From NCBI RefSeq assembly GCF_003217475.1, contig NZ_QJSP01000009.1, positions 124,001 through 188,000 on the forward strand: 64,000 bases of DNA, written 5' to 3'. The stretch is from Williamsia limnetica (GTDB lineage Bacteria > Actinomycetota > Actinomycetes > Mycobacteriales > Mycobacteriaceae). The notes below the pieces were generated by a model. That model did no database searches. It had not been told where the DNA came from and saw only the letters and a list, made by a program, of their open reading frames with translations. Of this stretch, positions 1-64,000 are shown piece after piece. A program made the translations under genes and the position numbers. The stretch's first letter is position 1, and the number at the start of each line of letters is the position of its first letter.

Positions 1-504
1 GCCGAGGAGCGGGCCGCCTGCCGCACCCCCTCCTGCCATCGCGCTCCACACCCCGATGGCGGTGACGCGTTGGCGCGGGTCTTTGAAGATGGTGCGGATC
101 AAGCCGAGCGTCGCAGGCATCAGGGTTGCACCCGAAATGCCCTGCAGGACCCGGGCGGCGATGAGCATCTCAGCGCTGACGGCACACGCCGCGAGCAGGG
201 AGGCGATGCCGAATCCAGCGGCACCGATCAAGAGCAGACGGCGCCGGCCGATGCGATCGCCGAGGTTGCCCATGGTGATGAGCAGTCCGGCCACGGCGAA
301 CGAGTAGACGTCGATGATCCAGAGGAGTTGTGTGCTGGTCGGCTCGAGATCGGCGCTGAGGAACGGTAGGGCGATATCGAGCACCGTCGCATCGATGGCG
401 ATGAGGAGAACGGCGAACGCGAGCACGACGAGCCCCAGCCACTCCTTGGGCCCTGCGGTCTCTCGATCGATGTGCTGCGTTCGGGGCATGTGCAACCCAC
501 TCAC
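1..504 (-). CDS. MFS drug efflux transporter, DHA2/EmrB-QacA type (partial)
   Basis: The reading frame is open from a GTG at 504 to the window edge, so the C-terminal part is missing. The GTG has an AAAGGAG ribosome site 8 bases upstream; an in-frame ATG at 489 is an alternative. The 168 visible residues hold a short polar N-terminus, the first membrane helices, and the loop-2/3 pattern GNLGDRIGRRR followed by RVLQGISGATLMPATL, the hallmark of 14-helix DHA2 proton antiporters for drugs or hydrophobic compounds. It diverges from a TetR gene across a short region with a palindrome, so substrate-induced derepression is the likely control. The substrate is unknown. Confidence 0.85.
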   Translation of the reverse strand, partial: MSGLHMPRTQHIDRETAGPKEWLGLVVLAFAVLLIAIDATVLDIALPFLSADLEPTSTQLLWIIDVYSFAVAGLLITMGNLGDRIGRRRLLLIGAAGFGIASLLAACAVSAEMLIAARVLQGISGATLMPATLGLIRTIFKDPRQRVTAIGVWSAMAGGGAAGGPLLG

Positions 505-534
505 GACACGTGCTCCTTTGCTCGGCCCGAAAAA

Positions 535-548
535 ACCGTCCGGACGGT
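535..548. promoter_or_regulatory. Palindromic operator between MFS and TetR genes
   Basis: ACCGTCCGGACGGT is a perfect 14-base palindrome between the divergent transporter and regulator. A degenerate copy, ACCGTCCAGCCGGT, lies at 568-581, just before the regulator start. Two such sites fit a TetR protein that represses both directions. Binding is inferred, not shown. Confidence 0.6.
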
Positions 549-592
549 ACAGCGAAGGTAGCAGTGAACCGTCCAGCCGGTAAAGTGGCCAC

Positions 593-1150
593 ATGGCCGC
601 TGACACCCGTGATCGGATTCTCGACGCCCTGGAAGAGATGTTGCTCGACGAGGGATTGTCGAGGGTCACCCTCGAAAGCGTCGCGAAATCGGCTGGGGTG
701 TCGAAAGGTGGGCTGCTTTATCACTTCAGCAGCAAAGACGCCTTGATCGCGGCGATGGTTCGTCGACTGGGTGAGCGCTCGGACGATCAGCGCGCCGAGG
801 CCGCCCGCGGCGGTACCACGGTGGCCACCTGGTACCTGCAACCCCCGGAGTCGACGTCGGACAAAGAACTCGCGTTGTTCCGGTCGACCCTGGCGGCTTT
901 GCGCAGCGTCGATGGCAATCCCGGTGAGATCCAGGAGGCGGTCACCGAGGTGATGCAACTCTGGGACGAGGGACTTCGCGCCGAGATCGACGACCCCGTG
1001 GATGCCGAGATCATCCGGCTGGTGGGTGACGGGCTGTATCTCGGCGGTTTGTTGGGTCTGCCGCCGATCGATCCTGCGCTGCACCAGCGCGTCGTCGATC
1101 GCTTGCTCGGAGTCGGCGCAGAATCTCCGGCCGGTATCAGCGAGGCGTGA
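593..1150 (+). CDS. TetR/AcrR family repressor
   Basis: 185 residues, usual TetR length. The N-terminal helix-turn-helix is clear: DRILDALEEMLLDEGLSRVTLESVAKSAGVSKGGLLYHF at about residues 7-45, with the YHF recognition-helix ending typical of the family. The C-terminal ligand domain is not diagnostic. It is divergent from an efflux pump gene, with palindromes at 535-548 and 568-581 between them, so it probably represses the pump and itself. Its 3' end overlaps the convergent phosphoribosyltransferase gene by 14 bases. Confidence 0.9.
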   Translation: MAADTRDRILDALEEMLLDEGLSRVTLESVAKSAGVSKGGLLYHFSSKDALIAAMVRRLGERSDDQRAEAARGGTTVATWYLQPPESTSDKELALFRSTLAALRSVDGNPGEIQEAVTEVMQLWDEGLRAEIDDPVDAEIIRLVGDGLYLGGLLGLPPIDPALHQRVVDRLLGVGAESPAGISEA

Positions 1151-1610
1151 TGGGCGGCTCGGTGGACCACGGGAAGTTGATCCAGAGGTCGGTGTACTTC
1201 CACGTGTAGTCGGCGCGGATCACCGACGCAGGCTTCTCGTACAGCACGGCGGTCCTGACCTCCGAGGCGTGATCGCGGCAGAACGAGTGCACGAGTTCGA
1301 GCGTCTTCCCGCTGTCTGCGACGTCGTCGACCACGAGAACACTCAGGCCGTCGAGTTCGGTCGCGTCGAGGATCGGAGGCAAGATGACCGGACTGTCCAG
1401 GGTGGTCCCGATGCCGGTGTAGAACTCGACGTTCATCGTGAACAGGGCCTTGCAGTCCAGTGCGTAGGCCAGTGCCCCAGCAGGTACCAGACCGCCGCGT
1501 GCGATGCCGAGGACCACGTCGGGGACGAAACTCGAATCAGCGACGAGTTGCGCGAGTTCCCGGCTCGAGCGACCGAAGATCGCCCACGTCATCACTTCTC
1601 GATCGGTCAT
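1137..1610 (-). CDS. Phosphoribosyltransferase family protein
   Basis: 157 residues from the ATG at 1610; longer upstream frames have no family support. VLVVDDVADSGKT at about residues 91-103 is the PRPP-binding signature of type I phosphoribosyltransferases. GIARGGLVPAGALAYAL near residues 35-51 forms the usual pyrophosphate-loop region. It belongs to the hypoxanthine/xanthine-type group of small actinobacterial proteins, which transfer a purine base to PRPP in the cytosol. The exact base is not deducible. It is convergent with the TetR gene and lies just downstream of the reductase-like gene on the same strand. Confidence 0.85.
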   Translation of the reverse strand: MTDREVMTWAIFGRSSRELAQLVADSSFVPDVVLGIARGGLVPAGALAYALDCKALFTMNVEFYTGIGTTLDSPVILPPILDATELDGLSVLVVDDVADSGKTLELVHSFCRDHASEVRTAVLYEKPASVIRADYTWKYTDLWINFPWSTEPPITPR

Positions 1611-1671
1611 CGGCCAATCGTCCCACGGCTCGGCCGAGCGGCAAACCGCTCGTGGCGGCGAACCTGCGCGG

Positions 1672-2763
1672 TTATCGCTTGAAGCGGCCTGCGAATCCCC
1701 GCAGCGGGAGATCAGCACTGGTGATGATTCCCGGCGGCGCAGCGACGACGCTTCGGATCGAATTGAGTGCGGGCAGTCCGGTGACGGTCATGCCGATCGA
1801 TGCGAAGTTGTCGGGATTGGAGAGGTCTACGCCGCGTTTCGGGAAGATCATGTGCTTGTTGTAGATGCAGGGATCGCCCTGGATCTGAGTGATGTAGCAG
1901 CCCTTGATATCCCAGTTGGGAGTTGTATGGGGAGTCATCTGCCATTCCAGATGGGTCTCGATTCTGGGAACGCCGTCGACCATGCCTTGGTACTTGATGT
2001 AGTTGCCGCCGAGGGATCCTTTCGGCAGCTGATACCAGCCCAGGTCGACGTCCTTGGTGCACGCGCCGAGTTCGTAGCTGAAGGTGACCTCGTCGAGTTC
2101 CAGGCCGAAACAGTCGGCCATCAGGAGCACGCTGTCGCCGAACACCCGGGTGTACTTCTCGAGTTTGTCCGGGATGCTCGGATCGTCCACCGGTAACCCG
2201 TAACCGACCTCGATCCAGGTGTCCTTGGAGTGGTGGCAGGACACATCGACGGATTCTATGGTGATGACGTTCTCGATCTCCGCGACGTCCGCCGAGCACA
2301 CCACGCCGAGGATCTGATTGACGCCCGGGTTCATCCCGGTGCCGTAGAAGGTCGATCCACCACGCAGGCACGCCTCCGCGAGCACTTCGGTGACCTTCTT
2401 GCCCGATGGGTGCGGATGGTTCTCGTCACGGTGATGTCCGGTGATGAAGTCGGCGGTGGTCACGATGTTGATCCCCGCTTCCAGCACCTTCTCGTAGAGG
2501 TCCTCGTCGGGGAAGACGCCGTGAAAGGTCACGACATCGGGTTGTGCGGCGATGATCTCGTCGACGGTGCCGGTCGCGATGACCCCGATGGGGTCGAGTC
2601 CGGCGATCTCGCCGGCGTCGCGGCCAATTTTTTCGGCGGTGTAGCAGTGCAATCCGACGAGTTCGAGGTCACGGTGGGTTCCGATCCGCTTGATCATCTC
2701 GGTGCCGACATTGCCGGTTGCGACCTGAAAGATCCGGATAGGGGTCTGGGCTGGTGTGCTCAT
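1672..2763 (-). CDS. NAD(P)-dependent dehydrogenase, dihydrodipicolinate-reductase-like
   Basis: 363 residues. The N-terminus IRIFQVATGNVGTEMIKRI is a Rossmann nucleotide-binding loop (residues about 9-27) as in dihydrodipicolinate reductase and 2,4-diaminopentanoate or amine dehydrogenase-like proteins. It lacks the rest of a true DapB and is longer. Such genes recur in actinobacterial steroid, aromatic and amine catabolic loci. The Rieske oxygenase gene lies 34 bases upstream on the same strand, so the two are probably co-transcribed and act on one substrate. That pathway assignment is inference; the substrate is unknown. Confidence 0.75.
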   Translation of the reverse strand: MSTPAQTPIRIFQVATGNVGTEMIKRIGTHRDLELVGLHCYTAEKIGRDAGEIAGLDPIGVIATGTVDEIIAAQPDVVTFHGVFPDEDLYEKVLEAGINIVTTADFITGHHRDENHPHPSGKKVTEVLAEACLRGGSTFYGTGMNPGVNQILGVVCSADVAEIENVITIESVDVSCHHSKDTWIEVGYGLPVDDPSIPDKLEKYTRVFGDSVLLMADCFGLELDEVTFSYELGACTKDVDLGWYQLPKGSLGGNYIKYQGMVDGVPRIETHLEWQMTPHTTPNWDIKGCYITQIQGDPCIYNKHMIFPKRGVDLSNPDNFASIGMTVTGLPALNSIRSVVAAPPGIITSADLPLRGFAGRFKR

Positions 2764-2797
2764 GGGGAGCCTTTCGGAAGGGTTTGTCGGTGGAGGC

Positions 2798-3805
2798 TCA
2801 GCGAGCCGTTGCTGCCTTCGGATCGAAGTCCGCAGGGTAGAACTGGGTGGCCCATTGGCGAATGGCGTTGAAGCCCTTGAACTCTGCGGGGGACAGCGCC
2901 GGCGGATCCGAGTAGCGCTGGTGCTTCCAGATGTGGATGTCGTTCTGGAACTGTTCGATCACACCGCGGGCATTGCGTAGTGCACGGGTAGAGGGTTGAT
3001 CGCTCTCATCGTCGGGTGTGCGTCCTATCCAGACGGTGAACCGGATGTCTGAAGTGGTGTCGTCGATCGGTGTGACGGAGGTGAGCGTCCGGTTGTCGAT
3101 CATTCCCCAACTCTTGGTGCCCGCCACGCCGATTCCGCTGTTGATCGCCTGCACGCCGCTGTTGATCTCCTCGGCGGGCACGTCGTCGAATGCGATGGTG
3201 AAATCGACGTAGGAGACCGGGGCGTCGAAGTCGTGACGGGTGAATTCGGGCACGAGTGGAGTGTTGTGCACGTATTTGAAATGAGCGAAGTCCACCCCGT
3301 TTTCCATCACGTACTGGGGATGGATCTCCAATCCGGTCTCGAACAGCGTGCTGTGGCCGTAGGCGGGGTAGTAGTCGGCGGCGCTCTTGTCGTCGTCGAA
3401 GCCGGACAACACGTCCGTGACGTCGAAGTAGGGTGCACAACGATGTTCGTCGAACCAGATGAACACCGATTCGCTGTGCTCGGTCACCGGGTAGGTGCGG
3501 ATCCGCCTGCCCTTGTTGGGCCGTTTCTCATAGGGAATGCACACGTTTCGGCCTTCGCTGTCCCATTCCCAGCCATGGAACGGGCATCGCAGGATCTCGC
3601 CGTCCACGGTGCCTCCGTGGCCGAGATGGGCGCCGAGGTGTTCGCAGTAGGCGTCCATGACGGTGACCTGACCGGATGCCGCTCGCCAGGCGATCATCTC
3701 GGTGCCGAAGTACGTCATCCGGTGGACGTCGCCGGCCTTGATCTCGGCCGACCATGCGACCTGGAACCAACCGGTCGGCTTCATCGGCAATGGCGTCTTT
3801 GCCAT
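2798..3805 (-). CDS. Rieske non-heme iron oxygenase, KshA-like terminal oxygenase
   Basis: 335 residues. The Rieske [2Fe-2S] ligands are C54-x-H56 and C74-x-x-H77 (CEH and CPFHGW). The mononuclear iron site is visible as N169, D172, H175 and H180 (ENGVDFAHFKYVHNTP). Size and motif spacing match single-component oxygenases such as 3-ketosteroid 9-alpha-hydroxylase KshA and its paralogues, which need a separate ferredoxin reductase. None is adjacent. It begins the unit that continues into the dehydrogenase-like gene and is divergent from a TetR gene, which probably regulates it. The substrate could be a steroid or another polycyclic compound. Confidence 0.88.
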   Translation of the reverse strand: MAKTPLPMKPTGWFQVAWSAEIKAGDVHRMTYFGTEMIAWRAASGQVTVMDAYCEHLGAHLGHGGTVDGEILRCPFHGWEWDSEGRNVCIPYEKRPNKGRRIRTYPVTEHSESVFIWFDEHRCAPYFDVTDVLSGFDDDKSAADYYPAYGHSTLFETGLEIHPQYVMENGVDFAHFKYVHNTPLVPEFTRHDFDAPVSYVDFTIAFDDVPAEEINSGVQAINSGIGVAGTKSWGMIDNRTLTSVTPIDDTTSDIRFTVWIGRTPDDESDQPSTRALRNARGVIEQFQNDIHIWKHQRYSDPPALSPAEFKGFNAIRQWATQFYPADFDPKAATAR

Positions 3806-3914
3806 TTCTGGCCTCCCCTGTGCGTCGTCGCTCTCGCAAGAAGAATAGACCCCTCTGCGAATGTTTGGAAGCGGGTTCTATGAATTCGCCGACAAGTGGC
3901 GAGGCGCCACTAGC

Positions 3915-4541
3915 ATGGGGAAAATGACCAACACTGAGGTTGCCGGGCGGCGCAGCAACAAGCGGGGGATGGCGACTCGCGAGAGCATGCTTGACGCTGC
4001 GTTGCGCTCACTGGCATCCGGTGACCCCGGCGCCGTCTCTGGCAATCGCATCGCCAAGGACATCGGGGCCACCTGGGGGACGGTGAAGTATCAGTTCGGC
4101 GATATCGACGGACTGTGGTCAGCGGTGCTGCGATACACCGCAGAGCGCCGGGGTGACCTGCCGGCGAGCGCCTCCGTGAATGCGTCGCTGCGCGATCGAG
4201 TGAGCGCGATCGTCGATAATTTGTATGAAGGGCTGAGCGGCGCGGATTCTCGTGCCATCGAGACCTTGAGAGCGGCGATGCCGCGAGATCGTGCGGAGTT
4301 CGAACGGGCATACCCGCTCACCGCTGCAGAGTTCGAGTCGTGGCGGCAGGCCTGGCTGGACACCTGCCGTCGAGCATTCGCCGGTCTCGAGATCGACCCG
4401 CAGCGCGTGGCCGAAGTCGCTGCATTCATCCCCGGCGCGATGCGCGGCATGGTCTCCGAGCGCCAACTCGGCACCTACACAGACCTGGACCTGGCCAGGC
4501 GGGGATTCACCAACGCGATAGTCGAGTATCTCGAACCCTGA
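3915..4541 (+). CDS. TetR family regulator
   Basis: 208 residues from the ATG at 3915; an ATG at 3924 is equally possible, and upstream frames back to 3861 look unlikely. The helix-turn-helix runs through RESMLDAALRSLASGDPGAV, then GNRIAKDIGATWGTVKYQFG, with KYQFG replacing the usual YxHF. The C-terminal domain is not diagnostic. It is divergent from the Rieske oxygenase gene across about 110 bases. Weak inverted elements ATAGACCC (3845) and GGGTTCTAT (3873) in that gap may belong to its operator. It likely controls the oxygenase unit and itself. Confidence 0.85.
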   Translation: MGKMTNTEVAGRRSNKRGMATRESMLDAALRSLASGDPGAVSGNRIAKDIGATWGTVKYQFGDIDGLWSAVLRYTAERRGDLPASASVNASLRDRVSAIVDNLYEGLSGADSRAIETLRAAMPRDRAEFERAYPLTAAEFESWRQAWLDTCRRAFAGLEIDPQRVAEVAAFIPGAMRGMVSERQLGTYTDLDLARRGFTNAIVEYLEP

Positions 4542-4566
4542 CATCTCCGCGACGGGGCAGGCTTGA

Positions 4567-6966
4567 TCAGCTCAGGTGTCGAGGCTGGGGGTGGGTCTTG
4601 TGATCCCAGTCGGATCCGGTCGAGTCCTGATCGGACCCGCCCGCTTTCGGGTCACCCCGGCCGGCGGGAACGAGAGAGACGATGATCGACTTGGACGTGG
4701 GGCAGTTGCTCTCCAGGGCCGTGGAATCCAGCGGCACGAGAGGATTGGTTTCGGGATAGTAGGCGGCCGCGCAACCTCGCGGCGTCGCGTACTCGACTAT
4801 GCGGAACGACGGTGCGCACCGAATGTTGTCATCGTCGTCCCACCGGGAGGTGATGTCGACGATGTCGCCATCGCGATGACCGAGGGCCGCTATGTCCTCT
4901 CGGTGCATGAAGATGACCCTCCTTCCGCCCTCTATGCCCCGGTACCGGTCGCTGAGTCCGTAGATGGTCGTATTGAACTGATCATGACTGCGCAGTGTCT
5001 GCAAGATCAGATGATTTGCGGGAACCTGCAACACCTCGATCGGTGAGACGACGAATTCGCCCCGGCCAGACTCCGTTTCGAAGCTGCGGGTATCCCGGGG
5101 CGGGTGGGGGAGGATGAAGCCACCCGGTCTGCGGACATTCACCTCGTAGCCATCACAGCCGGGCACGACCCGCGAGATGTGGGCGCGGATGGTGCGGTAG
5201 TCCTCGCGCATCTCGGCCCAGTCGATGCCATGACGGTCGCCCAGGGTGGCCTGTGCGATACCGGTGACGATCGCGACCTCTGATCGCAGGTGCGGACTTG
5301 CCGGTGCAAGCGGTCCGCGGGAGGCGTGTACCGAACACGTCGAGTCCTCGACGGTGACGAACTGGGGTCCGCTCGCCTGCACGTCTTTCTCCGTGCGGCC
5401 CAGCGTCGGCAGGATGAGAGCGGTGTCGCCGCACACGAGATGGCCCCGGTTGATCTTCGTCGAGATCTGCACCGTCATCCGGGCGTTCCGAAGCGCCTCG
5501 AAGGTGACATCACTGTCGGGTGTGGCCTGGGCGAAGTTGCCGCCGAGACCCAGAAAGAAGTGGGCCTTCCCGTCGCGCAACGCTCGGATCGAATCGACGG
5601 TGTCGAGGCCGTGTTCGCGCGGTGGATCGAAGGCGAACTCGCGCTGCAGTGAGTCGAGAAAGTGCTGCGGCGGCCTTTCCCAGATGCCCATGGTGCGGTC
5701 ACCCTGCACGTTGGAGTGCCCGCGAATGGGGAACAGACCGGCGCCGCGCTTGCCGATATTGCCCTGTGCCAGTGCGATATTCGTGACTTCTTTGATGGTG
5801 GCCACCGCGTTGCGGTGCTGGGTCAGCCCCATCGCCCAACAGAAAACCGTGGCTTTCGAGTCACGCAGGAGCTCGGCTGCATCTGTGATCTGCTGACGGG
5901 TCAGACCGGTCGTCGATGTCACGACGTCCCAGTCCACCGCCCGCACGTGCTCGCGCCAGGCCTCGAAACCGGTGGTGTGGGAGTCGATGAAGTCGTGGTC
6001 CAGCGCGTCCCACTCGACAAGCAACGATCCCAGGGCCTGGAACAGTGCGAGGTCGCCGTTGAGAGCGATCGGCAAGAACATGTCGGTCAGGTCAGTTCCC
6101 GGTCCCACCATCCCTCGCGGGGTCTGCGGGTTCTTGAAGTTCACCAACCCGGCTTCACGGAGGGGGTTGATGGCCAGGATCGTCGCGCCGTTCTGTTTCG
6201 CCTTCTCCAGGGCCGAGAGCATCCGCGGATGATTGGTACCCGGATTCTGACCGGCGATGATGATGAGTTCGGCGTTGTAGACGTCGTCGAGAGTGACACT
6301 GGCCTTGCCGATCCCGATGGATTCCTGGAGGGCTATCGAGGTCGATTCATGGCACATGTTGGAACAGTCGGGCATGTTGTTGGTGCCGAACGCGCGGGCG
6401 AACAGCTGGTAGACGAAGGCAGACTCATTCGAGGCCCGGCCCGAGGTATAGAAGATCGCCTCATCAGGTGTGGCAAGGCCGTTGAGTTCGTGGGCGATGA
6501 GTGAAAACGCCTCATCCCACGCGATGGGTTCGTAGTGGGTGCCGCCGGGACGTTTGATCATCGGGTGGGTGATGCGACCCTGTTGACCAAGCCAGTGCTC
6601 GGTGTGGCTGTCCAGATCGGCGATGCTGTGAGCCGCGAAGAACCCTGGCGTGGCCCGGGTGGTCGTCGCTTCTTCCGCCACGGCCTTCGCACCGTTCTCG
6701 CAGAACTCAGCGGTGTGCCGATGACCGGGGTCCGGATCGGGCCACGCGCAGCTCATGCAATCGAAACCCTCGGCCTGGTTCAGCTTCAGCAGTGTTTTCG
6801 CGGTGCGAACCGTACCCATGTGTCCCAGCGCTCTTTTCATCGAGACGGCCACGGCGGTCGCTCCTGCCGCGTGGCTCTTGGGTCGCTCGATGTCGAGCTG
6901 GTCGAGGTCGCGCTCGTTGTTGCCGTTCTTCTCAGGCCGCTCGTTGTTGCCGTTCTTCTCAGGCAT
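4567..6966 (-). CDS. FdhF/YdeP-type molybdopterin oxidoreductase
   Basis: 799 residues from the ATG at 6966, which has AAAGGG 5 bases upstream. C70-x-x-C73 lies in GFDCMSCAWPDPD, typical of the CbbBc/YdeP branch of formate-dehydrogenase-like enzymes. The probable molybdenum ligand is C205 in SNMCHESTS. NIALAQGNIGKRGAGLFPIRGHSNVQG is the family's pterin-binding region. YdeP proteins use bis-MGD and usually one iron-sulfur cluster; reactions range from formate oxidation to acid resistance, so the substrate is open. No fdhD or electron-transfer subunit is adjacent. The N-terminus carries a 9-codon duplication. Confidence 0.88.
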   Translation of the reverse strand: MPEKNGNNERPEKNGNNERDLDQLDIERPKSHAAGATAVAVSMKRALGHMGTVRTAKTLLKLNQAEGFDCMSCAWPDPDPGHRHTAEFCENGAKAVAEEATTTRATPGFFAAHSIADLDSHTEHWLGQQGRITHPMIKRPGGTHYEPIAWDEAFSLIAHELNGLATPDEAIFYTSGRASNESAFVYQLFARAFGTNNMPDCSNMCHESTSIALQESIGIGKASVTLDDVYNAELIIIAGQNPGTNHPRMLSALEKAKQNGATILAINPLREAGLVNFKNPQTPRGMVGPGTDLTDMFLPIALNGDLALFQALGSLLVEWDALDHDFIDSHTTGFEAWREHVRAVDWDVVTSTTGLTRQQITDAAELLRDSKATVFCWAMGLTQHRNAVATIKEVTNIALAQGNIGKRGAGLFPIRGHSNVQGDRTMGIWERPPQHFLDSLQREFAFDPPREHGLDTVDSIRALRDGKAHFFLGLGGNFAQATPDSDVTFEALRNARMTVQISTKINRGHLVCGDTALILPTLGRTEKDVQASGPQFVTVEDSTCSVHASRGPLAPASPHLRSEVAIVTGIAQATLGDRHGIDWAEMREDYRTIRAHISRVVPGCDGYEVNVRRPGGFILPHPPRDTRSFETESGRGEFVVSPIEVLQVPANHLILQTLRSHDQFNTTIYGLSDRYRGIEGGRRVIFMHREDIAALGHRDGDIVDITSRWDDDDNIRCAPSFRIVEYATPRGCAAAYYPETNPLVPLDSTALESNCPTSKSIIVSLVPAGRGDPKAGGSDQDSTGSDWDHKTHPQPRHLS
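6911..6964. repeat. Perfect 27-bp tandem duplication inside the oxidoreductase gene
   Basis: Positions 6911-6937 and 6938-6964 are identical. The unit is nine codons, so the frame is kept and the protein starts with two copies of RPEKNGNNE (the first preceded by the start Met). It sits in a polar N-terminal extension before the catalytic domain. Slippage duplication is the simplest origin. Confidence 0.9.
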
Positions 6967-7056
6967 GGTGCCCTTTCGTGTGCCGCACGCTCGCGGCCGC
7001 CGATCGATCATCCTCGTACAGCATTTCTACCCAACTATGTCCGGCCTCAAGCCTCC

Positions 7057-8184
7057 TCACGCAGACCGCGATGACAGTTCCCGAATGACGTGGCGGGCCG
7101 GAGCGGTGATGGTGACGAGCCTGGCGACCGAGCTGATGGTCACCGAGTCGGTGGCTTCGAGGATGTGTTCAACGGCGTGCAGACTCTGCCGGGCGGCATC
7201 GGCCGCCTGCTCGACATCGGTCTGGCTCGCCGCATCGTCGGAACTCTTCAGAACCAGCTCGGCCAGATGCCCGAACATCTCCGCCAGACACCGTCGCGTC
7301 TGTTTCTCGAACGGACCCGACTCTTGCCGAGTGGCTTGCAAGGTCTTACCCAGTTCCTCCACGTGCGACCAGGCGTGTCGCAAGGCCGACAATTTCGCGT
7401 CCCAGTCGGAGGACCCGATGCCGCCGGCTCGGACCCGGGGGTTGAGACGCCTGCTTTCACGATCGAGCGCCACGGCTCGCTCGGCGTCACGGACCAGCAC
7501 GACGGCCGCTCGCGCCCGCATACCGGAATCGAAGGATTGCCGGTCGTCGCTGAGCGCTGCTGTGCCCATGTGATCGAGCACGTCGGCCAGGTCGTCGGCG
7601 ACCCGCCGAATGGCATCGGCAGCATCGAGTTGATGAACCGGCGGCGCAATCGTCGCATTGACTGCGATGCCGATGGCCGCACCGATCGCGGTCTCGATGA
7701 GCCTGTCGATCAACGCGGATTCCTCCACAGAAGCCGACGTCAGGATCAGCAGGGCGGTGATGCCGATCCACGTGCCGCTGTCACCGAAGTAACGCCACTG
7801 GCCGACCAGCAGCCCGAGGAGCACTGCAATGAAAAGGGCAGCAAGATCCCAGGGGATGAATTCGGTTGCCGCGCTGGCCAAGATGACCGCGATGAACGAT
7901 GCTGCCAGCTGCTGGGCGGCGGAACGGACCGATCGGTAGACGGTGGCGGCGACGATGAAGACAGCGGACCACGGCGCCAGGAACGGCTGCGAGAAGTCGA
8001 AGACCTCGGCAGCGAGTACCCAGGCGATCAAGGCGGCGACGCTCGCCTTGATCGCTTGTATCAGCGCCGCACGCTCCATGCCGCGCTGCGTGGCCGCTCG
8101 CTGTAACCATGTCGCGGGCGCGAGGAATACGGTGGCGCGGCGCGCCCATCTGCTGGTCACCGCGAGGAGTGAAACGCCGAGCAC
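7057..8184 (-). CDS. FUSC/aromatic acid exporter family membrane protein
   Basis: 375 residues from a GTG at 8184 with GGAAGGA just upstream; a longer frame to 8313 lacks a ribosome site. The N-terminal half has about six hydrophobic segments in pairs (IAWVLAAEVF, FLAPWSAVFIVAATVYRS, FIAVILASAATEF, AALFIAVLLGLLVGQW, WIGITALLIL, ETAIGAAIGIAVNATI). A long helical cytosolic C-terminal half follows. This layout matches the FUSC/ArAE group, which exports aromatic acids or other small anions. It is a single gene with no obvious partner, and the substrate is not known. Confidence 0.8.
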   Translation of the reverse strand: MLGVSLLAVTSRWARRATVFLAPATWLQRAATQRGMERAALIQAIKASVAALIAWVLAAEVFDFSQPFLAPWSAVFIVAATVYRSVRSAAQQLAASFIAVILASAATEFIPWDLAALFIAVLLGLLVGQWRYFGDSGTWIGITALLILTSASVEESALIDRLIETAIGAAIGIAVNATIAPPVHQLDAADAIRRVADDLADVLDHMGTAALSDDRQSFDSGMRARAAVVLVRDAERAVALDRESRRLNPRVRAGGIGSSDWDAKLSALRHAWSHVEELGKTLQATRQESGPFEKQTRRCLAEMFGHLAELVLKSSDDAASQTDVEQAADAARQSLHAVEHILEATDSVTISSVARLVTITAPARHVIRELSSRSA

Positions 8185-8422
8185 AGATCCTTCCGAGGGA
8201 GTGGGGGGCGGGCGGCGCCCGGCCTGCTCGATGAACCCGGACGCCTCGCCGAACCGACCGCCGCGGCAGTTACTCCGGCGTACAGCAGCGGTACCCATCT
8301 GACCGGAGAGCAAACCCGCGAGGGCGGTGTTTCTCCAACCCAGACAGTGGCTATCCGACTAGAACACCGATCTCCAGAATCGGGTCGGCACCACAGCAAC
8401 AGGATCGAGGGTCGCAGCACTC

Positions 8423-8602
8423 ATGGAAATCGTCGCATTCGTCGTGATCGCCGTCGTTGTGATCGCCGTGGTCTTTCTCTTGCCCCGCACGAAAAAGACG
8501 CAGCAGCCGAAGGACAATCAACCGCACCTGCAGCACGAGCACCGCACCGGACGGGCGCGGGCACTGCGCGATCGGCTCCGCTCCAAGACGCCCCCACATT
8601 GA
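8423..8602 (+). CDS. Small single-pass membrane protein (59 aa)
   Basis: An ATG frame of 59 codons. Residues 3-20 form one strongly hydrophobic helix, alternating Val, Ile and Ala and ending VVFLLP. A basic, Gln- and His-rich tail with RARALRDRLRSK follows. The family is not recognised. Codon use is GC-rich and typical of the window. It lies alone between the FUSC exporter (divergent) and the ABC ATPase (convergent). The ribosome site is weak, so expression is uncertain. Confidence 0.5.
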   Translation: MEIVAFVVIAVVVIAVVFLLPRTKKTQQPKDNQPHLQHEHRTGRARALRDRLRSKTPPH

Positions 8603-8622
8603 CCGGTTGTTGCCGGTGCTGA

Positions 8623-9408
8623 TCACTCGGCAGTGAACATCGGTCGTCCGGCCACGGGGTCAGCGGTGATGCGGGCGCGGACGTCGAAGACCGATCGCAA
8701 CAGATCCGCGGTCACCACCGTGGCGGGTCGTCCGTCGGCGATGATCTCGCCACCACGGAGCGCCACGATGCGGTCGCAGTAGCGCGCGGCCTGATTGAGA
8801 TCGTGCAGAACCACCACGACGGTCTTGCCATGCACGCGGACCAGGTCGACCAGCAATTCCATGAGATCGATCTGGTGACGGATATCGAGGTACGTGGTCG
8901 GTTCGTCGAGCAGAAGGATGTCCGTGTCTTGAGCAAGCACCATTGCTATCCAGGCACGCTGTCGTTCGCCACCCGACAGAGAGTCCAGTCGGCGGTCGGC
9001 CAATGACTCGACACCCGCAAGGGCCATGGCATGGTGCATCGCCTCGTCATCGGTTCGGCTCAACCGCGCAAAGGTACCCAGCCGGGGAAATCGGCCCTGC
9101 TCTACCAGTTCGCGCACCCGCAGACCAGTCGGTGCGATGGCGGTCTGAGGTAGTACGGCCAACGCACGAGCCACAGCGGTCGATCGCTGTGCCGAGATGG
9201 GTGTCCCGTGTAAGCGGACCTCGCCGCGCCGGGGGAGAAGCACTCGTGCCAGGGTCATCAGGAGGGTGGACTTTCCAGACCCGTTGGGGCCGACGAGGGC
9301 AGTCAGTGTGCCCTTGGTGATCTGCACGTTCAGATCGTTGATCACAGACCCGCCGCGGTATCCCACCTGTAGGTCGCAACCCTGCAGTTCAGTGTTGTCG
9401 TCGCACAT
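8623..9408 (-). CDS. ABC transporter ATPase, siderophore/metal-chelate (FecE/FepC) type
   Basis: 261 residues. Walker A is GPNGSGKS (40-47), the signature is LSGGERQR (144-151) and Walker B is ILLLDEP (164-170), followed by the H-loop VVLHDLNQAARYCD. These features are standard for ATPases that energise uptake of ferric siderophores, heme or B12. It overlaps the upstream permease gene by 20 bases, so the two are translationally coupled. In this cluster it probably powers import of the metal complex bound by the lipoprotein at 11436, likely the cluster's own peptide product. Confidence 0.95.
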   Translation of the reverse strand: MCDDNTELQGCDLQVGYRGGSVINDLNVQITKGTLTALVGPNGSGKSTLLMTLARVLLPRRGEVRLHGTPISAQRSTAVARALAVLPQTAIAPTGLRVRELVEQGRFPRLGTFARLSRTDDEAMHHAMALAGVESLADRRLDSLSGGERQRAWIAMVLAQDTDILLLDEPTTYLDIRHQIDLMELLVDLVRVHGKTVVVVLHDLNQAARYCDRIVALRGGEIIADGRPATVVTADLLRSVFDVRARITADPVAGRPMFTAE

Positions 9409-10384
9409 GATGCTCCCTTCGGACCAGCCAGATGAGGTACGGCGCGCCGAGTAACGCCGTGAGCGCGCCGACCGGGAGGCCGCTCACTGCGGGGCCGGCA
9501 CCGGGTAGATCGAGGGTGATACTGAAAGCCACCAGATCGGCGCCCGAGAGACAGATCGCGCCGAACACGACGCTGACCGGGATCAGGTCGCGGTGATCCG
9601 CGCCCACCAGTGCGCGCGCTGCGTGTGGAGCCATCAGCCCGACGAAGGCGACCGCACCAGCTGCTGCAATGGCCGTCGCGGCGGCGATCACGGCAATCGC
9701 CAAGAGTGCGAACCTCGTATGGCTGGGCCGCGCCCCCAGACCTGTGGCCGCGATGTCACCGAGGCTCAGGACATTTGCTGCGGGCGCCAAGAACAACCCT
9801 GCCGCAGTGAGGGCAAGTACCCAAGGCCACAGAGAATCCCAGTCTGCTTGGGTACGGGCGTTCAGGGAACCGATCAGCCAACGCAGCACCACGCCCATCG
9901 GCTTCCCGTCGACAACCAGGAGTAGTGAGGTCACCGCACCGAGTACGGCGCCGATCAGAATCCCGGCGACGGCGAGGGACCGTCGGCCGACCAGGAACAG
10001 CATCGCGCCGCAGGCGACTGCGCCGATCAGGGCAGCAGCGGTTGCGAAATCGTTGCCCGGAAACAGGATGAGCGACACCACCACCCCGAGGGCGGCCCCG
10101 GAACCGACCCCCGCCGTCCCTGGTTCTGCCAGTGGGTTGCGCATCACCGCCTGTAGCAGCGCACCCGACAGTGCCAGGAGTGCCCCCGCCCCGATTCCCA
10201 CCAGCACTCGCGGCAGTCGGTACCTGAACACGATCGTCTCGTGCGAGCGGACTGCGGAGGAACCGGACAGTGCTCGGAGGGTGTCGCCCATGCCGAGTTC
10301 GGAACGGCCCACGAGGAGATGCGCGACGATGAGTCCACACAAAATCGTGGCGCCGCCGATGAGGAGAACCACCGACCGTCTCAC
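9389..10384 (-). CDS. ABC transporter permease, FecCD family (second permease)
   Basis: 331 residues with about nine to ten hydrophobic segments. The family sequence RYRLPRVLVGIGAGALLALSG is at about residues 54-74, LAEPGTAGVGSGAALG follows, and GLMAPHAARALVGADHR is the conserved cytoplasmic loop that contacts the ATPase. FecCD permeases form the channel for siderophore-type substrates. It overlaps the upstream permease by 4 bases and the downstream ATPase by 20, so the three form one operon. Confidence 0.93.
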   Translation of the reverse strand: MRRSVVLLIGGATILCGLIVAHLLVGRSELGMGDTLRALSGSSAVRSHETIVFRYRLPRVLVGIGAGALLALSGALLQAVMRNPLAEPGTAGVGSGAALGVVVSLILFPGNDFATAAALIGAVACGAMLFLVGRRSLAVAGILIGAVLGAVTSLLLVVDGKPMGVVLRWLIGSLNARTQADWDSLWPWVLALTAAGLFLAPAANVLSLGDIAATGLGARPSHTRFALLAIAVIAAATAIAAAGAVAFVGLMAPHAARALVGADHRDLIPVSVVFGAICLSGADLVAFSITLDLPGAGPAVSGLPVGALTALLGAPYLIWLVRREHHVRRQH

Positions 10385-11403
10385 CGGGAAGACTCTTGGC
10401 GGTGCAGGGAATACAACAGCGCCGGTACCCCGATCAAGGTGGTGGTGATGCCGACGGGAATTTCAATGGGGTACAGCACTGTTCGTGAGACGAGGTCGGC
10501 GGCTGCAAGAAGTGTCGCGCCGACGATCGGGGTCAGCCAGAAGACACGGCGAGAGCTCGTGGTCTGTAGCGCCCACCGGCTCAGGTGTGGGGCGAGCAGC
10601 GCCACGTAGGCGACGGGGCCGCAGACCGACGCCACGACAGCCGCCAGCACCGCTGCGCACACCAGAGCCAGGACCCGCGATCGGACGACATTGATCCCCA
10701 GGCCGGCGGCGACGTCGTCGCCGAGGGCCAGCGCCGCCACCCGATGTCTCAGGAGATAGGCCACGGGGATGGCAACCATCAACCAGGGCATCACAACTGA
10801 GAGATGAGGCCATCCACGGTCGCTGAGGCTGCCGAGCAGATACCGGAACAAGAGCGGGATGTTGCCTTCGGTACCGAGGCTGACGAGGGCGATGACGAGG
10901 CCGGACGCCATGGCGCTCGCGGCGGACCCGATCAGCAACACCTGCGTGCTGTCCCGGGTACGCCCGACGGCCGCGATGACCACTGTTCCCGTGGCAAGAG
11001 CGCCGCCGAGCGCCACATATGGTAGTCCCGCGAGGGGCACAGGCAACGCGCACACCGTCACTGCGGTGAGAACCACCGCGGCACCCGACGACACACCCAG
11101 GATCTCCGGACCAGCGATCCGGTTCTGCATTGCGTCCTGCATCAAGATCCCGGCGAGGGCGAGTGCGGCACCTCCGAGCAGCCCCAGAAGTGTTCGTGGG
11201 AGTCGCGCGTCGAAGACGTTCGGGTGTAGTGGCGCTGAGGGGTCCAGCAACGCCGAAAGCGCCTGCGCGGGAGTCAAAGTCGGATCTCCGAGACACAGCG
11301 ACGCCGCGAGCACGGCGCCGGCCGCGAGGAGCCCGGCGACCACGAGCGTCGGTGTGCGCGAACCGTACCGCGTTCGCTCCCGGCTGTTGATAATGGTTAT
11401 CAT
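10381..11403 (-). CDS. ABC transporter permease, FecCD family (first permease)
   Basis: 340 residues. It shows the FecCD pattern: DARLPRTLLGLLGGAALALAGILMQD, then GPEILGVSSGAAVVLT, and ALLAPHLSRWALQTTSSR as the ATPase-contact loop. It is the first gene of the importer operon. The ATG at 11401-11403 lies inside a Fur-family box (11388-11402) and has no clear ribosome site, so a start further downstream is possible. A metal-responsive repressor bound there would block the operon. Substrate class is known of the family; the specific metal complex is inferred. Confidence 0.92.
   Translation of the reverse strand: MITIINSRERTRYGSRTPTLVVAGLLAAGAVLAASLCLGDPTLTPAQALSALLDPSAPLHPNVFDARLPRTLLGLLGGAALALAGILMQDAMQNRIAGPEILGVSSGAAVVLTAVTVCALPVPLAGLPYVALGGALATGTVVIAAVGRTRDSTQVLLIGSAASAMASGLVIALVSLGTEGNIPLLFRYLLGSLSDRGWPHLSVVMPWLMVAIPVAYLLRHRVAALALGDDVAAGLGINVVRSRVLALVCAAVLAAVVASVCGPVAYVALLAPHLSRWALQTTSSRRVFWLTPIVGATLLAAADLVSRTVLYPIEIPVGITTTLIGVPALLYSLHRQESSR
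11388..11402. promoter_or_regulatory. Fur-family (Zur-like) 7-1-7 box at the importer promoter
   Basis: TGATAAT-G-GTTATCA is an inverted repeat with one mismatch. It matches the classic 7-1-7 Fur/Zur pattern and not the actinobacterial DtxR/IdeR iron box. It overlaps the permease start codon and lies 34 bases before the divergent lipoprotein gene, so one repressor could control both directions. Confidence 0.7.
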
Positions 11404-11435
11404 TTCGCATTACATCATTCTGCAAGGGAGATCGA

Positions 11436-12371
11436 ATGCGCAAGTTCACGACTTCATCCAGGTTTCAGCGGACGGCGGTGGCCGTCTCGACGTTGGCGGT
11501 TCTCACGACAACGGCGTGCGCAGGAGGCGACTCCGACTCGGGTACCGGCGCCATCTCGGTGACCGATGCAACGGGCGCGACTGTGTCGTTGGACGGACCT
11601 GTCGATCGGATCGCCTGCCTGACGATGATTTGTGTCGACGCCCTCAAGGAGGTCGGGATAACGCCGGTCGCGTATCGCGAGGATCTGGCGACCGACGACC
11701 GATTCTTCGGACCAGATGCCGGGATGCGGAAGATCACCGGTGGTTTCGGTGAAGAGAACGTCGAAGACATTGCGCTGTCCGAGCCCGATCTCGTGATCGG
11801 CTTGGCGGGCGTTCAGGACGGCCTACGGGTGGCAGTGGAAGAATCTGCGCCGCTCTACCTGGTCGATCCGGCCTCGTGGCAGCAGTCCGTCGACTTCCTG
11901 CGCACGGTCGGTCAGGTCACCGGTAAGGAGTCCGAGGCCACAGCGGCGGCGGACGCGTTCACGGAGAAGGTAGACGCCGCGAAGCAGAGCAGATCTGACC
12001 TCACGACGTTGTCGATGTACGGCGAGCCGGGGAGCCTGGGCGTCGACTCTGTCGGCACGCCGGTGGGGTCACTGCTCGCCGAGGTCAGCAGGTACCCCTG
12101 GGCTTCCGGAACGGACGCTTTTGCAACGGTGTCCGTCGAGCAGATCGCGTCTGTGAATCCCGACGTGATCTTCGCGCAGGCCTTTTCCGCGGGCTCTGAT
12201 TCAGAGCCGCTCTCGGTGCGGCTCGCGGCCAACCCTGTGTGGCCGACCATCTCGGCGGCTGAGAACGATCGGGTGGTCGAGGTGGAGGCGGACGTGTGGG
12301 CCACCGGGCGCGGCACCGTGTCCTTGGGCATCGTGCTCGATGTGGTGATGGCAGAACTCGGACCCGCCTGA
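11436..12371 (+). CDS. Metal-chelate ABC substrate-binding lipoprotein (FecB/BtuF-like)
   Basis: 311 residues, ribosome site AAGGGAGA before the ATG. A signal peptide ends in the lipobox TTAC, so C28 should be lipid-anchored. The mature part follows the type III binding-protein pattern: VDRIACLTMICVDALKEVGITPVAY near the start, DIALSEPDLVIGLAG, and VEQIASVNPDVIFAQAF in the second lobe. Such proteins bind siderophores, heme or cobalamin on the membrane's outer face. It diverges from its permease operon and shares a control region with it. Its 3' end is 6 bases before the next Fur-family box and the precursor gene. Confidence 0.92.
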   Translation: MRKFTTSSRFQRTAVAVSTLAVLTTTACAGGDSDSGTGAISVTDATGATVSLDGPVDRIACLTMICVDALKEVGITPVAYREDLATDDRFFGPDAGMRKITGGFGEENVEDIALSEPDLVIGLAGVQDGLRVAVEESAPLYLVDPASWQQSVDFLRTVGQVTGKESEATAAADAFTEKVDAAKQSRSDLTTLSMYGEPGSLGVDSVGTPVGSLLAEVSRYPWASGTDAFATVSVEQIASVNPDVIFAQAFSAGSDSEPLSVRLAANPVWPTISAAENDRVVEVEADVWATGRGTVSLGIVLDVVMAELGPA

Positions 12372-12377
12372 CACTAT

Positions 12378-12392
12378 TGAAAATGATTGTCA
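12378..12392. promoter_or_regulatory. Fur-family (Zur-like) 7-1-7 box before the precursor gene
   Basis: TGAAAAT-G-ATTGTCA has one mismatch between arms and differs by one base from TGAAAATGATTTTCA, the form I recall for actinobacterial Zur boxes. It is 84 bases upstream of the precursor start. Zinc control is the best guess; another Fur-family metal sensor is possible. Confidence 0.72.
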
Positions 12393-12476
12393 TTTGGTTT
12401 ACCGTGGGAACCGCTTGGTACCAAGAGTCCGATTCGGCTGTCTGCAGCTGAATTCAACTGCAATAAAAGGAGATTC

Positions 12477-12602
12477 ATGATCGACAATGAGTTCTTCCGT
12501 CCCATCCAGGCGCCTGTCACGCTGGCGACCCACTCGGCCGGACACAGCAACGCCCTCGTGGAAAACCCGTTCGACGATGTCCAGGACACCGACGCCGAGT
12601 AG
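12477..12602 (+). CDS. Candidate RiPP precursor peptide (41 aa)
   Basis: A 41-codon frame with an excellent ribosome site (AAAAGGAGA, 5 bases before the ATG). It has its own box-bearing promoter and a hairpin after it, followed by an RRE protein and a YcaO: the classic position of a RiPP precursor. The N-terminus (MIDNEFFRPIQAPV) could be a leader recognised by the RRE protein. The middle, TLATHSAGHSNAL, holds the cyclisable T15, T18, S20 and S24 next to H19 and H23, possible metal ligands. The tail NPFDDVQDTDAE is acidic. There is no Cys, unusual for azole RiPPs. An N-terminal core with a C-terminal follower is the alternative. Confidence 0.75.
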   Translation: MIDNEFFRPIQAPVTLATHSAGHSNALVENPFDDVQDTDAE

Positions 12603-12628
12603 TTCTCGGGTCTTCTGACCCGTCAATG

Positions 12629-12670
12629 CCCGCATGCCACGCAAGCCGCACAGCTTGCGTGGCATGCGGG
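12629..12670. terminator. Strong hairpin between precursor and biosynthesis genes
   Basis: A perfect 18-base stem (arms 12629-12646 and 12653-12670) with a 6-base loop. No T-run follows. Its position, 27 bases after the precursor stop and before the maturation genes, suggests partial termination or an mRNA-stabilising end that raises precursor over enzyme levels. Confidence 0.7.
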
Positions 12671-12691
12671 GCCGCAACGAGAAGCGAGACC

Positions 12692-13387
12692 GTGCACTTA
12701 TCACCGAACACCTCGATCTATCGAGCCCGCAATGGCTATGTACTGCGCACTGCCGACGACCGACATTACGAACTGACCCTGCCCGACCGTGAGGTCGACG
12801 AGCTGCTCGACGTGCTCGGCGGGAATGGGGTACCAGAATCGACTGATGTGTCCGCGGTGGTGGCCGCGTTGGTCGACTCCGGGGACGTCGTGGTGCGCGC
12901 GACTCTGCCGACCGTGGCGGTGCACGGATCTGGTCGCATCGCGGAGAAGGTCGTAAATATGTTGAGTAGCAGCATAATACGCAGTACCGACCAGGCGGAC
13001 GTCGTTTGTCACCTCAGTGACGACGAGGTCGACCCCGAGGCGATCGGGCAGGTGGATCTGGCGTGTTACCGGGATGGGATCAGTCAGGTGATCACGCCGC
13101 GGGCCGTCGCTCCCGGCGACGTCATCGGTCGCCGCCGCGCGTGCAACCTCCACCGCGACCGGATTCCGTCGCAGTATCGTCCCGTCGGCGGCCGACGACT
13201 CGATTCGCCGGAGCACCCGGTGTCCGATCGCGCGGCCGAGCTGATCGCACACCTGATAGTCGACGAGATCGGTCGCCGCGGCGTCGCGGCGGACGAGCGG
13301 TCGCACTACCTGCTGACCGTTGTGGACCTGCGAACGCTGACGTCGGTCCGGCGGCCGGTGTTGCCGATTCCTTCTGCGCCACAGTGA
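12692..13387 (+). CDS. RRE / ocin-ThiF-like leader-binding protein of a TOMM cluster
   Basis: 231 residues from a GTG at 12692; the frame is open further upstream but would run through the hairpin. Residues 5-45 (SIYRARNGYVLRTADDRHYEL, then a helix REVDELLDVLGG) look like the winged-helix RRE that grips RiPP leaders. VAVHGSGRIAEKVVNML (76-91) and VDLACYRDGISQVITPRAVAPGDVIGRRRACNLH resemble the degenerate ThiF/E1 fold of ocin-ThiF cyclodehydratase partners. It likely presents the precursor to YcaO. Assignment is by motif pattern, not search. Its TGA overlaps the next GTG. Confidence 0.7.
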   Translation: MHLSPNTSIYRARNGYVLRTADDRHYELTLPDREVDELLDVLGGNGVPESTDVSAVVAALVDSGDVVVRATLPTVAVHGSGRIAEKVVNMLSSSIIRSTDQADVVCHLSDDEVDPEAIGQVDLACYRDGISQVITPRAVAPGDVIGRRRACNLHRDRIPSQYRPVGGRRLDSPEHPVSDRAAELIAHLIVDEIGRRGVAADERSHYLLTVVDLRTLTSVRRPVLPIPSAPQ

Positions 13388-14724
13388 TATCAGAGCTCGT
13401 TCGGGTCGGCGACACCGCGCTACGAACACTCGTCGCGCTGCCGGCTACCCGCCCGCACGCCGTCCTGGTGCTTCGTACGCCCTACGATGCAGACCAGCAC
13501 GTGGACGAAGCGCGTCAGTGGACGCTGCGAGGTGTGGCGATGGTCGTGCAAGATGTCCGCGGACGATACGGGTCGTCCGGGCGCTTCCGTCCGTATGAGA
13601 ACGAAGGCTCCGACGGGCTGGCGACTGTGGAATGGGTGCGCCGCCAGTGCTGGGGTCGCGCGCCCATCATCCTCTACGGCACATCGTATGCCGCCCACTG
13701 CGCGGTCGAGACCGCCATCGCCGCAGCCAGTTCCGACATGGACGTGGTGGACGGGGTCTCGGTGGCCGTTCCCGCGCTCGGACTCGGCGAGAGCGCACGC
13801 AACGTCGATGGATCCTTCCAGCTCGAATCCCGCGTCGGGTGGTGGCTCGAACACGGCGAGGGACAGCGGTCACCGGGAACAGCGATCCCGGACGGTGCGC
13901 TCTCGACCTTGCCCGTGGTCGACATCGGGGCTCGGGTCAATCCACCGATCGAGGCGTGGCACAGGGTCTTGCGGGCGGCCCGTCGAGACGCCGAACGCGC
14001 CACGAGCACTGCACTACTGCGGTGTCCGCTGCTCGCGATCGGCGGTACCGCCGACTGGTTCGCGCAGGACACCATCGACCTCTGGTCATCGTGGGGTGGG
14101 CCTTCTGCCCTCGTCATCGGCCCCTGGGACCACGGTTTGCGGAACTCGGGCCGCGCTCGACACATGCAGTCGTGGATTGCCGATGTGGTCGCCGGTGAAG
14201 CGCCGAGCGGTGCGCAGGTCCACGGTCTGCCTGCGGGGATTCGACGATATGCGCAGTGGCCGTCGAGCGAGACGCGGATCCACCTGAAGGGCGGTCATTT
14301 CCGTAGCGATCCCTCGACACCCTTTCCCTCTTTGGCATTCGGCGTCGACATCGGGCGTCCGGCCCGCAGGCCCGACTGCCTGCTGGTGGACTTCGAACAC
14401 CGCGCATCGGTCGTAGTCGGGAGCCCGACCGTCCGAATAGTGAGCTCGCACGGCCACCATCAATGGTCGGCAGTGCTCGCGGTCCGCCGCCGCGACGGAC
14501 GGCTCGAACAGCTCGCCCACGGGACATCGCCGCGGCCGGACATTCGTCTGACCCCGGTATCCACCCATCTCGAACCAGGAGAGACCATGGCCGTGATCAT
14601 CTCGGCGCACTCGTTCCCGCGGCATCCGCGCGATCTGCAGGTGGGCGATGACCCTCTCACCGGAACCACCATGCGGACGACCGACCGCGAGGTCCACGGC
14701 GTGTTCGTGGAGCTCCCGGCGTGA
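13384..14724 (+). CDS. CocE/NonD (S15) family serine hydrolase, putative RiPP protease
   Basis: 446 residues from the GTG at 13384, which overlaps the previous TGA. The frame shows VLRTPYDADQHVDEARQW, VVQDVRGRYGSSGRFRPYENEGSDG and YGTSYAA with the nucleophile S101. D224 (GGTADWF) and H250 (GPWDHG) complete the triad. A C-terminal jelly-roll-like region follows, as in cocaine esterase and X-Pro dipeptidyl peptidases. Known members hydrolyse esters or release Xaa-Pro dipeptides. Embedded between the leader-binding protein and YcaO, it may trim the leader or cut the modified peptide. That role is inferred. No signal peptide is seen. Confidence 0.85.
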   Translation: MISELVRVGDTALRTLVALPATRPHAVLVLRTPYDADQHVDEARQWTLRGVAMVVQDVRGRYGSSGRFRPYENEGSDGLATVEWVRRQCWGRAPIILYGTSYAAHCAVETAIAAASSDMDVVDGVSVAVPALGLGESARNVDGSFQLESRVGWWLEHGEGQRSPGTAIPDGALSTLPVVDIGARVNPPIEAWHRVLRAARRDAERATSTALLRCPLLAIGGTADWFAQDTIDLWSSWGGPSALVIGPWDHGLRNSGRARHMQSWIADVVAGEAPSGAQVHGLPAGIRRYAQWPSSETRIHLKGGHFRSDPSTPFPSLAFGVDIGRPARRPDCLLVDFEHRASVVVGSPTVRIVSSHGHHQWSAVLAVRRRDGRLEQLAHGTSPRPDIRLTPVSTHLEPGETMAVIISAHSFPRHPRDLQVGDDPLTGTTMRTTDREVHGVFVELPA

Positions 14725-16082
14725 GCGGCCCGGCGATCCTGACGGCCGAAGACCTCGTCGATCCGTATGCCGGCATCATCCGAGCGCTGCACCCCGTCGA
14801 GCGTCTGGACGGTATGCCCGATCGTTACGTCGGCCTGACCGCCGAGATCGCAGACACCAGGGCACATGGCAATTGGCCCAGTGACCTGGTGTCGCTCGGC
14901 ACCACATTCGCCGACGACGCGGGTGCTCGCATCGCTGCCATCGGAGAGGCCGTGGAGCGCTACTGCGGAAACCATGTGCCTGTGGGCCTTGTGCGCGCCA
15001 GCGCCCGCGAACTGCAGGCTTCCGGGGTCCGCCATCTCGGGCCCGCGCAGCTGAACTTCTTCGCACCCTGGCAGCTACAGACGCCGGGGTTCCCCTTCTC
15101 GCAGTTCACCGACGACACGTCGGTGGTGTGGGCGAAGGGATCCGGTGACGATGGGCTACCGACGCTGGTGCCGGCGTCGTTCGTGTACCTCAACTGGAGG
15201 ACCGGTGGGCGACAACGCGAACCGTGGCTGCACCATCTCAACTATGCGGGGATCGCCACCGGAGCGGGTCTCGAGGACGCGGCGACCCGTGGCCTGCTCG
15301 AACTGGTCGAACGGGATTCCCTGTCGCTGTGGTGGCATCTGAACCTGCCTGCCCGTGGGATCGCCCTCGAGAGTGTTCCGGGCTTGATCGATGACCTCGG
15401 CGACACCCGACTGCGTTGCCACCTACTCGAACTGCCCGCCTTCTTCGGGGTGCCGGTAGTCGCCGCGGTGATCCACGACCCCGAACTGGGAATCGTGGCC
15501 GGCGGCTTCTCCGCGAAACTCGACCCGGCGGCGACAGCCCGAAAGGCGGTCTTGGAGGCACTGCACAGCTGGGTCTTCACCCGGGGGCTGACGGACGCCG
15601 ACGGCTGGGTGTTCGCCTCCATGGAAGCCGGCGTCCTCTCGAGAGGCCTGTATCTCGATCATCGAGCGGATCGGAGCTACCTCACGGGCGCCGGTGCGCG
15701 CAGCGAACACATTCGCGACCTGGGCGCTCAGGCCCAGGTGTGGCTCGACCCGCGAACCCAGCAGGCCCTGCTGTCGCGTTTCACCGAGCCGGCCTCCACC
15801 ATCGGCGTCGGGGAGATGCCGACCGGGGACATCGGGACCTTGCATGCCCGATTGCGCGAGGCCGGGCATCACGTCGTCGTTTGCGACATCACCACGCCGG
15901 ACGTCGCATTGACCCCGTTGCGGGTCGCCCGCGTGTGCGCCGGTGGACTCATCCCGAATGCGCCTGCCGCATTTCCGTATTTCGGACTCGCGCGGTGGCG
16001 AGAGGTCGCACAGGCGGCGGCGGTGGCCGGTGATCCCGACGATCCCGAGTCTCTACTCCTGATACCCCCACCGAGCCTGTGA
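14721..16082 (+). CDS. YcaO cyclodehydratase
   Basis: 453 residues, GTG start overlapping the previous TGA. The three ATP/Mg-binding stretches of YcaO are present: ARIAAIGEAVERY (69-81), ATRGLLELVERDSL (188-201) and ARKAVLEALHS (273-283). The C-terminus ends IPPPSL, a proline-rich end as in azoline-forming YcaOs. The enzyme uses ATP to activate peptide amides and make azoline rings from Ser, Thr or Cys; thioamide or amidine chemistry is an alternative. With an ocin-ThiF-like partner and a SagB-type oxidase nearby, oxazoline/oxazole formation is the likeliest reaction. Confidence 0.93.
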   Translation: MSGPAILTAEDLVDPYAGIIRALHPVERLDGMPDRYVGLTAEIADTRAHGNWPSDLVSLGTTFADDAGARIAAIGEAVERYCGNHVPVGLVRASARELQASGVRHLGPAQLNFFAPWQLQTPGFPFSQFTDDTSVVWAKGSGDDGLPTLVPASFVYLNWRTGGRQREPWLHHLNYAGIATGAGLEDAATRGLLELVERDSLSLWWHLNLPARGIALESVPGLIDDLGDTRLRCHLLELPAFFGVPVVAAVIHDPELGIVAGGFSAKLDPAATARKAVLEALHSWVFTRGLTDADGWVFASMEAGVLSRGLYLDHRADRSYLTGAGARSEHIRDLGAQAQVWLDPRTQQALLSRFTEPASTIGVGEMPTGDIGTLHARLREAGHHVVVCDITTPDVALTPLRVARVCAGGLIPNAPAAFPYFGLARWREVAQAAAVAGDPDDPESLLLIPPPSL

Positions 16083-17305
16083 ATCCTTTCCGCACCTTCG
16101 TACTTGCCCGATCCATCTGCTGGGCAGGGAATGCGGTCACCCTGGTCGCGTTGCCCTTGTTCGTCTACCAGCAGGGTGGGTCAGCGCTCCTGACCGGGGT
16201 GGCGTTCGCGGTCGAGTCGATGCCCTATCTGCTGTTCGGGCTTTTTGCCGGCGCAACGGCCGATCGATTCGATCGCAAGAGAATCCTGGTGGTGTCGCAG
16301 ATTCTCAGCGCGGTCATCCTGTCGACGATCCCGCTCGCAGCTGTCACGGGGATCGCCTCGATTGCCCATGTGCTGGTGGTGGGGTTTGCGGTCTCCACGT
16401 TGTTCGTCTACTACGATGCGGCAACCTTCGGAGTGGTGCCCGCGCTTGTCGGCCGTGACGGCATAGCCGATGCCACAGCCCTTTTGGTCACGACAGGAAC
16501 CGTCATAGGAATCGCGGGACCCTTGCTGGGTGGTATCGCCGCTTCGGCCTTGAGCCCGGCCGGCGCCATCGCGATCGACGCGGGCTGTTACGTCGTCGCG
16601 GCGCTGATCACCGCTACGGTCGCTGTACCTGCGAGTACCGGGGCAGCGGACGCCGACCGGCGAGTGTGGCAACAGATCTCCGAAGGCCTGCAGTACATCT
16701 GGCGCCAGCCGGTGATCAGGATGCTGACTCTGGTCGGAATCGGGGTGAGCATGGCCAATGGGGTCGTGGTCGGGCTGATGGTGGTGGTTGGTGTCCGGCG
16801 GCTCGGACTCGACGACGGTGATGCACGCCTGGGTGCGCTCTACGCGGCGACTGCGCTCGGAGCCTTCCTGATCAGTCTCGTCAGTGCACATATCCAGCGG
16901 CGCATGGGCACCGGGAAGATCACGCTCGTCGGGATAGGAGTGGCTGCGAGTGCGATGCTGGTGTGGGCGCACACCACGTCCTTTGCAGCATCCTTGCTGA
17001 TCCTTGTCGCATACCAGGCCGCCAACACGATGGTCGTGGTCAACGGGATCGTTGTGCGGCAATCGATCACCCCGGATCATCTGCAGTCCCGGGTGAACAC
17101 GACAGCCCGGATGATCGCCATGGGCGGCACCCCGTTCGGTGCCACACTCGGTGGAGCGGTCGCCGAGGTGGCCGGTGCCGGCGTGGCACTGTCGATAGGC
17201 GCAGCGGCACTCGTGCTGGCGGTCGCCGGCGGCCTGCACGCCGGCGTGGGGCGCTTACCGTTGCTCGCCGAGCTCTCGGCGGGCGCCCACGGCAAAGGCG
17301 AGTAA
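16079..17305 (+). CDS. MFS exporter (MFS_3 type)
   Basis: 408 residues, start codon overlapping the YcaO stop. About twelve hydrophobic helices are visible. The loop GATADRFDRKRILVVSQ near residues 58-74 is the MFS signature region. The overall pattern fits the MFS_3/EntS-like group that exports enterobactin and other natural products. As the last gene of the plus-strand RiPP operon it most likely secretes the finished peptide, complementing the importer at 8623-12371. Its last 51 bases overlap the convergent SagB-type gene. Confidence 0.9.
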   Translation: MNPFRTFVLARSICWAGNAVTLVALPLFVYQQGGSALLTGVAFAVESMPYLLFGLFAGATADRFDRKRILVVSQILSAVILSTIPLAAVTGIASIAHVLVVGFAVSTLFVYYDAATFGVVPALVGRDGIADATALLVTTGTVIGIAGPLLGGIAASALSPAGAIAIDAGCYVVAALITATVAVPASTGAADADRRVWQQISEGLQYIWRQPVIRMLTLVGIGVSMANGVVVGLMVVVGVRRLGLDDGDARLGALYAATALGAFLISLVSAHIQRRMGTGKITLVGIGVAASAMLVWAHTTSFAASLLILVAYQAANTMVVVNGIVVRQSITPDHLQSRVNTTARMIAMGGTPFGATLGGAVAEVAGAGVALSIGAAALVLAVAGGLHAGVGRLPLLAELSAGAHGKGE

Positions 17306-17998
17306 GGGAATCTGGGTGTCGTCCAGCGACAGGACGTCGGCGACTCGATCGTCGTAGAAGCCGGAGATCGCGCAGCAGGAGAGTTCGAGGGCCTCACCCA
17401 CCAGATAGAGGTGTGCTGCAGCCACCCCGGCGTCGACATGCACTGTCCGATAGTGTCTCTCGGAGTACTTCACCAGCGTCGCGGTCATTTCTCCGGCGAG
17501 GACGAGGCACACCGAGGCGCGTTGCGCGAACTCGGCTTGCACGAGGCACTCACCGAAAGCGGTGCGGATGTCGCCCGTCCTACGCTGAATGAGCCGGTGC
17601 CGGGCCGGGTCGAACGTGTAGATGGCCGAAGCGATGTCGTCGATGGGTTCCAACGCCACGACGTGGACTGTCATCGAGTTCAGGCCACCCGCGCTCGGAT
17701 GGATATCGAGGGTGTGTGCTGTTCGCTCGCCGGTGGTCACCGTGCGTTGCGGCCCCAGGGCCCATCGCAACAAGGTGGACAACTCGAGATGTCGGAGCGA
17801 GCCGAAGACGTACCGTGAACGACGCTCCAGCAGTGCCCGGCCCAGGGGAAGCGTCGGTTCATCACCGGGCGCCCTGAGAGATACCGATCCGGTGCTGTCG
17901 CTCAGGGCTGTCGACATGCTGGGATCAGGGGCGTTGTCAGAGAGCGCCTGGTGTATCCGCTGTACACGATCGATTCGCGAAGAGAACTGCGTGGTCAT
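17255..17998 (-). CDS. SagB-type nitroreductase-fold dehydrogenase (azoline oxidase)
   Basis: 247 residues. LLERRSRYVFGS (57-67), a helix LSTLLRWALG, and PSAGGLNSMTVHVVAL (101-116), then IYTFDPARHRLI, are the defining run of SagB-type dehydrogenases. These FMN enzymes oxidise azolines to aromatic azoles in thiazole/oxazole-modified peptides. It is convergent with the exporter, overlapping it by 51 bases, and is read from its own promoter, which carries a Fur-family box. So ring oxidation seems to be under the same metal control but on a separate transcript. Confidence 0.85.
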   Translation of the reverse strand: MTTQFSSRIDRVQRIHQALSDNAPDPSMSTALSDSTGSVSLRAPGDEPTLPLGRALLERRSRYVFGSLRHLELSTLLRWALGPQRTVTTGERTAHTLDIHPSAGGLNSMTVHVVALEPIDDIASAIYTFDPARHRLIQRRTGDIRTAFGECLVQAEFAQRASVCLVLAGEMTATLVKYSERHYRTVHVDAGVAAAHLYLVGEALELSCCAISGFYDDRVADVLSLDDTQIPLLAFAVGARRELGEQR

Positions 17999-18011
17999 CT
18001 CGGAAGTATAA

Positions 18012-18026
18012 CGACAATCATTGTCG
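18012..18026. promoter_or_regulatory. Perfect Fur-family (Zur-like) 7-1-7 box before the SagB-type gene
   Basis: CGACAAT-C-ATTGTCG is a perfect inverted repeat 14 bases upstream of the start at 17998. An adjoining GATAATGGTT (from 18026) resembles half of the box at 11388, so two repressor dimers may bind side by side. Confidence 0.72.
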
Positions 18027-18230
18027 ATAATGGTTCGTCGAGGTCGTTGGTCGACGCGAAGTGGCGCCTCTCTCGAGAACTTTCGGTGCGCGCATCGTCA
18101 ACGATCCATGCGCGGATGTGCAAGTATCCCAGGTCACATTTATCCATGCTGGTCACAGTAGGCAAAACGTGAGAATGCCTGACCAGACCGCCGCAGGCGA
18201 GTCGGCCTGGCACCAGACGATAGGACAATC

Positions 18231-19721
18231 ATGACCGCAGTACAGGATTCGTTGATCGCAGGCGGGGGTCTGCCGGACGAAACCCCCACTGAACTCTTCG
18301 TCGCCGGCACATGGCGGCAGTCGTCCGACGGGTCGAGCTTCACCGACCTGAACCCGGCGACAGAAGAAGTGCTGGCAGAGGTGTCGGCCGCCACTGCATC
18401 CGACGTGGATGAAGCAGTCCGCGCTGCACGCGCCCAGCTCGGCGGAGAGTGGGGGTCGATGCCCGGCGTGATGCGCGGGAAGATCCTGAACAAGGTGGCT
18501 GACCTCATCGAGCGGGACGCCGATGCGCTGGCCACCCTTGAATCACTCGACATCGGTAAGCCTCTCGGACAGCCGGCGATGCTCGACATCCCGAACGCCG
18601 CGGCAACGTTCCGACACTTCGCCGGCTGGGCCGACAAGATCACCGGCCAGACGATCCCGACCGCAGGGTATTTCGGCCAGCAGACGCACTCTTACACGGT
18701 GCGTGAGCCGGTCGGTGTCATCGGCGCGATCGTCCCGTGGAACACCCCGCTGATGATCGCGGCGTGGAAGCTCGCGCCCGCACTGGCAGCGGGCAACACA
18801 GTGGTCGTGAAGCCGTCTGAGGATGCGCCGCTGTCGATCCTGCACCTGGCGAAGCTGTTGCAGGAGTCAGGTATTCCCGACGGTGTGGTCAGTGTTGTAC
18901 CCGGGCTGGGTGATGTGGCCGGCGATGCTCTGGTCAGGCACCCCGATGTCGACAAGATCAGTTTCACCGGCAGTCCGCGGGTGGGCAGGCTCATCGCCAA
19001 GATCGCCGCCGACACGTTCAAACGCACCACCCTGGAACTCGGTGGCAAATCGCCGCAGATCATTCTCGCCGACGCCGACGTGGAGGCCGCCATCAACGGG
19101 ACGGCGATGGGGTTGTTCTTCAACCAGGGCGAGGTGTGCGCTGCGGGCACCCGCGTACTGGTCCATCGCTCGCTGTATTCGCAGGTGGTCGACGGCCTCG
19201 CCGCCGCAGCGTCGGCGCAGGTCCTCGGCGACCCCCGCGAGGCGGCGACCACGATGGGGGCACTGGTCAACGCCAAGCAACGTGATTCGGTACTCGCCTA
19301 CATCGAGGCGGGTAAACGCGATGGCGCCCGGGTGGTTGCGGGTGGTCACAGGCATGGCGACAAAGGCTTCTTCGTCCAACCCACGATCTTCGCCGATGCG
19401 AGCAATGACATGACCATCGCACGCGAAGAGATCTTCGGTCCCGTGGGCACCGTCATCCCGTTCGATGACGTGGATGAGGCGATCCGTATTGCCAACGACA
19501 CCGAGTACGGACTCGCAGCCAGCATCTGGACGCGCGATGTGTCGTACGCCCACAGACTCGCCGCACAGGTCCGCGCGGGGGCGGTCTGGGTCAACGGTTG
19601 GGCGGCGATTGATCCAGCTCTGCCCTGGGGCGGAATGAAATCAAGCGGCACCGGCCGGGAACTCGGCTGGGCCGGTATCGAAGCGAACACCGAAGAAAAA
19701 GTTGTCACCGTCGTCCTGTGA
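18231..19721 (+). CDS. NAD(P)-dependent aldehyde dehydrogenase
   Basis: 496 residues, normal for the family. Catalytic C303 is in NQGEVCAAGTR and general-base E269 in TLELGGKSPQ; the cofactor segment FTGSPRVGRLI is also present. It oxidises an aldehyde to the acid in the cytosol. The alcohol dehydrogenase gene follows after 28 bases, so the pair probably converts an alcohol to an acid in two steps. An AraC-type regulator is encoded beyond that gene, and the phenylacetate genes come next. A phenylethanol or phenylacetaldehyde substrate is tempting but unproven. Confidence 0.93.
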   Translation: MTAVQDSLIAGGGLPDETPTELFVAGTWRQSSDGSSFTDLNPATEEVLAEVSAATASDVDEAVRAARAQLGGEWGSMPGVMRGKILNKVADLIERDADALATLESLDIGKPLGQPAMLDIPNAAATFRHFAGWADKITGQTIPTAGYFGQQTHSYTVREPVGVIGAIVPWNTPLMIAAWKLAPALAAGNTVVVKPSEDAPLSILHLAKLLQESGIPDGVVSVVPGLGDVAGDALVRHPDVDKISFTGSPRVGRLIAKIAADTFKRTTLELGGKSPQIILADADVEAAINGTAMGLFFNQGEVCAAGTRVLVHRSLYSQVVDGLAAAASAQVLGDPREAATTMGALVNAKQRDSVLAYIEAGKRDGARVVAGGHRHGDKGFFVQPTIFADASNDMTIAREEIFGPVGTVIPFDDVDEAIRIANDTEYGLAASIWTRDVSYAHRLAAQVRAGAVWVNGWAAIDPALPWGGMKSSGTGRELGWAGIEANTEEKVVTVVL

Positions 19722-19749
19722 CGACCGGAACTGTAGATAGGGAGTAGAT

Positions 19750-20862
19750 ATGAAGACTCAGGCAGCGGTGCTCTGGGAGCCCGGACAAGACTGGCAGATA
19801 GAGGAACTGATCCTGGACGATCCGAAATACGGCGAGGTGAAGGTCGAGCTCGCCGCCTCCGGTTTGTGCCACTCCGACGAACACGTCCGCGATGGCAGTG
19901 TGCCGGTGGGTCTCTTGCCGTTCATCGGTGGCCACGAAGGAGCGGGTGTCGTCACACAGATCGGTCCCGGCGTGACCAGCCTCGAGGTCGGCGACCACGT
20001 ATCGCTGGCCTTCATTCCTGCGTGCGGCCGGTGCCGCGAGTGCGCCAACGGGCAGTCCAGCATCTGTGATCTCGGTGCTCATCTGCTCGAGGGCTACCAG
20101 GTGTCCGATGGCACGGCGAGACACCACGTTCGCGGGAAGGACGCTGGAATCCAGTGTCTGCTCGGAACATTCGCACCGCACACAGTTGTGAATGAAGCGT
20201 CCTGCGTAAAGATCACCAAAGACATTCCGCTCGACAAGGCCGCTCTGGTCGGCTGCGGTGTCACCACCGGTTGGGGTTCGTCGGTCTACGCAGCGGGTGT
20301 CGGTGCGGGTGAGACAGTGGTGATCCTGGGAATGGGCGGTATCGGCTGCGGTGCTGTGCAGGGCGCAGCGCTCGCGGGCGCCCGGCACGTGGTCGTCGTC
20401 GACCCGTCGTCGTTCAAACGGGAGCAGGCCAAGATCTTCGGTGCGACGCACACGGCGGCGGACATCGATGAGGCGCTGATCCTGGTGAACGAGCTGACCT
20501 GGGGTCACCTTGCCGACAAGGTCCTGATCACTGTTGATGTCGCGCGTGGAGAGCTCATCGCGCCTGCGATGAGCCTGGTGGCGAAGGGCGGTGTGTGCGT
20601 ACAGGTCTCGGTCGGCAACGTTGCCGACATCGATACGAAGTTGAGCCTGTTCGATCTGACGGCGATGCGTAAAACGCTCAAGGGCGCCTGGTTCGGCAAT
20701 GCCAACATCCGTTTCGACATCCCGCACTTGCTGCGGCTGTACATGGAGGGCCAGCTCAAGCTGGACGAAATGATCACCCGTGAGTACACCCTCGACCAGG
20801 TCAACGACGGATACGAGGCCATGCGGCGGGCCGAAAATGTCCGCGGACTGATCCGCTACTGA
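19750..20862 (+). CDS. NDMA-dependent (mycofactocin-linked) zinc alcohol dehydrogenase
   Basis: 370 residues of the MDR family. Catalytic zinc ligands are C40-H41 and H62-E63 (GLCHSDEH, GGHEGAG). Structural zinc uses C92, C95, C98 and C106 (ACGRCRECANGQSSIC). The NAD fold is GMGGIGCGAVQGA. The N-terminus MKTQAAVLWEPGQDWQIEEL and overall length match the Rxyl_3153-type subgroup, which holds its NAD tightly and passes electrons to mycofactocin (or NDMA in vitro). No mycofactocin genes are in the window. It oxidises an alcohol to the aldehyde handled by the gene before it. Confidence 0.88.
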   Translation: MKTQAAVLWEPGQDWQIEELILDDPKYGEVKVELAASGLCHSDEHVRDGSVPVGLLPFIGGHEGAGVVTQIGPGVTSLEVGDHVSLAFIPACGRCRECANGQSSICDLGAHLLEGYQVSDGTARHHVRGKDAGIQCLLGTFAPHTVVNEASCVKITKDIPLDKAALVGCGVTTGWGSSVYAAGVGAGETVVILGMGGIGCGAVQGAALAGARHVVVVDPSSFKREQAKIFGATHTAADIDEALILVNELTWGHLADKVLITVDVARGELIAPAMSLVAKGGVCVQVSVGNVADIDTKLSLFDLTAMRKTLKGAWFGNANIRFDIPHLLRLYMEGQLKLDEMITREYTLDQVNDGYEAMRRAENVRGLIRY

Positions 20863-20880
20863 CATACCGGTACCGACGAT

Positions 20881-20911
20881 TCGCCCTCCTTCCGTTGCGT
20901 AGGGAGGGCGA
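20881..20911. terminator. Hairpin terminator after the dehydrogenase pair
   Basis: Arms TCGCCCTCC (20881-20889) and GGAGGGCGA (20903-20911) pair perfectly around a 13-base loop. It lies 18 bases after the alcohol dehydrogenase stop and before the convergent AraC gene, so it may serve both. The following sequence (TTCGTCG) is only weakly T-rich. Confidence 0.55.
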
Positions 20912-20935
20912 TTCGTCGCCGGCCCGCGAGCGCGC

Positions 20936-21901
20936 TCAGGCCTCGCGATAATGGCGCGGCGACACGCCGTACGTCTGTTTGAAGAGCCGAGAGAAGTGCG
21001 AAGCGTCAACCAGGCCATTGGTGGCGCAGATCGAGCCCACACTGCGGTGGCTCTGTGTCCGGTCGGCAAGATCGCGTCTACATCGTTCGAGCCGACGTTG
21101 CCGGATGAAGCCTGCCACCGACAGCCCATCGTAGGCGAAGAGTTTCTGCAGGTAGCGCACCGATACGTGATGGTGGGATGCGACCGCGGTTGGGCACAGG
21201 GTGGGGTCCCCGAGATGCGCCTCGATGTACGCGCGGGCGCTGAGGAGCACTGTCTGTCCGGATCCCAACGCGTCGACAGGCGCCGACGACCTGACCACCG
21301 CGCTCACGATGTCGGCGACCGCATCTTCGATCAGCGGCGTTGCCGCACTCGACCCTTGATGGTTCGAGCGTAACGACAACAAGAGCGGGCCCAGCAGAGC
21401 GCCCGCCCCTGTGGTGGTGGTGATGGTCCTTGCGGTGGCGTCCGTCAGTTCCCGGTCGGCGACGCGCAGCGCCTGGCGCGGGATGACGGCGACGAGCATG
21501 TCGAATGAATCGGTCAGGTGCAAACCGTATTCGACGCTGGTGTCGTAGATCGCCAGATCACCCGGAGCGAGCGTGGCATGCCGACCATTCTGCTGTACGG
21601 TGCTGTGGCCATGCAGTTGCAGTCCCACCTTGATGACGCCCGGGTCCGCGCGGCGGATGGTGGCCACCGAGCGACGGACATGTGAACAGTCACCGAGAAC
21701 CTCAGCCAGTTGGAGATCACCGACGGTGATCGAGCTCAACGCCCCCGAGAAGTCGCCTGGCCGGTGGTCGGGTGAGGCGTCGAGAGGTACGAACGCCGAC
21801 GAAATCGCTTCGCGCCATTCATCGAAACCCACCCGATCATGGGGCGGGGCGGTCGTGATCCCGTCAGGGGTCACCTGGTCGATCGATTCCGACTGCGGCA
21901 T
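20936..21901 (-). CDS. AraC family regulator with AraC-binding-like N-domain
   Basis: 321 residues. The C-terminal 100 residues form the double helix-turn-helix: AYIEAHLGDPTLCPTAVASH, SVRYLQKLFAYDG, and SICATNGLVDASHFSRLFKQTYGVSPRHYRE. The N-terminal part (DLAIYDTSVEYGLHLTDSFDMLVAVIPR) is the ligand-binding domain shared with regulators of aromatic and aliphatic acid or alcohol catabolism. It is convergent with the dehydrogenase pair and 8 bases before the end of paaK on the same strand. It may activate the dehydrogenases; a link to paaK transcription is possible. Confidence 0.88.
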   Translation of the reverse strand: MPQSESIDQVTPDGITTAPPHDRVGFDEWREAISSAFVPLDASPDHRPGDFSGALSSITVGDLQLAEVLGDCSHVRRSVATIRRADPGVIKVGLQLHGHSTVQQNGRHATLAPGDLAIYDTSVEYGLHLTDSFDMLVAVIPRQALRVADRELTDATARTITTTTGAGALLGPLLLSLRSNHQGSSAATPLIEDAVADIVSAVVRSSAPVDALGSGQTVLLSARAYIEAHLGDPTLCPTAVASHHHVSVRYLQKLFAYDGLSVAGFIRQRRLERCRRDLADRTQSHRSVGSICATNGLVDASHFSRLFKQTYGVSPRHYREA

Positions 21902-21909
21902 ACGGCTCC

Positions 21910-23223
21910 TCAGATCTTGGGCCTCTTGTCGATCAGGCGTTTGGCTTTACCGACGGAGCGTTCGATGCCTTCCGGGCCGACGATGTCCACAGTGACCGTG
22001 ACGCCTATCCGGTTCTTGATCAAGGTCTGTAGCGCCATCGACGCGGCGGCATGCTGGTCCGAGAGCACCCCGGGCCGGGCCTCGACCTTCACGATGAGGT
22101 TGTCCATCCGCCCGGCGCGTTCGAGCACACACTGGAACTGTGGTGAGAGCGCAGGAACGGTCAGGATCAGCTCTTCGATCTGGGTGGGGAAGAGGTTCAC
22201 CCCACGCAGGATGATCATGTCGTCGGTGCGGCCGGTGACTTTCTTCATTCGCCGCATGGTGCGCGCGGTGCCCGGTAGCAGACGGGTCAGGTCCTTGGTC
22301 CGGTAACGGATGATCGGCATGGCTTCTTTGGACAGCGAGGTGAACACGAGCTCACCCTCCTCGCCGTCGGGGAGGACCGCACCGGTCTCCGGGTCGATGA
22401 TCTCCGGGTAGAAATGATCCTCCCAGATGTGTAGGCCGTCCTTGGTTTCGACACATTCCATCGCCACCCCCGGGCCCATCACCTCCGACAGGCCATAGAT
22501 GTCGACCGCGTCCATGTTCAGCGAGGTCTCGATCTCCTTGCGCATCTCCTCGGTCCAGGGCTCGGCCCCGAAGACCCCGGTCCGCAGTGATGTCGTGGCC
22601 GGGTCGATGCCTTTCTTGATCATCGCGTCGACGATGGTGAGCATGTAGGACGGTGTCACCATGATCGCGTCGGGTTCGAAATCCTCGATGAGCTGGATCT
22701 GGCGGTCGGTCATCCCCCCGGACATCGGGATCACCGTGCAGCCGAGCCGTTCGGCGCCGTAGTGCGCGCCGAGTCCGCCGGTGAACAGGCCGTAGCCGTA
22801 GGCCACGTGCACCTTGTCGGCCGGGCGGACCCCGGCCGCCCGAAGGCTGCGTGCGACCAGGTCGGCCCAGTTGCTGATGTCGTTCGATGTGTAGCCGACC
22901 ACGGTGGGCCGCCCGGTGGTGCCGGACGATGCGTGGATTCGGGAGACCTTGTCCTGCGGCACCGCGAGCATCCCGAACGGGTAGTTTTCCCGCAGGTCGG
23001 CCTTCGCCGTGAACGGGAAACCAGCGAGGTCGCTGAGATCCTTGAGATCGGTGGGGTGCACGCCGGCGGCGTCGAACGCCGTCCGGTAGTGCGGCACGTT
23101 GTCGTAGGCGTGCTTCAGCGACCACTGCAGGCGCTGCAGCTGGAGTGTGGATATCCGGTCCCGCGTTGCGAATTCGATGTCGTCGCCGGGTGCGGTCGGA
23201 GTATTCGAGAGGACGCTGGTCAT
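21910..23223 (-). CDS. paaK: Phenylacetate-CoA ligase
   Basis: 437 residues from the ATG at 23223; longer upstream frames are not conserved in type. The AMP-binding motif is SSGTTGRPTVVGYT, with YGLSEVMGPGVAMEC and RGVNLFPTQIEELI as further family hallmarks. It activates phenylacetate with ATP and CoA in the cytosol, the entry step of the pathway. It is the last gene of the paaA-B-C-D-E-K operon, 29 bases after paaE. In many species paaK stands elsewhere, so this order is typical of actinobacterial clusters. Confidence 0.95.
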   Translation of the reverse strand: MTSVLSNTPTAPGDDIEFATRDRISTLQLQRLQWSLKHAYDNVPHYRTAFDAAGVHPTDLKDLSDLAGFPFTAKADLRENYPFGMLAVPQDKVSRIHASSGTTGRPTVVGYTSNDISNWADLVARSLRAAGVRPADKVHVAYGYGLFTGGLGAHYGAERLGCTVIPMSGGMTDRQIQLIEDFEPDAIMVTPSYMLTIVDAMIKKGIDPATTSLRTGVFGAEPWTEEMRKEIETSLNMDAVDIYGLSEVMGPGVAMECVETKDGLHIWEDHFYPEIIDPETGAVLPDGEEGELVFTSLSKEAMPIIRYRTKDLTRLLPGTARTMRRMKKVTGRTDDMIILRGVNLFPTQIEELILTVPALSPQFQCVLERAGRMDNLIVKVEARPGVLSDQHAAASMALQTLIKNRIGVTVTVDIVGPEGIERSVGKAKRLIDKRPKI

Positions 23224-23252
23224 GGGTTTCTCCAGTGGTGGTGCGTAAGGTG

Positions 23253-24353
23253 TCAGGCGTCGAAATCGACGGTGACGGTGTCGCTGACGGGGTAGGTCTG
23301 GCAGGTGAGTACGAAGCCGGAATCGACCTCGGAATCCTCGAGGGCGTAGTTGCGACGCATGTCGACCTCGCCGCCGGTGACCTTGGCGCGGCAGGTCCCG
23401 CACACGCCGCCTTTGCAGGCGAACGGAAGATCGGACCGGAGTTGTTCTCCGGCATCGAGAATGGACTCGTCCCGGGGGAGGGTTCCGCTGACCGCTCGAC
23501 CGTCGAGGGTGATCGTCACCTCGCTGCTCGGCCCGGTGATCCCGGGTTCACGATGCTTCTCGAGAGGTGGGGGCACGTCGTCGACGTAGAACAGCTCGTG
23601 GTGGACCGCGCTCTTGGGGACGCCGAGGTCGGCGAGGACGTCCTGCGCGTCGTTCACCATTCCAAATGGTCCGCATAACCAGAAGTCGTCGATGTCGGCG
23701 ATGGGGACGAGGGTGTCGAGGATCGCGCGCAGGCGCTGCGCATCGAGGCGGCCGCTGAACAGTTCGACTTCTCGAGGTTCGCGGGACAGCACGTGGATCA
23801 CGTCGAAGCGGGAGCCGTACTCGTCTTTGAGGTCGGCGATGTCTTCGGAGAACATCACCGAGCGGCTGCGGCGATTGCCGTACAGCAGGGTCACCTCCGC
23901 TTCCGGGTTGGCGAGCATAGAACCGGCGATGGAGAGCATAGGCGTGATGCCTGACCCGGCAGCGATGAGGACATGCCGGCCACCCGCGTCGGGATCGGCG
24001 ACGAAGTTTCCCGTGGGCCCTTGCACGTCGACGCGGTCGCCCGGCTGCACCTCGTGGACGAGCCAGGACGAGAACAGCCCGTCGGTGACCTCCCGGACAC
24101 CGACCCGGGGCGGGCTGCCGACCGGTGCGCAGATCGAGTACGAGCGGCGGTGCTCCACACCGTCGACCGTGCGGCTGAGTGTCAGTGACTGGCCGGCGCC
24201 GAAGACGAACTCGTCCGCGAGAGCGTCCGGGACGTCGAATCGCACGGCGACCGCGTCGTCGCAGAGCGGTTCGACGTCGGCGACGGTCAACGTGTGAAAC
24301 GGCTTGGTGCGTTTGCTCGTCGGGGAGACTGCCGGCTCGGCGGTGGCTGTCAT
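23253..24353 (-). CDS. paaE: Phenylacetyl-CoA 1,2-epoxidase reductase subunit
   Basis: 366 residues. FAD-binding RRSYSICAPVG is near residue 70, the NAD pocket is HVLIAAGSGITPMLSIAGSM, and the C-terminal plant-type [2Fe-2S] domain has CKGGVCGTCRAKVTGG with a fourth Cys in LTCQTYP. It passes electrons from NAD(P)H to the diiron PaaA. The gene follows paaD with one base between them. Confidence 0.95.
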   Translation of the reverse strand: MTATAEPAVSPTSKRTKPFHTLTVADVEPLCDDAVAVRFDVPDALADEFVFGAGQSLTLSRTVDGVEHRRSYSICAPVGSPPRVGVREVTDGLFSSWLVHEVQPGDRVDVQGPTGNFVADPDAGGRHVLIAAGSGITPMLSIAGSMLANPEAEVTLLYGNRRSRSVMFSEDIADLKDEYGSRFDVIHVLSREPREVELFSGRLDAQRLRAILDTLVPIADIDDFWLCGPFGMVNDAQDVLADLGVPKSAVHHELFYVDDVPPPLEKHREPGITGPSSEVTITLDGRAVSGTLPRDESILDAGEQLRSDLPFACKGGVCGTCRAKVTGGEVDMRRNYALEDSEVDSGFVLTCQTYPVSDTVTVDFDA

Positions 24354-24354
24354 G

Positions 24355-24864
24355 TCAGATTTCCTTCACGTGATCGAACGGTTCGAGGCAATCGAGACAG
24401 TGGTATTGGGCTTTGCACAGTGTCGCGCCGAACTCCGACTTCAGATGTGTGTTCCGTGAGCCGCATCGCGGGCAGTCAATGACGCGGGGCGTAGCGGTCA
24501 AGGTCAGCGGTACCGGGCCCGACGATCGGGTGGGTGCTGGTCCGGGCAGCGAGTAACCCGTGTCGGACAGTTTCCGGCGGCCTTCGTCGGAGATCCAGTC
24601 GGAACTCCAGGCCGGCGACAACCGCGTCACGATCTCAACACGCGAATAGCCGTGGTCGAGCAGCTTGTGCTCGATGTCGTCGCGCATCGTCGCCATGGCC
24701 GGGCAGCCCGAATACGTGGGGGTGATCGTCACGACCACGCCGCCGTCGTCGGTCACTTCGACATCGCGTAGCACTCCGAGGTCGTCCAGGGTCAGCAGCG
24801 GCATCTCCGGGTCGAGGACCGAGGCCGCAATCGTACGCGGAGAGGTCATGTGCGCTGTCGTCAC
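24355..24864 (-). CDS. paaD: Epoxidase assembly protein PaaD
   Basis: 169 residues, GTG start at 24864 (ATG at 24849 is the alternative). The N-terminal DUF59/MIP18-like domain contains ITPTYSGCPAMATMRDDIE. The C-terminal domain has CPRCGSRNTHLKSEFGATLC and CLDC, a four-cysteine metal site. PaaD is needed for maturation of the epoxidase, probably for cluster delivery. It is tightly packed between paaC and paaE. Confidence 0.93.
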   Translation of the reverse strand: MTTAHMTSPRTIAASVLDPEMPLLTLDDLGVLRDVEVTDDGGVVVTITPTYSGCPAMATMRDDIEHKLLDHGYSRVEIVTRLSPAWSSDWISDEGRRKLSDTGYSLPGPAPTRSSGPVPLTLTATPRVIDCPRCGSRNTHLKSEFGATLCKAQYHCLDCLEPFDHVKEI

Positions 24865-24865
24865 G

Positions 24866-25798
24866 TCACCACACGCCTTCCGGATGTGCCCGTGCGACGC
24901 TCTGCAATTCGGCGATCAAGTGGCCCATGGCCTCGGTGTGGATCCCGCGACGTCCGCCGCGGCCACCGATCGTTCCGACGTTGCGGTTGCCTGGTGCCTC
25001 CAGCTCGGCCGCATGCAGCACGTGCGCAATCACGGAATCGAACTCCTCCCTGGCATCACGCGGATCGACGGCGACCGAGACCGCCGCGAGGGCGATCTCA
25101 TCGTCGGTTGGCAGGAACAATTCGTCGATGTACGGAAAGACCCGCTCGAGGGCATCGGTGATTCGTCGTTTGGATTCATCTGTGCCACAACCCAAAGTGA
25201 CGACCCACCGCGCAGCGTAGTCGCGGTGATAGGTCAGTTCTTTGACGCCCTTCGATGCGACGGCGGCCAGGACCGGGTCACGTGATGTCCGTAGCCGATC
25301 GAAGACGGCCAGTCGCCAGGTGGTGAAGAGAAGTAGCCGGACCTGGGTCTTGGCGAAGTCTCCGTTGCCGATCTCGCACAGCCGGACGTTGCGGAAGTCG
25401 CTTTCGTCGCGAAAGAAAGCCAGGGCGTCTTCGGACGGCACCGGCGAGGTGTCGGAGATGTACGGCACCACAGCGGGATCCGCGGCGGCGGCGCGAGCGA
25501 GAAGCAGGCGCGCCTGTCCCAGGAGATCGAGGCCCACGTTCGCGAGTGCCACCTCTTCTTCGAGTTCCGGTGCGCGAGTGCTCCACTGCGCGAGCCGCTG
25601 GGAACTGATCAGGGCGTCGTCGCCGAGCATCAGGCAGTACGCCGCCAGGGCGGTCAGATCGACGTCGTCGGGGACGGTGGTGTCGACGCCGGCAAGCGGA
25701 TCGTCGAAGCTGGTGCCGAAGGCCCACTGTCCGTGAGAGTCTTCGTCGACCAGCCCTTCATAGGCGTTGTCGTGGTCAATCATTGGGCCAGGCCTCAC
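24866..25798 (-). CDS. paaC: Phenylacetyl-CoA 1,2-epoxidase structural subunit
   Basis: 310 residues from a GTG overlapping the paaB stop; an ATG at 25783 is also possible. It has a ferritin-like helical fold (ALAAYCLMLGDDALISSQRL, ELEEEVALANVGLDLLGQAR, KGVKELTYHRDYAARWVVTLG). PaaC is the catalytically inactive partner that stabilises PaaA. It is longer at the N-terminus than the E. coli protein, which is usual in actinobacteria. Confidence 0.95.
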   Translation of the reverse strand: MRPGPMIDHDNAYEGLVDEDSHGQWAFGTSFDDPLAGVDTTVPDDVDLTALAAYCLMLGDDALISSQRLAQWSTRAPELEEEVALANVGLDLLGQARLLLARAAAADPAVVPYISDTSPVPSEDALAFFRDESDFRNVRLCEIGNGDFAKTQVRLLLFTTWRLAVFDRLRTSRDPVLAAVASKGVKELTYHRDYAARWVVTLGCGTDESKRRITDALERVFPYIDELFLPTDDEIALAAVSVAVDPRDAREEFDSVIAHVLHAAELEAPGNRNVGTIGGRGGRRGIHTEAMGHLIAELQSVARAHPEGVW

Positions 25799-26157
25799 AT
25801 GTGGGGAACGTCGTCGGGGATGTCGTAGAACGTCGGGTGGCGATACACCTTGTCACCGCTTGGGGCGAAGAATGGATCCCTTTCTGACGGACTGGAGGCG
25901 ATGATCGAGTTGGAGGCGACCACCCAGATGCTGACACCCTCGTTGCGGCGGGTGTAGACGTCGCGGGCGTGCCGTAGCGCCATCTCGTTGTCAGCTGCGT
26001 GCAATGAGCCCACATGGACGTGGTTGAGGCCGCGCTTACCACGGAGGAAGACCTCGAACAGCGGCCAATCAGCCTTCACGGCAGACTTTTTCGGCTCGAC
26101 CGGAACATCTTCGATCGGGACGGCACCGTGGCCGCCTTCGGCGCTCTGTTCACTCAT
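25795..26157 (-). CDS. paaB: Phenylacetyl-CoA 1,2-epoxidase subunit B
   Basis: 120 residues from the ATG at 26157, 4-base overlap with paa[42 protein letters not shown] is the PaaB core (given here only as its recognisable pattern: EVFxR followed by HVGSLHA and [12 protein letters not shown]). It bridges PaaAC heterodimers. A 28-residue polar N-terminal extension precedes the core. Confidence 0.94.
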
Positions 26158-27116
26158 GATGCTGCTTTCTTGTCTCGCGCCGCGAATGCCATCGCGGCTT
26201 CTCGAACCCAGGCGCCGTCCTCGTGTGCGGCGCGGCGATTGGCGATACGTTCGATGTTGGAGGTGCCGTTCCCCTTGACGACGGCCAGGAACTCGCTCCA
26301 ATCGGGCTCGCCGAAGTCGTGCGATTTCCGGTTCGCGTTCCACTTCAGGTCGGGATCGGGAAAGGTGACGCCAAGAGCTTTCGCCTGCGGGATGCTCATG
26401 TCGACAAACCGTTGGCGCAGTTCGTCGTTGGTGTGACGTTTGATGCCCCACTTCATCGACTGCTCGGTGTTCGGGGACTCGTCGTCCGGGGGGCCGAACA
26501 TCATCAATGCCGGCCACCACCAGCGGTTGACCGATTCCTGCACCATGGCGCGCTGCTCGTCGGTGCCGCGCATCATTTTGGTCAGCAGTTCGAAACCTTG
26601 GCGCTGATGGAACGACTCCTCCTTGCACACGCGGATCATGGCGCGTGCGTAGGGTCCGAACGAGCTGCGGCACAAAGGAACCTGGTTGCAGATGGCCGCC
26701 CCGTCCACCAGCCAGCCGATGGTGCCGACGTCGGCGTACGTCAGGGTTGGGTAGTTGAAGATCGAGGAGTACTTCTGCTTGCCCTCGATCAGCTTCTCGG
26801 TGAGGTCGGAACGGTCGGCGCCGAGCGTCTCGGCCGCGGAGTAGAGGTACAGGCCGTGGCCGGCCTCGTCCTGCACTTTGGCCATAAGGATCGCCTTGCG
26901 GCGCAGCGAGGGGGCGCGGGTGAGCCAGTTGCCTTCGGGCTGCATGCCGATGATCTCGGAGTGCGCGTGCTGCGCGATCTGCCGGATCAGGGTCTTGCGG
27001 TAGCCGTCGGGCATCCAATCACGGGGTTCCACTCGTTGCCCGGCATCGATGGTGTGGTCGAACTCCTGCAGCAGTGCCTCTTCGGGCGCTCCGGAAATGT
27101 CGTGTGAGGTGTTCAT
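26154..27116 (-). CDS. paaA: Phenylacetyl-CoA 1,2-epoxidase catalytic subunit
   Basis: 320 residues. The diiron ligands are seen in [20 protein letters not shown] (ExxH) and [15 protein letters not shown] (ExxH). It epoxidises the ring of phenylacetyl-CoA with O2. First gene of the A-B-C-D-E-K operon. The start at 27116 is 14 bases from the putative PaaR box at 27131-27152, so repressor binding there would block initiation. Confidence 0.96.
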
Positions 27117-27130
27117 ACGTCCTGCCTTAG

Positions 27131-27152
27131 TAACCGAATGATCGGTTGGTAT
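27131..27152. promoter_or_regulatory. Putative PaaR operator before paaA
   Basis: TAACCGAA-N6-GTTGGTAT aligns with the 22-bp boxes at 29614 and 30345. It also contains the tighter repeat AACCGA-ATGA-TCGGTT at 27132-27147. The right half is the weakest of the three boxes. Confidence 0.55.
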
Positions 27153-27198
27153 TTAGTATCCACGAAAGTGACCCGGAACACAAGATCCGGGCGGAAGA

Positions 27199-27978
27199 TC
27201 AGCGGCCGGTGAAAGCCGGCTTCTTCTTGGCCAGGAATGCGTCGACCGCTGCCTTGTGGTCGGCCGTCGTGCCGAGGCGCTGCTGGGCTGCGCGCTCGCG
27301 TTCGAGCGACTCGGCCGGCCCTCCCACGGAGGCTGCGACCAGCGACTTCACCTCGCGATAGGCGGCCGTGGGACCGGCCGCGAGTGTGGTTGCCAGGGTG
27401 TGCGCGGTCGTGAGGACGTCCTCGTCTGCGACCACCCGATGGACCAGACCCCAGTCCAGCGCCTGATCGGCCGTGACGCGGTCTCCGAGCAGCATCAATC
27501 CGGCTGCCCGGCTGCTGCCCAGTGCGTCGACGAGAGCATGACTCAGGCCGGAGTCGCTTGCCAGCGCGATCCCGGTGAAGGCTGTCGCAAAAGTGGTCTT
27601 CGTGCCGGCGACGCGTATGTCTGCGGCGAGGGCGATGCCGAAACCAGCGCCGACGCAGGCACCCGGGATCGCGACGACGACCGGCACCTCGATGTCGGCG
27701 ATGGCCGCGATCAGTGGGTTGTAGTGTTCGGCGACGGTGTCCATCGCGGTGGTGGGGTCCGCCTCCAGTGCGCTGACATGCTCGGACAGATCCTGTCCGA
27801 CGCAGAAGTTCTTACCTTCCGCGGTGATCAGGACCGCCCGGACCGAGGGGTCCTTTGCGGCAGTCGTCACCGCGTCCAGGAGAGCGAGTTTTGTGGCGAC
27901 GTCCAGCGCGTTGTGCGCGGCCGGGCGGGCCAGGGTGATGGTCGCCAGACCGTCGGTGGTGTTCAGTACAGCAGTCAT
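27199..27978 (-). CDS. paaG: Ring-1,2-epoxyphenylacetyl-CoA isomerase (enoyl-CoA hydratase family)
   Basis: 259 residues of the crotonase fold, with the oxyanion-hole sequence VVAIPGACVGAGFGIALAADIRVA. The active-site Asp occurs in GIALASDSGLSHALVDALG, matching the PDSG position of PaaG rather than the two-Glu site of hydratases. PaaG converts the epoxide to the oxepin. It is the last gene of the F-H-G operon and overlaps paaH by 4 bases. Assignment between PaaG and a generic hydratase rests on that Asp and the context. Confidence 0.88.
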   Translation of the reverse strand: MTAVLNTTDGLATITLARPAAHNALDVATKLALLDAVTTAAKDPSVRAVLITAEGKNFCVGQDLSEHVSALEADPTTAMDTVAEHYNPLIAAIADIEVPVVVAIPGACVGAGFGIALAADIRVAGTKTTFATAFTGIALASDSGLSHALVDALGSSRAAGLMLLGDRVTADQALDWGLVHRVVADEDVLTTAHTLATTLAAGPTAAYREVKSLVAASVGGPAESLERERAAQQRLGTTADHKAAVDAFLAKKKPAFTGR

Positions 27979-28853
27979 GATGTGACCTCATCCCAGGTGT
28001 AGAAACCTTGTCCGCTCTTGCGTCCGAGTTCACCCCGGGCGACTTTGTCGCGCAACAACTGTGGGGGTGTAAAGCGCTCACCGAGGGTTGTGGCCAGGTG
28101 CTCGGCGATCGCCAGTCGAACATCGAGGCCGACCAGATCCGTCGAGCGGAGCGGACCCATCGGATGTCGGTAGCCGAGCTCCATCGCGTGGTCGATCGAT
28201 TCGGCGTCGGCGACACCGTCCTCCAACATGCGAATGGCTTCGAGTCCGAGGCAGATACCCAGTCGGCTCGTGGCGAAGCCGGGGGAGTCGTTGACCAGGA
28301 CGCCGGTCTTGCCGAGGATGCCGACCCAGTCCCGCACACTTTCGACGACATCGTCGGCGGTGGCCGGCGCGCGCACGATCTCGACCAGCGCCGAGGCCGG
28401 TACCGGATTGAAGAAATGCATACCGATGAATCGGCTGGGATCGGCCAGTGCGGAACCGAGTTCGGCGATGGAGATCGAACTGGTGTTGCTCGCGATGACC
28501 GTCGACGGCGACACGGTCTTGTCGACAAGGCCGAGGACCTCGAGCTTCAGTGCCGGAATTTCCGGGACCGCCTCGACGACGAGGTCGAGCTCGGACGGCA
28601 GCTCGGTGGGATCGCCGACCGTCGAGACCCTTGCGAGGATCTCCGCCGGATCGCCGTCCAGCTTGCCACGCTCATGTGCGCGGGTGAGACCCGTCGCGAC
28701 CCGCTCGCGGGCCGCAGCCTGGCCGGCCGTCTCGGCGATGACGACGGTCGAGCCGAGTGCGGCGAAGACCTGGGCGATGCCGGCGCCCATCCGGCCGCCC
28801 CCGATCACTCCGACTGAACGGACGACTCCGACGGTGCTGGGAATGTTCGTCAT
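27975..28853 (-). CDS. paaH: 3-hydroxyacyl-CoA dehydrogenase of phenylacetate degradation
   Basis: 292 residues from the ATG at 28853, preceded by GGAGAAGAG. The NAD motif is GVIGGGRMGAGIAQVFA. MHFFNPVPASALVEIV holds the family's catalytic His region, and the C-terminal dimer domain follows. It oxidises 3-hydroxyadipyl-CoA to 3-oxoadipyl-CoA. Overlaps both neighbours by 4 bases, so F, H and G are translationally coupled. Confidence 0.93.
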   Translation of the reverse strand: MTNIPSTVGVVRSVGVIGGGRMGAGIAQVFAALGSTVVIAETAGQAAARERVATGLTRAHERGKLDGDPAEILARVSTVGDPTELPSELDLVVEAVPEIPALKLEVLGLVDKTVSPSTVIASNTSSISIAELGSALADPSRFIGMHFFNPVPASALVEIVRAPATADDVVESVRDWVGILGKTGVLVNDSPGFATSRLGICLGLEAIRMLEDGVADAESIDHAMELGYRHPMGPLRSTDLVGLDVRLAIAEHLATTLGERFTPPQLLRDKVARGELGRKSGQGFYTWDEVTS

Positions 28854-29569
28854 CTCTTCTCCAGGAAAGCAGTCATACGTAGGTGTTTCTCCTCGTTGTC
28901 GAACAGCACGGCTTGCGCGATGTCGTTGGCCCAAGGGTGCGAACCGGGGGCGTCGACGATGGTTTTGGTCAGGCGCAGCGCGAGGGGCGCCTGCCGTGCC
29001 ATCCGATCCAGGAGCTCGTGCGCCGCGGCGAGGTGGTCGTCGGCGATATCGGCGACGAGTCCCGTCCTCAAGGCGGTCTCCGCATCCAGGTTTCGCCCGC
29101 CGAGCAGTACCTGTTTGGCCACCGATGCCCCGATGAGACCGGGTAGTCGGTACGTCGCGCCGGCGGCCGCCAGGATGCCGAGGCCGGGTTCGGGATTGCC
29201 GAAAACCGCAGACGGGGCGGCGATCCGGATGTCGCAGGCATACGAGAGTTCCGCACCACCGCCCAGCGCGTAGCCGCTGACGGCCGCGACGGTCGGGAGC
29301 GGGAGTTTCGCGATGCGATCGAACAGGTTGCGGTTGATGCCGGCAAATGCATCATCGCGGGTGCGCCCGCGGAGTTCTTTGATGTCCGCACCGCCGGCGA
29401 AGTGATCGCCGCGTCCGGTCAGGAGCAGCAGCTTCGGTTCGCGTTCGAGCGTTGCGCAGACGTCGTGCAGGTCGGAGATCATCTGGGCGTTGATTGCATT
29501 TCGCTGCGCGGGGCGGTCGAGCGTCACGACGCACCGATCCGGCCGGTCGTCGATGTCCAGCGTGCTCAC
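28850..29569 (-). CDS. paaF: Enoyl-CoA hydratase of phenylacetate degradation
   Basis: 239 residues. Crotonase-fold landmarks are HFAGGADIKELRG, VSGYALGGGAELSYACDIRIA and GNPEPGLGILAAAGATYRLP, where the Glu matches a hydratase active site. It hydrates 2,3-dehydroadipyl-CoA. First gene of the F-H-G operon and divergent from the TetR-type paaR; their shared gap contains the best PaaR-like box. Confidence 0.9.
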   Translation of the reverse strand: MSTLDIDDRPDRCVVTLDRPAQRNAINAQMISDLHDVCATLEREPKLLLLTGRGDHFAGGADIKELRGRTRDDAFAGINRNLFDRIAKLPLPTVAAVSGYALGGGAELSYACDIRIAAPSAVFGNPEPGLGILAAAGATYRLPGLIGASVAKQVLLGGRNLDAETALRTGLVADIADDHLAAAHELLDRMARQAPLALRLTKTIVDAPGSHPWANDIAQAVLFDNEEKHLRMTAFLEKR

Positions 29570-29613
29570 AGTCGGTCACACCCTTCGAAGTCGTCGTGGC
29601 TGTCCTCTATTAA

Positions 29614-29635
29614 TAACCGACTCTTTGGTCGGTTA
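29614..29635. promoter_or_regulatory. PaaR operator between paaF and paaR
   Basis: TAACCGAC-N6-GTCGGTTA is a perfect 8-base inverted repeat. It is centred between the divergent starts and fits autoregulation of paaR and repression of paaF-H-G until phenylacetyl-CoA appears. Confidence 0.7.
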
Positions 29636-29692
29636 GCAAGCGTCACATCAGTCGATCCCCGACTTTGGGTCGTCGTCTGGGAAGATGTGCCC

Positions 29693-30304
29693 ATGGCGAC
29701 TGCGCGTGTGATCAAGAGGACTGGGCTCCCCGGGCGTCCCGGCTACGACCTCGACTCCCTGCTTGCTGTCGCGGTCAAGGTCTTCAACGACAGGGGCTAC
29801 GACGGCACCAGCATGGAAGTGCTGGCGCAACGGCTCGGCATCAGTAAATCGTCGATCTATCACCACGTATCGGGAAAGCAAGAACTGCTCGAACTCGCCC
29901 TGAACCGGGCGCTCAACGCGCTGTTCGCGGTGACCACCGAGGAGCAGACGACCCAGGGTCCTTACGTCGACCGCCTGGAACACCTGGTCCGGCGCAGTGT
30001 CGAGATCCTGGTCGCTGAACTTCCGTACGTCACCTTGCTCCTGCGTGTCCGGGGGAATTCGGAGATCGAACGCAAGGCGCTGGCTCGTCGTCGAGAGTTC
30101 GATGCCTTCGTGAGCGGGCTCGTCGTCTCTGCAGCGCAAGAGGGTGATCTGCGCGAAGACGTCGACCCCGCGCTGGCCTCGAAGCTGATCTTCGGAACCG
30201 TCAACTCGCTCATCGAGTGGTACAAACCGCGCACCGGCGGTTCGTCGTCGGATCTGGCCGATGCCGTCGTGGCTGTGACCTTCAACGGGCTTCGTCGCTC
30301 CTGA
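29693..30304 (+). CDS. paaR: TetR family repressor of phenylacetate genes
   Basis: 203 residues from the ATG at 29693; the frame is open much further upstream but overlaps paaF, so the short form is preferred. The helix-turn-helix is AVKVFNDRGYDGTSMEVLAQ then RLGISKSSIYHHVSGK. In actinobacteria and Thermus, TetR-type PaaR is released by phenylacetyl-CoA. It sits between the F-H-G and Z operons, and its putative box occurs at all three paa promoters. Confidence 0.88.
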   Translation: MATARVIKRTGLPGRPGYDLDSLLAVAVKVFNDRGYDGTSMEVLAQRLGISKSSIYHHVSGKQELLELALNRALNALFAVTTEEQTTQGPYVDRLEHLVRRSVEILVAELPYVTLLLRVRGNSEIERKALARRREFDAFVSGLVVSAAQEGDLREDVDPALASKLIFGTVNSLIEWYKPRTGGSSSDLADAVVAVTFNGLRRS

Positions 30305-30344
30305 TCGTTCTCTTGACATGACCCCGTCTGCCGCGCGAAGGTAA

Positions 30345-30366
30345 TTACCGACCGAACGTACGGTGA
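30345..30366. promoter_or_regulatory. Putative PaaR operator before paaZ
   Basis: TTACCGAC-N6-TACGGTGA has the same 22-bp length as the box at 29614. It lies 13 bases before the paaZ start and downstream of a TTGACA element at 30313-30318. No convincing -10 was found. Confidence 0.6.
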
Positions 30367-30378
30367 GACGGAGATGTT

Positions 30379-32424
30379 GTGACCAGAATGTTGGAGAGTT
30401 ACGCACAGGGACGTTGGTTCGCCGCGTCCGATGAGGGCACACCGCTGCTCAGCGCAATCGATGGAACCGAGGTCGCGAGGATCTCGTCGAGCGGACTCGA
30501 CGTCGCCGGCATGATCGATTACGCACGGACTGTCGGAGGCCCGGCACTCGCCGCCCTGACCTTCCACGAGCGCGCGGGGATCCTCAAGCAACTCGGGCTC
30601 ACGTTGATGGCCGGCAAGGACGAGTTCTACGAGGTCTCCCGGCTCACCGGCGCCACCAAGCGCGACTCCGGCGTCGACATCGACGGCGGATTCGGAACAG
30701 TGCTCAGCTATGCGAGCAAAGCTCGTCGCGAATTGCCCAACGACACGGTTTATCTCGACGGCGAGGTGGAGCAGCTCGGGAAGAAAGCGACGTTCCTCGG
30801 GCAGCACATCTACACGTCGCGTCAGGGCGTGGCCGTGCAGATCAATGCTTTCAACTTCCCGGTGTGGGGCTTCCTCGAGAAGCTGGCCCCGGCATTCATC
30901 GCGGGCGTCCCGTCAATCATCAAGCCCGCCAGCCAAACCGCGTATCTGACCGAAGTGGTCGTCCGCCGGATCATCGAGTCGGAACTGCTCCCGGAGGGCT
31001 CGATCCAGCTCCTGTCGGGCAGCGCCCGCGGGGTGCTCGACCATCTCGGTGGCCAGGATTCGGTGGCGTTCACCGGTTCGGCCGACACCGCGGCGACGCT
31101 CCGGTCGCATCCGAACGTCGTAGGGGAGGGTGTGCGGTTCACCGCCGAGGCCGACTCGCTGAATGCGTCGGTGCTCGGCCCCGACATCGCGATGGCCGAC
31201 CCCGAATTCGACCTCTTCATCAAGCAACTCGTGACAGAGATGACGGTGAAGGCCGGGCAGAAATGCACCGCGATCCGGCGCGCGCTGGTGCCGCAGGCGC
31301 TGGTCGGCGCCGTGATCGAGTCAGCAACGCAGCGCCTGGCGCAGGTTGTCGTCGGTGATCCGGACGCCGAGGGTGTCACCATGGGTGCGCTCGCCAGCTT
31401 TGAGCAGCGCGACGAGGTGCTCAAATCCCTTCGCGGGCTGACAAAGTCCGCGGAGATCGTCTTCGGCGACCCGGAATCGGTCGACGTGGTCGGTGCCTCC
31501 GCGGCATCCGGTTCTTTCATGTCGCCCATCCTCTTGCGTGCCGGTGACAAGTCGGCCACAGAGCCGCACGAGATCGAGGCCTTCGGACCGGTGTCGACGG
31601 TCATCGGTTACGACGACACCGCCGACCTGATCGATCTCGCCGCCCGAGGCAAGGGCAGCCTCGTGGCGTCCCTCGTCACCAAGGACTCGGTGATCGCTCG
31701 TGAGATCGTCCTGGGCCTGGCGCCGTACCACGGCCGGGTTCTGGTACTCAACAGCGAAGATGCCCGGGAGTCGACCGGACACGGATCGCCGCTGCCGGTG
31801 CTCGTGCATGGTGGACCCGGACGAGCCGGCGGGGGCGAAGAGCTAGGCGGCATGCGCGGCGTCCTGCACCATATGCAACGCACTGCAATCCAGGGAACCC
31901 CGAACGTGCTGACCGCTGTCGGGAACAAGTGGGTCACGGGTTCTGATCGCACCACCGGTGATGTTCATCCGTTTCGCAAAGACCTGGGCGAACTGAAACT
32001 CGGGGACACGATCGTCGGTGGCCCACGGCAGGTGACACGTGCCGACATCGACCATTTCGCCGAGTTCACCGGTGACACCTTCTACGCTCACACCGATCCG
32101 GAGGCGGCGGCTGCCAATCCGCTGTTCGGAGGGATTGTCGCGCACGGATACCTCGTGGTCTCGCTGGCTGCGGGGCTCTTCGTCGATCCCGACCCTGGCC
32201 CGGTCCTCGCGAACTTCGGGGTCGACAGCCTGCGCTTCCTCACACCCGTCAAAGCCGAGGACTCGCTCACGGTGACCCTCACCGCCAAACTCATCACTCC
32301 GCGGCAGAGCGCCGACTACGGCGAAGTTCGCTGGGACGCAGTGGTCGTCAACCAGAACGACGAACCGGTCGCCACCTATGACGTCCTGACGCTCGTCGCC
32401 AAACCAGAAGGAGTTCAGGCATGA
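30379..32424 (+). CDS. paaZ: Bifunctional oxepin-CoA hydrolase / semialdehyde dehydrogenase
   Basis: 681 residues from the GTG at 30379. Residues 1 to about 520 are an aldehyde dehydrogenase with C296 (KAGQKCTAIRR) and E257 (FTAEADSLN), matching E. coli PaaZ positions closely. Residues about 540-681 are a MaoC-like hydratase with FAEFTGDTFYAHTDPEAA and NPLFGGIVAHGYL. It opens the oxepin ring and oxidises the resulting aldehyde. It leads a three-gene unit with the EthD gene and paaI, each overlapping the next by 4 bases. Confidence 0.96.
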   Translation: MTRMLESYAQGRWFAASDEGTPLLSAIDGTEVARISSSGLDVAGMIDYARTVGGPALAALTFHERAGILKQLGLTLMAGKDEFYEVSRLTGATKRDSGVDIDGGFGTVLSYASKARRELPNDTVYLDGEVEQLGKKATFLGQHIYTSRQGVAVQINAFNFPVWGFLEKLAPAFIAGVPSIIKPASQTAYLTEVVVRRIIESELLPEGSIQLLSGSARGVLDHLGGQDSVAFTGSADTAATLRSHPNVVGEGVRFTAEADSLNASVLGPDIAMADPEFDLFIKQLVTEMTVKAGQKCTAIRRALVPQALVGAVIESATQRLAQVVVGDPDAEGVTMGALASFEQRDEVLKSLRGLTKSAEIVFGDPESVDVVGASAASGSFMSPILLRAGDKSATEPHEIEAFGPVSTVIGYDDTADLIDLAARGKGSLVASLVTKDSVIAREIVLGLAPYHGRVLVLNSEDARESTGHGSPLPVLVHGGPGRAGGGEELGGMRGVLHHMQRTAIQGTPNVLTAVGNKWVTGSDRTTGDVHPFRKDLGELKLGDTIVGGPRQVTRADIDHFAEFTGDTFYAHTDPEAAAANPLFGGIVAHGYLVVSLAAGLFVDPDPGPVLANFGVDSLRFLTPVKAEDSLTVTLTAKLITPRQSADYGEVRWDAVVVNQNDEPVATYDVLTLVAKPEGVQA

Positions 32425-32732
32425 GTTTTCGTCTCGCCGTCTGCTACGGCACCCCGAAGGACCCATCCGCTTTCGACGAGCACTACGTGAATGTGCATGT
32501 GCCGCTGGCGGACAAAGTACCTGGTCTGACCGACTACACCTGGGGGAAGGTCGCATCGGTCGACGGGTCCGTGCCGCCCTACTACGCCATCGCCAATCTG
32601 TGCTTCCCCGACGAGGCCGCGCTGAAAGCCGGTATGGCCTCGGACGAGATGAAGGCCGCGGGCAAGGACCTGCGTAACTTCGCCGATGGCGGCGTCACGA
32701 TGTTCACGCAGGAAGAGCGTTCGGTACGGTGA
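32421..32732 (+). CDS. EthD domain protein
   Basis: 103 residues. The ferredoxin-like EthD pattern is clear: AVCYGTPKDPSAFDEHYVNVHVPLADKVPGL, with the paired His residues of HYxxxHxPL. EthD proteins are small dimeric barrels found beside catabolic oxygenases; most have no proven reaction. Its 4-base overlaps with paaZ and paaI tie it to the phenylacetate pathway, where it might act on an unstable intermediate. That role is inference. Confidence 0.88.
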   Translation: MSFRLAVCYGTPKDPSAFDEHYVNVHVPLADKVPGLTDYTWGKVASVDGSVPPYYAIANLCFPDEAALKAGMASDEMKAAGKDLRNFADGGVTMFTQEERSVR

Positions 32733-33133
32733 CCGCGACTGACTTCCTGGTCGCGCGGGAGATGCTGGACGCCGACGTGGCGTCTCGCTCCCTCGGCATC
32801 GAACTGCTCGAGCTGTCCGCGGGTGGTGCCAGGGCGTCCATGACGGTCACCCCCGAGATGGCCAACGGGTACTCGATCACCCACGGCGGGTACGTCTTCA
32901 TGCTGGCCGACACGACGTTTGCGCTCGCTTGCAACAGCCATGACGAGCCTGCGGTCGCGGCGCGCGCAGACATCCGATATCTACGTTCGACCACTGTGGG
33001 AGACGTGTTGATCGCCGAAGCGGTGGAGCGGGCACGATATGGCCGTAACGGGATCTACGACGTCACGGTCACCCGGGACGGCGACGTCGTAGCCGAGTTC
33101 CGCGGAGACAGTCGGACGTTGTCACGCCGGTGA
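32729..33133 (+). CDS. paaI: Phenylacetate-pathway thioesterase
   Basis: 134 residues of hot-dog fold. ANGYSITHGGYVFMLADTTFALACN carries the HGG core and the catalytic Asp region of PaaI thioesterases. PaaI hydrolyses ring-hydroxylated phenylacetyl-CoA and related thioesters, which frees trapped CoA when the pathway stalls. It is the last gene of the paaZ unit. No paaJ thiolase follows. Confidence 0.93.
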   Translation: MTATDFLVAREMLDADVASRSLGIELLELSAGGARASMTVTPEMANGYSITHGGYVFMLADTTFALACNSHDEPAVAARADIRYLRSTTVGDVLIAEAVERARYGRNGIYDVTVTRDGDVVAEFRGDSRTLSRR

Positions 33134-33180
33134 CGGATGCGCGCCGGCCCTTGGCGACATCGGAGTGACGAAGTCGATGA

Positions 33181-34161
33181 TTGCATCCCGTCACGATCGG
33201 ATACCCGGTGTCAGGCGGGTCGATCGGTGAAGGGTGTGAGGTGGACGGGCGGACGTTGCATTACGGCGAGTTCTACGGCGTCAAGGATGGCCCGGATACC
33301 GACGCGCGGGATCTCCTGCTCGTGTGGGGCAACTGCCAAGCAGAAGCTCTGCGCATCGTGCTGTCGAGTTCTGTGGACCTTCCGTACCGGACCGTGCGGG
33401 TGCCGCCCGTCCATGAACTGGAGTCCGCCGACATGCCATCGGTCGAACGGCTGGTCCGGCGCGCTGCGGTGATCGTCACCCAACCGGTCCGCGCGGGATA
33501 CCGGGGACTACCGATCGGCGGCGAAGATCTGGAAGCGATGGCGCCTGCTGCGACGCACGTGATCTGGCCGGTCATTCGCTACGGTGGCCTGTACCCGTTT
33601 CAGGCGATCGTCAGGCATCCCGCGAGCCCGGCCGCCTCTCCGGCAGCAGTCCCGTATCACGATCTGAGAACCATTGTCGCGGTCAGAGATCGTCGGACGA
33701 GGTTTGCAGAGTGGAACATCGATGTCGGACCTGAGCGTCTCCGCGCGGCGGCTCGCTGGAGTGTCGAGCAGCTCGCCGCCAGAGAGCGTCGGCACTGCGA
33801 CGTCGCGGTCTCCGACGCCCTGCTCGGGTTAGGGGCTGACGCTGCGCACACGATCAATCACCCCGGTAATCCGGTGCTGCTGACTTTGGGTATCCGGATC
33901 CTCGAAAAACTCGGCGCCGGTGCACCACGCCTGCCGGAGCGCGAACTGTTGGGGAATATTCGGGCCCCGCTGCAACGGAGTGTCGTTGACGCACTGGGTC
34001 TGGCAGGCAAGGCCCGCGACAACTGGGTCGTCGACGGCGTGCCGGTGAGCGAAGAGTACGTCCACGAGCGCCAGATGGCCTGGTACGTAGAACATCCCGA
34101 GTTCATCGAGGCCGCTCTGGACCGCTATGACGAGCTGATCGAAATTCTGGGGCTTTCATGA
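33181..34161 (+). CDS. WcbI-like polysaccharide biosynthesis protein
   Basis: Up to 326 residues. The start is unsure: TTG at 33181, or GTG at 33208 or 33241 (the last has GAAGGG upstream). LLLVWGNCQAEALRIVL, with the paired Gly-Asn-Cys-Gln motif, and the later HPGNPVLLTLGIRILEKLG match the WcbI fold, which binds CoA and acetyl-CoA in Burkholderia capsule synthesis. Its Cys-His site suggests acyl transfer. It overlaps the glycosyltransferase gene by 4 bases, so it belongs to a three-gene surface-glycan unit. Confidence 0.72.
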   Translation: MHPVTIGYPVSGGSIGEGCEVDGRTLHYGEFYGVKDGPDTDARDLLLVWGNCQAEALRIVLSSSVDLPYRTVRVPPVHELESADMPSVERLVRRAAVIVTQPVRAGYRGLPIGGEDLEAMAPAATHVIWPVIRYGGLYPFQAIVRHPASPAASPAAVPYHDLRTIVAVRDRRTRFAEWNIDVGPERLRAAARWSVEQLAARERRHCDVAVSDALLGLGADAAHTINHPGNPVLLTLGIRILEKLGAGAPRLPERELLGNIRAPLQRSVVDALGLAGKARDNWVVDGVPVSEEYVHERQMAWYVEHPEFIEAALDRYDELIEILGLS

Positions 34162-35168
34162 CCCGACCTCTTGGGCACTTCATCGTCGGCCCCCGGTCTC
34201 ACGGGGTCGTCCGGTACGCACACGCGGTTCTCGACGCCGCCGTTGCGCACGGAGGTGAACACCAATTCGTCGACGACAACGTCGTCTCCACCGAAAGTCT
34301 GGCGACTGCGACCGATTACGGAATCGTGCACATCCACGTCACCGACAGACTGTTCGGCGCGACCCCGGCGGAGGCGCAGCGGACCCTGCTCTCGATGATG
34401 GCAAAATTCCGGGCCCCGGTATCGGTGACCCTGCATGACATTCCACAGCCTTCCGACGGGGTACGCATGGGTGCTCGCTCCGCGTTCTATGCCGCGGCGG
34501 CGAGGGCAGCCGCCGGGGTGATCGTCTCAAGTCATCACGAGGCCGCACTGTTCGCCGAGTTCGTCGATGCGTCGATCGCGGTAGAGGTGGTGCCCCTCAT
34601 GTTCGACGGCGTCCGTGTTGAAAAGCGGACCCGCGCGGACCACATCACTGTGGGCGTTCTCGGGTTCCTGTATCCGGGAAAGGGACATCTGGAAACTTTG
34701 CGTGCCATGGCCGTTCTCGACCCGGCAGTTGGCTTCGTCGCGCTCGGTGCGCCGTCGCCGGGTCACGAACACCTCGTCCACGACCTGGAGAAAGTTGCGG
34801 CCGACTCGGGACGCAGGTGCGAGGTCACCGGCTTCCTCACGGACGATGAGATGCGGCGACGAATAGCCGAGGTCACCGTGCCGGTGGCCTACCACCGGCA
34901 CATGTCGGCCTCCGGTTCGATCAATGCCTGGGTCGCGGCAGGCCGTCGACCGCTGGTTCCGCGTACCGCGTACACCCGGGAGCTGACTGCGCGGTCGCCG
35001 GGGGTGGTGACGATGCATTCGAACAGCGACGCCGCCTTACGGTCTGCCATTGCGGCCGGGGTCGCGGACCCCGATCACACATGGGCGGACCCGTCGGTGA
35101 CGCCATCACCGACGGCGGTCGAGGTCGCGCAGACATATGACCGGCTTCTGCGACGGTGGAGCGCGTGA
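34158..35168 (+). CDS. GT-B (GT4-like) glycosyltransferase
   Basis: 336 residues. HFIVGPRSHGVVRYAHAVLDAA at the start and VGVLGFLYPGKGHLETLRAM at about 183-202 are GT4-type landmarks, with the nucleotide-sugar lobe behind. GFLTDDEMRRRIAEVTVPVAYHRHMSASGSINAW contains the Ser-rich loop replacing the usual ExxE. The sugar and acceptor are unknown. Overlaps both neighbours by 4 bases. Confidence 0.82.
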   Translation: MTRPLGHFIVGPRSHGVVRYAHAVLDAAVAHGGEHQFVDDNVVSTESLATATDYGIVHIHVTDRLFGATPAEAQRTLLSMMAKFRAPVSVTLHDIPQPSDGVRMGARSAFYAAAARAAAGVIVSSHHEAALFAEFVDASIAVEVVPLMFDGVRVEKRTRADHITVGVLGFLYPGKGHLETLRAMAVLDPAVGFVALGAPSPGHEHLVHDLEKVAADSGRRCEVTGFLTDDEMRRRIAEVTVPVAYHRHMSASGSINAWVAAGRRPLVPRTAYTRELTARSPGVVTMHSNSDAALRSAIAAGVADPDHTWADPSVTPSPTAVEVAQTYDRLLRRWSA

Positions 35169-36544
35169 GCGTCGTCAGCCTGGGGGATGGGCGTGTCGTT
35201 CCACCGGACAATCGGTGGGACCTCGTAGGTGAGTGTTCGGCGACACCGCGGGTCAGTGTCGTCATCCCGTACTACAACCAGCCTCGACAATTGTCCCTCG
35301 TTCTCGAGGCGCTGACTGTCCAGACGTATGACGCCGACCAACTCGAGATCGTGATCGCCGACGACGGATCGGCGGAGCCGCCTCCGGTCGACGGTTGGAC
35401 CTCCCGTCTGAGTGTTTCCGTGGTGAGGCAGTCGGACAAGGGCTTCCGCGCTGCAGCCGCCCGCAATCTCGGGGCAGCCGCGTCGACGGGGTCGGTACTG
35501 TGTTTTCTCGACGCAGATACCGTCCCCACCCCCGACTACATTCGTCAGGCCGTCAGGCTGCCCGCGTCCGCACCGGACGTCCTCGTCGTCGGACGCAGAG
35601 TGCATGCGGATCTGCGTGGGGTCTCTGCCGGAACCGTGGCCGACTTTTTCTCCGAGAACCCCGTTTGCGATCGATCACACGATGACCGCGAGCCTCGGTG
35701 GTTGGCGGACGCCTACGACCGCACATCGAACCTTCTGGACCCCGGGTGGGACGGCTATAAGTACGTCATCAGTGCCGTGTTCACCTGCAGTCGAGAGCTG
35801 TTCGACGACATAGGCGGGTTCGATCCTGCATTCGTACAGTACGGAGGAGAGGATTGGGAACTCGCGAACCGAGCGTTCATGATGGGCGCGGTGTTCGCCC
35901 ACGAACCCGCTGCGATCGCGTGGCACGACGGACCGGATTGGGCCGGGCGATCGGTTCCCGACCGGGTGGCTGAGAAGAACGCCGAAGCGCTGGCGCTCGC
36001 TCCGCTGATCACCGATCCCGCTGCCAGGACTTCCGGCCTTCGGTATTCGATCCCGGACGTCGCGGTGGTCGTCGCGACGGATGGACACACTGCAGCGTCA
36101 TTGATGCGGACGGTGGCCAGTGTTCTACGCGGCGTTGACGGAGCGGTCTGGTTGCATGGGCAGGAGGTTGAGAGTCTGTACAGCGCAATGGGTATCGATG
36201 ATTCGCGGGTGCGGTTCGGGAGGCCGGGGCGGGCGGTCGTCTCTCGCTGTCGATTTCTCCTCGAGGTGTCGGGGCGGCTGGTATTCGGTGAGAACAGTCA
36301 TGCGCTACTCGCCGGAGAACTCGGCCCAGGGCAAGCCGGGCAGGTGATCGTCGACTTCGACGGGTCGCAGTCGGCGACGGTCAGTGCGTGGTCCTCGCGT
36401 GCGCGCCACCGCTCGCGCCGATGGTCGAACCGGACCGGGCAAACCGAGGACGACCTGATCCGAACGTTGTTCGGCGTTCGTCACGTTACGTCGGATCAGG
36501 TCGGGATCGTGATTCGAGATGGAGATCCGTCGCTGTCCTGGTGA
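35165..36544 (+). CDS. Family 2 glycosyltransferase with extra C-terminal domain
   Basis: 459 residues from the GTG overlapping the previous stop; a GTG at 35156 is an alternative. VSVVIPYYNQPRQLSLVLEAL and VIADDGSAEPP form the GT2 nucleotide site, FLDADTVP is the DxD metal motif and GEDWELANRAF is the catalytic ED(W) helix, typical of chondroitin-polymerase-like GT2 enzymes. About 160 residues after the GT-A core are not assigned. Last gene of the WcbI unit. Confidence 0.88.
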   Translation: MSVVSLGDGRVVPPDNRWDLVGECSATPRVSVVIPYYNQPRQLSLVLEALTVQTYDADQLEIVIADDGSAEPPPVDGWTSRLSVSVVRQSDKGFRAAAARNLGAAASTGSVLCFLDADTVPTPDYIRQAVRLPASAPDVLVVGRRVHADLRGVSAGTVADFFSENPVCDRSHDDREPRWLADAYDRTSNLLDPGWDGYKYVISAVFTCSRELFDDIGGFDPAFVQYGGEDWELANRAFMMGAVFAHEPAAIAWHDGPDWAGRSVPDRVAEKNAEALALAPLITDPAARTSGLRYSIPDVAVVVATDGHTAASLMRTVASVLRGVDGAVWLHGQEVESLYSAMGIDDSRVRFGRPGRAVVSRCRFLLEVSGRLVFGENSHALLAGELGPGQAGQVIVDFDGSQSATVSAWSSRARHRSRRWSNRTGQTEDDLIRTLFGVRHVTSDQVGIVIRDGDPSLSW

Positions 36545-36568
36545 TCCTCCGAAACGGTTGTCGGGCTG

Positions 36569-37765
36569 TCAGTCGGGTTCGGTCCGCCCGAGGATCTCGT
36601 CGGAGATTATTCGCATCTGGATCTCGCTGGTGCCCTCGAAGATTTTCGTCAGCCGGGCGTCGCGCCAATACCGCTCGACCTGGAAGTCGGTGGTGTAACC
36701 GGCGCCGCCATGGATCTGGACGGCCTCACTGGTGACCTGCTCCGCCATCTCTGTTGCGACGAGTTTGCACATCGATGCTTCCAGCGAGCATCGCCGGCCG
36801 GTGTCGATGTCGGTGGCGACCGAGTACATCAACTGACGCGCAGCCTCGATGTCCGCCGCCATCTTGGCAATCTTGAACCGCAGGTACTGGAAGTCGGCCA
36901 GGGGATGCCCGAATTGGCGACGGGCGTGCATGTAGGCGATGGAATCCTCGAGAGCGCCGCGAGCCAGTCCGATAGCGCGCGCAGCGGTGTGGGCGCGACC
37001 CACCTCGAGTCCGGACACGGCCAGGTAGAAGCCCTTGCCCTCTTCACCGAGCATCCGATCTCTTGGTATCCGGAAGTTGTCGAAGGCGACTTCCCAGGTG
37101 TTCCATCCGAAGTACCCGATCTTGCGGATCTTGGTACCGGACATTCCCTCGGGAAAGTGGTTGCGTTGCTTGTCTATCAAGAACGCACTGATGCCGCGAT
37201 GAGGTTTGGCGGGATCTCCTCTCGGATCTGTTCTGGCGAAGAGAACCATGTAATCGGCCTCGTAGGCATAGGTGCACCACATCTTCGTGCCGTTGACGAC
37301 CCAGTCGTCACCATCGCGGGTGGCGCGGCAAGCGATGTTCGCGACGTCGGACCCGGCTTCGGCCTCGGACAGTGCATAGGCGCCGAGGTACTCCCCGCGT
37401 GCCACTCGGGGAAGAAGATCTGCTTCCTGCGCAGGTGTGAATCCGCCGCCCATCCCGTTGCCCCGCGCAAGCAGTCCGCTCACACTCATCCACGCCCGGG
37501 ACAGTTCCTCGGCCACCAAGCAGTATTCGAAAACCCCCAGCCCCAATCCACCGAACTGCTCGGGGATCATGATTCCGAAGAACCCGATTTCGGACATCGA
37601 TTTCTTGAGGGCGTCGGGAATGGTGCCCTGCACCGGGTCGAGTTCGTTCGCGACCGGAAACACCTGCGTCATGGCGAATTCGCGGGCGAGATCGCGGATC
37701 GCGAGTCGATCATCGGTCAGGTATCGAGGTGAATCGGCGCGGGGCTGTGATGGCCGATGGGTCAT
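36569..37765 (-). CDS. Acyl-CoA dehydrogenase
   Basis: 398 residues from the ATG at 37765; the open frame beyond has no family match. ALSEAEAGSDVANIACRATRDGDDWVVNGTKMWCT is the FAD/substrate region (ALSExxAGSD), and KIFEGTSEIQMRIISDEIL near the end carries the catalytic-base Glu region of the family. It introduces a 2,3 double bond into an acyl-CoA, with electrons going to ETF. Chain preference cannot be read from sequence. It is convergent with the glycosyltransferase unit and otherwise alone. Confidence 0.92.
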   Translation of the reverse strand: MTHRPSQPRADSPRYLTDDRLAIRDLAREFAMTQVFPVANELDPVQGTIPDALKKSMSEIGFFGIMIPEQFGGLGLGVFEYCLVAEELSRAWMSVSGLLARGNGMGGGFTPAQEADLLPRVARGEYLGAYALSEAEAGSDVANIACRATRDGDDWVVNGTKMWCTYAYEADYMVLFARTDPRGDPAKPHRGISAFLIDKQRNHFPEGMSGTKIRKIGYFGWNTWEVAFDNFRIPRDRMLGEEGKGFYLAVSGLEVGRAHTAARAIGLARGALEDSIAYMHARRQFGHPLADFQYLRFKIAKMAADIEAARQLMYSVATDIDTGRRCSLEASMCKLVATEMAEQVTSEAVQIHGGAGYTTDFQVERYWRDARLTKIFEGTSEIQMRIISDEILGRTEPD

Positions 37766-38221
37766 TATGCTCCTGCAGTCTGGTGATCTTGACTCGGACA
37801 CGAGTCGGCGTCGGTTCGGCGACCAGTTGTGATGCTCACCCAGTAGAACATGACCACTCGGGGCGCAGATGCGGCGACCCTTGATACGAGGCACTGCGGA
37901 TGTCACCGTGACAAAAGCGGCTAAAGCGTTGACCACGTGCGCATTTCGATTTTCGGGGAGTAGTCGTTCGCCGCGCTCAGTCAGATGGGAAATGGCGATT
38001 GACGACAACGGCGGAAGCGCCTGATCGACAACCGGATCGAGGTCTTGTGCGTAGGTGGCCGTCCGGCCTATTCTGGTGTCGCGGTTGACACCGAGCCGCG
38101 GCAGAGGACACCAGGCCGGCGTCGGGAGTTGTGCGACACAGGCCACGACGCATTCACGATCTATACGTTCTCGCGCAGGCTCCATCTATGCGGCGCGGGA
38201 TACGGGTCCGGGGACAACCGC
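37766..38221. other. 456-bp intergenic region
   Basis: Divergent gap between the acyl-CoA dehydrogenase and a small membrane protein. A plus-strand frame in phase with the latter is open from 38045 and could extend its N-terminus, but the added residues look non-coding. No clear palindrome or RNA gene was seen. Confidence 0.5.
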
Positions 38222-38491
38222 ATGCATTCGCGTGATGACGATTCGACAGAGGTCTCTCGAGAGCCGTCAGCGCTGCCTGACAGGTGGACGTCGCAGCCGA
38301 GCGCATTCAATGGGCGTGATGAACCCGATCTACCTGCGACCATTGCGCTCGCTGCAACGTTCGCCCTTGGCGTCGGGTCGGTGGTCTTCGTGGTGAGCCT
38401 CGTGCTCGGCGGACTGGTGTCGGCGCTGCTGAGCCTGCTGATCGTGGTCGGCGCGATCGGATCCGCATTCGTGCTTCGATGGCTCGAATAA
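38222..38491 (+). CDS. Small two-helix membrane protein (89 aa)
   Basis: 89 residues from the ATG at 38222. About 40 polar residues rich in Asp, Arg and Ser come first. Two hydrophobic helices follow: IALAATFALGVGSVVFVVS and a Leu-rich segment LVSALLSLLIVVGAIGSAFV. The C-terminus is RWLE. It resembles many uncharacterised actinobacterial membrane proteins; no function can be assigned. It precedes the thioesterase gene by 67 bases, with an inverted repeat between them. Confidence 0.6.
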   Translation: MHSRDDDSTEVSREPSALPDRWTSQPSAFNGRDEPDLPATIALAATFALGVGSVVFVVSLVLGGLVSALLSLLIVVGAIGSAFVLRWLE

Positions 38492-38521
38492 AGAGGTCGT
38501 TCGCGGACGACTACACTCATC

Positions 38522-38543
38522 TCAGTTAATCAAAAATAACTGA
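38522..38543. promoter_or_regulatory. AT-rich inverted repeat before the thioesterase
   Basis: TCAGTTA-N8-TAACTGA is a perfect 7-base inverted repeat, 15 bases upstream of the start at 38559. Size and symmetry suit a TetR-type operator; no cognate regulator is adjacent. Confidence 0.5.
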
Positions 38544-38558
38544 AATGGTGGAGCTCGG

Positions 38559-39329
38559 ATGGCGTATTTCGAACGGCTCGGACCCGAGACCTTTCGTCCC
38601 ACCCCGCACGTCGGAGGTGCCTGGAACCTCGAGGAACAGCACATCGCGCCTGCGCTGGGACTACTGGTCCACGCGGTGGAAGGCGACCGCGACGTCCGGC
38701 GAGACGACTGTCTCGTCATCGGAAGACTGTCCTACGACATTCTCGGCACTGTCCCGCTCGCGCCCTGCGACGTAGCGGTCACCGTCCTTCGTGGCGGTCG
38801 GACGATCGAGTTGGTGGAGGCCGTGCTGAGTCATGCCGACCGCGCGATCGTCCGGTTGCGTGCGTGGCTGATGCGCTCGGCGGAAAGCGCCACTGATGTC
38901 GGCACGTCGCTGCGTCCGATCGAGCCGCCGGAAGCATTCGAGGCGTGGGATCCGTCGACGCTGTGGCCAGGCGGGTTCATCGCCTCTACAGAGGTCCGGC
39001 GCAAATACGTCGAACCCGGCAGGGCCGTTTCGTGGGTGCGTACCGCACTGCCGCTGGTGGACGGAGAGCAGGCCAGTACGTTGGCGTCCGTCGCGGGTCT
39101 GCTCGATATCGCGAACGGACTGGCGGTTCGTGCCAATCCACGTGAAGTCGCCTATCCCAACCTGGATCTCACTGCACACCTCTTTCGGCAACCGGCGAGT
39201 CGGTGGATCGGGTTCGACACCTCGGTGTCGTTCGGCCCGGCCGGGATCGGGCTCACCAGCAGCACCCTTCACGACCTGTCGGGCCCAATCGGGACTCAGG
39301 CTCAGGTACTGACCATCCGCCCGCTGTGA
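38559..39329 (+). CDS. Thioesterase family protein (double hot-dog, TesB/4HBT_3-like)
   Basis: 256 residues. The N-terminal WNLEEQHIAPALGLLVHAVE and RLSYDILGTVPLAPCDVAVTVLRGGRTIELVEAVL are the first hot-dog of acyl-CoA thioesterase II-like proteins. The C-terminal half, with YPNLDLTAHLFRQP and WIGFDTSVSFGPAGIGLTSSTLHD, is the second. Members of this group hydrolyse acyl-CoAs. The promoter repeat at 38522 suggests dedicated control. The substrate is unknown. Confidence 0.82.
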   Translation: MAYFERLGPETFRPTPHVGGAWNLEEQHIAPALGLLVHAVEGDRDVRRDDCLVIGRLSYDILGTVPLAPCDVAVTVLRGGRTIELVEAVLSHADRAIVRLRAWLMRSAESATDVGTSLRPIEPPEAFEAWDPSTLWPGGFIASTEVRRKYVEPGRAVSWVRTALPLVDGEQASTLASVAGLLDIANGLAVRANPREVAYPNLDLTAHLFRQPASRWIGFDTSVSFGPAGIGLTSSTLHDLSGPIGTQAQVLTIRPL

Positions 39330-39507
39330 TCGGGTGCGGCTAGTGCCCCCGTGGTGGCCGCAACTGTCGCGAAGTTGGCCGCGTCGGCGATAGGGATCGG
39401 GTGCGGATACCTCCTATGTTGTGAGGACTATGGCCTACGTCACAGTCGGACGCTGTCGATCGCGCCGACCAGCGTAGGTCTGTCACCGCGGTGGAGAGGC
39501 CACGAAC

Positions 39508-40458
39508 ATGCCATTGGATGAGGTCAGTCAGGGATTTCTCGCAGAGATGGCGGCGACGCGCACTCCGCCGGTGCACGAGGGCACGCCCGCCATCGCACGG
39601 ATGTCAGGAATGGTCTTTGCCGGGTTGAGTGGACGTGGACCGGACGTCGGCGAGGTGCGGAACCTGCGTCTGGCCACGCCCGACGGCGACACGATCCGGG
39701 TGCGCGTGATTATCCCGGAGGACGCACCGCGGTCGGTCATCGTCTACTTCCACGGTGGAGGTTGGGTGATAGGCGATATCGACTTGCAGTACGACCATCT
39801 GGCTCGTGACCTGGCAACCCGCACCCGGTCGACGGTCGTGCTGGTCAATTACCGCAAGGCGCCCGAGCACCCCTTTCCGACCGCTCTCGAAGACAGCTGG
39901 CTCGGTCTGTCCTGGGCCGCAGGGAACGCCGGCGATCTCGCCGTCGCGGACGCTCCGCTGATCGTCGGCGGCGACAGTGCCGGGGGCAACATCGCGACTG
40001 TGTTGACACGATGGGCGCGGGACCGCGGTGGCCCTGCCATCGGTTGCCAGGTGCTGGTGTACCCGGTCACCGACTGCGACCTCGATCGCCCCTCCTATCT
40101 GGCGCCCGAGAATCAACTGCTTCTCGGCAGGGACACGATGGCCTGGTTCTGGGGCCACTACCTCGCCGACCCATCAGAGCGCATGAGTCCCGATGCCTCG
40201 CCCATACGTGCCGACAGTTTGGCGGACCTTCCGCCTGCGCTGGTGTACGTCGCGGAGTTCGATCCGCTCCATGACGAGGGTGTTGCGTATGCCGAGGCAT
40301 TACAAGCTGCCGGCGTTCCGGTGACGCTCGAAGAAGCAGCCGGGCAGATGCACGCCTACTTCCAGATGGCCAACATCTTCCCGGGCTACACCACGGGTAT
40401 CGAGCTCGTAGCCCAGTACATCGGAAAGTTCCTCGCAGACAACGGAAGAGGTGCCTGA
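39508..40458 (+). CDS. Alpha/beta-hydrolase, HSL-type esterase
   Basis: 316 residues. The oxyanion-hole motif HGGGWVIG (near residue 80) and nucleophile elbow GGDSAGGN (near 154) define the hormone-sensitive-lipase family; the Asp is in AEFDPLHDEG and the His in QMHAYFQM. It hydrolyses esters or lactones. The monooxygenase gene follows after 2 bases. The pair therefore fits a ketone-to-ester-to-acid route, with this enzyme cutting the product. Confidence 0.92.
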   Translation: MPLDEVSQGFLAEMAATRTPPVHEGTPAIARMSGMVFAGLSGRGPDVGEVRNLRLATPDGDTIRVRVIIPEDAPRSVIVYFHGGGWVIGDIDLQYDHLARDLATRTRSTVVLVNYRKAPEHPFPTALEDSWLGLSWAAGNAGDLAVADAPLIVGGDSAGGNIATVLTRWARDRGGPAIGCQVLVYPVTDCDLDRPSYLAPENQLLLGRDTMAWFWGHYLADPSERMSPDASPIRADSLADLPPALVYVAEFDPLHDEGVAYAEALQAAGVPVTLEEAAGQMHAYFQMANIFPGYTTGIELVAQYIGKFLADNGRGA

Positions 40459-40460
40459 AC

Positions 40461-42050
40461 ATGGTTGATCACGATGTCGTCATCATCGGCGCGGGATTTT
40501 CCGGGCTGTATCAGCTGTACAAACTCCGGCAACTCGGTTTCAACGCCATCATCCTCGAAGCAGGCCCCGAGGTGGGCGGCACGTGGTACTGGAATCGGTA
40601 CCCGGGCGCCCGCTGCGACATCGAATCGATCGAATATTCATACTCATTCGACCCCGAACTGGAGCAGGAGTGGAACTGGTCGGAACGCTACGCAGCGCAA
40701 CCCGAACTCCTCGCCTATATCCGGCATGTCACCGAGAAACATGATCTCCGGAGGGACATCGAGTTCGAGGCCCGCGTGACCGCACTCGATTTCGATGACG
40801 ACTCCTGCCGATGGAGGGTCCGTGCCGAGGACGGTGTCGATCGCACCGCGCGTTTTGTCGTCGCTGCGACAGGGTGCCTATCCGTACCCACTCAACCCGA
40901 CATCGAGGGCGTCGGCGACTTCGGCGGCGAAACCTATTGGACGTGGGACTGGCCCGAGGGCGGCGCCGACCTGACGGGCAGACGTGTTGCCGTTGTCGGC
41001 ACCGGATCATCGGGGCTGCAGACCATCACGACCATCGCGCCGGATGTCGGGCACCTCACTGTCTTCCAGCGCACGCCGGTGTTCGCGGTCCCGGCTTTCA
41101 ACCGCGAGATCGACGACGAGTTGGTCGTGGTGAAGTCGCGATACCGTGAGTTCCGGGCCGAGAGTCGATTGACCCGCGGTGGCGCGCACTGTGCAGATCC
41201 CGATCCCAAGTTCTTCGACCAATACAGTCCCGAAGAGGCCGTAGAAGAGTTGTCACGACGGTGGGCCGACGGTGGATTGTGCTATCAGCAGTCGTTCCTC
41301 GACCTGGTCCAGGACCCGTCGGTCAACAAGGCAGCCGCCGACTTCGTCGCGGACCGTATCCGCGACAAGGTCATCGACCCGATTCTCGCCGAGAAGTTGA
41401 TACCCACCACGTATCCCATTGCGACCAAACGCATGTGCGTCGATACGGGCTACTACGAGGTGTACAACCGGGACAACGTCACGCTGGTCGATCTGCGCGA
41501 GGATCCACTGAAGCGGGTCACCGCTCGCGGCATCATCGCCGGGGACACCGAGCACGAGTTCGACGTCATCATCTTCGCCACCGGTTTCGATGCGATGACC
41601 GGTGCGCTGAGTGCCATCGACATCCGGCACGGGGAGGTGACGCTGAGCGAGAAATGGGCGGACGGGCCCCGGACGTATCTGGGCCTGATGTCGGCAGGAC
41701 TGCCGAACCTGTTCACCATCACCGGGCCGCAGAGCCCGTCGGTGCTGTCGAACATGCTGACCTCCATCGAGCAGCATGTCGAGTGGATCACCGATGTGCT
41801 GACAGTGATGCGTGATCGAGGCCAGCGCCGTATCGAGCCAGAGGAGCAGGCGGAACGCAGCTGGGTTGACATCACCAACGACACCGCGGACATGACACTC
41901 TTCCCACAGGCGGCATCGTGGTACATGGGAGCCAACGTGCCGGGCAAACGGCAGGTCTTCTTGCCGTTCGTCGCCGGCGTCGACGTATACAAACAGATCT
42001 GCGACGGGGTTGCCGTCGCCGACTATCACGGCTTCGAGATCACTGCCTGA
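40461..42050 (+). CDS. Flavin monooxygenase of the Baeyer-Villiger group
   Basis: 529 residues. FAD motif VIIGAGFSGLYQLYKLR (7-23), the second BVMO fingerprint GGTWYWNRYPGARCD (39-53) and NADPH motif VAVVGTGSSGLQTI (177-190) are all present. The main fingerprint FxGxxxHxxxWP is found as F154-G156 to W164-P165, but the His at position 160 is Trp. That His matters in studied BVMOs, so activity may be altered. It likely inserts oxygen next to a ketone, with the esterase upstream acting next. The convergent AraC gene ends 3 bases away. Confidence 0.88.
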   Translation: MVDHDVVIIGAGFSGLYQLYKLRQLGFNAIILEAGPEVGGTWYWNRYPGARCDIESIEYSYSFDPELEQEWNWSERYAAQPELLAYIRHVTEKHDLRRDIEFEARVTALDFDDDSCRWRVRAEDGVDRTARFVVAATGCLSVPTQPDIEGVGDFGGETYWTWDWPEGGADLTGRRVAVVGTGSSGLQTITTIAPDVGHLTVFQRTPVFAVPAFNREIDDELVVVKSRYREFRAESRLTRGGAHCADPDPKFFDQYSPEEAVEELSRRWADGGLCYQQSFLDLVQDPSVNKAAADFVADRIRDKVIDPILAEKLIPTTYPIATKRMCVDTGYYEVYNRDNVTLVDLREDPLKRVTARGIIAGDTEHEFDVIIFATGFDAMTGALSAIDIRHGEVTLSEKWADGPRTYLGLMSAGLPNLFTITGPQSPSVLSNMLTSIEQHVEWITDVLTVMRDRGQRRIEPEEQAERSWVDITNDTADMTLFPQAASWYMGANVPGKRQVFLPFVAGVDVYKQICDGVAVADYHGFEITA

Positions 42051-42052
42051 GG

Positions 42053-43132
42053 TCAGCCCGGGCGATGCGGATCGCTCCAGCGCCGCATCGCGCGGGTGAA
42101 GCTGGACCAGTCGCGGTACCCCAGACGTTCGGCGATCTGAGTGCGCGGCAGTGAGGTATCCCGAAGTAGGTCGTGGGCCACGCTGCGTCGCGTGTCGTCG
42201 TGGATCTCTCGGTACGAGGTCCCCTCGCGCGTCAGGCAGCGTCGCAGGGTCCTACTCGAGTACTGCAGGTCGGCTGCGCATTCGTCAAGTGTGCGGTCGA
42301 GGGTCGGCAGGGTCATCAAATGAGCGCGCACGCGCCCAGCTACTCCACCCGAGCGGACGCGCTCGGCGCGAATTCTCTCGCAGTGGTCGACCATCACCGC
42401 TTCGGTGTGCTCGTTCGCCATGGGCAGTTGCCAATCGAGGTAGTCCTTGTCGAAGATCAGTTCCGTGCGATCGTGGCCGAACAGGACCGGTACGCCGAAT
42501 ATCGCCCGATACCGGGCGACCGCGTCGGGTGGCGGCGGCTCGTGCTCGAAATGAACCTCTTGCAGGGGATCGGCTGAAGGATGCGCAAAGAGTTCGCGCT
42601 GCATCTGCAGGCTCGCGCTGATGTCGCGCTCGATCACGAAACACGCTATGTCGTCAGGAACATTGTCTGTGCGCAGGGTCAGCGCCCACCGGTCACCGGG
42701 ACGGAACTCGCCGTGAATCGTCGAGAACGCGAAGGTCAGCGGTGAATAGCGAAGACCAAGGCGGACCATGTCGGACACCACCGAGCACGTCATGAGTAAG
42801 TAGCCGTAGTACCCGTAGGCCGTCAGGTGGTGATCGCGGCCGATCTCCACGCCCATACCGGGCAAGTCATCGAAGGCGTGAAGGAGGTTGCGGATGACGG
42901 CTATTTCTTGTTGTGCCTCGATCAGGTGCTCGGCATCGGCCAGTGCATCGGCGCTGATTCCGGTCCCGGACAACAACGTTTCCGTGGCGCACCCGCGATG
43001 GGCGGCCCAATCACAGATCAGCGAGATCCCCACCGTCGTTCGCGGGTGGTCCCACGGATCCGTGGTGGCGGCGAAAACCCTGGGGTAACCGTGGGCGTCT
43101 ACAGGCGCATGACCGATGACGGCATCGCTCAT
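42053..43132 (-). CDS. AraC family regulator (arabinose-binding-domain type)
   Basis: 359 residues. The N-terminal domain (AIGHAPVDAHG through AYGYYGYLLMTCSVVSDMVRLGLRY) is the ligand-binding type seen in OruR/ArgR-like and Rv1395-like regulators. The C-terminal double helix-turn-helix contains TLDECAADLQYSSRTLRRCL and TQIAERLGYRDWSSFTRAMRRW. It is convergent with the monooxygenase gene, an arrangement in which such regulators often activate BVMO-esterase operons. That target is inferred. Confidence 0.88.
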   Translation of the reverse strand: MSDAVIGHAPVDAHGYPRVFAATTDPWDHPRTTVGISLICDWAAHRGCATETLLSGTGISADALADAEHLIEAQQEIAVIRNLLHAFDDLPGMGVEIGRDHHLTAYGYYGYLLMTCSVVSDMVRLGLRYSPLTFAFSTIHGEFRPGDRWALTLRTDNVPDDIACFVIERDISASLQMQRELFAHPSADPLQEVHFEHEPPPPDAVARYRAIFGVPVLFGHDRTELIFDKDYLDWQLPMANEHTEAVMVDHCERIRAERVRSGGVAGRVRAHLMTLPTLDRTLDECAADLQYSSRTLRRCLTREGTSYREIHDDTRRSVAHDLLRDTSLPRTQIAERLGYRDWSSFTRAMRRWSDPHRPG

Positions 43133-43212
43133 GTACTCGCCCCTGGCTGCATGTGACCAGTATCATGACCTGAAGTGCAGGAAGCAACAAGACGGCTGGT
43201 CGCGGGATTGGC

Positions 43213-43827
43213 CTACGCGCTCGAACGGTGATGCCACTGCGCAACCAGTCGCGCCGCTGTGGACACAGACATGGACGACCTGACGATGAGATAGGACGTC
43301 GAGATGACCGAAGCCCCGTTCACCCGGGCTTCGTAGTCGACTCCGACTGCAAGATGCCTGGCCCACCTGATGGCAACCGAGGGCGCTGTCCCGCGCGAGG
43401 CGTCGCACACCACCAGTAGGCGGCAGTTCGACGTGGAAGTCAGCGCGCTCACAGCGAGGTCGGTCAGACGCTGTTGTTCGGCGCGATCGGCCACCCTCGT
43501 TCGCCAGTTGCACAGGCCGCGGCGTGCACGCGGTGATCGGGGGCAAGCGGTGACGATGACGATGGAGTCCGGGCCTGTTTCGCGGGTGTCGTACATGTCG
43601 GCCGGACTGCCACGAATGCTGTCGATCACCGCAGCCGCATCAGACACGGCGCAGTCCGCCACTGCCACCTGCACCTTGTTGTCGGTCAATTCCCGTGCGA
43701 TTGCGTTATGCAACTCATTGTGGTTGCCGATGATACTCGCCGATCGTCTGTGATCACGTGATGGTTTTGCTTCGGCGAGGTGTTTCTGATCGCGTGGGAC
43801 CACGGACGAGGACCTGATTGTTCTCAA
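43213..43827 (-). CDS. Hypothetical Rossmann-like (degenerate SDR?) protein
   Basis: Up to 204 residues; the start is uncertain. SASIIGNHNELHNAIARELT followed by NKVQVAVADC looks like a nucleotide-binding beta-alpha-beta unit lacking the Gly-rich loop. SIVIVTACPRS and NCRLLVVCDASRG could be the next strands, and RWARHLAVGVDYEARVNGASV a dimer helix. It would thus be an SDR that has lost the catalytic Tyr-x-x-x-Lys. Composition is normal for the window. Function unknown; it might be a decaying gene. Confidence 0.45.
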   Translation of the reverse strand: MRTIRSSSVVPRDQKHLAEAKPSRDHRRSASIIGNHNELHNAIARELTDNKVQVAVADCAVSDAAAVIDSIRGSPADMYDTRETGPDSIVIVTACPRSPRARRGLCNWRTRVADRAEQQRLTDLAVSALTSTSNCRLLVVCDASRGTAPSVAIRWARHLAVGVDYEARVNGASVISTSYLIVRSSMSVSTAARLVAQWHHRSSA

Positions 43828-44169
43828 CTCTTTTCTGGTAAAGGACTGTTCGGCTGAACCGGAAAGCGCGATGCATCAGCTCACGGGGCCAGGTGGAGCA
43901 ATGTCGTAGGGCTGCATGGGAAGAACGGTTACCGCTTCCACGGCGCACTCACTCCTTCGTGAACTACCTGTTCTTTGGACTCTAGCCCACAAAAAAATAA
44001 AAGCCAGTCGAGAACGTCAATGCACGTTTTTCGCCAAAAAGTCGAGCGGTGAAAACAAAAATGGTGCCTGTGAACAACCGGAAAATAAAAAGGCGGCCGC
44101 GCAGTCGTCTGAGAAAACGGAAATGATGCATAGCGGGCGGTGCGGTCGCGCGAATGTACGAGCTCACTC
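43828..44169. other. AT-rich intergenic island (342 bp)
   Basis: No convincing gene. From about 43980 to 44130 the plus strand is strikingly A-rich (runs such as CACAAAAAAATAAAAG and GGAAAATAAAAAGG), far below the window's GC level. A minus-strand frame of 61 codons (43982-44167) is Phe-rich with TTT codons and is not believable as a normal gene. The region could be an Lsr2-type silencing target, a promoter remnant or a scar of transferred DNA. Confidence 0.55.
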
Positions 44170-44784
44170 TCAGGACGAGATCACCGAACGGGCGTCGCCG
44201 GAGACCAGAAGTGCTTGGTCGTCCGCGATCAGACGTAGCGTGAACCGATCACCATAGCGGTGGCTGATCTCATCGATCACAGCACGCCCGGAGACGATCC
44301 CGTCGGCGTGCGGAACGACTACCTCATCGATCCAACAGAGCCCGGTCGTGGAGTCGAGACCGATCGCCTCCGCAGGATCATCGAGCAAGCCGAGCGGTTC
44401 GATGTCGGCGCCGACAACGCACGCACCCGCACTCGCGCCGACGTAGGGGAGACCTGCGCGCACGTAATCGGTGAGTATGTCGGCGAACCCGGTGCGGCGC
44501 ATCGCGGCCAGCAGGTGGAATACATTGCCGCCGGAGACAAAGACAGCATCGACGGTGGTCAAGGTCTCCTGTGCGTCTGCTGCTGTCATGGATTCGATGT
44601 CGAGTTCGACTGTTTGCCAACCCTGCTCACGCAGTGTTGCTCGGTCGAAGTCGACCCAGGCGCGGTCGTCGTAGATGGACGAGGCTGTCGGGACGAATCC
44701 GATACGTGCGCCCGGGCCGACGAGGGGCGTCAGGAAGCGCGGCACTGCGGACAGCCATCGGCTCACCAGAAGAAGTTCGGCCAC
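44170..44784 (-). CDS. Peptidase E (S51 family)
   Basis: 204 residues from a GTG at 44784. AVFVSGGNVFHLLAAMR and YVGASAGACVVG, with the nucleophile S118, are the S51 dipeptidase E hallmarks; the His is probably in the later VVPHADGIVSG segment. Family members cut Asp-X dipeptides or cyanophycin-type products in the cytosol. It lies 23 bases after an amino acid permease gene on the same strand, so a joint role in amino acid or peptide salvage is likely. Confidence 0.88.
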   Translation of the reverse strand: MAELLLVSRWLSAVPRFLTPLVGPGARIGFVPTASSIYDDRAWVDFDRATLREQGWQTVELDIESMTAADAQETLTTVDAVFVSGGNVFHLLAAMRRTGFADILTDYVRAGLPYVGASAGACVVGADIEPLGLLDDPAEAIGLDSTTGLCWIDEVVVPHADGIVSGRAVIDEISHRYGDRFTLRLIADDQALLVSGDARSVISS

Positions 44785-44806
44785 GTGCACAGGGTGACAC
44801 GCGAGA

Positions 44807-46144
44807 TCAGGACGCGCGGCGCCGCACCCATGTCGCAGCGAAGTGCAACACCACGCCGATCGCGAGCAGTATGCCACCGAACATCCATACCTTCGCGCTC
44901 TGCTGGGTGAGCAATAGTACGCACGACGCCACCCCGAGAACGGGAATGACTGTCGGGATGCGGAAGTGTTTGTGCTCCACACGATCGCGGCGGAGAACGA
45001 GTACCGCGACGTTGGTCGATATGAAGACGAAGAGCAGTAGTAGGACCACCGTCTCGGCCAAGGTCGACAAATCACCGGTAATAGTGAGCAACATCGCCAC
45101 AACGGTGGTTGCTGCGATCGCCGCCCACGGAGTGCCTCGGTTGGGCAGAACCTTGCCGAGCGCGCTCGGCAACAGCTTGTTCTCGGCCATGCCGAAGGCC
45201 AGGCGGCTGGCCATGATCATGGTGAGCAGGGCGCCGTTGGCGACCGCAACGAGGGCAATCGCGCTGAACACCCAGTCGGGGATGCCGACGCCAGACGCAC
45301 CGACCACTGCGAGCAGCGGTCCGGACGACTCGGACAGTTCCGCGGACGGCAGGGCGATCGAGCTGGCGAGCCCGACCAGGACGTAGATGACGCCGGCGGT
45401 GATCAGGGACCCGAAGAGCGCCAGGGGGTAGACCCGGCTCGGGTTGCGGATCTCCTCGGCGACATTCGCCGAGGTCTCGAATCCGACGAATGAGTAGTAG
45501 GCGATGATTGCTCCGCTGAGGATGGCCAGCGCGGGGGTGGAGCCGTCGGGGAAGTCGCCCACTCTGGATACCTCCCCGTTCCCGTCGCCGAGCATGATCG
45601 CGACGGCAACGAGGACGATGACCAGACCGCTGAGTTCGATGACCGTCATCGCGACGTTGCTCTTCACCGATTCACTGATGCCCCGGGCATTGAGGCAAGC
45701 GACCAATGCCAGGAACACGATGGCGGCAGGGACCGCGGGGACGTCGATGAACGTGGCGAGGTACTCGCCAGAGAAGGCGAGAGCGAGTCCGGCCGCACTG
45801 GTCACCCCGGCAGCCAGCATGCAGAATCCGACGAGGAACGACACGATCGGTCGTTTGAAAGCGCGCGCGGCGAAGATCGCTGCCCCGCCGGCCTGCGGGT
45901 ACTTGGTCACCAGTTCGGCGTAGGAACCTGCGGTGAGTAGAGCCAGTAGGAGTGCGACGAGAAGCGGCGCCCAGAGCGCGCCCCCGACCTCTTCGGATAG
46001 GACACCCATCAGGGCGTAGATCCCCGCCCCGAGCACGTCGCCCAGTATGAAGAAGAAGAGCAGGGGACCCGTGATCTTCCTCTTCAGCTTCGATGCCGGC
46101 TCATCGCCTGTCGCCTGGGTTCCCGAATCGGCTTCGGCCGTCAT
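44807..46144 (-). CDS. APC superfamily amino acid permease
   Basis: 445 residues from the ATG at 46144, which has AGGAG 6 bases upstream; an ATG 12 codons earlier lacks one. KRKITGPLLFFFILGDVLGAGIYALMG opens helix 1 with the broken-helix Gly motif of the APC fold. About twelve hydrophobic segments follow, with GFETSANVAEEIRNPSRVYP as the conserved loop. It imports an amino acid with protons or exchanges it. Co-transcribed with peptidase E. Confidence 0.9.
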   Translation of the reverse strand: MTAEADSGTQATGDEPASKLKRKITGPLLFFFILGDVLGAGIYALMGVLSEEVGGALWAPLLVALLLALLTAGSYAELVTKYPQAGGAAIFAARAFKRPIVSFLVGFCMLAAGVTSAAGLALAFSGEYLATFIDVPAVPAAIVFLALVACLNARGISESVKSNVAMTVIELSGLVIVLVAVAIMLGDGNGEVSRVGDFPDGSTPALAILSGAIIAYYSFVGFETSANVAEEIRNPSRVYPLALFGSLITAGVIYVLVGLASSIALPSAELSESSGPLLAVVGASGVGIPDWVFSAIALVAVANGALLTMIMASRLAFGMAENKLLPSALGKVLPNRGTPWAAIAATTVVAMLLTITGDLSTLAETVVLLLLFVFISTNVAVLVLRRDRVEHKHFRIPTVIPVLGVASCVLLLTQQSAKVWMFGGILLAIGVVLHFAATWVRRRAS

Positions 46145-46253
46145 CCACTTCTCCTGTTCAGTGATCGTGGGTCTAGACATAGCCGGTCCGCCGAGAATGA
46201 AACCTGACGGTCGGGGTGTTCGGGCGGCACACTGTCGGGTTTAGGGTCGTGCG

Positions 46254-47111
46254 GTGGAAAGAACTGGCCCCCTCGGCCCGCGTCGAGGCGCAGTGATCGC
46301 CGCCGGGCGCAGACACTCCGTCTGCGTGCTACCGGACGGCACGGTGGCGTCCTCGGGCGTTCGCGTTGCCGCAGAGTGCAATGTAGACCGGTGGCGAGGC
46401 GTTGTGGCAGTCGCCGCCGGCAACGTGCACGCGGCCGTCAACACAGGACGATCACACACTGTGGGATTGCGCACGGACGGAACCGTTCTCGCGACCGGCT
46501 GGAACCGCGATGGGCAGTGCGACGTCGATGTGTGGACGGATGTTGTTCACATTGCAGCAGGGTGGCGACGTACCCTGGGCGTTCTCGCAGACGGAACCGT
46601 ACGCGCTGCCGGCCGCCGCGATGAAGGAGCGTGCGACGTCGAAGGGTGGAGTGACATCGTTGCCGCTGCCGCAGGAGATTGGCACTCGGTCGGGTTACGC
46701 GCAGACGGTACCGCCGTGGCGGTGGGAAACAACCGGCGAGGACAATGTGACGTGGCGACATGGCGCGATCTGCGGGCGGTCGCCGCAGGCTACCTCTCTA
46801 CGGTGGCGCTCGACGCGGACGGACGAGTCTTGACTGCCGGAGATATTCATTTCGACGCCCGTGAGGTGTCTGGTTGGCGTGACGTAGTTGCAGTATCTGC
46901 AGGCAGCCACCACGTGGTCGCAGCGACCTCGGATGGCGGGGTTCTCGGCGCGGGTAGCAACAGCCACGGGCAGTGTGAGCTCACATCGTGGCGTGACGTC
47001 GTCTCTGTCGCCGCGGGCTCGGAACACACCCTCGGACGGCGTTCCGACGGTTCAGTCCTGGCAGCGGGCAACAACGATTACGGCCAATGCGACACGGCGC
47101 GCTGGTCGTAG
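46254..47111 (+). CDS. RCC1-like seven-repeat beta-propeller protein
   Basis: 285 residues, GTG start. Seven repeats of about 38 residues span almost the whole protein. Each has an AAG-x-x-H-(S/T)-V-G-L turn, a DG(T/S)V-x-(A/S)-(A/V)-G strand, GQCDV, and W-x-D-(V/I)-V. That number closes a seven-bladed RCC1 propeller. No signal peptide or enzyme domain is attached. RCC1 domains mediate protein or membrane contacts; bacterial single-domain forms have no settled role. It is divergent from the permease gene across about 110 bases. Confidence 0.85.
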   Translation: MERTGPLGPRRGAVIAAGRRHSVCVLPDGTVASSGVRVAAECNVDRWRGVVAVAAGNVHAAVNTGRSHTVGLRTDGTVLATGWNRDGQCDVDVWTDVVHIAAGWRRTLGVLADGTVRAAGRRDEGACDVEGWSDIVAAAAGDWHSVGLRADGTAVAVGNNRRGQCDVATWRDLRAVAAGYLSTVALDADGRVLTAGDIHFDAREVSGWRDVVAVSAGSHHVVAATSDGGVLGAGSNSHGQCELTSWRDVVSVAAGSEHTLGRRSDGSVLAAGNNDYGQCDTARWS

Positions 47112-47206
47112 GGGCGACTCGATGTCATTCCATGGGCTGATGTGTTCAGCGCGCCACCGGGCCAAGATGAACAACAAGAACGTACAGGCAATGGGAGGGG
47201 GTTGCG

Positions 47207-47347
47207 ATGAGCGCGGGTTGCAAATCGAGTGCTGCTGGGCGTCGCGTCATACCCGTGCTTCTTCGCCGTTCGTGGATTTACCGCGTCCTGATGTCTGCGG
47301 CATGGGTGGTGTTGTTCGTCTCGCTTTATGTCGGTGCGTCTCAATAG
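47207..47347 (+). CDS. Tiny membrane protein (46 aa)
   Basis: 46 codons with a strong ribosome site (GGGAGGGGG, 6 bases before the ATG). Basic residues 11-27 (GRRVIPVLLRRSWIYR) lead into a hydrophobic helix, MSAAWVVLFVSLYVGAS, at 29-45. The positive-inside rule puts the N-terminus in the cytosol. The family is not recognised. A hairpin 20 bases after the stop supports a real transcript end. Confidence 0.5.
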   Translation: MSAGCKSSAAGRRVIPVLLRRSWIYRVLMSAAWVVLFVSLYVGASQ

Positions 47348-47367
47348 CGACATGCCCTCATCGGCGA

Positions 47368-47383
47368 CCGGCCCTGCGGCCGG
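47368..47383. terminator. Short GC hairpin between convergent genes
   Basis: CCGGCC-CTGC-GGCCGG, a perfect 6-base stem with a 4-base loop. It sits between the end of the tiny membrane protein gene and the end of the Ltp gene. No T-run, so it is a weak candidate. Confidence 0.35.
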
Positions 47384-47438
47384 CCGCCTATGACGGCATG
47401 GAAGGCTTGATACCACGTAGAGATCAGGGCGCCGGCTC

Positions 47439-48095
47439 TCAGTAGGCTGCGTTGGCTCCGTATTCTGCTTCCGCGCTTGTGTAGCCTTCGTACTCGAGCT
47501 GCTCGACGAGGCTCGACTTGGAGAATGAGGTCATCTCGAGGTACTGCTTCGCACTTCGGACAGCCTGCTCATTCCAGTCGACCCCGATGGTGTCCACCGC
47601 AAACGTCGCATCCTCGGTCGAGTACTCCTCGTATTCGAGCTGCTCGATCAGTCCACTGCGGGAGAAACCGCTCATCTGGATGTACTGCTTGGCCGACTGA
47701 ATCGCGTTGCGCTGACTCGAACTTCCCTGCGATCTGGTGGGAGCCGGTGCGGCTTCGGTGGTGACCACAGGCGCAGTAGCCGGTACCTCGGCCGCCGTGT
47801 TCGCCGGTCTCGTAGCGACGGGCGGCGCCACAGTGGCGGACGCCGTAACCGTTTCGACGACGGTGATCGGTGCCACGGTTGTCGTTCGGGCCGCAGACGT
47901 GGACGGCGTAGCTCTCGAGGTCTTCGAGTCGTCCTCATCCCCTCCGCCGACGAGCCCCACAACGATCAGCAACAGGACGACTCCTCCGACAACCCAAGGC
48001 CATTTCTTGGCCTTCTTCGACACAGGCGGCGCTGGTGGTTGCTGGAAGTCGGGCTGTGGGTATCCGGGCGGCGGCGAATCTGGAGGCAAGGACAT
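47439..48095 (-). CDS. Ltp-type cell-surface protein with two C-terminal repeats
   Basis: 218 residues from the ATG at 48095. A Pro-rich cytosolic start and basic KKAKKW precede one membrane helix (WPWVVGGVVLLLIVVGLVGG). A long Thr/Ala/Pro-rich stalk follows. The C-terminus has two Ltp repeats: AIQSAKQYIQMSGFSRSGLI then EQLEYEEYSTEDATFAVD, and AVRSAKQYLEMTSFSKSSLV then EQLEYEGYTSAEAEYG. The same repeat occurs in phage TP-J34 Ltp, which blocks superinfecting DNA entry. It has a helix anchor instead of a lipobox. A role in phage exclusion or wall binding is possible. Confidence 0.85.
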   Translation of the reverse strand: MSLPPDSPPPGYPQPDFQQPPAPPVSKKAKKWPWVVGGVVLLLIVVGLVGGGDEDDSKTSRATPSTSAARTTTVAPITVVETVTASATVAPPVATRPANTAAEVPATAPVVTTEAAPAPTRSQGSSSQRNAIQSAKQYIQMSGFSRSGLIEQLEYEEYSTEDATFAVDTIGVDWNEQAVRSAKQYLEMTSFSKSSLVEQLEYEGYTSAEAEYGANAAY

Positions 48096-48301
48096 TGAGA
48101 GTTTCTCCTTTGGGGTGCGCTGCTTGCGCGGCAGCGGTGAATTGAGGTCGTCTGATTTATAGCAACCGGCTACGACAGCTCCAGCCGCAGCCTCAATCCC
48201 CAGAAGTCTGAAAGTGCCTCCGCGAGAATCAATGTCATCTGATCGAACTACGCCCAACGGGTGGACAAGTCAATCGGGAAAGCATCGATCGACGCCGTCG
48301 A

Positions 48302-48391
48302 TCAGCCGACGCTCCCGGTCGCCACCGCATCTGCGATCACCCAGAAAGTGTTCTCGATGACCTCGAAGAAATAGAAGATTGTTTCCAGCAT
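48302..48391 (-). CDS. Micropeptide A (29 aa), last gene of the lcp-globin unit
   Basis: A 29-codon frame whose GAAAGGA ribosome site is 6 bases before the ATG and overlaps the end of the globin gene; only 10 bases separate the two. The peptide begins MLETIFYFFEVIENTFW and ends ADAVATGSVG: hydrophobic with four acidic residues and no basic ones, probably an amphipathic helix with a Gly/Ser tail. It aligns without gaps to micropeptide B with 15 of 29 identical residues. Function unknown. Size and character recall small channel-forming PorA/PorH peptides of corynebacteria, but no homology is claimed. Confidence 0.7.
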   Translation of the reverse strand: MLETIFYFFEVIENTFWVIADAVATGSVG

Positions 48392-48401
48392 TGTGGTCCT
48401 T

Positions 48402-48863
48402 TCATGACCTTTTGTCTGCGGCTTCGGGGTACTGACTGGTGGTGACGTGAGTTCTTCCGGTCGGTTCGTCCGGATAGGCATCGAGCATCATCGTGGCGAC
48501 GGCGGTCAGTGCTTCGTCCCACGCTTCGGACATGGAATGGGACCACCGGGGGCCGGCCGTGTCGGCCATGGTTGCCACCAATGTCGTTGCAACCCAGCCA
48601 TACATTTGGGGGGTGACTCCGAGTGAAGCATGCATTCTGCCGAGTGACTGAAGCGATCCGGTCAGCCAGGCGGCGTCGTCGAGATGCTCCAGGACGGCGA
48701 CGATGGCCTTTTGCAGCATCACGGCCTGCGACCTGATGTTGGTTCCGAAAAGGGCTCGGACCTCCGGGTGGGCTGTGAACAGTCGCTCGTAGAAACGGAC
48801 GGTGAAGTCCGGGTCCTCGGCGGTGACCAAAGCCAGGCTGCGTCCCAGTAGCTCACTGTCCAC
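48402..48863 (-). CDS. Globin family heme protein
   Basis: 153 residues, GTG start 6 bases after the lcp stop. FYERLFTAHPEVRALFGTNIRSQAVMLQKAI carries the CD1 Phe (F39) and distal region. GRMHASLGVTPQMYGW places the proximal heme ligand at H78. WDEALTAVATMMLDAY is the last helix. Length fits a single-domain bacterial globin or the globin part of a flavohemoglobin. It is coupled to the heme-containing rubber oxygenase, so O2 delivery, NO protection or a redox-partner role is conceivable. Confidence 0.85.
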   Translation of the reverse strand: MDSELLGRSLALVTAEDPDFTVRFYERLFTAHPEVRALFGTNIRSQAVMLQKAIVAVLEHLDDAAWLTGSLQSLGRMHASLGVTPQMYGWVATTLVATMADTAGPRWSHSMSEAWDEALTAVATMMLDAYPDEPTGRTHVTTSQYPEAADKRS

Positions 48864-48869
48864 GGGTGG

Positions 48870-50096
48870 TCAGCGGCCGAGGTTGGGGTTGTTGATCACC
48901 GGAATGCTGATGTTGATCGGCATACGGATCTCGGACATGTAGAAGAGAACGAACTGTCGCAAGAACTCGTCGAACAGCCAGTACGCCTCCTCGGGTACTC
49001 CGAGATCGAGTCCGCCCTCGCGAACGATGAGATATGGGCCCCATGCTGTTTCGAGAAGCGGGGTCCAGACGGGCTCGGTGGGGATGCGTAGCCAATCGGC
49101 GACTTCATTGCCAAGCATGAACCTGGTGAGGGCGCCGAGGATGGGCCGTGTCAGCAAGGTGAGGTCGAGGTTCATCCCGAGGCTGAGCAGGATGTCGGCC
49201 AGTTTGATGCCCTCCGGAGTGGGGGCGAGGATGGGGTCGAGCACCTGTTTGGCTTGCGAATCGGCCTCATTCCAGGACGCAGGTATGTACTGGTCCTCGA
49301 CGCCGAGCAGGTGCGCCGCGAGTTGCCACGAATGCAGAAATCCTTCGGACTCGTCGGGCGCGATCCGGACGTTCCACTTTTTCAGATTGCGCATGACGGT
49401 CGTGGGCAGCGAATGCCAGGTGACCATGATGTCGGCCTGGCTGATCGGGATATCTTCGGGTGCCGAGTTCACCCAATGCGGTGACTGCGGAAGCAGATGA
49501 CGGACAGCCGCGTGCGCGAGCCGGGTTTTGACGCAGGTCACAACCATTTCTCCGTCGGGCTGGTAGGCGTTGAGCGAACCGATGTCATATCCGAGTTTGG
49601 CAGTCTTGGTGATGCGGTCTTTCATATCCGCGCCACCTTTTGAGTAATAGACCGCGCGGGCTTCTTTCGGGATGACGGTGCTCATCATGCCGCTGGCAAA
49701 GCCGTACAACACCCCGAGATAGGTTCCGCGCTTCTGATTGAAGTTGACTGCGCTGGCAAGCTTGCCCTGGTCGGCCCAGGACGGTAGTTGCCGAGCATGC
49801 TCCATGAAGTCGCGCAGTTCGGCCGGCAGTCCTGCGGGTAGCGGCTGGCTGTTCTTGGTCCAGTGCTTGAGCAGTTCGTTGACCCTCGGAACCTCGCCTC
49901 GGTCCAGTAGGCCGGCAACAACCGGGTCGGCCTCGTAGTCCCACGCGCCTCGCGGGTCGGCCCCACTTCCTGTTCCCGGCACAGAGCCGGCCGGTGACCA
50001 TGTCCACGGAGTCGATGGGGCGATCAGGGCGATCGCACCCGCTGCTCCCGCCACTCCGCCGGCTTTGAGCATGTTGCGCCTGTTGAAGTTGTCCAT
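48870..50096 (-). CDS. lcp: Latex clearing protein, secreted heme b rubber oxygenase
   Basis: 408 residues from the ATG at 50096, with GGGGAGA upstream. A Tat signal is present (RRNMLKAGGVAGAAGAIALIAP). The DUF2236 core has E145, R161, K164, T165 and H195. These match, at a constant offset of three, the E148, R164, K167, T168 and heme-ligand H198 of Streptomyces K30 Lcp. Lcp cuts cis-1,4-polyisoprene with O2 to aldehyde- and ketone-ended oligo-isoprenoids outside the cell. Its promoter region carries TGAAACAG-N11-CTGTTTCA. The globin and micropeptide A follow in the same unit. Confidence 0.95.
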   Translation of the reverse strand: MDNFNRRNMLKAGGVAGAAGAIALIAPSTPWTWSPAGSVPGTGSGADPRGAWDYEADPVVAGLLDRGEVPRVNELLKHWTKNSQPLPAGLPAELRDFMEHARQLPSWADQGKLASAVNFNQKRGTYLGVLYGFASGMMSTVIPKEARAVYYSKGGADMKDRITKTAKLGYDIGSLNAYQPDGEMVVTCVKTRLAHAAVRHLLPQSPHWVNSAPEDIPISQADIMVTWHSLPTTVMRNLKKWNVRIAPDESEGFLHSWQLAAHLLGVEDQYIPASWNEADSQAKQVLDPILAPTPEGIKLADILLSLGMNLDLTLLTRPILGALTRFMLGNEVADWLRIPTEPVWTPLLETAWGPYLIVREGGLDLGVPEEAYWLFDEFLRQFVLFYMSEIRMPINISIPVINNPNLGR

Positions 50097-50429
50097 TGTT
50101 CTCCCCGTCCGCGAGCAATCTGATGCAGTGAAACAGTAGTTGATTCTCTGTTTCATTGCTACCATAAATGTGGTTCGGGTCACAAGGCTGCTTTCGGGCG
50201 ACGGACCTGCGCCCGGAGTTCTTGACGCGGTGTACGAGTGCGCTCGCCAATGGGCTTGCGGCCAAAATGTTGGATGCGAACACGAGGCCAGTGCGCCGAG
50301 GCGTCTGCTGGGCGACCGGCTGCACGCCCGTGCGGATAACCGCAATGGGCGTGCAACCGACAAGTCGAGTTTCCCGTCGGGATCATTTGTAGCTCCGGCG
50401 AATGTTTCCGAAGACTTCGACGGACGAAA
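50097..50429. other. 333-bp gap between micropeptide B and lcp
   Basis: Apart from the inverted repeat at 50129-50155, no supported gene is seen. Minus-strand frames run through it into lcp but lack start signals. It is long enough for an independent lcp promoter. Confidence 0.5.
50129..50155. promoter_or_regulatory. Inverted repeat before lcp
   Basis: TGAAACAG-N11-CTGTTTCA is a perfect 8-base repeat, 32 bases upstream of the lcp start. Core spacing TGAAAC-N15-GTTTCA is the same as at 50579-50605 before micropeptide B. A TetR-type LcpR-like repressor is the expected binder, but no such gene is next to lcp. Confidence 0.65.
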
Positions 50430-50519
50430 CTATGCGTCACTACCTGTGATGATCGCCTCGGCGATATCCCACAGCGCGTTGTCGATGGATTCGATGAAGT
50501 AGAAAATTGCTGAGATCAT
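50430..50519 (-). CDS. Micropeptide B (29 aa), homologue of A
   Basis: A 29-codon frame with AGGAAG 7 bases before the ATG. The peptide begins MISAIFYFIESIDNALW and ends AEAIITGSDA. Fifteen positions match micropeptide A, including IFYF, E10, I12, N14, W17, IA and TGS; three more are conservative. It has five acidic and no basic residues. The repeat at 50577-50607 upstream is shared with the lcp promoter, so B is probably expressed together with lcp. Conservation of two such frames argues strongly that they are real genes. Function unknown. Confidence 0.72.
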   Translation of the reverse strand: MISAIFYFIESIDNALWDIAEAIITGSDA

Positions 50520-50576
50520 AGTATTTCTTCCTGTCGCTGTGTGAGTTCCGATATTTCGTCGGAGTTCGTTTGGTGC

Positions 50577-50607
50577 AATGAAACTCAATATGTTGCGCAG
50601 TTTCATT
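50577..50607. promoter_or_regulatory. Inverted repeat before micropeptide B
   Basis: AATGAAACT-N13-AGTTTCATT is a perfect 9-base repeat, 57 bases upstream of the micropeptide B start. It shares core and spacing (TGAAAC-N15-GTTTCA) with the lcp site. Confidence 0.65.
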
Positions 50608-50807
50608 TTTATCACAGCATGTGTTCTCACAATCGTGAAAACGCCAAATAACGCGGAGGGCGGAATGAAAGGGCCGTGCGCGCCGTCGAATCCCCGTTTC
50701 AAGCGTGCTGATTCCGGTGATAAGCAAGGCTGACTCGCCTTGTAGGGGCGCGATGCGGCTGCAGTGACCCCGGCATGCGTAGTGAGGTTCACTCGATGGT
50801 TGCGGCT

Positions 50808-51758
50808 CTAACGCCGAAGCCCGTCGCCACCGGTTAACGTCTCCAGTGCCGAGGCGACACCGACTGCGGCCTCCACCAACGCCGGCACCATGACGGGAAG
50901 GGACTGGCTGGACTCGTCCCGAGCTGGTTGGTCCGTGAACGGCCTTGAGATGTCGGCCAGCGCCATGGACAACGGGGAGTGGACGGCCTCGAGTACAGCG
51001 GTGACCGGTGCGAAGGTTGCCAACGCGCGATCGGTGGGCCCGGCGTTGTCGATCCACGGCTGTTGGTCGTACAGGTAGTCGCCGGCGAGGGTGGGTACGG
51101 GTTCGGTGTAACCGTGGTCGCCTTCGTGGTAGCCGACCAGGCCGTTGGCGAACTCGAGTGGGTTGTCGATCGGGCTCGGCGCATTGCAGATGATGTCGTT
51201 GGTGTTGCAGACGTTGGTGACGGGAATCGGCCCGCCGGAGCGATCGCCTGCAATCGGCAATTGGGGTACCAGCTGGGTGAGAAGTTGGGTGACGATTCCC
51301 GACGCCCCGTCTCGCTGCGGTCGGGTTGGATTGCCGACGGTGATACATCCGGTATTTCGGTTCATGACGCGGTCGTTTTGCCAGTCGTTGCAGACGTGGG
51401 AGACCACGATTGCGCCGAGACTGTAGCCCTGGGCGTTGATATGGGTGTACGGGCAGTTGGCGCGGTAGGCGCGGGCCCGCGCATCGAGCTGGTCTGAGCC
51501 GACAGCTATGGATTCGATGGCGGTCGCGCCGCCGCCGAATGGCGCCAGAGATGCGGGGTATTCGATGTTCTCTCGCGGCCCCGCAGGAACTACGGGTACG
51601 AACTGCGAGTGCGCATCCCCGGTGCCGCCGACAGCGAACGTCACCTGATCGGGGCACGAGCCGTCCTGAGCGGGTGCAGCGCTTGTCAAGGACGTTGCCC
51701 CCATACTGGCGGCGGCCGCCACGCACAGACATGCGGCAGCGATGGCAGATCTGTACAT
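50808..51758 (-). CDS. Secreted cutinase-like serine hydrolase
   Basis: 316 residues from the ATG at 51758; an upstream start at 51788 would add ten residues before the signal peptide. A Sec signal is clear (AIAAACLCVAAAASMGATS, cleavage near AAPA). The nucleophile elbow is GYSLG with S113. CNTNDIIC then HEGDHGY supplies the Asp and His expected of cutinases and PE-PPE-domain hydrolases, with paired Cys. Substrates may be esters of cutin, lipids or trehalose mycolates. It lies between micropeptides B and C near the rubber oxygenase. Confidence 0.8.
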   Translation of the reverse strand: MYRSAIAAACLCVAAAASMGATSLTSAAPAQDGSCPDQVTFAVGGTGDAHSQFVPVVPAGPRENIEYPASLAPFGGGATAIESIAVGSDQLDARARAYRANCPYTHINAQGYSLGAIVVSHVCNDWQNDRVMNRNTGCITVGNPTRPQRDGASGIVTQLLTQLVPQLPIAGDRSGGPIPVTNVCNTNDIICNAPSPIDNPLEFANGLVGYHEGDHGYTEPVPTLAGDYLYDQQPWIDNAGPTDRALATFAPVTAVLEAVHSPLSMALADISRPFTDQPARDESSQSLPVMVPALVEAAVGVASALETLTGGDGLRR

Positions 51759-52139
51759 CACAGCGGGCCTCCCGGCGATATGGATCATTGTGGCGCTGGT
51801 GACAGGCCAGTTGGGACATCGCTTGTGGCTCAGCGAGTTCGCATCCAGGCTAGGGATCGCCGGTGTCGGTTCGGTGGTGGTGCGGTGGGACCTTGATGAA
51901 CAGCGTCGTAACGCTGGCGACTGACAAACCCAGCCACTTCGGGAAGAACCAGGTGCCGCAGCACCTGGTTCTTCCCGAAGTGGCTGGGTTTGTTGTCTTC
52001 CCCAGATGTGACCCCTCGACAGACCATGCCCCGCCGCCTGTCGGCGTGCGGGGCATGGGGGCTGGGTCGGTGCTGGTTCAGCCCGAGACGAGAAGGCGGC
52101 CGCCGGTGTTGCCCGGTGGCCGGAGATCCAGAGCGGCTA
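51759..52139. other. 381-bp intergenic region with a large hairpin
   Basis: Holds the 33-bp perfect inverted repeat at 51924-51993 and no supported gene. A 60-codon plus-strand frame (51742-51924) is antisense to the hydrolase's signal peptide region, has no ribosome site and ends at the hairpin; it is not accepted. Confidence 0.5.
51924..51993. repeat. Perfect 33-bp inverted repeat with 4-bp loop
   Basis: Arms 51924-51956 and 51961-51993 are exact reverse complements. The outer arm ends read ACAAACCCAGCCAC and GTGGCTGGGTTTGT. As RNA this is a very stable hairpin with a TTTGT tail in both directions, so it could be a bidirectional terminator. It is unusually long and perfect for that; it could also be a small mobile or REP-like element. 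It separates micropeptide C from the cutinase-like gene. Confidence 0.8.
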
Positions 52140-52226
52140 TCAGCCGGCCAGACCGCTCAAGGAGCCTGCGTTGTCGATCAGGAACTGGAAGATGTCGAGC
52201 AAGGCGAGTTCAAATGTCGAGGTCAT
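52140..52226 (-). CDS. Micropeptide C (28 aa), related in style to A and B
   Basis: A 28-codon frame, GAAAGG 8 bases before the ATG. The peptide begins MTSTFELALLDIFQFLIDNA and ends GSLSGLAG. It has three acidic and no basic residues. It shares with A and B a hydrophobic run leading into I-(D/E)-N-(A/T), and a Gly-Ser tail, but the remaining residues differ, so homology is only suggestive. It has its own upstream palindrome (52259-52274) and is followed by the strong hairpin. Function unknown; a membrane-active or wall peptide is plausible. Confidence 0.55.
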   Translation of the reverse strand: MTSTFELALLDIFQFLIDNAGSLSGLAG

Positions 52227-52673
52227 GTGCGTGCCTTTCGTGTTTCTACGTTTCCCCCGCAGTCGGTTGACTGCAGACCGGGCCCTTCACCGCCTGTTCG
52301 GAGGTGCGCTCCCTACGACAGTGTGCCAGCCGCCAACGTGGTTCCATCGGTCGATTCTCACGCCGGTTCAAGGCAATGGGGGAGGGTGCCTTGAATGTAA
52401 TAGATTGTGCTCCAATCGATTTCGATGCCAATGCCGGTGTTCGTTCACGTCACCGACCTCATGTCTGTAATCATATGTGTTGAGGCTCTTCATCTGTATG
52501 TCCCTGCATGTTCGCCATGTGTTCGGCGGGGGCGGATGCGAACGCAGTGTCTCCGCCGACATCACGTTTACGCTGCCGCCCACTGATTCGGGACCGACGA
52601 CGCGTCGTGGTTGCCGGGCGCCGGGCCGGGGTATGTCTTGGCTATCTGAAGTGACTGAGGAAGGGCGGCTTGG
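52227..52673. other. 447-bp intergenic region
   Basis: Divergent gap between micropeptide C and a GAF-ANTAR gene. GCAGTC-GGTT-GACTGC at 52259-52274 is a perfect palindrome and may be an operator for micropeptide C. No other gene-like frame with a ribosome site was found. Confidence 0.5.
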
Positions 52674-53369
52674 GTGGTGGACGGTCAGGGTGGACGCGAG
52701 GATGTGCTGCTGCCGCGGACAAATCAGCTGATGGCTTCGAGTGTGCAGGTCACCGATACCGACGGGGCCGCGGTTGCGTTGTTGACCAGCCGAGCACGGG
52801 CGCGGGATCTGCTGTGTGCCAGCGACGCGGTCGCCGGCCGGATAGACGAGTTACAGTTCACCATCGGTCATGGCCCGTGCCTGGAGGCGTTCATCGAACA
52901 GGCCCCGGTGACCGTCCCTGATCTCGACGATTCCGTTGTGACAGACAGGTGGCCTGCGTTCGCTTCCGAGGTCGTCGGCGAACTGGGGGTATATGCGGTG
53001 TTCGCATTTCCTATTGTCGCCGGCGGTGCGCCTCTGGGGGTGCTGGAGCTGTACCGGTACGAGCGCGGTGCGTTGACTACAAACCACTTTCAGGCCGCAC
53101 AGACACTGGCGGACGAATTGGGCACGGTAGTGGTCGACGAACTGCAGGCCTACGAGGGTTCACCGGAGGTTGACGAGTACCCGGTGCCGCGCGGGCCGCA
53201 TGTGTGGGCTCGTGCCGACATCAACGCCGCGATCGGAATAATGGCTGTGCGACTGGGTGTCCCTGCCGCCGAGGCGGCGGACCTCCTGCGGGCCAATGCG
53301 TACGCTCAATCTCGACCCTTGTCTACGCTGGCCGGCGACATCGTCGAACGACGAACGTTTCCTGGCTAG
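52674..53369 (+). CDS. GAF-ANTAR regulator
   Basis: 231 residues from a GTG at 52674 (start uncertain). The GAF domain runs from about 20 to 160, with ELQFTIGHGPCLEAFIEQAPVTVPDL and GVYAVFAFPIVAGGAPLGVLELYR. The C-terminal ANTAR helices are RADINAAIGIMAVRLGVPAAEAADLLRANAYAQ, ending ERRTFPG. ANTAR proteins bind dual hairpins in nascent RNA to prevent termination; the GAF part senses a ligand or redox state. The target RNA is unknown. A second such gene lies 220 bases away, convergent. Confidence 0.85.
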   Translation: MVDGQGGREDVLLPRTNQLMASSVQVTDTDGAAVALLTSRARARDLLCASDAVAGRIDELQFTIGHGPCLEAFIEQAPVTVPDLDDSVVTDRWPAFASEVVGELGVYAVFAFPIVAGGAPLGVLELYRYERGALTTNHFQAAQTLADELGTVVVDELQAYEGSPEVDEYPVPRGPHVWARADINAAIGIMAVRLGVPAAEAADLLRANAYAQSRPLSTLAGDIVERRTFPG

Positions 53370-53589
53370 CATCGGCCGCAGTGGCCTGCTCTGCAGTGGT
53401 GTAAGACCTGCGTCCCACTCCGGCTGCGTTGGCTATGGAGCAGTGCTCGCAGCTGGAGATCAACCGAGATTGTGGTCAACGAGATGCCGAGCGCGGTGTT
53501 CTCGGGATTGTGCGCCGGCCTCAACACCGCTGTCACCATCAGGCACTCCAATCCGGCCGGGCGTCAGCTGTCGGTGGTGGTGGTGCCGT

Positions 53590-54309
53590 TCAGGTCTGCT
53601 GAGGTCTACCGGCTGCGAGTTTGCGGGAGATCTCGGCAACCGAGACGTTGGAGTCCTGGGATAGCTTCACCAGCAGGTTGAACGCAGCGGTGGAGTCGAT
53701 GGTGAAGCGCTCCATGATCATTCCCTTGGCCTGGCCGATGATGTCGCGCGAGGACAGGGCGCTTTGGAATTGATCGTGTTTGCGTGCGGAATCGAAGACC
53801 AGCGCCGCGTGGGCGGCAAGGGCGTAGCCCTTTTCCACCCCGGCGTCGGTGATGGCGTCGGGGTGATTGGCGTACACATTGAGCGCACCCATCCCTTCGG
53901 CGTGGGTGAACAGTTCGTAGGACACCGTGGAGCGGATCGGTGAGTGCTCCCGCACCGCATCGGTCAATTGAGGCCACCGGTGATCGGTGAGAAGGTCTCG
54001 GACACGGATGGTGCGATGTTTCCAGGCGGCATCGAGGCAGGGGCCTTGCTTGCATTGCTTTTGCAGCATGTCGAAGTTGCGGGCATCGTCATCGGTGGGG
54101 GCCATGGTGTCGATGACGGTGTGCCTTTTGGTGGTGACGGTGATCCCGGCCGAGACCGCGCCGTCGACCAGCTGCGCTGCTGACTCGGTGATGTCAGCCA
54201 GTACGGCGTCGGGCCCGAGGCGGGCTGTGGCATGCATGCTGCGCGCCAGATCGGCGAGGACAACATAGAGGTGGGTATCGCTGTGGTCTGTGGTCATCAG
54301 TGTCACCAT
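53590..54309 (-). CDS. GAF-ANTAR regulator
   Basis: 239 residues; the ATG at 54309 is used, one at 54297 is possible. The GAF domain holds QKQCKQGPCLDAAWKHRTIRVRDLLTDHRWPQL and GMGALNVYANHPDAITD. The ANTAR end is SSRDIIGQAKGMIMERFTID, then AAFNLLVKLSQDSNVSVAEI and SRKLAAGR, a close fit to the consensus. It probably acts in transcription antitermination. It is convergent with the other ANTAR gene; the 220 bases between hold nothing recognisable. Confidence 0.88.
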   Translation of the reverse strand: MVTLMTTDHSDTHLYVVLADLARSMHATARLGPDAVLADITESAAQLVDGAVSAGITVTTKRHTVIDTMAPTDDDARNFDMLQKQCKQGPCLDAAWKHRTIRVRDLLTDHRWPQLTDAVREHSPIRSTVSYELFTHAEGMGALNVYANHPDAITDAGVEKGYALAAHAALVFDSARKHDQFQSALSSRDIIGQAKGMIMERFTIDSTAAFNLLVKLSQDSNVSVAEISRKLAAGRPQQT

Positions 54310-54485
54310 CTCTCAGCCCGCCACGCAGCGGTCAGACCGGCCACAAGGAATTCTTCACCTTCGTGTGACGGGCGCACAGAGGTGGCAGTGGGGCTCGGCG
54401 CGGCGTCCCCTGTGCGACCTCAGCCCTGCGCCCGATCCTTCGCAGCAGTTCGCTGCGGGGTTCCGGCCTTCTCACTGTACGTCAT

Positions 54486-54878
54486 TCACTGCGTCGCCCC
54501 GGCGCGCTGCGGTTGAATTGTCGCCCGTTGCACGAGGCAGAACTCATTGTCTTGTGGGTCGGCGAAAACTATGGTCCGGTACCCACCCTCATCATTGTGT
54601 TCTTTCAGTGCTCGGGCGCCCAGGTCGGCCATTCGCAGGGCCTCTGAGTCGAGATCATCGACGAAAAGATCCAAATGGACCCGATTTTTTCCAGCTTTCG
54701 GTTCGGTCACTTTCTGAAATGTGACGTGATGCAACCCTCCATGTGGGGACACAAGCGCATGGAATTGTGCATCGTCAGCGAACGGCACCGGTTCGTCGTA
54801 ACCGAGAGCAGCTTTCCAGAAGTGTGCCGCAGCCTTCACGTCGACGCAGTCGATCGTCACTCCCACTGTCTGATGCAT
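54486..54878 (-). CDS. VOC (glyoxalase-like) family protein
   Basis: 130 residues from the ATG at 54878; a GTG at 54899 is an alternative. VTIDCVDVKAAAHFWKAALGY begins the first beta-alpha-beta-beta-beta module and NRVHLDLFVDDLDSEALRM the second, ending FADPQDNEFCLVQR with the metal-ligand Glu. Typical of small VOC proteins of unknown substrate, including some resistance proteins. It is divergent from a TetR gene and probably controlled by it. Confidence 0.85.
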   Translation of the reverse strand: MHQTVGVTIDCVDVKAAAHFWKAALGYDEPVPFADDAQFHALVSPHGGLHHVTFQKVTEPKAGKNRVHLDLFVDDLDSEALRMADLGARALKEHNDEGGYRTIVFADPQDNEFCLVQRATIQPQRAGATQ

Positions 54879-54910
54879 TGAAACCAACTCTCTTAACACT
54901 GATCGAATAT

Positions 54911-54924
54911 CTTACGGCGTTAAG
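54911..54924. promoter_or_regulatory. Quasi-palindrome between VOC and TetR genes
   Basis: CTTACGGCGTTAAG has complementary ends (CTTA and TAAG) around a GC core. A second CTTAAC lies at 54893 nearby. The short divergent gap (54879-54939) must hold both promoters, so this is the likely operator. Confidence 0.4.
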
Positions 54925-54939
54925 TGTATCGTAGATCGG

Positions 54940-55581
54940 GTGGCCAAGGAGAGCAGACGGGACCGGCAACGTCGGGACAATGGGCGGGACATCGTCGCGC
55001 AGGCGCGTCGACAACTCGAGGAGGGTGGGCCAAGTGCGGTCACCCTTCGTGGGATCGCACGAGAGATCGGTATGAGTGCTCCCGCGCTGTATACCTACTT
55101 TCCCAGCCTTGGCGATCTGTTCACCGAGTTGATCGTCCAGAGTTACAAGTCGCTCGAAGGCAAGGTCACCGACGCGTGCGCAGATGCGGAGGAGTCGGAC
55201 CTCGAACAGCGCCTCGCGGCGGGTCCTGTGGCGTACCGCGCCTGGGCGGTCGGTCATCGGCGCCAATTCAATCTCATCTTCTTCGACCAGATCAGCGGGT
55301 ACACGGCGCCGGCTGACGGGCCGACGGTATCCGCGCAAACCGGTGTCTTGCAACCGATTGCTGCCCAGTACGCCGAGGCTCGTGGGTGCTCCCTGCCTGA
55401 GCTGCTGGCCGACGCTGGTCTCCTCGATGACTTTCTCGGATGGTGGGGCGCCTTCCACGGAATTGTTGCCCTCGAGGTCAATCATCATCTCGACTGGCGC
55501 GAACCGGAGGCGATCTTCCGCCGTCATCTCGACACCAGCATTCGAGGTCTCCTTTCAACAGATACGGCGACCCGACATTGA
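54940..55581 (+). CDS. TetR family regulator (TetR_C_13-like)
   Basis: 213 residues, GTG start. The N-terminal region NGRDIVAQARRQLEEGGPSAVTLRGIAREIGMSAPALYTYFPS (given by its landmarks: TLRGIAREIGMS and LYTYFPS) is a standard TetR helix-turn-helix. WAVGHRRQFNLIFFDQISGY and DFLGWWGAFHGIVALEVNHH fit the WHG-type C-terminal domain common in actinobacterial TetRs. Divergent from the VOC gene, its probable target. Confidence 0.88.
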   Translation: MAKESRRDRQRRDNGRDIVAQARRQLEEGGPSAVTLRGIAREIGMSAPALYTYFPSLGDLFTELIVQSYKSLEGKVTDACADAEESDLEQRLAAGPVAYRAWAVGHRRQFNLIFFDQISGYTAPADGPTVSAQTGVLQPIAAQYAEARGCSLPELLADAGLLDDFLGWWGAFHGIVALEVNHHLDWREPEAIFRRHLDTSIRGLLSTDTATRH

Positions 55582-55946
55582 GTGCGGCTTGGATGCGTGT
55601 CAGCGGTTCTGAATGATGCAGGCTCTTGCACAACGAGTTTGGTGCATTGGGTGCTTTGCCTCGGACATCGTCGGTTGCGGCGGCCCACATTCACCGCGCG
55701 GCGGATGCTGAGGGGCGATGCTCGAGGAGGCGGACGCCCTGGGGCTGTGTGTCTCGTCACTTGTAGAGTATAGTTCTGCCAACGACGAGAGCGTAGTTCT
55801 TGTCACTGATCAGCCGCACTTTCCTGGGTGACTTGGCGTCTGGAGCCATTGCCGCTGCGCTTCGTTCACGTCTGCCCGCGGTAGAAGGCAGCTCGGTGAT
55901 CAGCCGACTCAATCAATGACGATCGCAATGCAGAACAGAGGTAACG
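55582..55946. other. 365-bp intergenic region with a spaced direct repeat
   Basis: No gene seen. TGATCAGCCG occurs at 55807 and again at 55897, exactly 90 bases apart, in the likely promoter region of the phosphotransferase gene. Its meaning is unknown. Confidence 0.45.
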
Positions 55947-55997
55947 ATGAACGAGCGAGCTACCGGGACCGCCAAGCAGGCCGGGATGCTGTCATGA
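55947..55997 (+). CDS. Possible 16-aa leader ORF coupled to the phosphotransferase
   Basis: ATG with AGAGGTAA just upstream, reading MNERATGTAKQAGMLS. Its TGA overlaps the ATG at 55994 (ATGA). The phosphotransferase gene has no good ribosome site of its own at 55994 or 55916, so translation may be coupled through this short frame. Alternatively it is chance. Confidence 0.35.
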   Translation: MNERATGTAKQAGMLS

Positions 55998-57079
55998 ACG
56001 CGCCGGTGGCGGTGCCCGTACCCGAAACCCTCGAAGAGGCGCTGTCGCCGCAATGGCTGAGCGCAGCGCTGCAGGATCGGTACCCGGGGATCACGGTCAA
56101 TCAGGTCGAGTCTGGTCCCGTCGTGTCACGGGTCTCGACGAATGCCCGGTTCACCATCAAATATTCGGGTATCAACGGTCAAGGACCGTCGTCGTCGCTC
56201 TGTGTGAAGGGTTACTTCAACGAGATCGGTCAGGCCGCGCGCTACATCGGCGAAGCCGAGACCTACTTCTACCGTGACCTCGTCGAGCCCGCAGGGATCC
56301 GGACCCTGGCCTGCATTTACGCAGATGTTGATCCCGCAACTCGGCATGGGGTGGTGATCACCGAGGACATCGTCGCTGCAGGCGGTGAGTTCATCGATGC
56401 AGCAACCGATTACACTCCTGAACAGGCTGCCTCGAGTTTGCGCGAGATGGCGAAACTGCACGCTCTGACCTGGGGCAACGCGCAGTACGCGGAGACTGCC
56501 TGGCTCAGACCGCGTATGGGCACCACGCTCACCCTGTGGGGAGAAGAAGCCGTCACTGCACGGATCGAGGCGAATGTACTCGGCCCCAACGGGCACCGGG
56601 TTCCGCAAAAATCACGGGCTCCGAAAAAGCTCTTCGACGCGTACACCACCCTCGTGGCGGAGACCAAGGAATTGATCGCCGACCCGGGTACGGCGTGGTG
56701 CGTGATCCACGGCGACGGGCATCCGGGCAACTTGATCATCGACGCGGACGGGAAGCCGTCGCTTGTCGATTGGCAGCTCGTGCAACGCGGCCTCTGGTAT
56801 TTCGATGTCGGCTATCACATCGCGTCGACGCTGACGGTCGACGACAGGCGCCGAACCGAACGGGAACTGCTCGAGGGATACCTGGCTGCCCTCACCGAAT
56901 TCGGGGTCGTCGACGCTCCGGCTTTCGGTGAGGCCTGGGACCTGCTCGGTCGCGGTGTGGTCCACGGCTATTACCTCTGGGGGATCACTGCAGAGGTCAA
57001 TCCGAAACTGACCGAAATCCTTTGCCACCGGCTCGGTACCGCGGTAGCTGATCACGACGGTCTGTCCAAGCTGCTGTGA
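55994..57079 (+). CDS. Phosphotransferase (APH/ecdysteroid-kinase-like) family protein
   Basis: 361 residues from the ATG at 55994; the frame is open to 55916. CVIHGDGHPGNLIIDADGKPSLVDWQLVQRG holds the kinase catalytic loop (HGDGHPGN) and the metal-binding Asp of VDWQ. LCVKGYFNE supplies the ATP-binding Lys. This EcKinase/DUF1679-like group is common in mycolic actinobacteria near steroid and lipid genes; it phosphorylates small hydroxylated molecules. The substrate is unknown. A TetR gene with its own operator follows. Confidence 0.85.
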   Translation: MNAPVAVPVPETLEEALSPQWLSAALQDRYPGITVNQVESGPVVSRVSTNARFTIKYSGINGQGPSSSLCVKGYFNEIGQAARYIGEAETYFYRDLVEPAGIRTLACIYADVDPATRHGVVITEDIVAAGGEFIDAATDYTPEQAASSLREMAKLHALTWGNAQYAETAWLRPRMGTTLTLWGEEAVTARIEANVLGPNGHRVPQKSRAPKKLFDAYTTLVAETKELIADPGTAWCVIHGDGHPGNLIIDADGKPSLVDWQLVQRGLWYFDVGYHIASTLTVDDRRRTERELLEGYLAALTEFGVVDAPAFGEAWDLLGRGVVHGYYLWGITAEVNPKLTEILCHRLGTAVADHDGLSKLL

Positions 57080-57154
57080 CAAGCGTCCGGAAAGAACAGC
57101 TCAGGTAAGCGGACCGTGCGGGAGCTGTGACCGGGAAGGGCATGCGCCAGGATT

Positions 57155-57172
57155 CTAAGTCGCTGGACTTAG
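57155..57172. promoter_or_regulatory. Palindrome before the TetR gene
   Basis: CTAAGTC-GCTG-GACTTAG is a perfect 7-base inverted repeat ending 10 bases before the first possible start of the TetR gene. Autoregulation is likely. Confidence 0.6.
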
Positions 57173-57182
57173 CCAGTGGTGG

Positions 57183-57848
57183 GTGGTTCCATATGATGTG
57201 CCCAGAACCGATCCGAACACCTTGGCCATGTCGGCCAAACAGCAGTTGGTGCTCACCGCGGAACGTCTATACGCACAGAATGGCCTCGAGGGGGTGCCCT
57301 TGCGCCAGATCGGAACGGCCGCGGGCATGGCCAACAAGTCTGCGGTGCAGTACCACTTCGGGGGTAGGGACGGGCTCATCCGTGCGATTCTCGCGTATCG
57401 CGTGGAAGACCTGACTCGTCGACGAGTCCTGCTGGGCGCGCGAGCGTCCGATTCTGACCTGAGGTCCGTCGTGGAGGCCCACCAGTTGCCCCTGATAGAG
57501 CTGGCGGAGGACGAGAACTGTTTTTACCTCGAATTCCTCGAGCAATTGGTGCGGGTGGTCCACCCTCTCGGCGATTTGCCCCAAAGTCACCAAGACGCCG
57601 AACGAGCATACTACGACAGAGTCGGCCTGCTGCTCCCTGACATTCCGCATCCGCTGCGGGCCATCAGAATTCACCAAGCTTCCGCCTTCTGCTTACACGC
57701 GAGCGCTGGTCGACACAGGCAATTGATGCTCGGTAGCCCGGTCGCGCCCTACGCCGTGCATGTGAGTCAATTGCTCGACACGTTGCTGGCTACGCTCGAG
57801 TCGTTGCCCTCGCCGGAAACGCTGTCTGCCCTGAGTCAACATCCCTGA
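57183..57848 (+). CDS. TetR family regulator
   Basis: 221 residues from a GTG at 57183; GTG 57198 or ATG 57228 are also possible. KQQLVLTAERLYAQNGLEGVPLRQIGTAAGMANKSAVQYHFGG is the DNA-binding domain (landmarks: LRQIGTAAGMANKS and VQYHFGG). The C-terminal domain is undefined. The palindrome at 57155 lies directly upstream. Targets may be itself, the phosphotransferase or the reductase downstream. Confidence 0.86.
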   Translation: MVPYDVPRTDPNTLAMSAKQQLVLTAERLYAQNGLEGVPLRQIGTAAGMANKSAVQYHFGGRDGLIRAILAYRVEDLTRRRVLLGARASDSDLRSVVEAHQLPLIELAEDENCFYLEFLEQLVRVVHPLGDLPQSHQDAERAYYDRVGLLLPDIPHPLRAIRIHQASAFCLHASAGRHRQLMLGSPVAPYAVHVSQLLDTLLATLESLPSPETLSALSQHP

Positions 57849-57968
57849 CGTGAGGCGGGTGCGCGGCGAGGTGGTCATGGCGACGACGCCAGAAGGCTCG
57901 CGCGCGTATGCACGCCTTACTTGCAGACTGCTGTGTCGTCCGGCACTATGGTGCCCAAAAGTAGTAGC

Positions 57969-57990
57969 GCGTTCTCGCACCTGAGAACGC
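57969..57990. promoter_or_regulatory. Inverted repeat upstream of the ferredoxin reductase gene
   Basis: GCGTTCTC-N6-GAGAACGC is a perfect 8-base repeat, 146 bases before the reductase start and about 120 after the TetR stop. It could be a terminator or an operator; no T-run follows. Confidence 0.45.
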
Positions 57991-58135
57991 AATTTCCGCG
58001 GTGGCGCCGAGCGTGCCGGATCCGGGAGATGCGAGGTCGGGAAGCACCAACCGTCGACATGACCCGAGTTCGGCGAGAGCCGCAGAAATAACCGCCCACC
58101 CGTAGCTGTACTCGTTCTAGCTGAGGTTGAAGACC

Positions 58136-59857
58136 ATGGTGTACGTAATCACCCAACCGTGTTGCAACGACGCGAGCTGCGTCACCGTATGTCCGGTGAA
58201 TTGCATCCATCCGACACCGGACGAACCCGAGTTCGCGACCGCGGAGATGTTGTACATCGACCCGGACGGGTGCATCGACTGTGCGGCATGCGTCGACGAA
58301 TGCCCGGTGGACGCGATATTCCTCGATGAGGAGCTCAGCGGAAACCAAGAGCGTTACATCCAGATCAATGCTGACTACTTCACTGATCACGACGCGTCCG
58401 GCGGGCTGGTGGCACCTGCGAAGAAGCGCGCTCTTCCCGGAGACAAAGAGCTGCACGTGGCGATCGTGGGCGCAGGACCGGCCGCGTTCTATGCGGCAGA
58501 GGAGTTGTTGAAGCACAGTGTGATCCACGTCGACATGTTCGACCGGTTGCCTACCCCCTATGGGTTGGTCAGAGCAGGAGTCGCGCCGGATCACCCGGCG
58601 ACCAAAGGAGTGGAGAAGACGTTCGCCAAGGTCGCGGCCAAGAAGTCCTTCGAGTACTTTCTCAATGTCGAGGTCGGCAAACATGTCGACCACGACCAGC
58701 TCAAGTCCAGGTACGGGGCGGTGATCTATGCCCACGGCGCCTCGACCGACAAGCACCTCGGTATCGACGGCGAAGATCTGCCAGGCAGTGTGCCCGCCAC
58801 CGATTTTGTCGCCTGGTACAACGGCCACCCCGACCACGCAGACGATGACTTCGACCTTTCGGCGGATCGCGCAGTCGTCGTAGGCAACGGCAACGTGGCC
58901 CTCGACGTCGCACGAATCCTCCTCGACGCGCCGGATCGATTGGGCCGGACCGATATCGCGGACCATGCCCTTGAGAAGTTGCGTACCAGCAACATCGCGG
59001 AAGTGGTGTTGCTCGGCAGGCGTGGTGTGGCACAGGCCGCCTATACGAACGCCGAATTCTTGGCGATGGGGGACATACCGGGAGTGGACGTGATCGTCGA
59101 TCCCGAGGAATTGACCCTGGATCAGGCGACTCGAGATGCATTGGAAGACGGGACGCTCGACTCGACGATCGCGGCGAAGATCCGGATCGCCCGCGAGTTC
59201 TCCCAGCGTGAGCCCACCGCAGGGAACAAGCGAGTGGTTTTTCGCTACCTCCTGTCGCCGGTGGCAATCGAGGGTTCGGCCGATGGCGGGGTCGAATCGG
59301 TGCGTTGCGTGCGTAACGACTTCGTCAACGCACCCGACGACTCGGCCGACCACGCGGGCAACTCGCCGCGCCCACCGTCGTCGCGGATCGCGATCACACC
59401 CACAACCGAGGAGTTCGGCGTACCGGCCGGCCTGGTGATGCGGGCGATCGGTTACACCGGGCAGCCACTGGACGGTCTCCCGTTCGACGGAGGCCAAGGT
59501 GTGGTTCCGAACAGTGTTGGGCGGGTGCTTGCTTCGACCGGTGGAGAGCCGCTGCCGGGGGTGTACGTGACGGGCTGGATCAAACGGGGCGCCACCGGCG
59601 GTATCGGGATGAACCGGTTGTGTGGACAAGAGACCGCGAAGTCGGTGATCACCGACTTCGCGGAGGGCAGACTGCCTGAGCCTGCCGAGTCCCGAGACGG
59701 GGTTGCAGACCTCGTCGCAGGGCGCGGTGCGGGCCGGATCAATGGAGCCGGCTGGAAGAACATCGATCGGGTCGAGCGATCGGCGGGTGTCGAAGTCGGT
59801 CGTCGTCGGGTCAAATTGGTGACCATCAAAGAACTGGAAGCAGCAGCGCTGGACTGA
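58136..59857 (+). CDS. fprB: Ferredoxin-ferredoxin/NADP reductase fusion (FprB type)
   Basis: 573 residues from the ATG at 58136 (a TTG three codons earlier is possible). Residues 1-80 are a bacterial ferredoxin with CCNDASCVTVCPVNC and CIDCAACVDECPVDA, a 7Fe/8Fe pattern. From about 107, HVAIVGAGPAAFYAAEELL starts an adrenodoxin-reductase-like domain, with VVVGNGNVALDVARILL for NADP and GWIKRGATGGIGMNR near the C-terminal FAD site. It matches mycobacterial FprB. It moves electrons between NADPH and ferredoxins for P450s or other oxygenases. Confidence 0.92.
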   Translation: MVYVITQPCCNDASCVTVCPVNCIHPTPDEPEFATAEMLYIDPDGCIDCAACVDECPVDAIFLDEELSGNQERYIQINADYFTDHDASGGLVAPAKKRALPGDKELHVAIVGAGPAAFYAAEELLKHSVIHVDMFDRLPTPYGLVRAGVAPDHPATKGVEKTFAKVAAKKSFEYFLNVEVGKHVDHDQLKSRYGAVIYAHGASTDKHLGIDGEDLPGSVPATDFVAWYNGHPDHADDDFDLSADRAVVVGNGNVALDVARILLDAPDRLGRTDIADHALEKLRTSNIAEVVLLGRRGVAQAAYTNAEFLAMGDIPGVDVIVDPEELTLDQATRDALEDGTLDSTIAAKIRIAREFSQREPTAGNKRVVFRYLLSPVAIEGSADGGVESVRCVRNDFVNAPDDSADHAGNSPRPPSSRIAITPTTEEFGVPAGLVMRAIGYTGQPLDGLPFDGGQGVVPNSVGRVLASTGGEPLPGVYVTGWIKRGATGGIGMNRLCGQETAKSVITDFAEGRLPEPAESRDGVADLVAGRGAGRINGAGWKNIDRVERSAGVEVGRRRVKLVTIKELEAAALD

Positions 59858-59916
59858 CCGGCAGTCGCTGGACAAACGTGGCCGAAGTCTGAGACTGGCA
59901 GGGGTTCTGGGTCTGG

Positions 59917-60837
59917 TCAGACCGGATAGTGAACGCCGGTGAGTTTCTCGGAAACCGCCCATAGTCGCTGGGCGACCTCTTCGTTGTGAGACTTGGCGTT
60001 CGAGGTGACCAGCACCGGGTGTCCTCGCTGCTCCATGAACCCGTCGGGTCCGTAATACTGACTGCCGGTCACTGCGGGATCAGTCGCAGCACGCAGGGGA
60101 GGTAGTGCCCCCATTTCCGCGCTCTGGAACAGAAATCTGGCGGCCAGGGCCTGCAACCAGCGAAGTTTCGCGGGGGTGTGGCGGGTCAGATCGGTGTTGG
60201 CACCTCCGGGATGGGCGGCCACCGCGATCGTCGTTGCGTGGGCCCTGGCGGCGAGGCGCTGGTCGAGCTCGTAGGTGAAGAGCAGATTGGCGAGCTTCGA
60301 TTGCGCGTAGGCCCCGCCCGCGGAGTACTTCTTCTCGGAATTGAGGTCATCGAAGTCGATGGCTCCGCGGGCCTTGTGGCCAAGGCTGCTCACGGTGATC
60401 ACGCGTGACCCGGTGACCGGCAGCATGTTGCCGATCAGTAGTCCTGTCAGAGCGAAATGGCCGAGATGGTTGGTCGCGAACTGTAGCTCGAAACCGTCTA
60501 CGGTGACCGTCCTGGGCGGGAACATCACACCCGCGTTGTTGATCAGGAGGTCGATGCGGGGATACCTCGAACTCAGCTCGGTACCGGCATCTTCAACCGA
60601 TCGCTGCGAGGCCAGGTCCAAGATTTGCACCGAAACCTCGGCCTGCGGGTGAATCGCGAGTATCCGTTCGGCGGCCGCTTTGCCTTTCGTCACGTCGCGC
60701 ACCGCGAGCACCGCATGTGCGCCCCGGCCGGCGAGAACGAGAGCAATCTGATAGCCGAGTCCGGTGCCGCCGCCGGTGATCACCGCAACCCGATCCTTCT
60801 GGTCGGGTACGTCAGCAGCGTTCCAAAGGTCTTTCAT
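59917..60837 (-). CDS. Short-chain dehydrogenase/reductase
   Basis: 306 residues. The cofactor loop is AVITGGGTGLGYQIALVLA, then LLINNAGVM and catalytic Y-x-x-x-K in GGAYAQSKLANLLF, with the Ser in TVSSLGHKARG. It is close to the retinol-dehydrogenase/light-dependent-protochlorophyllide-reductase-like SDRs. It ends the minus-strand unit behind LuxC- and LuxE-like genes (34-base gap), so it could reduce the aldehyde they make to an alcohol. That coupling is inferred. Confidence 0.92.
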   Translation of the reverse strand: MKDLWNAADVPDQKDRVAVITGGGTGLGYQIALVLAGRGAHAVLAVRDVTKGKAAAERILAIHPQAEVSVQILDLASQRSVEDAGTELSSRYPRIDLLINNAGVMFPPRTVTVDGFELQFATNHLGHFALTGLLIGNMLPVTGSRVITVSSLGHKARGAIDFDDLNSEKKYSAGGAYAQSKLANLLFTYELDQRLAARAHATTIAVAAHPGGANTDLTRHTPAKLRWLQALAARFLFQSAEMGALPPLRAATDPAVTGSQYYGPDGFMEQRGHPVLVTSNAKSHNEEVAQRLWAVSEKLTGVHYPV

Positions 60838-60871
60838 AGGACTTCCTTCGGGGGGTCAAAGTGGTGGACTC

Positions 60872-62290
60872 TCACACGTCTTCGTCAGACATCCAGTGCA
60901 CGAAGCGTTGCAGGGAGTACATGGCATCGTGTGGGCCGCCGAGAACGTGTTTGGCCGCCGAACCCAAACGAACCACGCGCTGCGCTCCCGCGGAGGCGAG
61001 CCGATCCCGCAGCTCTGTCTTGCGTTCATAGGGATACATGCCGATTGTCTGGGTGGCGACATTGACGAACGGGACGGCGTCGTCGAGCGACTTCACATGT
61101 ACGACGTTGACGGTTTTTCCGCTGGGGTGAAATGAGACCCGATCATCAGAAAGGATGACCATTCCGGCACCATCGAACTTGCCCCAGACCTTGTATTCGC
61201 CGCCCATCATCTGCAGCATCTCGATCTCTTCGCGCATCTCCGAGGGCACTGGTGGCGCAATGGCCGACGCGGTCTCGCGATCTGTGCTCAGGCGCTCAGC
61301 AAGCTTCGCGCAATACTGTTCGACACCTGCCCGATCACCTTCGGCATAGACGAATCGACTCGCCAGGCAGGCCTCCTGATTGAACAGGGTGGCGTCCTCC
61401 GCGGTCTGCTCAGCCACCGAATCGATGGTTGCGGTGTCGGCGAAAGACTCTTTGCCGAGCATCGATATCGATGTCTTGGGATCAAACGACACCAGCTGAA
61501 GGCCCGGGCCGAGATAACGGATGACGTTGTCTATCGCGGGACCGCCACCCCACGCCGCAATCTTGTCGATGTACTGCGGCCGGTAGAGGGTGCGTTCGAT
61601 CGATTCGTCGCCTCCTCGCCAGTAGACCGCCGACATCGAACGAACAACCGGATGGTCCGGATCGATGTCGGCCATGGTCCGTAGTACTGCCACCGTCGTG
61701 AACGGGTCACTTGACGGCATCTTGAAGATGTTGACCCCCTTGACCAACGCGCCCTGGGCAATCGAAGAGACGCAGCCGGCAGGCGAGTTGCCGGCGAGCA
61801 TGTGCACCATGCGAGGCGGAAACGCGCGAATCGCGCCTGTGTTGCCGTGGACGTCGGTTCGTGACACCCAGCCGTCGAGAGCCGCCGGGTTTGCGAAGTT
61901 CGACTCGATCATGGCGGTGAGCATGTTCTTCTGGAGGAGATAGGGCGCACCTCGATAAAGGTTTTCGACCACCCGCCGCGGCAGTGGATTGGTCTCCACG
62001 ACGCGTTCGAGTGCTTCCTGCATGTACGGATTGCTGTCCAGGTCGAGGCGCTCACCGGTCTCGACGAGGAAATCGATGATCGTGTCGACCTTCACGTCGA
62101 GCAGCGGTGGCAACTCTCTGCGCGGTGAAATGAGCTGATCCAAATCCATTGCCGGCGTGATGAAGTCGACACCGAGATCGCGAGAGCGGTGCCGCACCGC
62201 CGCATCGGTGACAAGCGTTCCCCTGACGAAGAAATGCGCGGCCACGGCCGGATCCTGGGTAACAGGCTGGGTGGGAAGGTCGACACTCAT
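60872..62290 (-). CDS. LuxC-like acyl-CoA/acyl-protein reductase
   Basis: 472 residues. MLAGNSPAGCVSSIAQGALVKGVNIFKMPSSDPFTT is the LuxC nucleotide/pocket region (landmarks GNSP and KMPSSDP), and C308 in TLFNQEACLASRF is the acyl-accepting cysteine. LuxC reduces activated acyl groups to aldehydes with NADPH. Its start overlaps the stop of the LuxE-like gene, so the two act together. No luciferase genes are present, so the aldehyde is probably metabolic. Confidence 0.9.
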   Translation of the reverse strand: MSVDLPTQPVTQDPAVAAHFFVRGTLVTDAAVRHRSRDLGVDFITPAMDLDQLISPRRELPPLLDVKVDTIIDFLVETGERLDLDSNPYMQEALERVVETNPLPRRVVENLYRGAPYLLQKNMLTAMIESNFANPAALDGWVSRTDVHGNTGAIRAFPPRMVHMLAGNSPAGCVSSIAQGALVKGVNIFKMPSSDPFTTVAVLRTMADIDPDHPVVRSMSAVYWRGGDESIERTLYRPQYIDKIAAWGGGPAIDNVIRYLGPGLQLVSFDPKTSISMLGKESFADTATIDSVAEQTAEDATLFNQEACLASRFVYAEGDRAGVEQYCAKLAERLSTDRETASAIAPPVPSEMREEIEMLQMMGGEYKVWGKFDGAGMVILSDDRVSFHPSGKTVNVVHVKSLDDAVPFVNVATQTIGMYPYERKTELRDRLASAGAQRVVRLGSAAKHVLGGPHDAMYSLQRFVHWMSDEDV

Positions 62291-63651
62291 GAGATCCCCC
62301 GAACATAGGCATCGGTTGTTCCCGAACAGCTGATCTTGTCGCCACCGGGTTGATCGGCGTAGCGCCCGATGTTGTCGCGGATGGACGGGCTGCGACTGCC
62401 GCAGGCGCAGGGATTGTAGTCGGCAACGATCTTGTCGCCGGAGATGACGCCGTTCCAGCGACCGTTGACAGAGAGGTCGAAAAACGCGGCACGGCCCTCG
62501 ACCTCACCGTCGGAAGCCGGCAAGAGGTTCTCGCCGCTTTCGTCGAGCAACAGCAGCATCAGCCAGGCTGGGACGTGGTAACGCTGGGCCCGACAACGCG
62601 GCATCGCAGCATTCATCTCCTGCATCCCGTACATCTGGAAGGTGCGTTCGGGCGAGAGATTGAAGGTCTCTGCGATGTACTCCCGGTAATCGTCCGGAAG
62701 GGTCGCGCCCTTCAGGCCACCGCCGATGTAGATCGTGTTCTCGGGGTGGAAGTCCTTGCCGCTGAAACCGAGTTCGCGGACGAGCTGAGCGAGGGGGTAG
62801 AGGTTCGCGTACATACCCGAGAGCAGCAATTTCCGCTTGCGGGCCTTCAAGAGGGCTTCGGCGGAGATTGTTCGCGCGTCGTCCATCAGCTTCTGCCGCG
62901 TGGCGGATGTTGCCTCGAACTCGGCGATCTCGGCGGGGCGAGCTGTTCCGTCGGCGATCGCTTTGCGCAACACCACCATGCCGGTGATCTGGCCGATGGA
63001 GATGGGCGGCACCGGATACATGAAAGGCTCGGTGTCTGGGTCGGTGAAGCCTTCGATGAGTGCGTCCCGTATCGCATTGTTGCGGGCCACCGTGGTCCCT
63101 GGGCCGAGGCCGAACATCATGCGGTTGTCGCCGATGACCGAACCCGAACCCCAGGCAAACGAACTCATCGCTTCTTTGCGGTTCCATTCGAGATCCGCTT
63201 TGGTGGAGTTCATCATCGCCGACTTGCCGGTTGTGCCACTCGAACAACACAGGTAGTGCCCCGATTGCTCCAACGCGCCCAGCCAGCCGTCGATGTTCGT
63301 GACGCCGTCGAGATCGACATCTTTGACCTCGTGGGTGGAGATGGTCGCGAGCCATCGCCCGAGACGATCCCACTTCTTTTCAGCCAGCCAGCCCTCGGGA
63401 TAGCTCTTGTACGCGGTGTGGGCGAACAGCAGCGGTAAGAGTTCTTCTCGAGATCTGACGGAGGTGATGCCGCCTTCTGCGGCACGGTTCTCGAGGAGCG
63501 GAATCTTCGCGAGCCGATCTCGGAAGAGGTCGTTGGCGGCCTCCAGCTGAGTGGCCAGCAGGTCGCCGGGTGGCACGTCGTACCGGTCCTTGTCGTCGAT
63601 CATGGCGGTGAGCCGTGAGACGGCCGACCCGGTTCGAGTGGGTGTTGACAT
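62287..63651 (-). CDS. LuxE-like acyl-activating protein
   Basis: 454 residues from the ATG at 63651, which has GAGGAG upstream. YLCCSSGTTGKSAMMN (134-149) is the nucleotide-binding loop of LuxE acyl-protein synthetases and PaaK-type ligases. SGMYANLYPLAQLVRELG and TFQMYGMQEMNAAMPRC are further family segments. The C-terminal NPCACGSRSPSIRDNIGRY may bind metal. It is longer than classical LuxE (about 370). It likely activates a carboxylic acid with ATP for the LuxC partner. Confidence 0.85.
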   Translation of the reverse strand: MSTPTRTGSAVSRLTAMIDDKDRYDVPPGDLLATQLEAANDLFRDRLAKIPLLENRAAEGGITSVRSREELLPLLFAHTAYKSYPEGWLAEKKWDRLGRWLATISTHEVKDVDLDGVTNIDGWLGALEQSGHYLCCSSGTTGKSAMMNSTKADLEWNRKEAMSSFAWGSGSVIGDNRMMFGLGPGTTVARNNAIRDALIEGFTDPDTEPFMYPVPPISIGQITGMVVLRKAIADGTARPAEIAEFEATSATRQKLMDDARTISAEALLKARKRKLLLSGMYANLYPLAQLVRELGFSGKDFHPENTIYIGGGLKGATLPDDYREYIAETFNLSPERTFQMYGMQEMNAAMPRCRAQRYHVPAWLMLLLLDESGENLLPASDGEVEGRAAFFDLSVNGRWNGVISGDKIVADYNPCACGSRSPSIRDNIGRYADQPGGDKISCSGTTDAYVRGIS

Positions 63652-63708
63652 GCAGATCTCCTCAGCCGTTGTGTCGCTTGTCGACTCCAGTAGACCGTTA
63701 ATGACACG

Positions 63709-63718
63709 GAAACGTTTC
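63709..63718. promoter_or_regulatory. Short palindrome in the divergent LuxE-like/CMD promoter region
   Basis: GAAACGTTTC is a perfect 10-base palindrome, 58 bases upstream of the LuxE-like start, in a 222-bp divergent gap. A regulator site is possible; chance is not excluded. Confidence 0.4.
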
Positions 63719-63873
63719 ATTTTAGAGAAAATGATCGATGTGGCATCGCGGCACCAAGTGGGCGTGGGGTGCGCGAAACGGGTTGGCGCCCATACCCGAG
63801 GAGAGCACATGCTGGACAAATTAGGACGTTGGCCTTAATCTTCAGTCCTATATCCACGAAAGTGAGTAACAAG

Positions 63874-64000
63874 ATGGAAAGCCTCGAGACTTCCGCTTAC
63901 CGCGAGGTCATGATGTCGGATCCGCCGCCGGCTACGACGCCGTTTCTCGACGCGCAGCGGGACTTCGTTTTCGACCAGATCTGGTCGCGCCCGGGGTTGA
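63874..64000 (+). CDS. Carboxymuconolactone decarboxylase family protein (partial)
   Basis: The first 42 codons are in the window, from the ATG at 63874. FLDAQRDFVFDQIWSRPGL matches the N-terminus of carboxymuconolactone-decarboxylase/AhpD-like proteins, where it precedes the catalytic helix. The catalytic Cys region is beyond the edge, so class and function cannot be set. It is divergent from the LuxE-like gene and may share its regulator. Confidence 0.7.
   Translation, partial: MESLETSAYREVMMSDPPPATTPFLDAQRDFVFDQIWSRPGL

Follow-up and report, generated by a model that had tools for sequence, protein, structure and literature searches.

What peptide is encoded by the gene cluster at positions 8623 to 18026 of the window, i.e., the whole stretch of 64,000 nucleotides of Williamsia limnetica DNA analyzed here, and does this peptide carry a metal? 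All the components that a preliminary description had listed for this cluster were recovered by Pfam and NCBIfam matches, including the FecBCDE-type importer (Table 1). The gene set, which had been taken for one not yet established, is that of the published ami cluster, and the cluster is thus not a new azole RiPP but a member of the streptamidine (ami) RiPP family described in 2021 (PMC8442711). Indeed, the 41-residue precursor matched the streptamidine-family model NF040714 of NCBIfam with 56.6 bits (cut-off, 40), AmiC and AmiD are encoded beside it, and both an AmiB-type partner and an AmiE dehydrogenase are present. The window also holds the FecBCDE-type importer found in a major subset of ami clusters. 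The ABC pair amiT1-T2 is missing, and an MFS exporter gene lies in the same place; we treated this pair as non-defining for family membership, since its loss is reported to have merely lowered production in the reference cluster (PMC8442711).

Table 1. Genes and Zur-type boxes of the ami cluster in the window
Feature	Position	Strand	Evidence or remark
AmiF4-like ABC ATPase of FecBCDE-type importer	8623..9408	-	Pfam ABC_tran, 110.3 bits
AmiF3-like FecCD permease	9389..10384	-	Pfam FecCD, 238.6 bits
AmiF2-like FecCD permease	10381..11403	-	Pfam FecCD, 240.5 bits
Zur-type box TGATAATGGTTATCA	11388..11402	.	between divergent importer genes; 1 mismatch to TGANAATNATTNTCA
AmiF1-like substrate-binding lipoprotein	11436..12371	+	Pfam Peripla_BP_2, 73.0 bits
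Zur-type box TGAAAATGATTGTCA	12378..12392	.	upstream of amiA; 0 mismatches to TGANAATNATTNTCA
AmiA precursor, 41 aa	12477..12602	+	NCBIfam NF040714; putative core THSAGH, then SNALVENPF
AmiB-like leader-binding / E1-like partner	12692..13387	+	start codon inferred; TIGR03882 across family members
AmiC-like CocE/S15 serine hydrolase	13384..14724	+	Peptidase_S15, 83.4 bits; CocE_NonD, 86.3 bits (cut-off, 66.3)
AmiD-like YcaO	14721..16082	+	Pfam YcaO, 161.5 bits
MFS exporter, replaces ABC pair amiT1-T2 of Streptomyces	16079..17305	+	MFS_1, 92.7 bits
AmiE-like SagB-type dehydrogenase	17255..17998	-	TIGR03605, 111.4 bits (cut-off, 78.4); Nitroreductase, 61.0 bits
Zur-type box CGACAATCATTGTCG	18012..18026	.	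upstream of SagB-type gene; 2 mismatches to TGANAATNATTNTCA

The reference cluster, that of Streptomyces albidoflavus J1074 (MIBiG BGC0002115, as stated in PMC8442711), has in common with the window the precursor family, AmiB, the AmiC hydrolase, the AmiD YcaO, AmiE and the FecBCDE-type amiF1-F4. It differs in its core, HLSATH instead of THSAGH, and in its ABC pair in place of an MFS exporter. Moreover, the dehydrogenase of the window is clearly of SagB type and has a boxed promoter of its own, and the importer genes there are split around a divergent promoter. In a Streptomyces locus (L084), we found the ABC exporter pair and, after amiD, a weaker SagB-type protein (41.3 bits, below the cut-off).

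The conserved gene set and alignable precursors, for which a search had been proposed, were both found. With the window proteins as queries, 88 ami loci were retrieved by AmiD or the precursor, with an AmiA match in 84 and an AmiC match in 87 of them, and 86 precursors were compared; their cores all had exactly two histidines, as well as Ser3 and His6 (86/86). The window YcaO scored slightly below the cut-off of the SagD-type model TIGR03604 (216.9 versus 219.25), and profile comparison matched AmiD to the MusD, LynD and TruD structures. For the AmiB-like protein of the window by itself, the earlier label RRE/ocin-ThiF-like is weak (TIGR03882, E 0.003, 17.8 bits, below the cut-off of 36.9), but this model matched 20 of 24 aligned AmiB members (best E, 2.7e-6). 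The window AmiB was matched directly in just 15 of the 88 loci; the proteins at the AmiB place in 24 loci align with 19 to 60% identity, and comparison of AmiB with PDB sequences gave nothing convincing.

According to the 2021 paper (PMC8442711), the ami product is an amidine-bearing peptide whose role is stated there as unknown. The characterized streptamidine has a six-membered amidine but lacks azoles, so the azol(in)e label proposed before is not supported, and mutants suggested an oxazoline intermediate (PMC8442711). Metal import was proposed for the system in the same paper. However, the experiments reported there showed no binding of Fe, Co, Cu, Mg, Mn, Ni or Zn by purified streptamidine, a normal YcaO mutant under metal starvation and no antibacterial or antifungal activity, while production required amiF1-F4 (PMC8442711).

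We then turned to the regulation of the cluster. Its three promoter regions carry the Fur-family 7-1-7 boxes noted before, with 0 to 2 mismatches, as is found in a Zur regulon. The longest F2 frame begins within the first box; on examination of the start codons, translation more probably starts at a GTG, codon 21, so that this box lies in a divergent promoter. At up to 2 mismatches, the palindrome matched the window 5 times, twice outside the cluster; 0.47 matches would be expected, and none of 100 shuffled windows reached 5. The window's own genome (6.35 Mb) holds 45 such places; at this density, chance would put about 0.003 in the three intergenic stretches combined. The palindrome agrees with the motif tGaNNatSatNNtCa reported from Zur ChIP in Streptomyces coelicolor (PMC5472717) and is common to zinc-starvation genes, which supports the earlier suggestion of Zur and zinc.

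The boxes are conserved in orthologous loci. In the survey of the 88 ami loci at up to 2 mismatches, 75 of the 84 loci with an amiA match had a box in the 250 bp preceding it and 9 had none, and 58 of the 73 with an F1 match had one in the preceding 400 bp and 15 had none; these counts are inflated by relatedness among the numerous Streptomyces loci. The remaining 1.647 Mb of the ami loci held 25 boxes. Counted per precursor, the box was present in 77 of 86 cases, with at least one in each of 20 genus names. The third box, at the SagB-type gene, was the least conserved: it was found in 5 of the 13 loci with a strong match to the window SagB-type protein, all of Williamsia type (L032, L034, L040, L041 and L042). 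With 60 permuted palindromes, the mean number of loci hit was 4.5 (of 84) at amiA and 2.9 (of 73) at F1, although a few reached up to 66/84 and 55/73, respectively. Every match of the six leading ones at either site overlapped a Zur-type box (3 mismatches or fewer), indicating that the same element was detected. Chance palindromes were thus rejected as an explanation.

The same box also precedes known zinc genes in ami genomes. At up to 1 mismatch, 12 of these genomes held 44 palindrome places, 15 of them within ami loci. Of the 29 others, 21 were fetched, and zinc genes were recognized by family match at 9: ZnuA of Pfam (three), AztB (two), an ABC-3 metal permease of Pfam, AztD, rpmG2/rpmB2, which face an MRF GTPase, and a Fur-family gene that follows an ArsR gene and is presumed to be zur. 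The other 12, among them one next to an L31 gene and one next to a FecCD permease, had no clear zinc link. In the window's own genome, where 14 of 42 non-ami places (mostly with 2 mismatches) were examined, a clear zinc link was seen at 2, the presumed zur region and a box followed by the zinc chaperone AztD (442.8 bits; cut-off, 400). Moreover, paralogues of ribosomal proteins of the zinc-independent type occur in 13 of 89 ami loci, including 12 of the 67 loci longer than 20 kb, where they sit within the same 21 kb as ami; in L081 and L082 they were named by NCBIfam. Taken together, the conserved boxes, the boxes at zinc genes and the zinc-independent ribosomal neighbors indicate that ami is a zinc-starvation system, probably repressed by Zur itself.

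As in metallophore loci, the biosynthesis genes are encoded with an exporter and a metal-chelate-type importer, whose assignment to the cluster was upheld. The MFS protein showed weak likeness to EntS (107 bits; cut-off, 324). In five further genomes of the genus, the ami loci encode relatives of the AmiF4-like ATPase with 73 to 75% identity, and a profile of AmiF1 homologues matched PDB entries of siderophore-type binding proteins (3tny, E 1.1e-23; 5dh0, E 1.5e-23). Cys61, Cys66 and Asp68 of AmiF1 are invariant. A secreted ribosomal zincophore, with putative chelation, is the best reading of these sequence data, and we give it a probability of roughly 0.6. Zur would repress the cluster when zinc is ample and allow its expression under zinc starvation. 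AmiB would present the precursor to the YcaO. This enzyme, the hydrolase and the SagB-type dehydrogenase would together modify and trim the core, whose probable form here is THSAGH bearing an amidine at its N terminus; less one water, THSAGH would give an [M+H]+ of 591.263. After export by the MFS protein, the peptide may bind zinc, or another scarce metal, via its two conserved histidines and the modified backbone, and the FecBCDE-type importer would return the complex to the cell.

The published binding test (PMC8442711) speaks against the known hexapeptide as chelator. Our guess, which would reconcile the two, is a longer or oxidized working ligand, of which the hexapeptide is the residue left after use. 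Redundancy with the znu/azt importers may have masked a phenotype of the reported mutant. The binding test, along with Zur-type control and a chelation that is putative, also suits a peptide made under zinc starvation as a signal or an inhibitor, which the importer would sense or recover. However, the exporter and the importer homologues (a siderophore-type binding protein within the fetched stretch of 74 of the 88 loci, a FecCD permease in 79) fit a carrier better, and the reported lack of antibacterial or antifungal activity (PMC8442711) also speaks against this reading; we consider such a noncarrier role unlikely.

The resemblance of the FecB-type binding protein to iron-siderophore binders counts against the zincophore reading and would agree with a carrier that is under Zur control and serves during zinc shortage but transports some other metal, such as cobalt, nickel or iron. 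Zur is able to regulate zinc-sparing and zinc-replacing genes. We nonetheless find such a carrier improbable: zinc-sparing ribosomal protein genes flank 13 of 89 loci, and IdeR-like boxes were absent from the window when up to 6 mismatches to the 19-position consensus were allowed and were present, at up to 5, in just 5 of 80 named loci. On the same window result, iron control by IdeR/DtxR was rejected. Fur-family boxes look alike, and the genome encodes two further Fur-family proteins, so the boxes might instead bind a regulator of the FurA/CatR type and the cluster answer peroxide or iron. This appears very improbable, since these two genes adjoin a catalase gene and a peroxidase gene and since the same box is found in front of zinc genes, the presumed zur operon among them. 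To return to the zincophore, a bolder version, which we put forward tentatively and at somewhat less than even odds, is that the streptamidine family comprises the first ribosomal zincophores, derepressed through Zur in many actinobacterial genera, with the hexapeptide a spent remnant of a longer, oxidized zinc ligand reimported by FecBCDE. A zinc-binding product, if found, might explain why a dehydrogenase and an importer are needed for a product that shows no oxidation.

Methanobactin is a ribosomal copper metallophore with proven binding. It is likewise a ribosomal peptide acting as metal carrier under metal-responsive control, whereas its enzymes and its metal differ from those of the window cluster, whose carrier role is putative. 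Coelibactin and [S,S]-EDDS are not known to be ribosomal peptides; the window product, in contrast, is ribosomal, with putative metal binding. Klebsazolicin and bottromycin are antibiotics, whereas the window cluster comes with an importer and with Zur-type boxes. Zur sites are reported in the metallophore clusters of the Zur-controlled actinobacterial zincophores coelibactin and [S,S]-EDDS, as here (PMC5472717, PMC12161575), and klebsazolicin and bottromycin are described as sharing a YcaO-made amidine with the ami family (PMC8442711). Zur-type control and the zinc-sparing neighborhood give the streptamidine family a directly testable role; should a zinc-binding product be found, a ribosomal zincophore would join the nonribosomal and opine-like ones.

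Zur-type regulation looks new in this family. The word "zur" was counted zero times in the text of PMC8442711. Searches combining Zur with RiPP, YcaO, metallophore or zincophore, or metallophore with RiPP and YcaO, gave among the matches listed no other title or abstract naming streptamidine, which is weak evidence of absence, as preprints and most subscription journals lay outside their scope. As a candidate AztD homologue, AmiX gave a weak match on profile comparison (probability, 16.7%; E 0.0015), and a search lacking a positive control found no relative of AmiX in the genome that contains the window. Streptamidine-type clusters are reported from more than 230 species (PMC8442711). The host of the present cluster is a soil bacterium. 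No AmiD was found in viral contigs; on plasmids, AmiD occurred in two records, one of them a streptamidine-type locus.

The cluster comprises ten genes and three Zur-type palindromes (boxes), and every element of the inventory in the preliminary description was recovered. On the minus strand at one end lie, in order, the genes for an ABC ATPase and two FecCD permeases; those for a substrate-binding lipoprotein (F1), a 41-residue precursor, an AmiB-like protein, a CocE/S15 hydrolase, a YcaO protein and an MFS exporter follow on the plus strand, and a SagB-type dehydrogenase gene on the minus strand comes last. The precursor, MIDNEFFRPIQAPVTLATHSAGHSNALVENPFDDVQDTDAE, scored 56.6 bits against the NCBIfam model "streptamidine family RiPP" (cut-off 40). 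Russell and colleagues (2021; PMC8442711) describe the ami cluster as FecBCDE-type amiF1-F4, amiA (precursor), amiB, amiC (hydrolase), amiD (YcaO), amiE (dehydrogenase) and an exporter, and the window's gene set almost certainly belongs to this family. The sole characterised product carries an amidine and no azole, so the earlier name "azol(in)e RiPP" is unsuited to it. The window differs from the described cluster in its core (THSAGH versus HLSATH), and from Streptomyces coeruleorubidus L084 in its exporter (MFS versus an ABC pair) and its SagB match (111 versus 41 bits). The host genome (6.35 Mb, 52 contigs) encodes a YcaO 81% identical to that of Williamsia muralis, strains of which are among the nearest named carriers, and the precursor was found in 6/9 genomes of the genus. 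A Williamsia-type ami locus also occurs in L041, a record that is probably mislabelled as Kitasatospora arboriphila NRRL B-24581.

Coordinates of the cluster and of boxes and genes discussed (L numbers: other stretches of DNA, ami loci among them)
Feature	DNA	Position	Strand	Remark
ami cluster	window	8623-18026		
Box	window	11388-11402		
AmiF1-like binding protein	window	11436-12371	+	
Box	window	12378-12392		
Box	window	18012-18026		
Beta-propeller-like protein	L081	2058-3254		
SBP_bac_5 protein	L152	1423-2979		229 bits; Streptomyces
SBP_bac_5 protein	L078	17975-19489		205 bits; Streptomyces; close to ami
Exact box	L032	874-888		about 2.7 kb from the SagB box
Heavy-metal P-type ATPase	L032	911-2398	-	
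Box in helicase frame	L013	5043		Williamsia
Box in helicase frame	L142	3042		Williamsia

We scanned 88 ami loci (the best 80 of 392 relatives plus 8 from further genomes, three duplicates having been removed) for boxes with at most two mismatches to TGANAATNATTNTCA, taking those up to 250 bp before the amiA match or up to 400 bp before the F1 match. A box preceded amiA in 75/84 loci and F1 in 58/73, and the remaining 1.647 Mb held 25 boxes only; conservation in orthologous loci, on which the preliminary description had let its reading depend, was thus observed. Boxes were missing before amiA in L029, L039, L078, L095, L097, L101, L102, L106 and L108, and before F1 in L035, L043, L048-L053, L057, L060, L061, L063, L064, L070 and L101. 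The latter loci, several of which hold a three-mismatch site, are mostly Pseudonocardiales. Counted by precursor, 77/86 had a box, with at least one for each of 20 genus names, taken from record titles (the window, L032 and L034 were counted under Williamsia because the latter two genomes have the window's genus). A plasmid copy in Rhodococcus rhodochrous, annotated as streptamidine family RiPP, also has a box. One 3.5 Mb genome of the window's class carries three ami copies (L037-L039), of which two have a box in the 250 bp before amiA and one has none there. High-scoring control palindromes overlapped the same box, and its motif matches the ChIP-derived Zur motif of S. coelicolor (PMC5472717).

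Sites with at most one mismatch were sought in 12 genomes and found at 44 places, 15 of them within ami loci; flanking DNA was examined for 21 of the other 29. Nine of the 21 adjoin zinc genes by family match: Pfam ZnuA binding proteins at three (under the NCBIfam cut-offs for individual zinc and manganese models), AztB permeases at two, and at one each a Pfam ABC-3 metal permease, an AztD chaperone, L33/L28 paralogues opposite an MRF GTPase, and an ArsR-type gene followed by a Fur-family gene, which we take for a putative zur operon. The remaining twelve had no clear zinc link; one adjoins an L31 gene, one a FecCD permease and one a family-5 binding protein. The window's genome, too, has a box in front of an AztD gene, which scores 442.8 bits against a cut-off of 400 and whose family matches AztD proteins of solved structure; this gene and the zur region were the only clear standouts among 14 of 42 non-cluster places examined, mostly two-mismatch sites in a number explicable by chance alone. 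One of this genome's three Fur-family genes resembles that of the boxed W. muralis operon, and the other two have as neighbours a catalase gene and a peroxidase gene. A scan of the window for IdeR-like boxes gave none. We put the probability of Zur-type control at about 0.93. Zur-type boxes also precede two genes for family-5 extracellular binding proteins in Streptomyces, lie directly 3' of a P-type ATPase gene in another Williamsia genome, and occur within a DEAD-box helicase reading frame in two Williamsia genomes, there probably as conserved coding sequence.

In our view the neighbourhood is evidence largely independent of the boxes. Zinc-independent-type paralogues of ribosomal proteins (type B L31 and L33, L28, S14 or L32 relatives) flank 13/89 ami loci and 12/67 of those above 20 kb. 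The rough expectation is 0.36/67, if an 8 Mb genome is taken to hold two such loci and kinship is left out of account. In L081 and L082 they are named by NCBIfam, the L31, L33, S14 and L32 copies lacking cysteine and the L28 copy having one. CobW/ZigA/MRF-type GTPase homologues occur in 12/89 loci by either query, and these neighbours lie to one side of ami or the other, in three arrangements by our count. Such ribosomal paralogues are established Zur targets in actinobacteria (PMC5472717, PMC6103462). Proteins 47-56% identical to the AztD of the window's genome are encoded beside ami in the first 2 kb of L062, L065, L076, L094 and L119. A beta-propeller-like protein with invariant histidines has homologues in 57/89 loci; in Streptomyces its gene is divergent from amiF1, with one box common to both. 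It is probably amiX of the 2021 paper, which its position fits. A profile comparison gave it a weak likeness to the zinc chaperone AztD (probability 16.7%, E 0.0015).

A zinc link would give a strong, testable function to the streptamidine family, whose role had been open. Of the metallophore idea in the preliminary description, import of metal had already been proposed (PMC8442711), and the cluster family is likewise published. Published mention of Zur control of this family was not found in the literature searched, among the matches listed; zincophore genes had earlier been reached via Zur sites for coelibactin and, in Amycolatopsis japonicum, for [S,S]-EDDS (PMC12161575).

Under zinc scarcity, Zur would be released and the precursor, enzymes, exporter and importer produced; the YcaO protein and its partner would alter the core, which the hydrolase would then trim, the MFS protein would send the peptide out of the cell, and the binding protein and FecCD permeases would retrieve it with zinc. 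The sequences point to the first link alone, release of Zur at low zinc. What PMC8442711 reports counts against the last links: none of seven metals was bound by purified streptamidine, and a YcaO mutant resembled the wild type under metal starvation. The paper also describes the dehydrogenase as essential, yet streptamidine as not oxidised, and the importer genes as essential for production. A longer, oxidised ligand, imported and then shortened, would fit both needs. The importer requirement could instead reflect polar effects, but amiA has its own upstream box, suggesting a separate promoter. On balance we lean towards a secreted zincophore as the product.

Alignable precursors, for which a search had been proposed, were collected through the SNALV signature. 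All 86 cores have Ser at position 3, Ala at 4 and His at 6, and each contains two histidines in all (HDSASH 29, HNSASH 19, THSAGH 10, HLSATH 10, HASASH 7, HLSASH 5, HASATH 4, THSATH 2). For the 80 loci this conservation is not circular, since they were selected by YcaO and not by precursor. In the window, as in the loci of Williamsia, Rhodococcus KRD197, Nocardioides, Pimelobacter and Modestobacter, the first histidine stands at position 2 instead of 1. The two kept histidines are compatible with a metal ligand, though no proof of one. An alignment of 23 sequences of the AmiF1-like binding protein shows no variation at Cys61, Cys66 and Asp68, which lie early in the mature domain.
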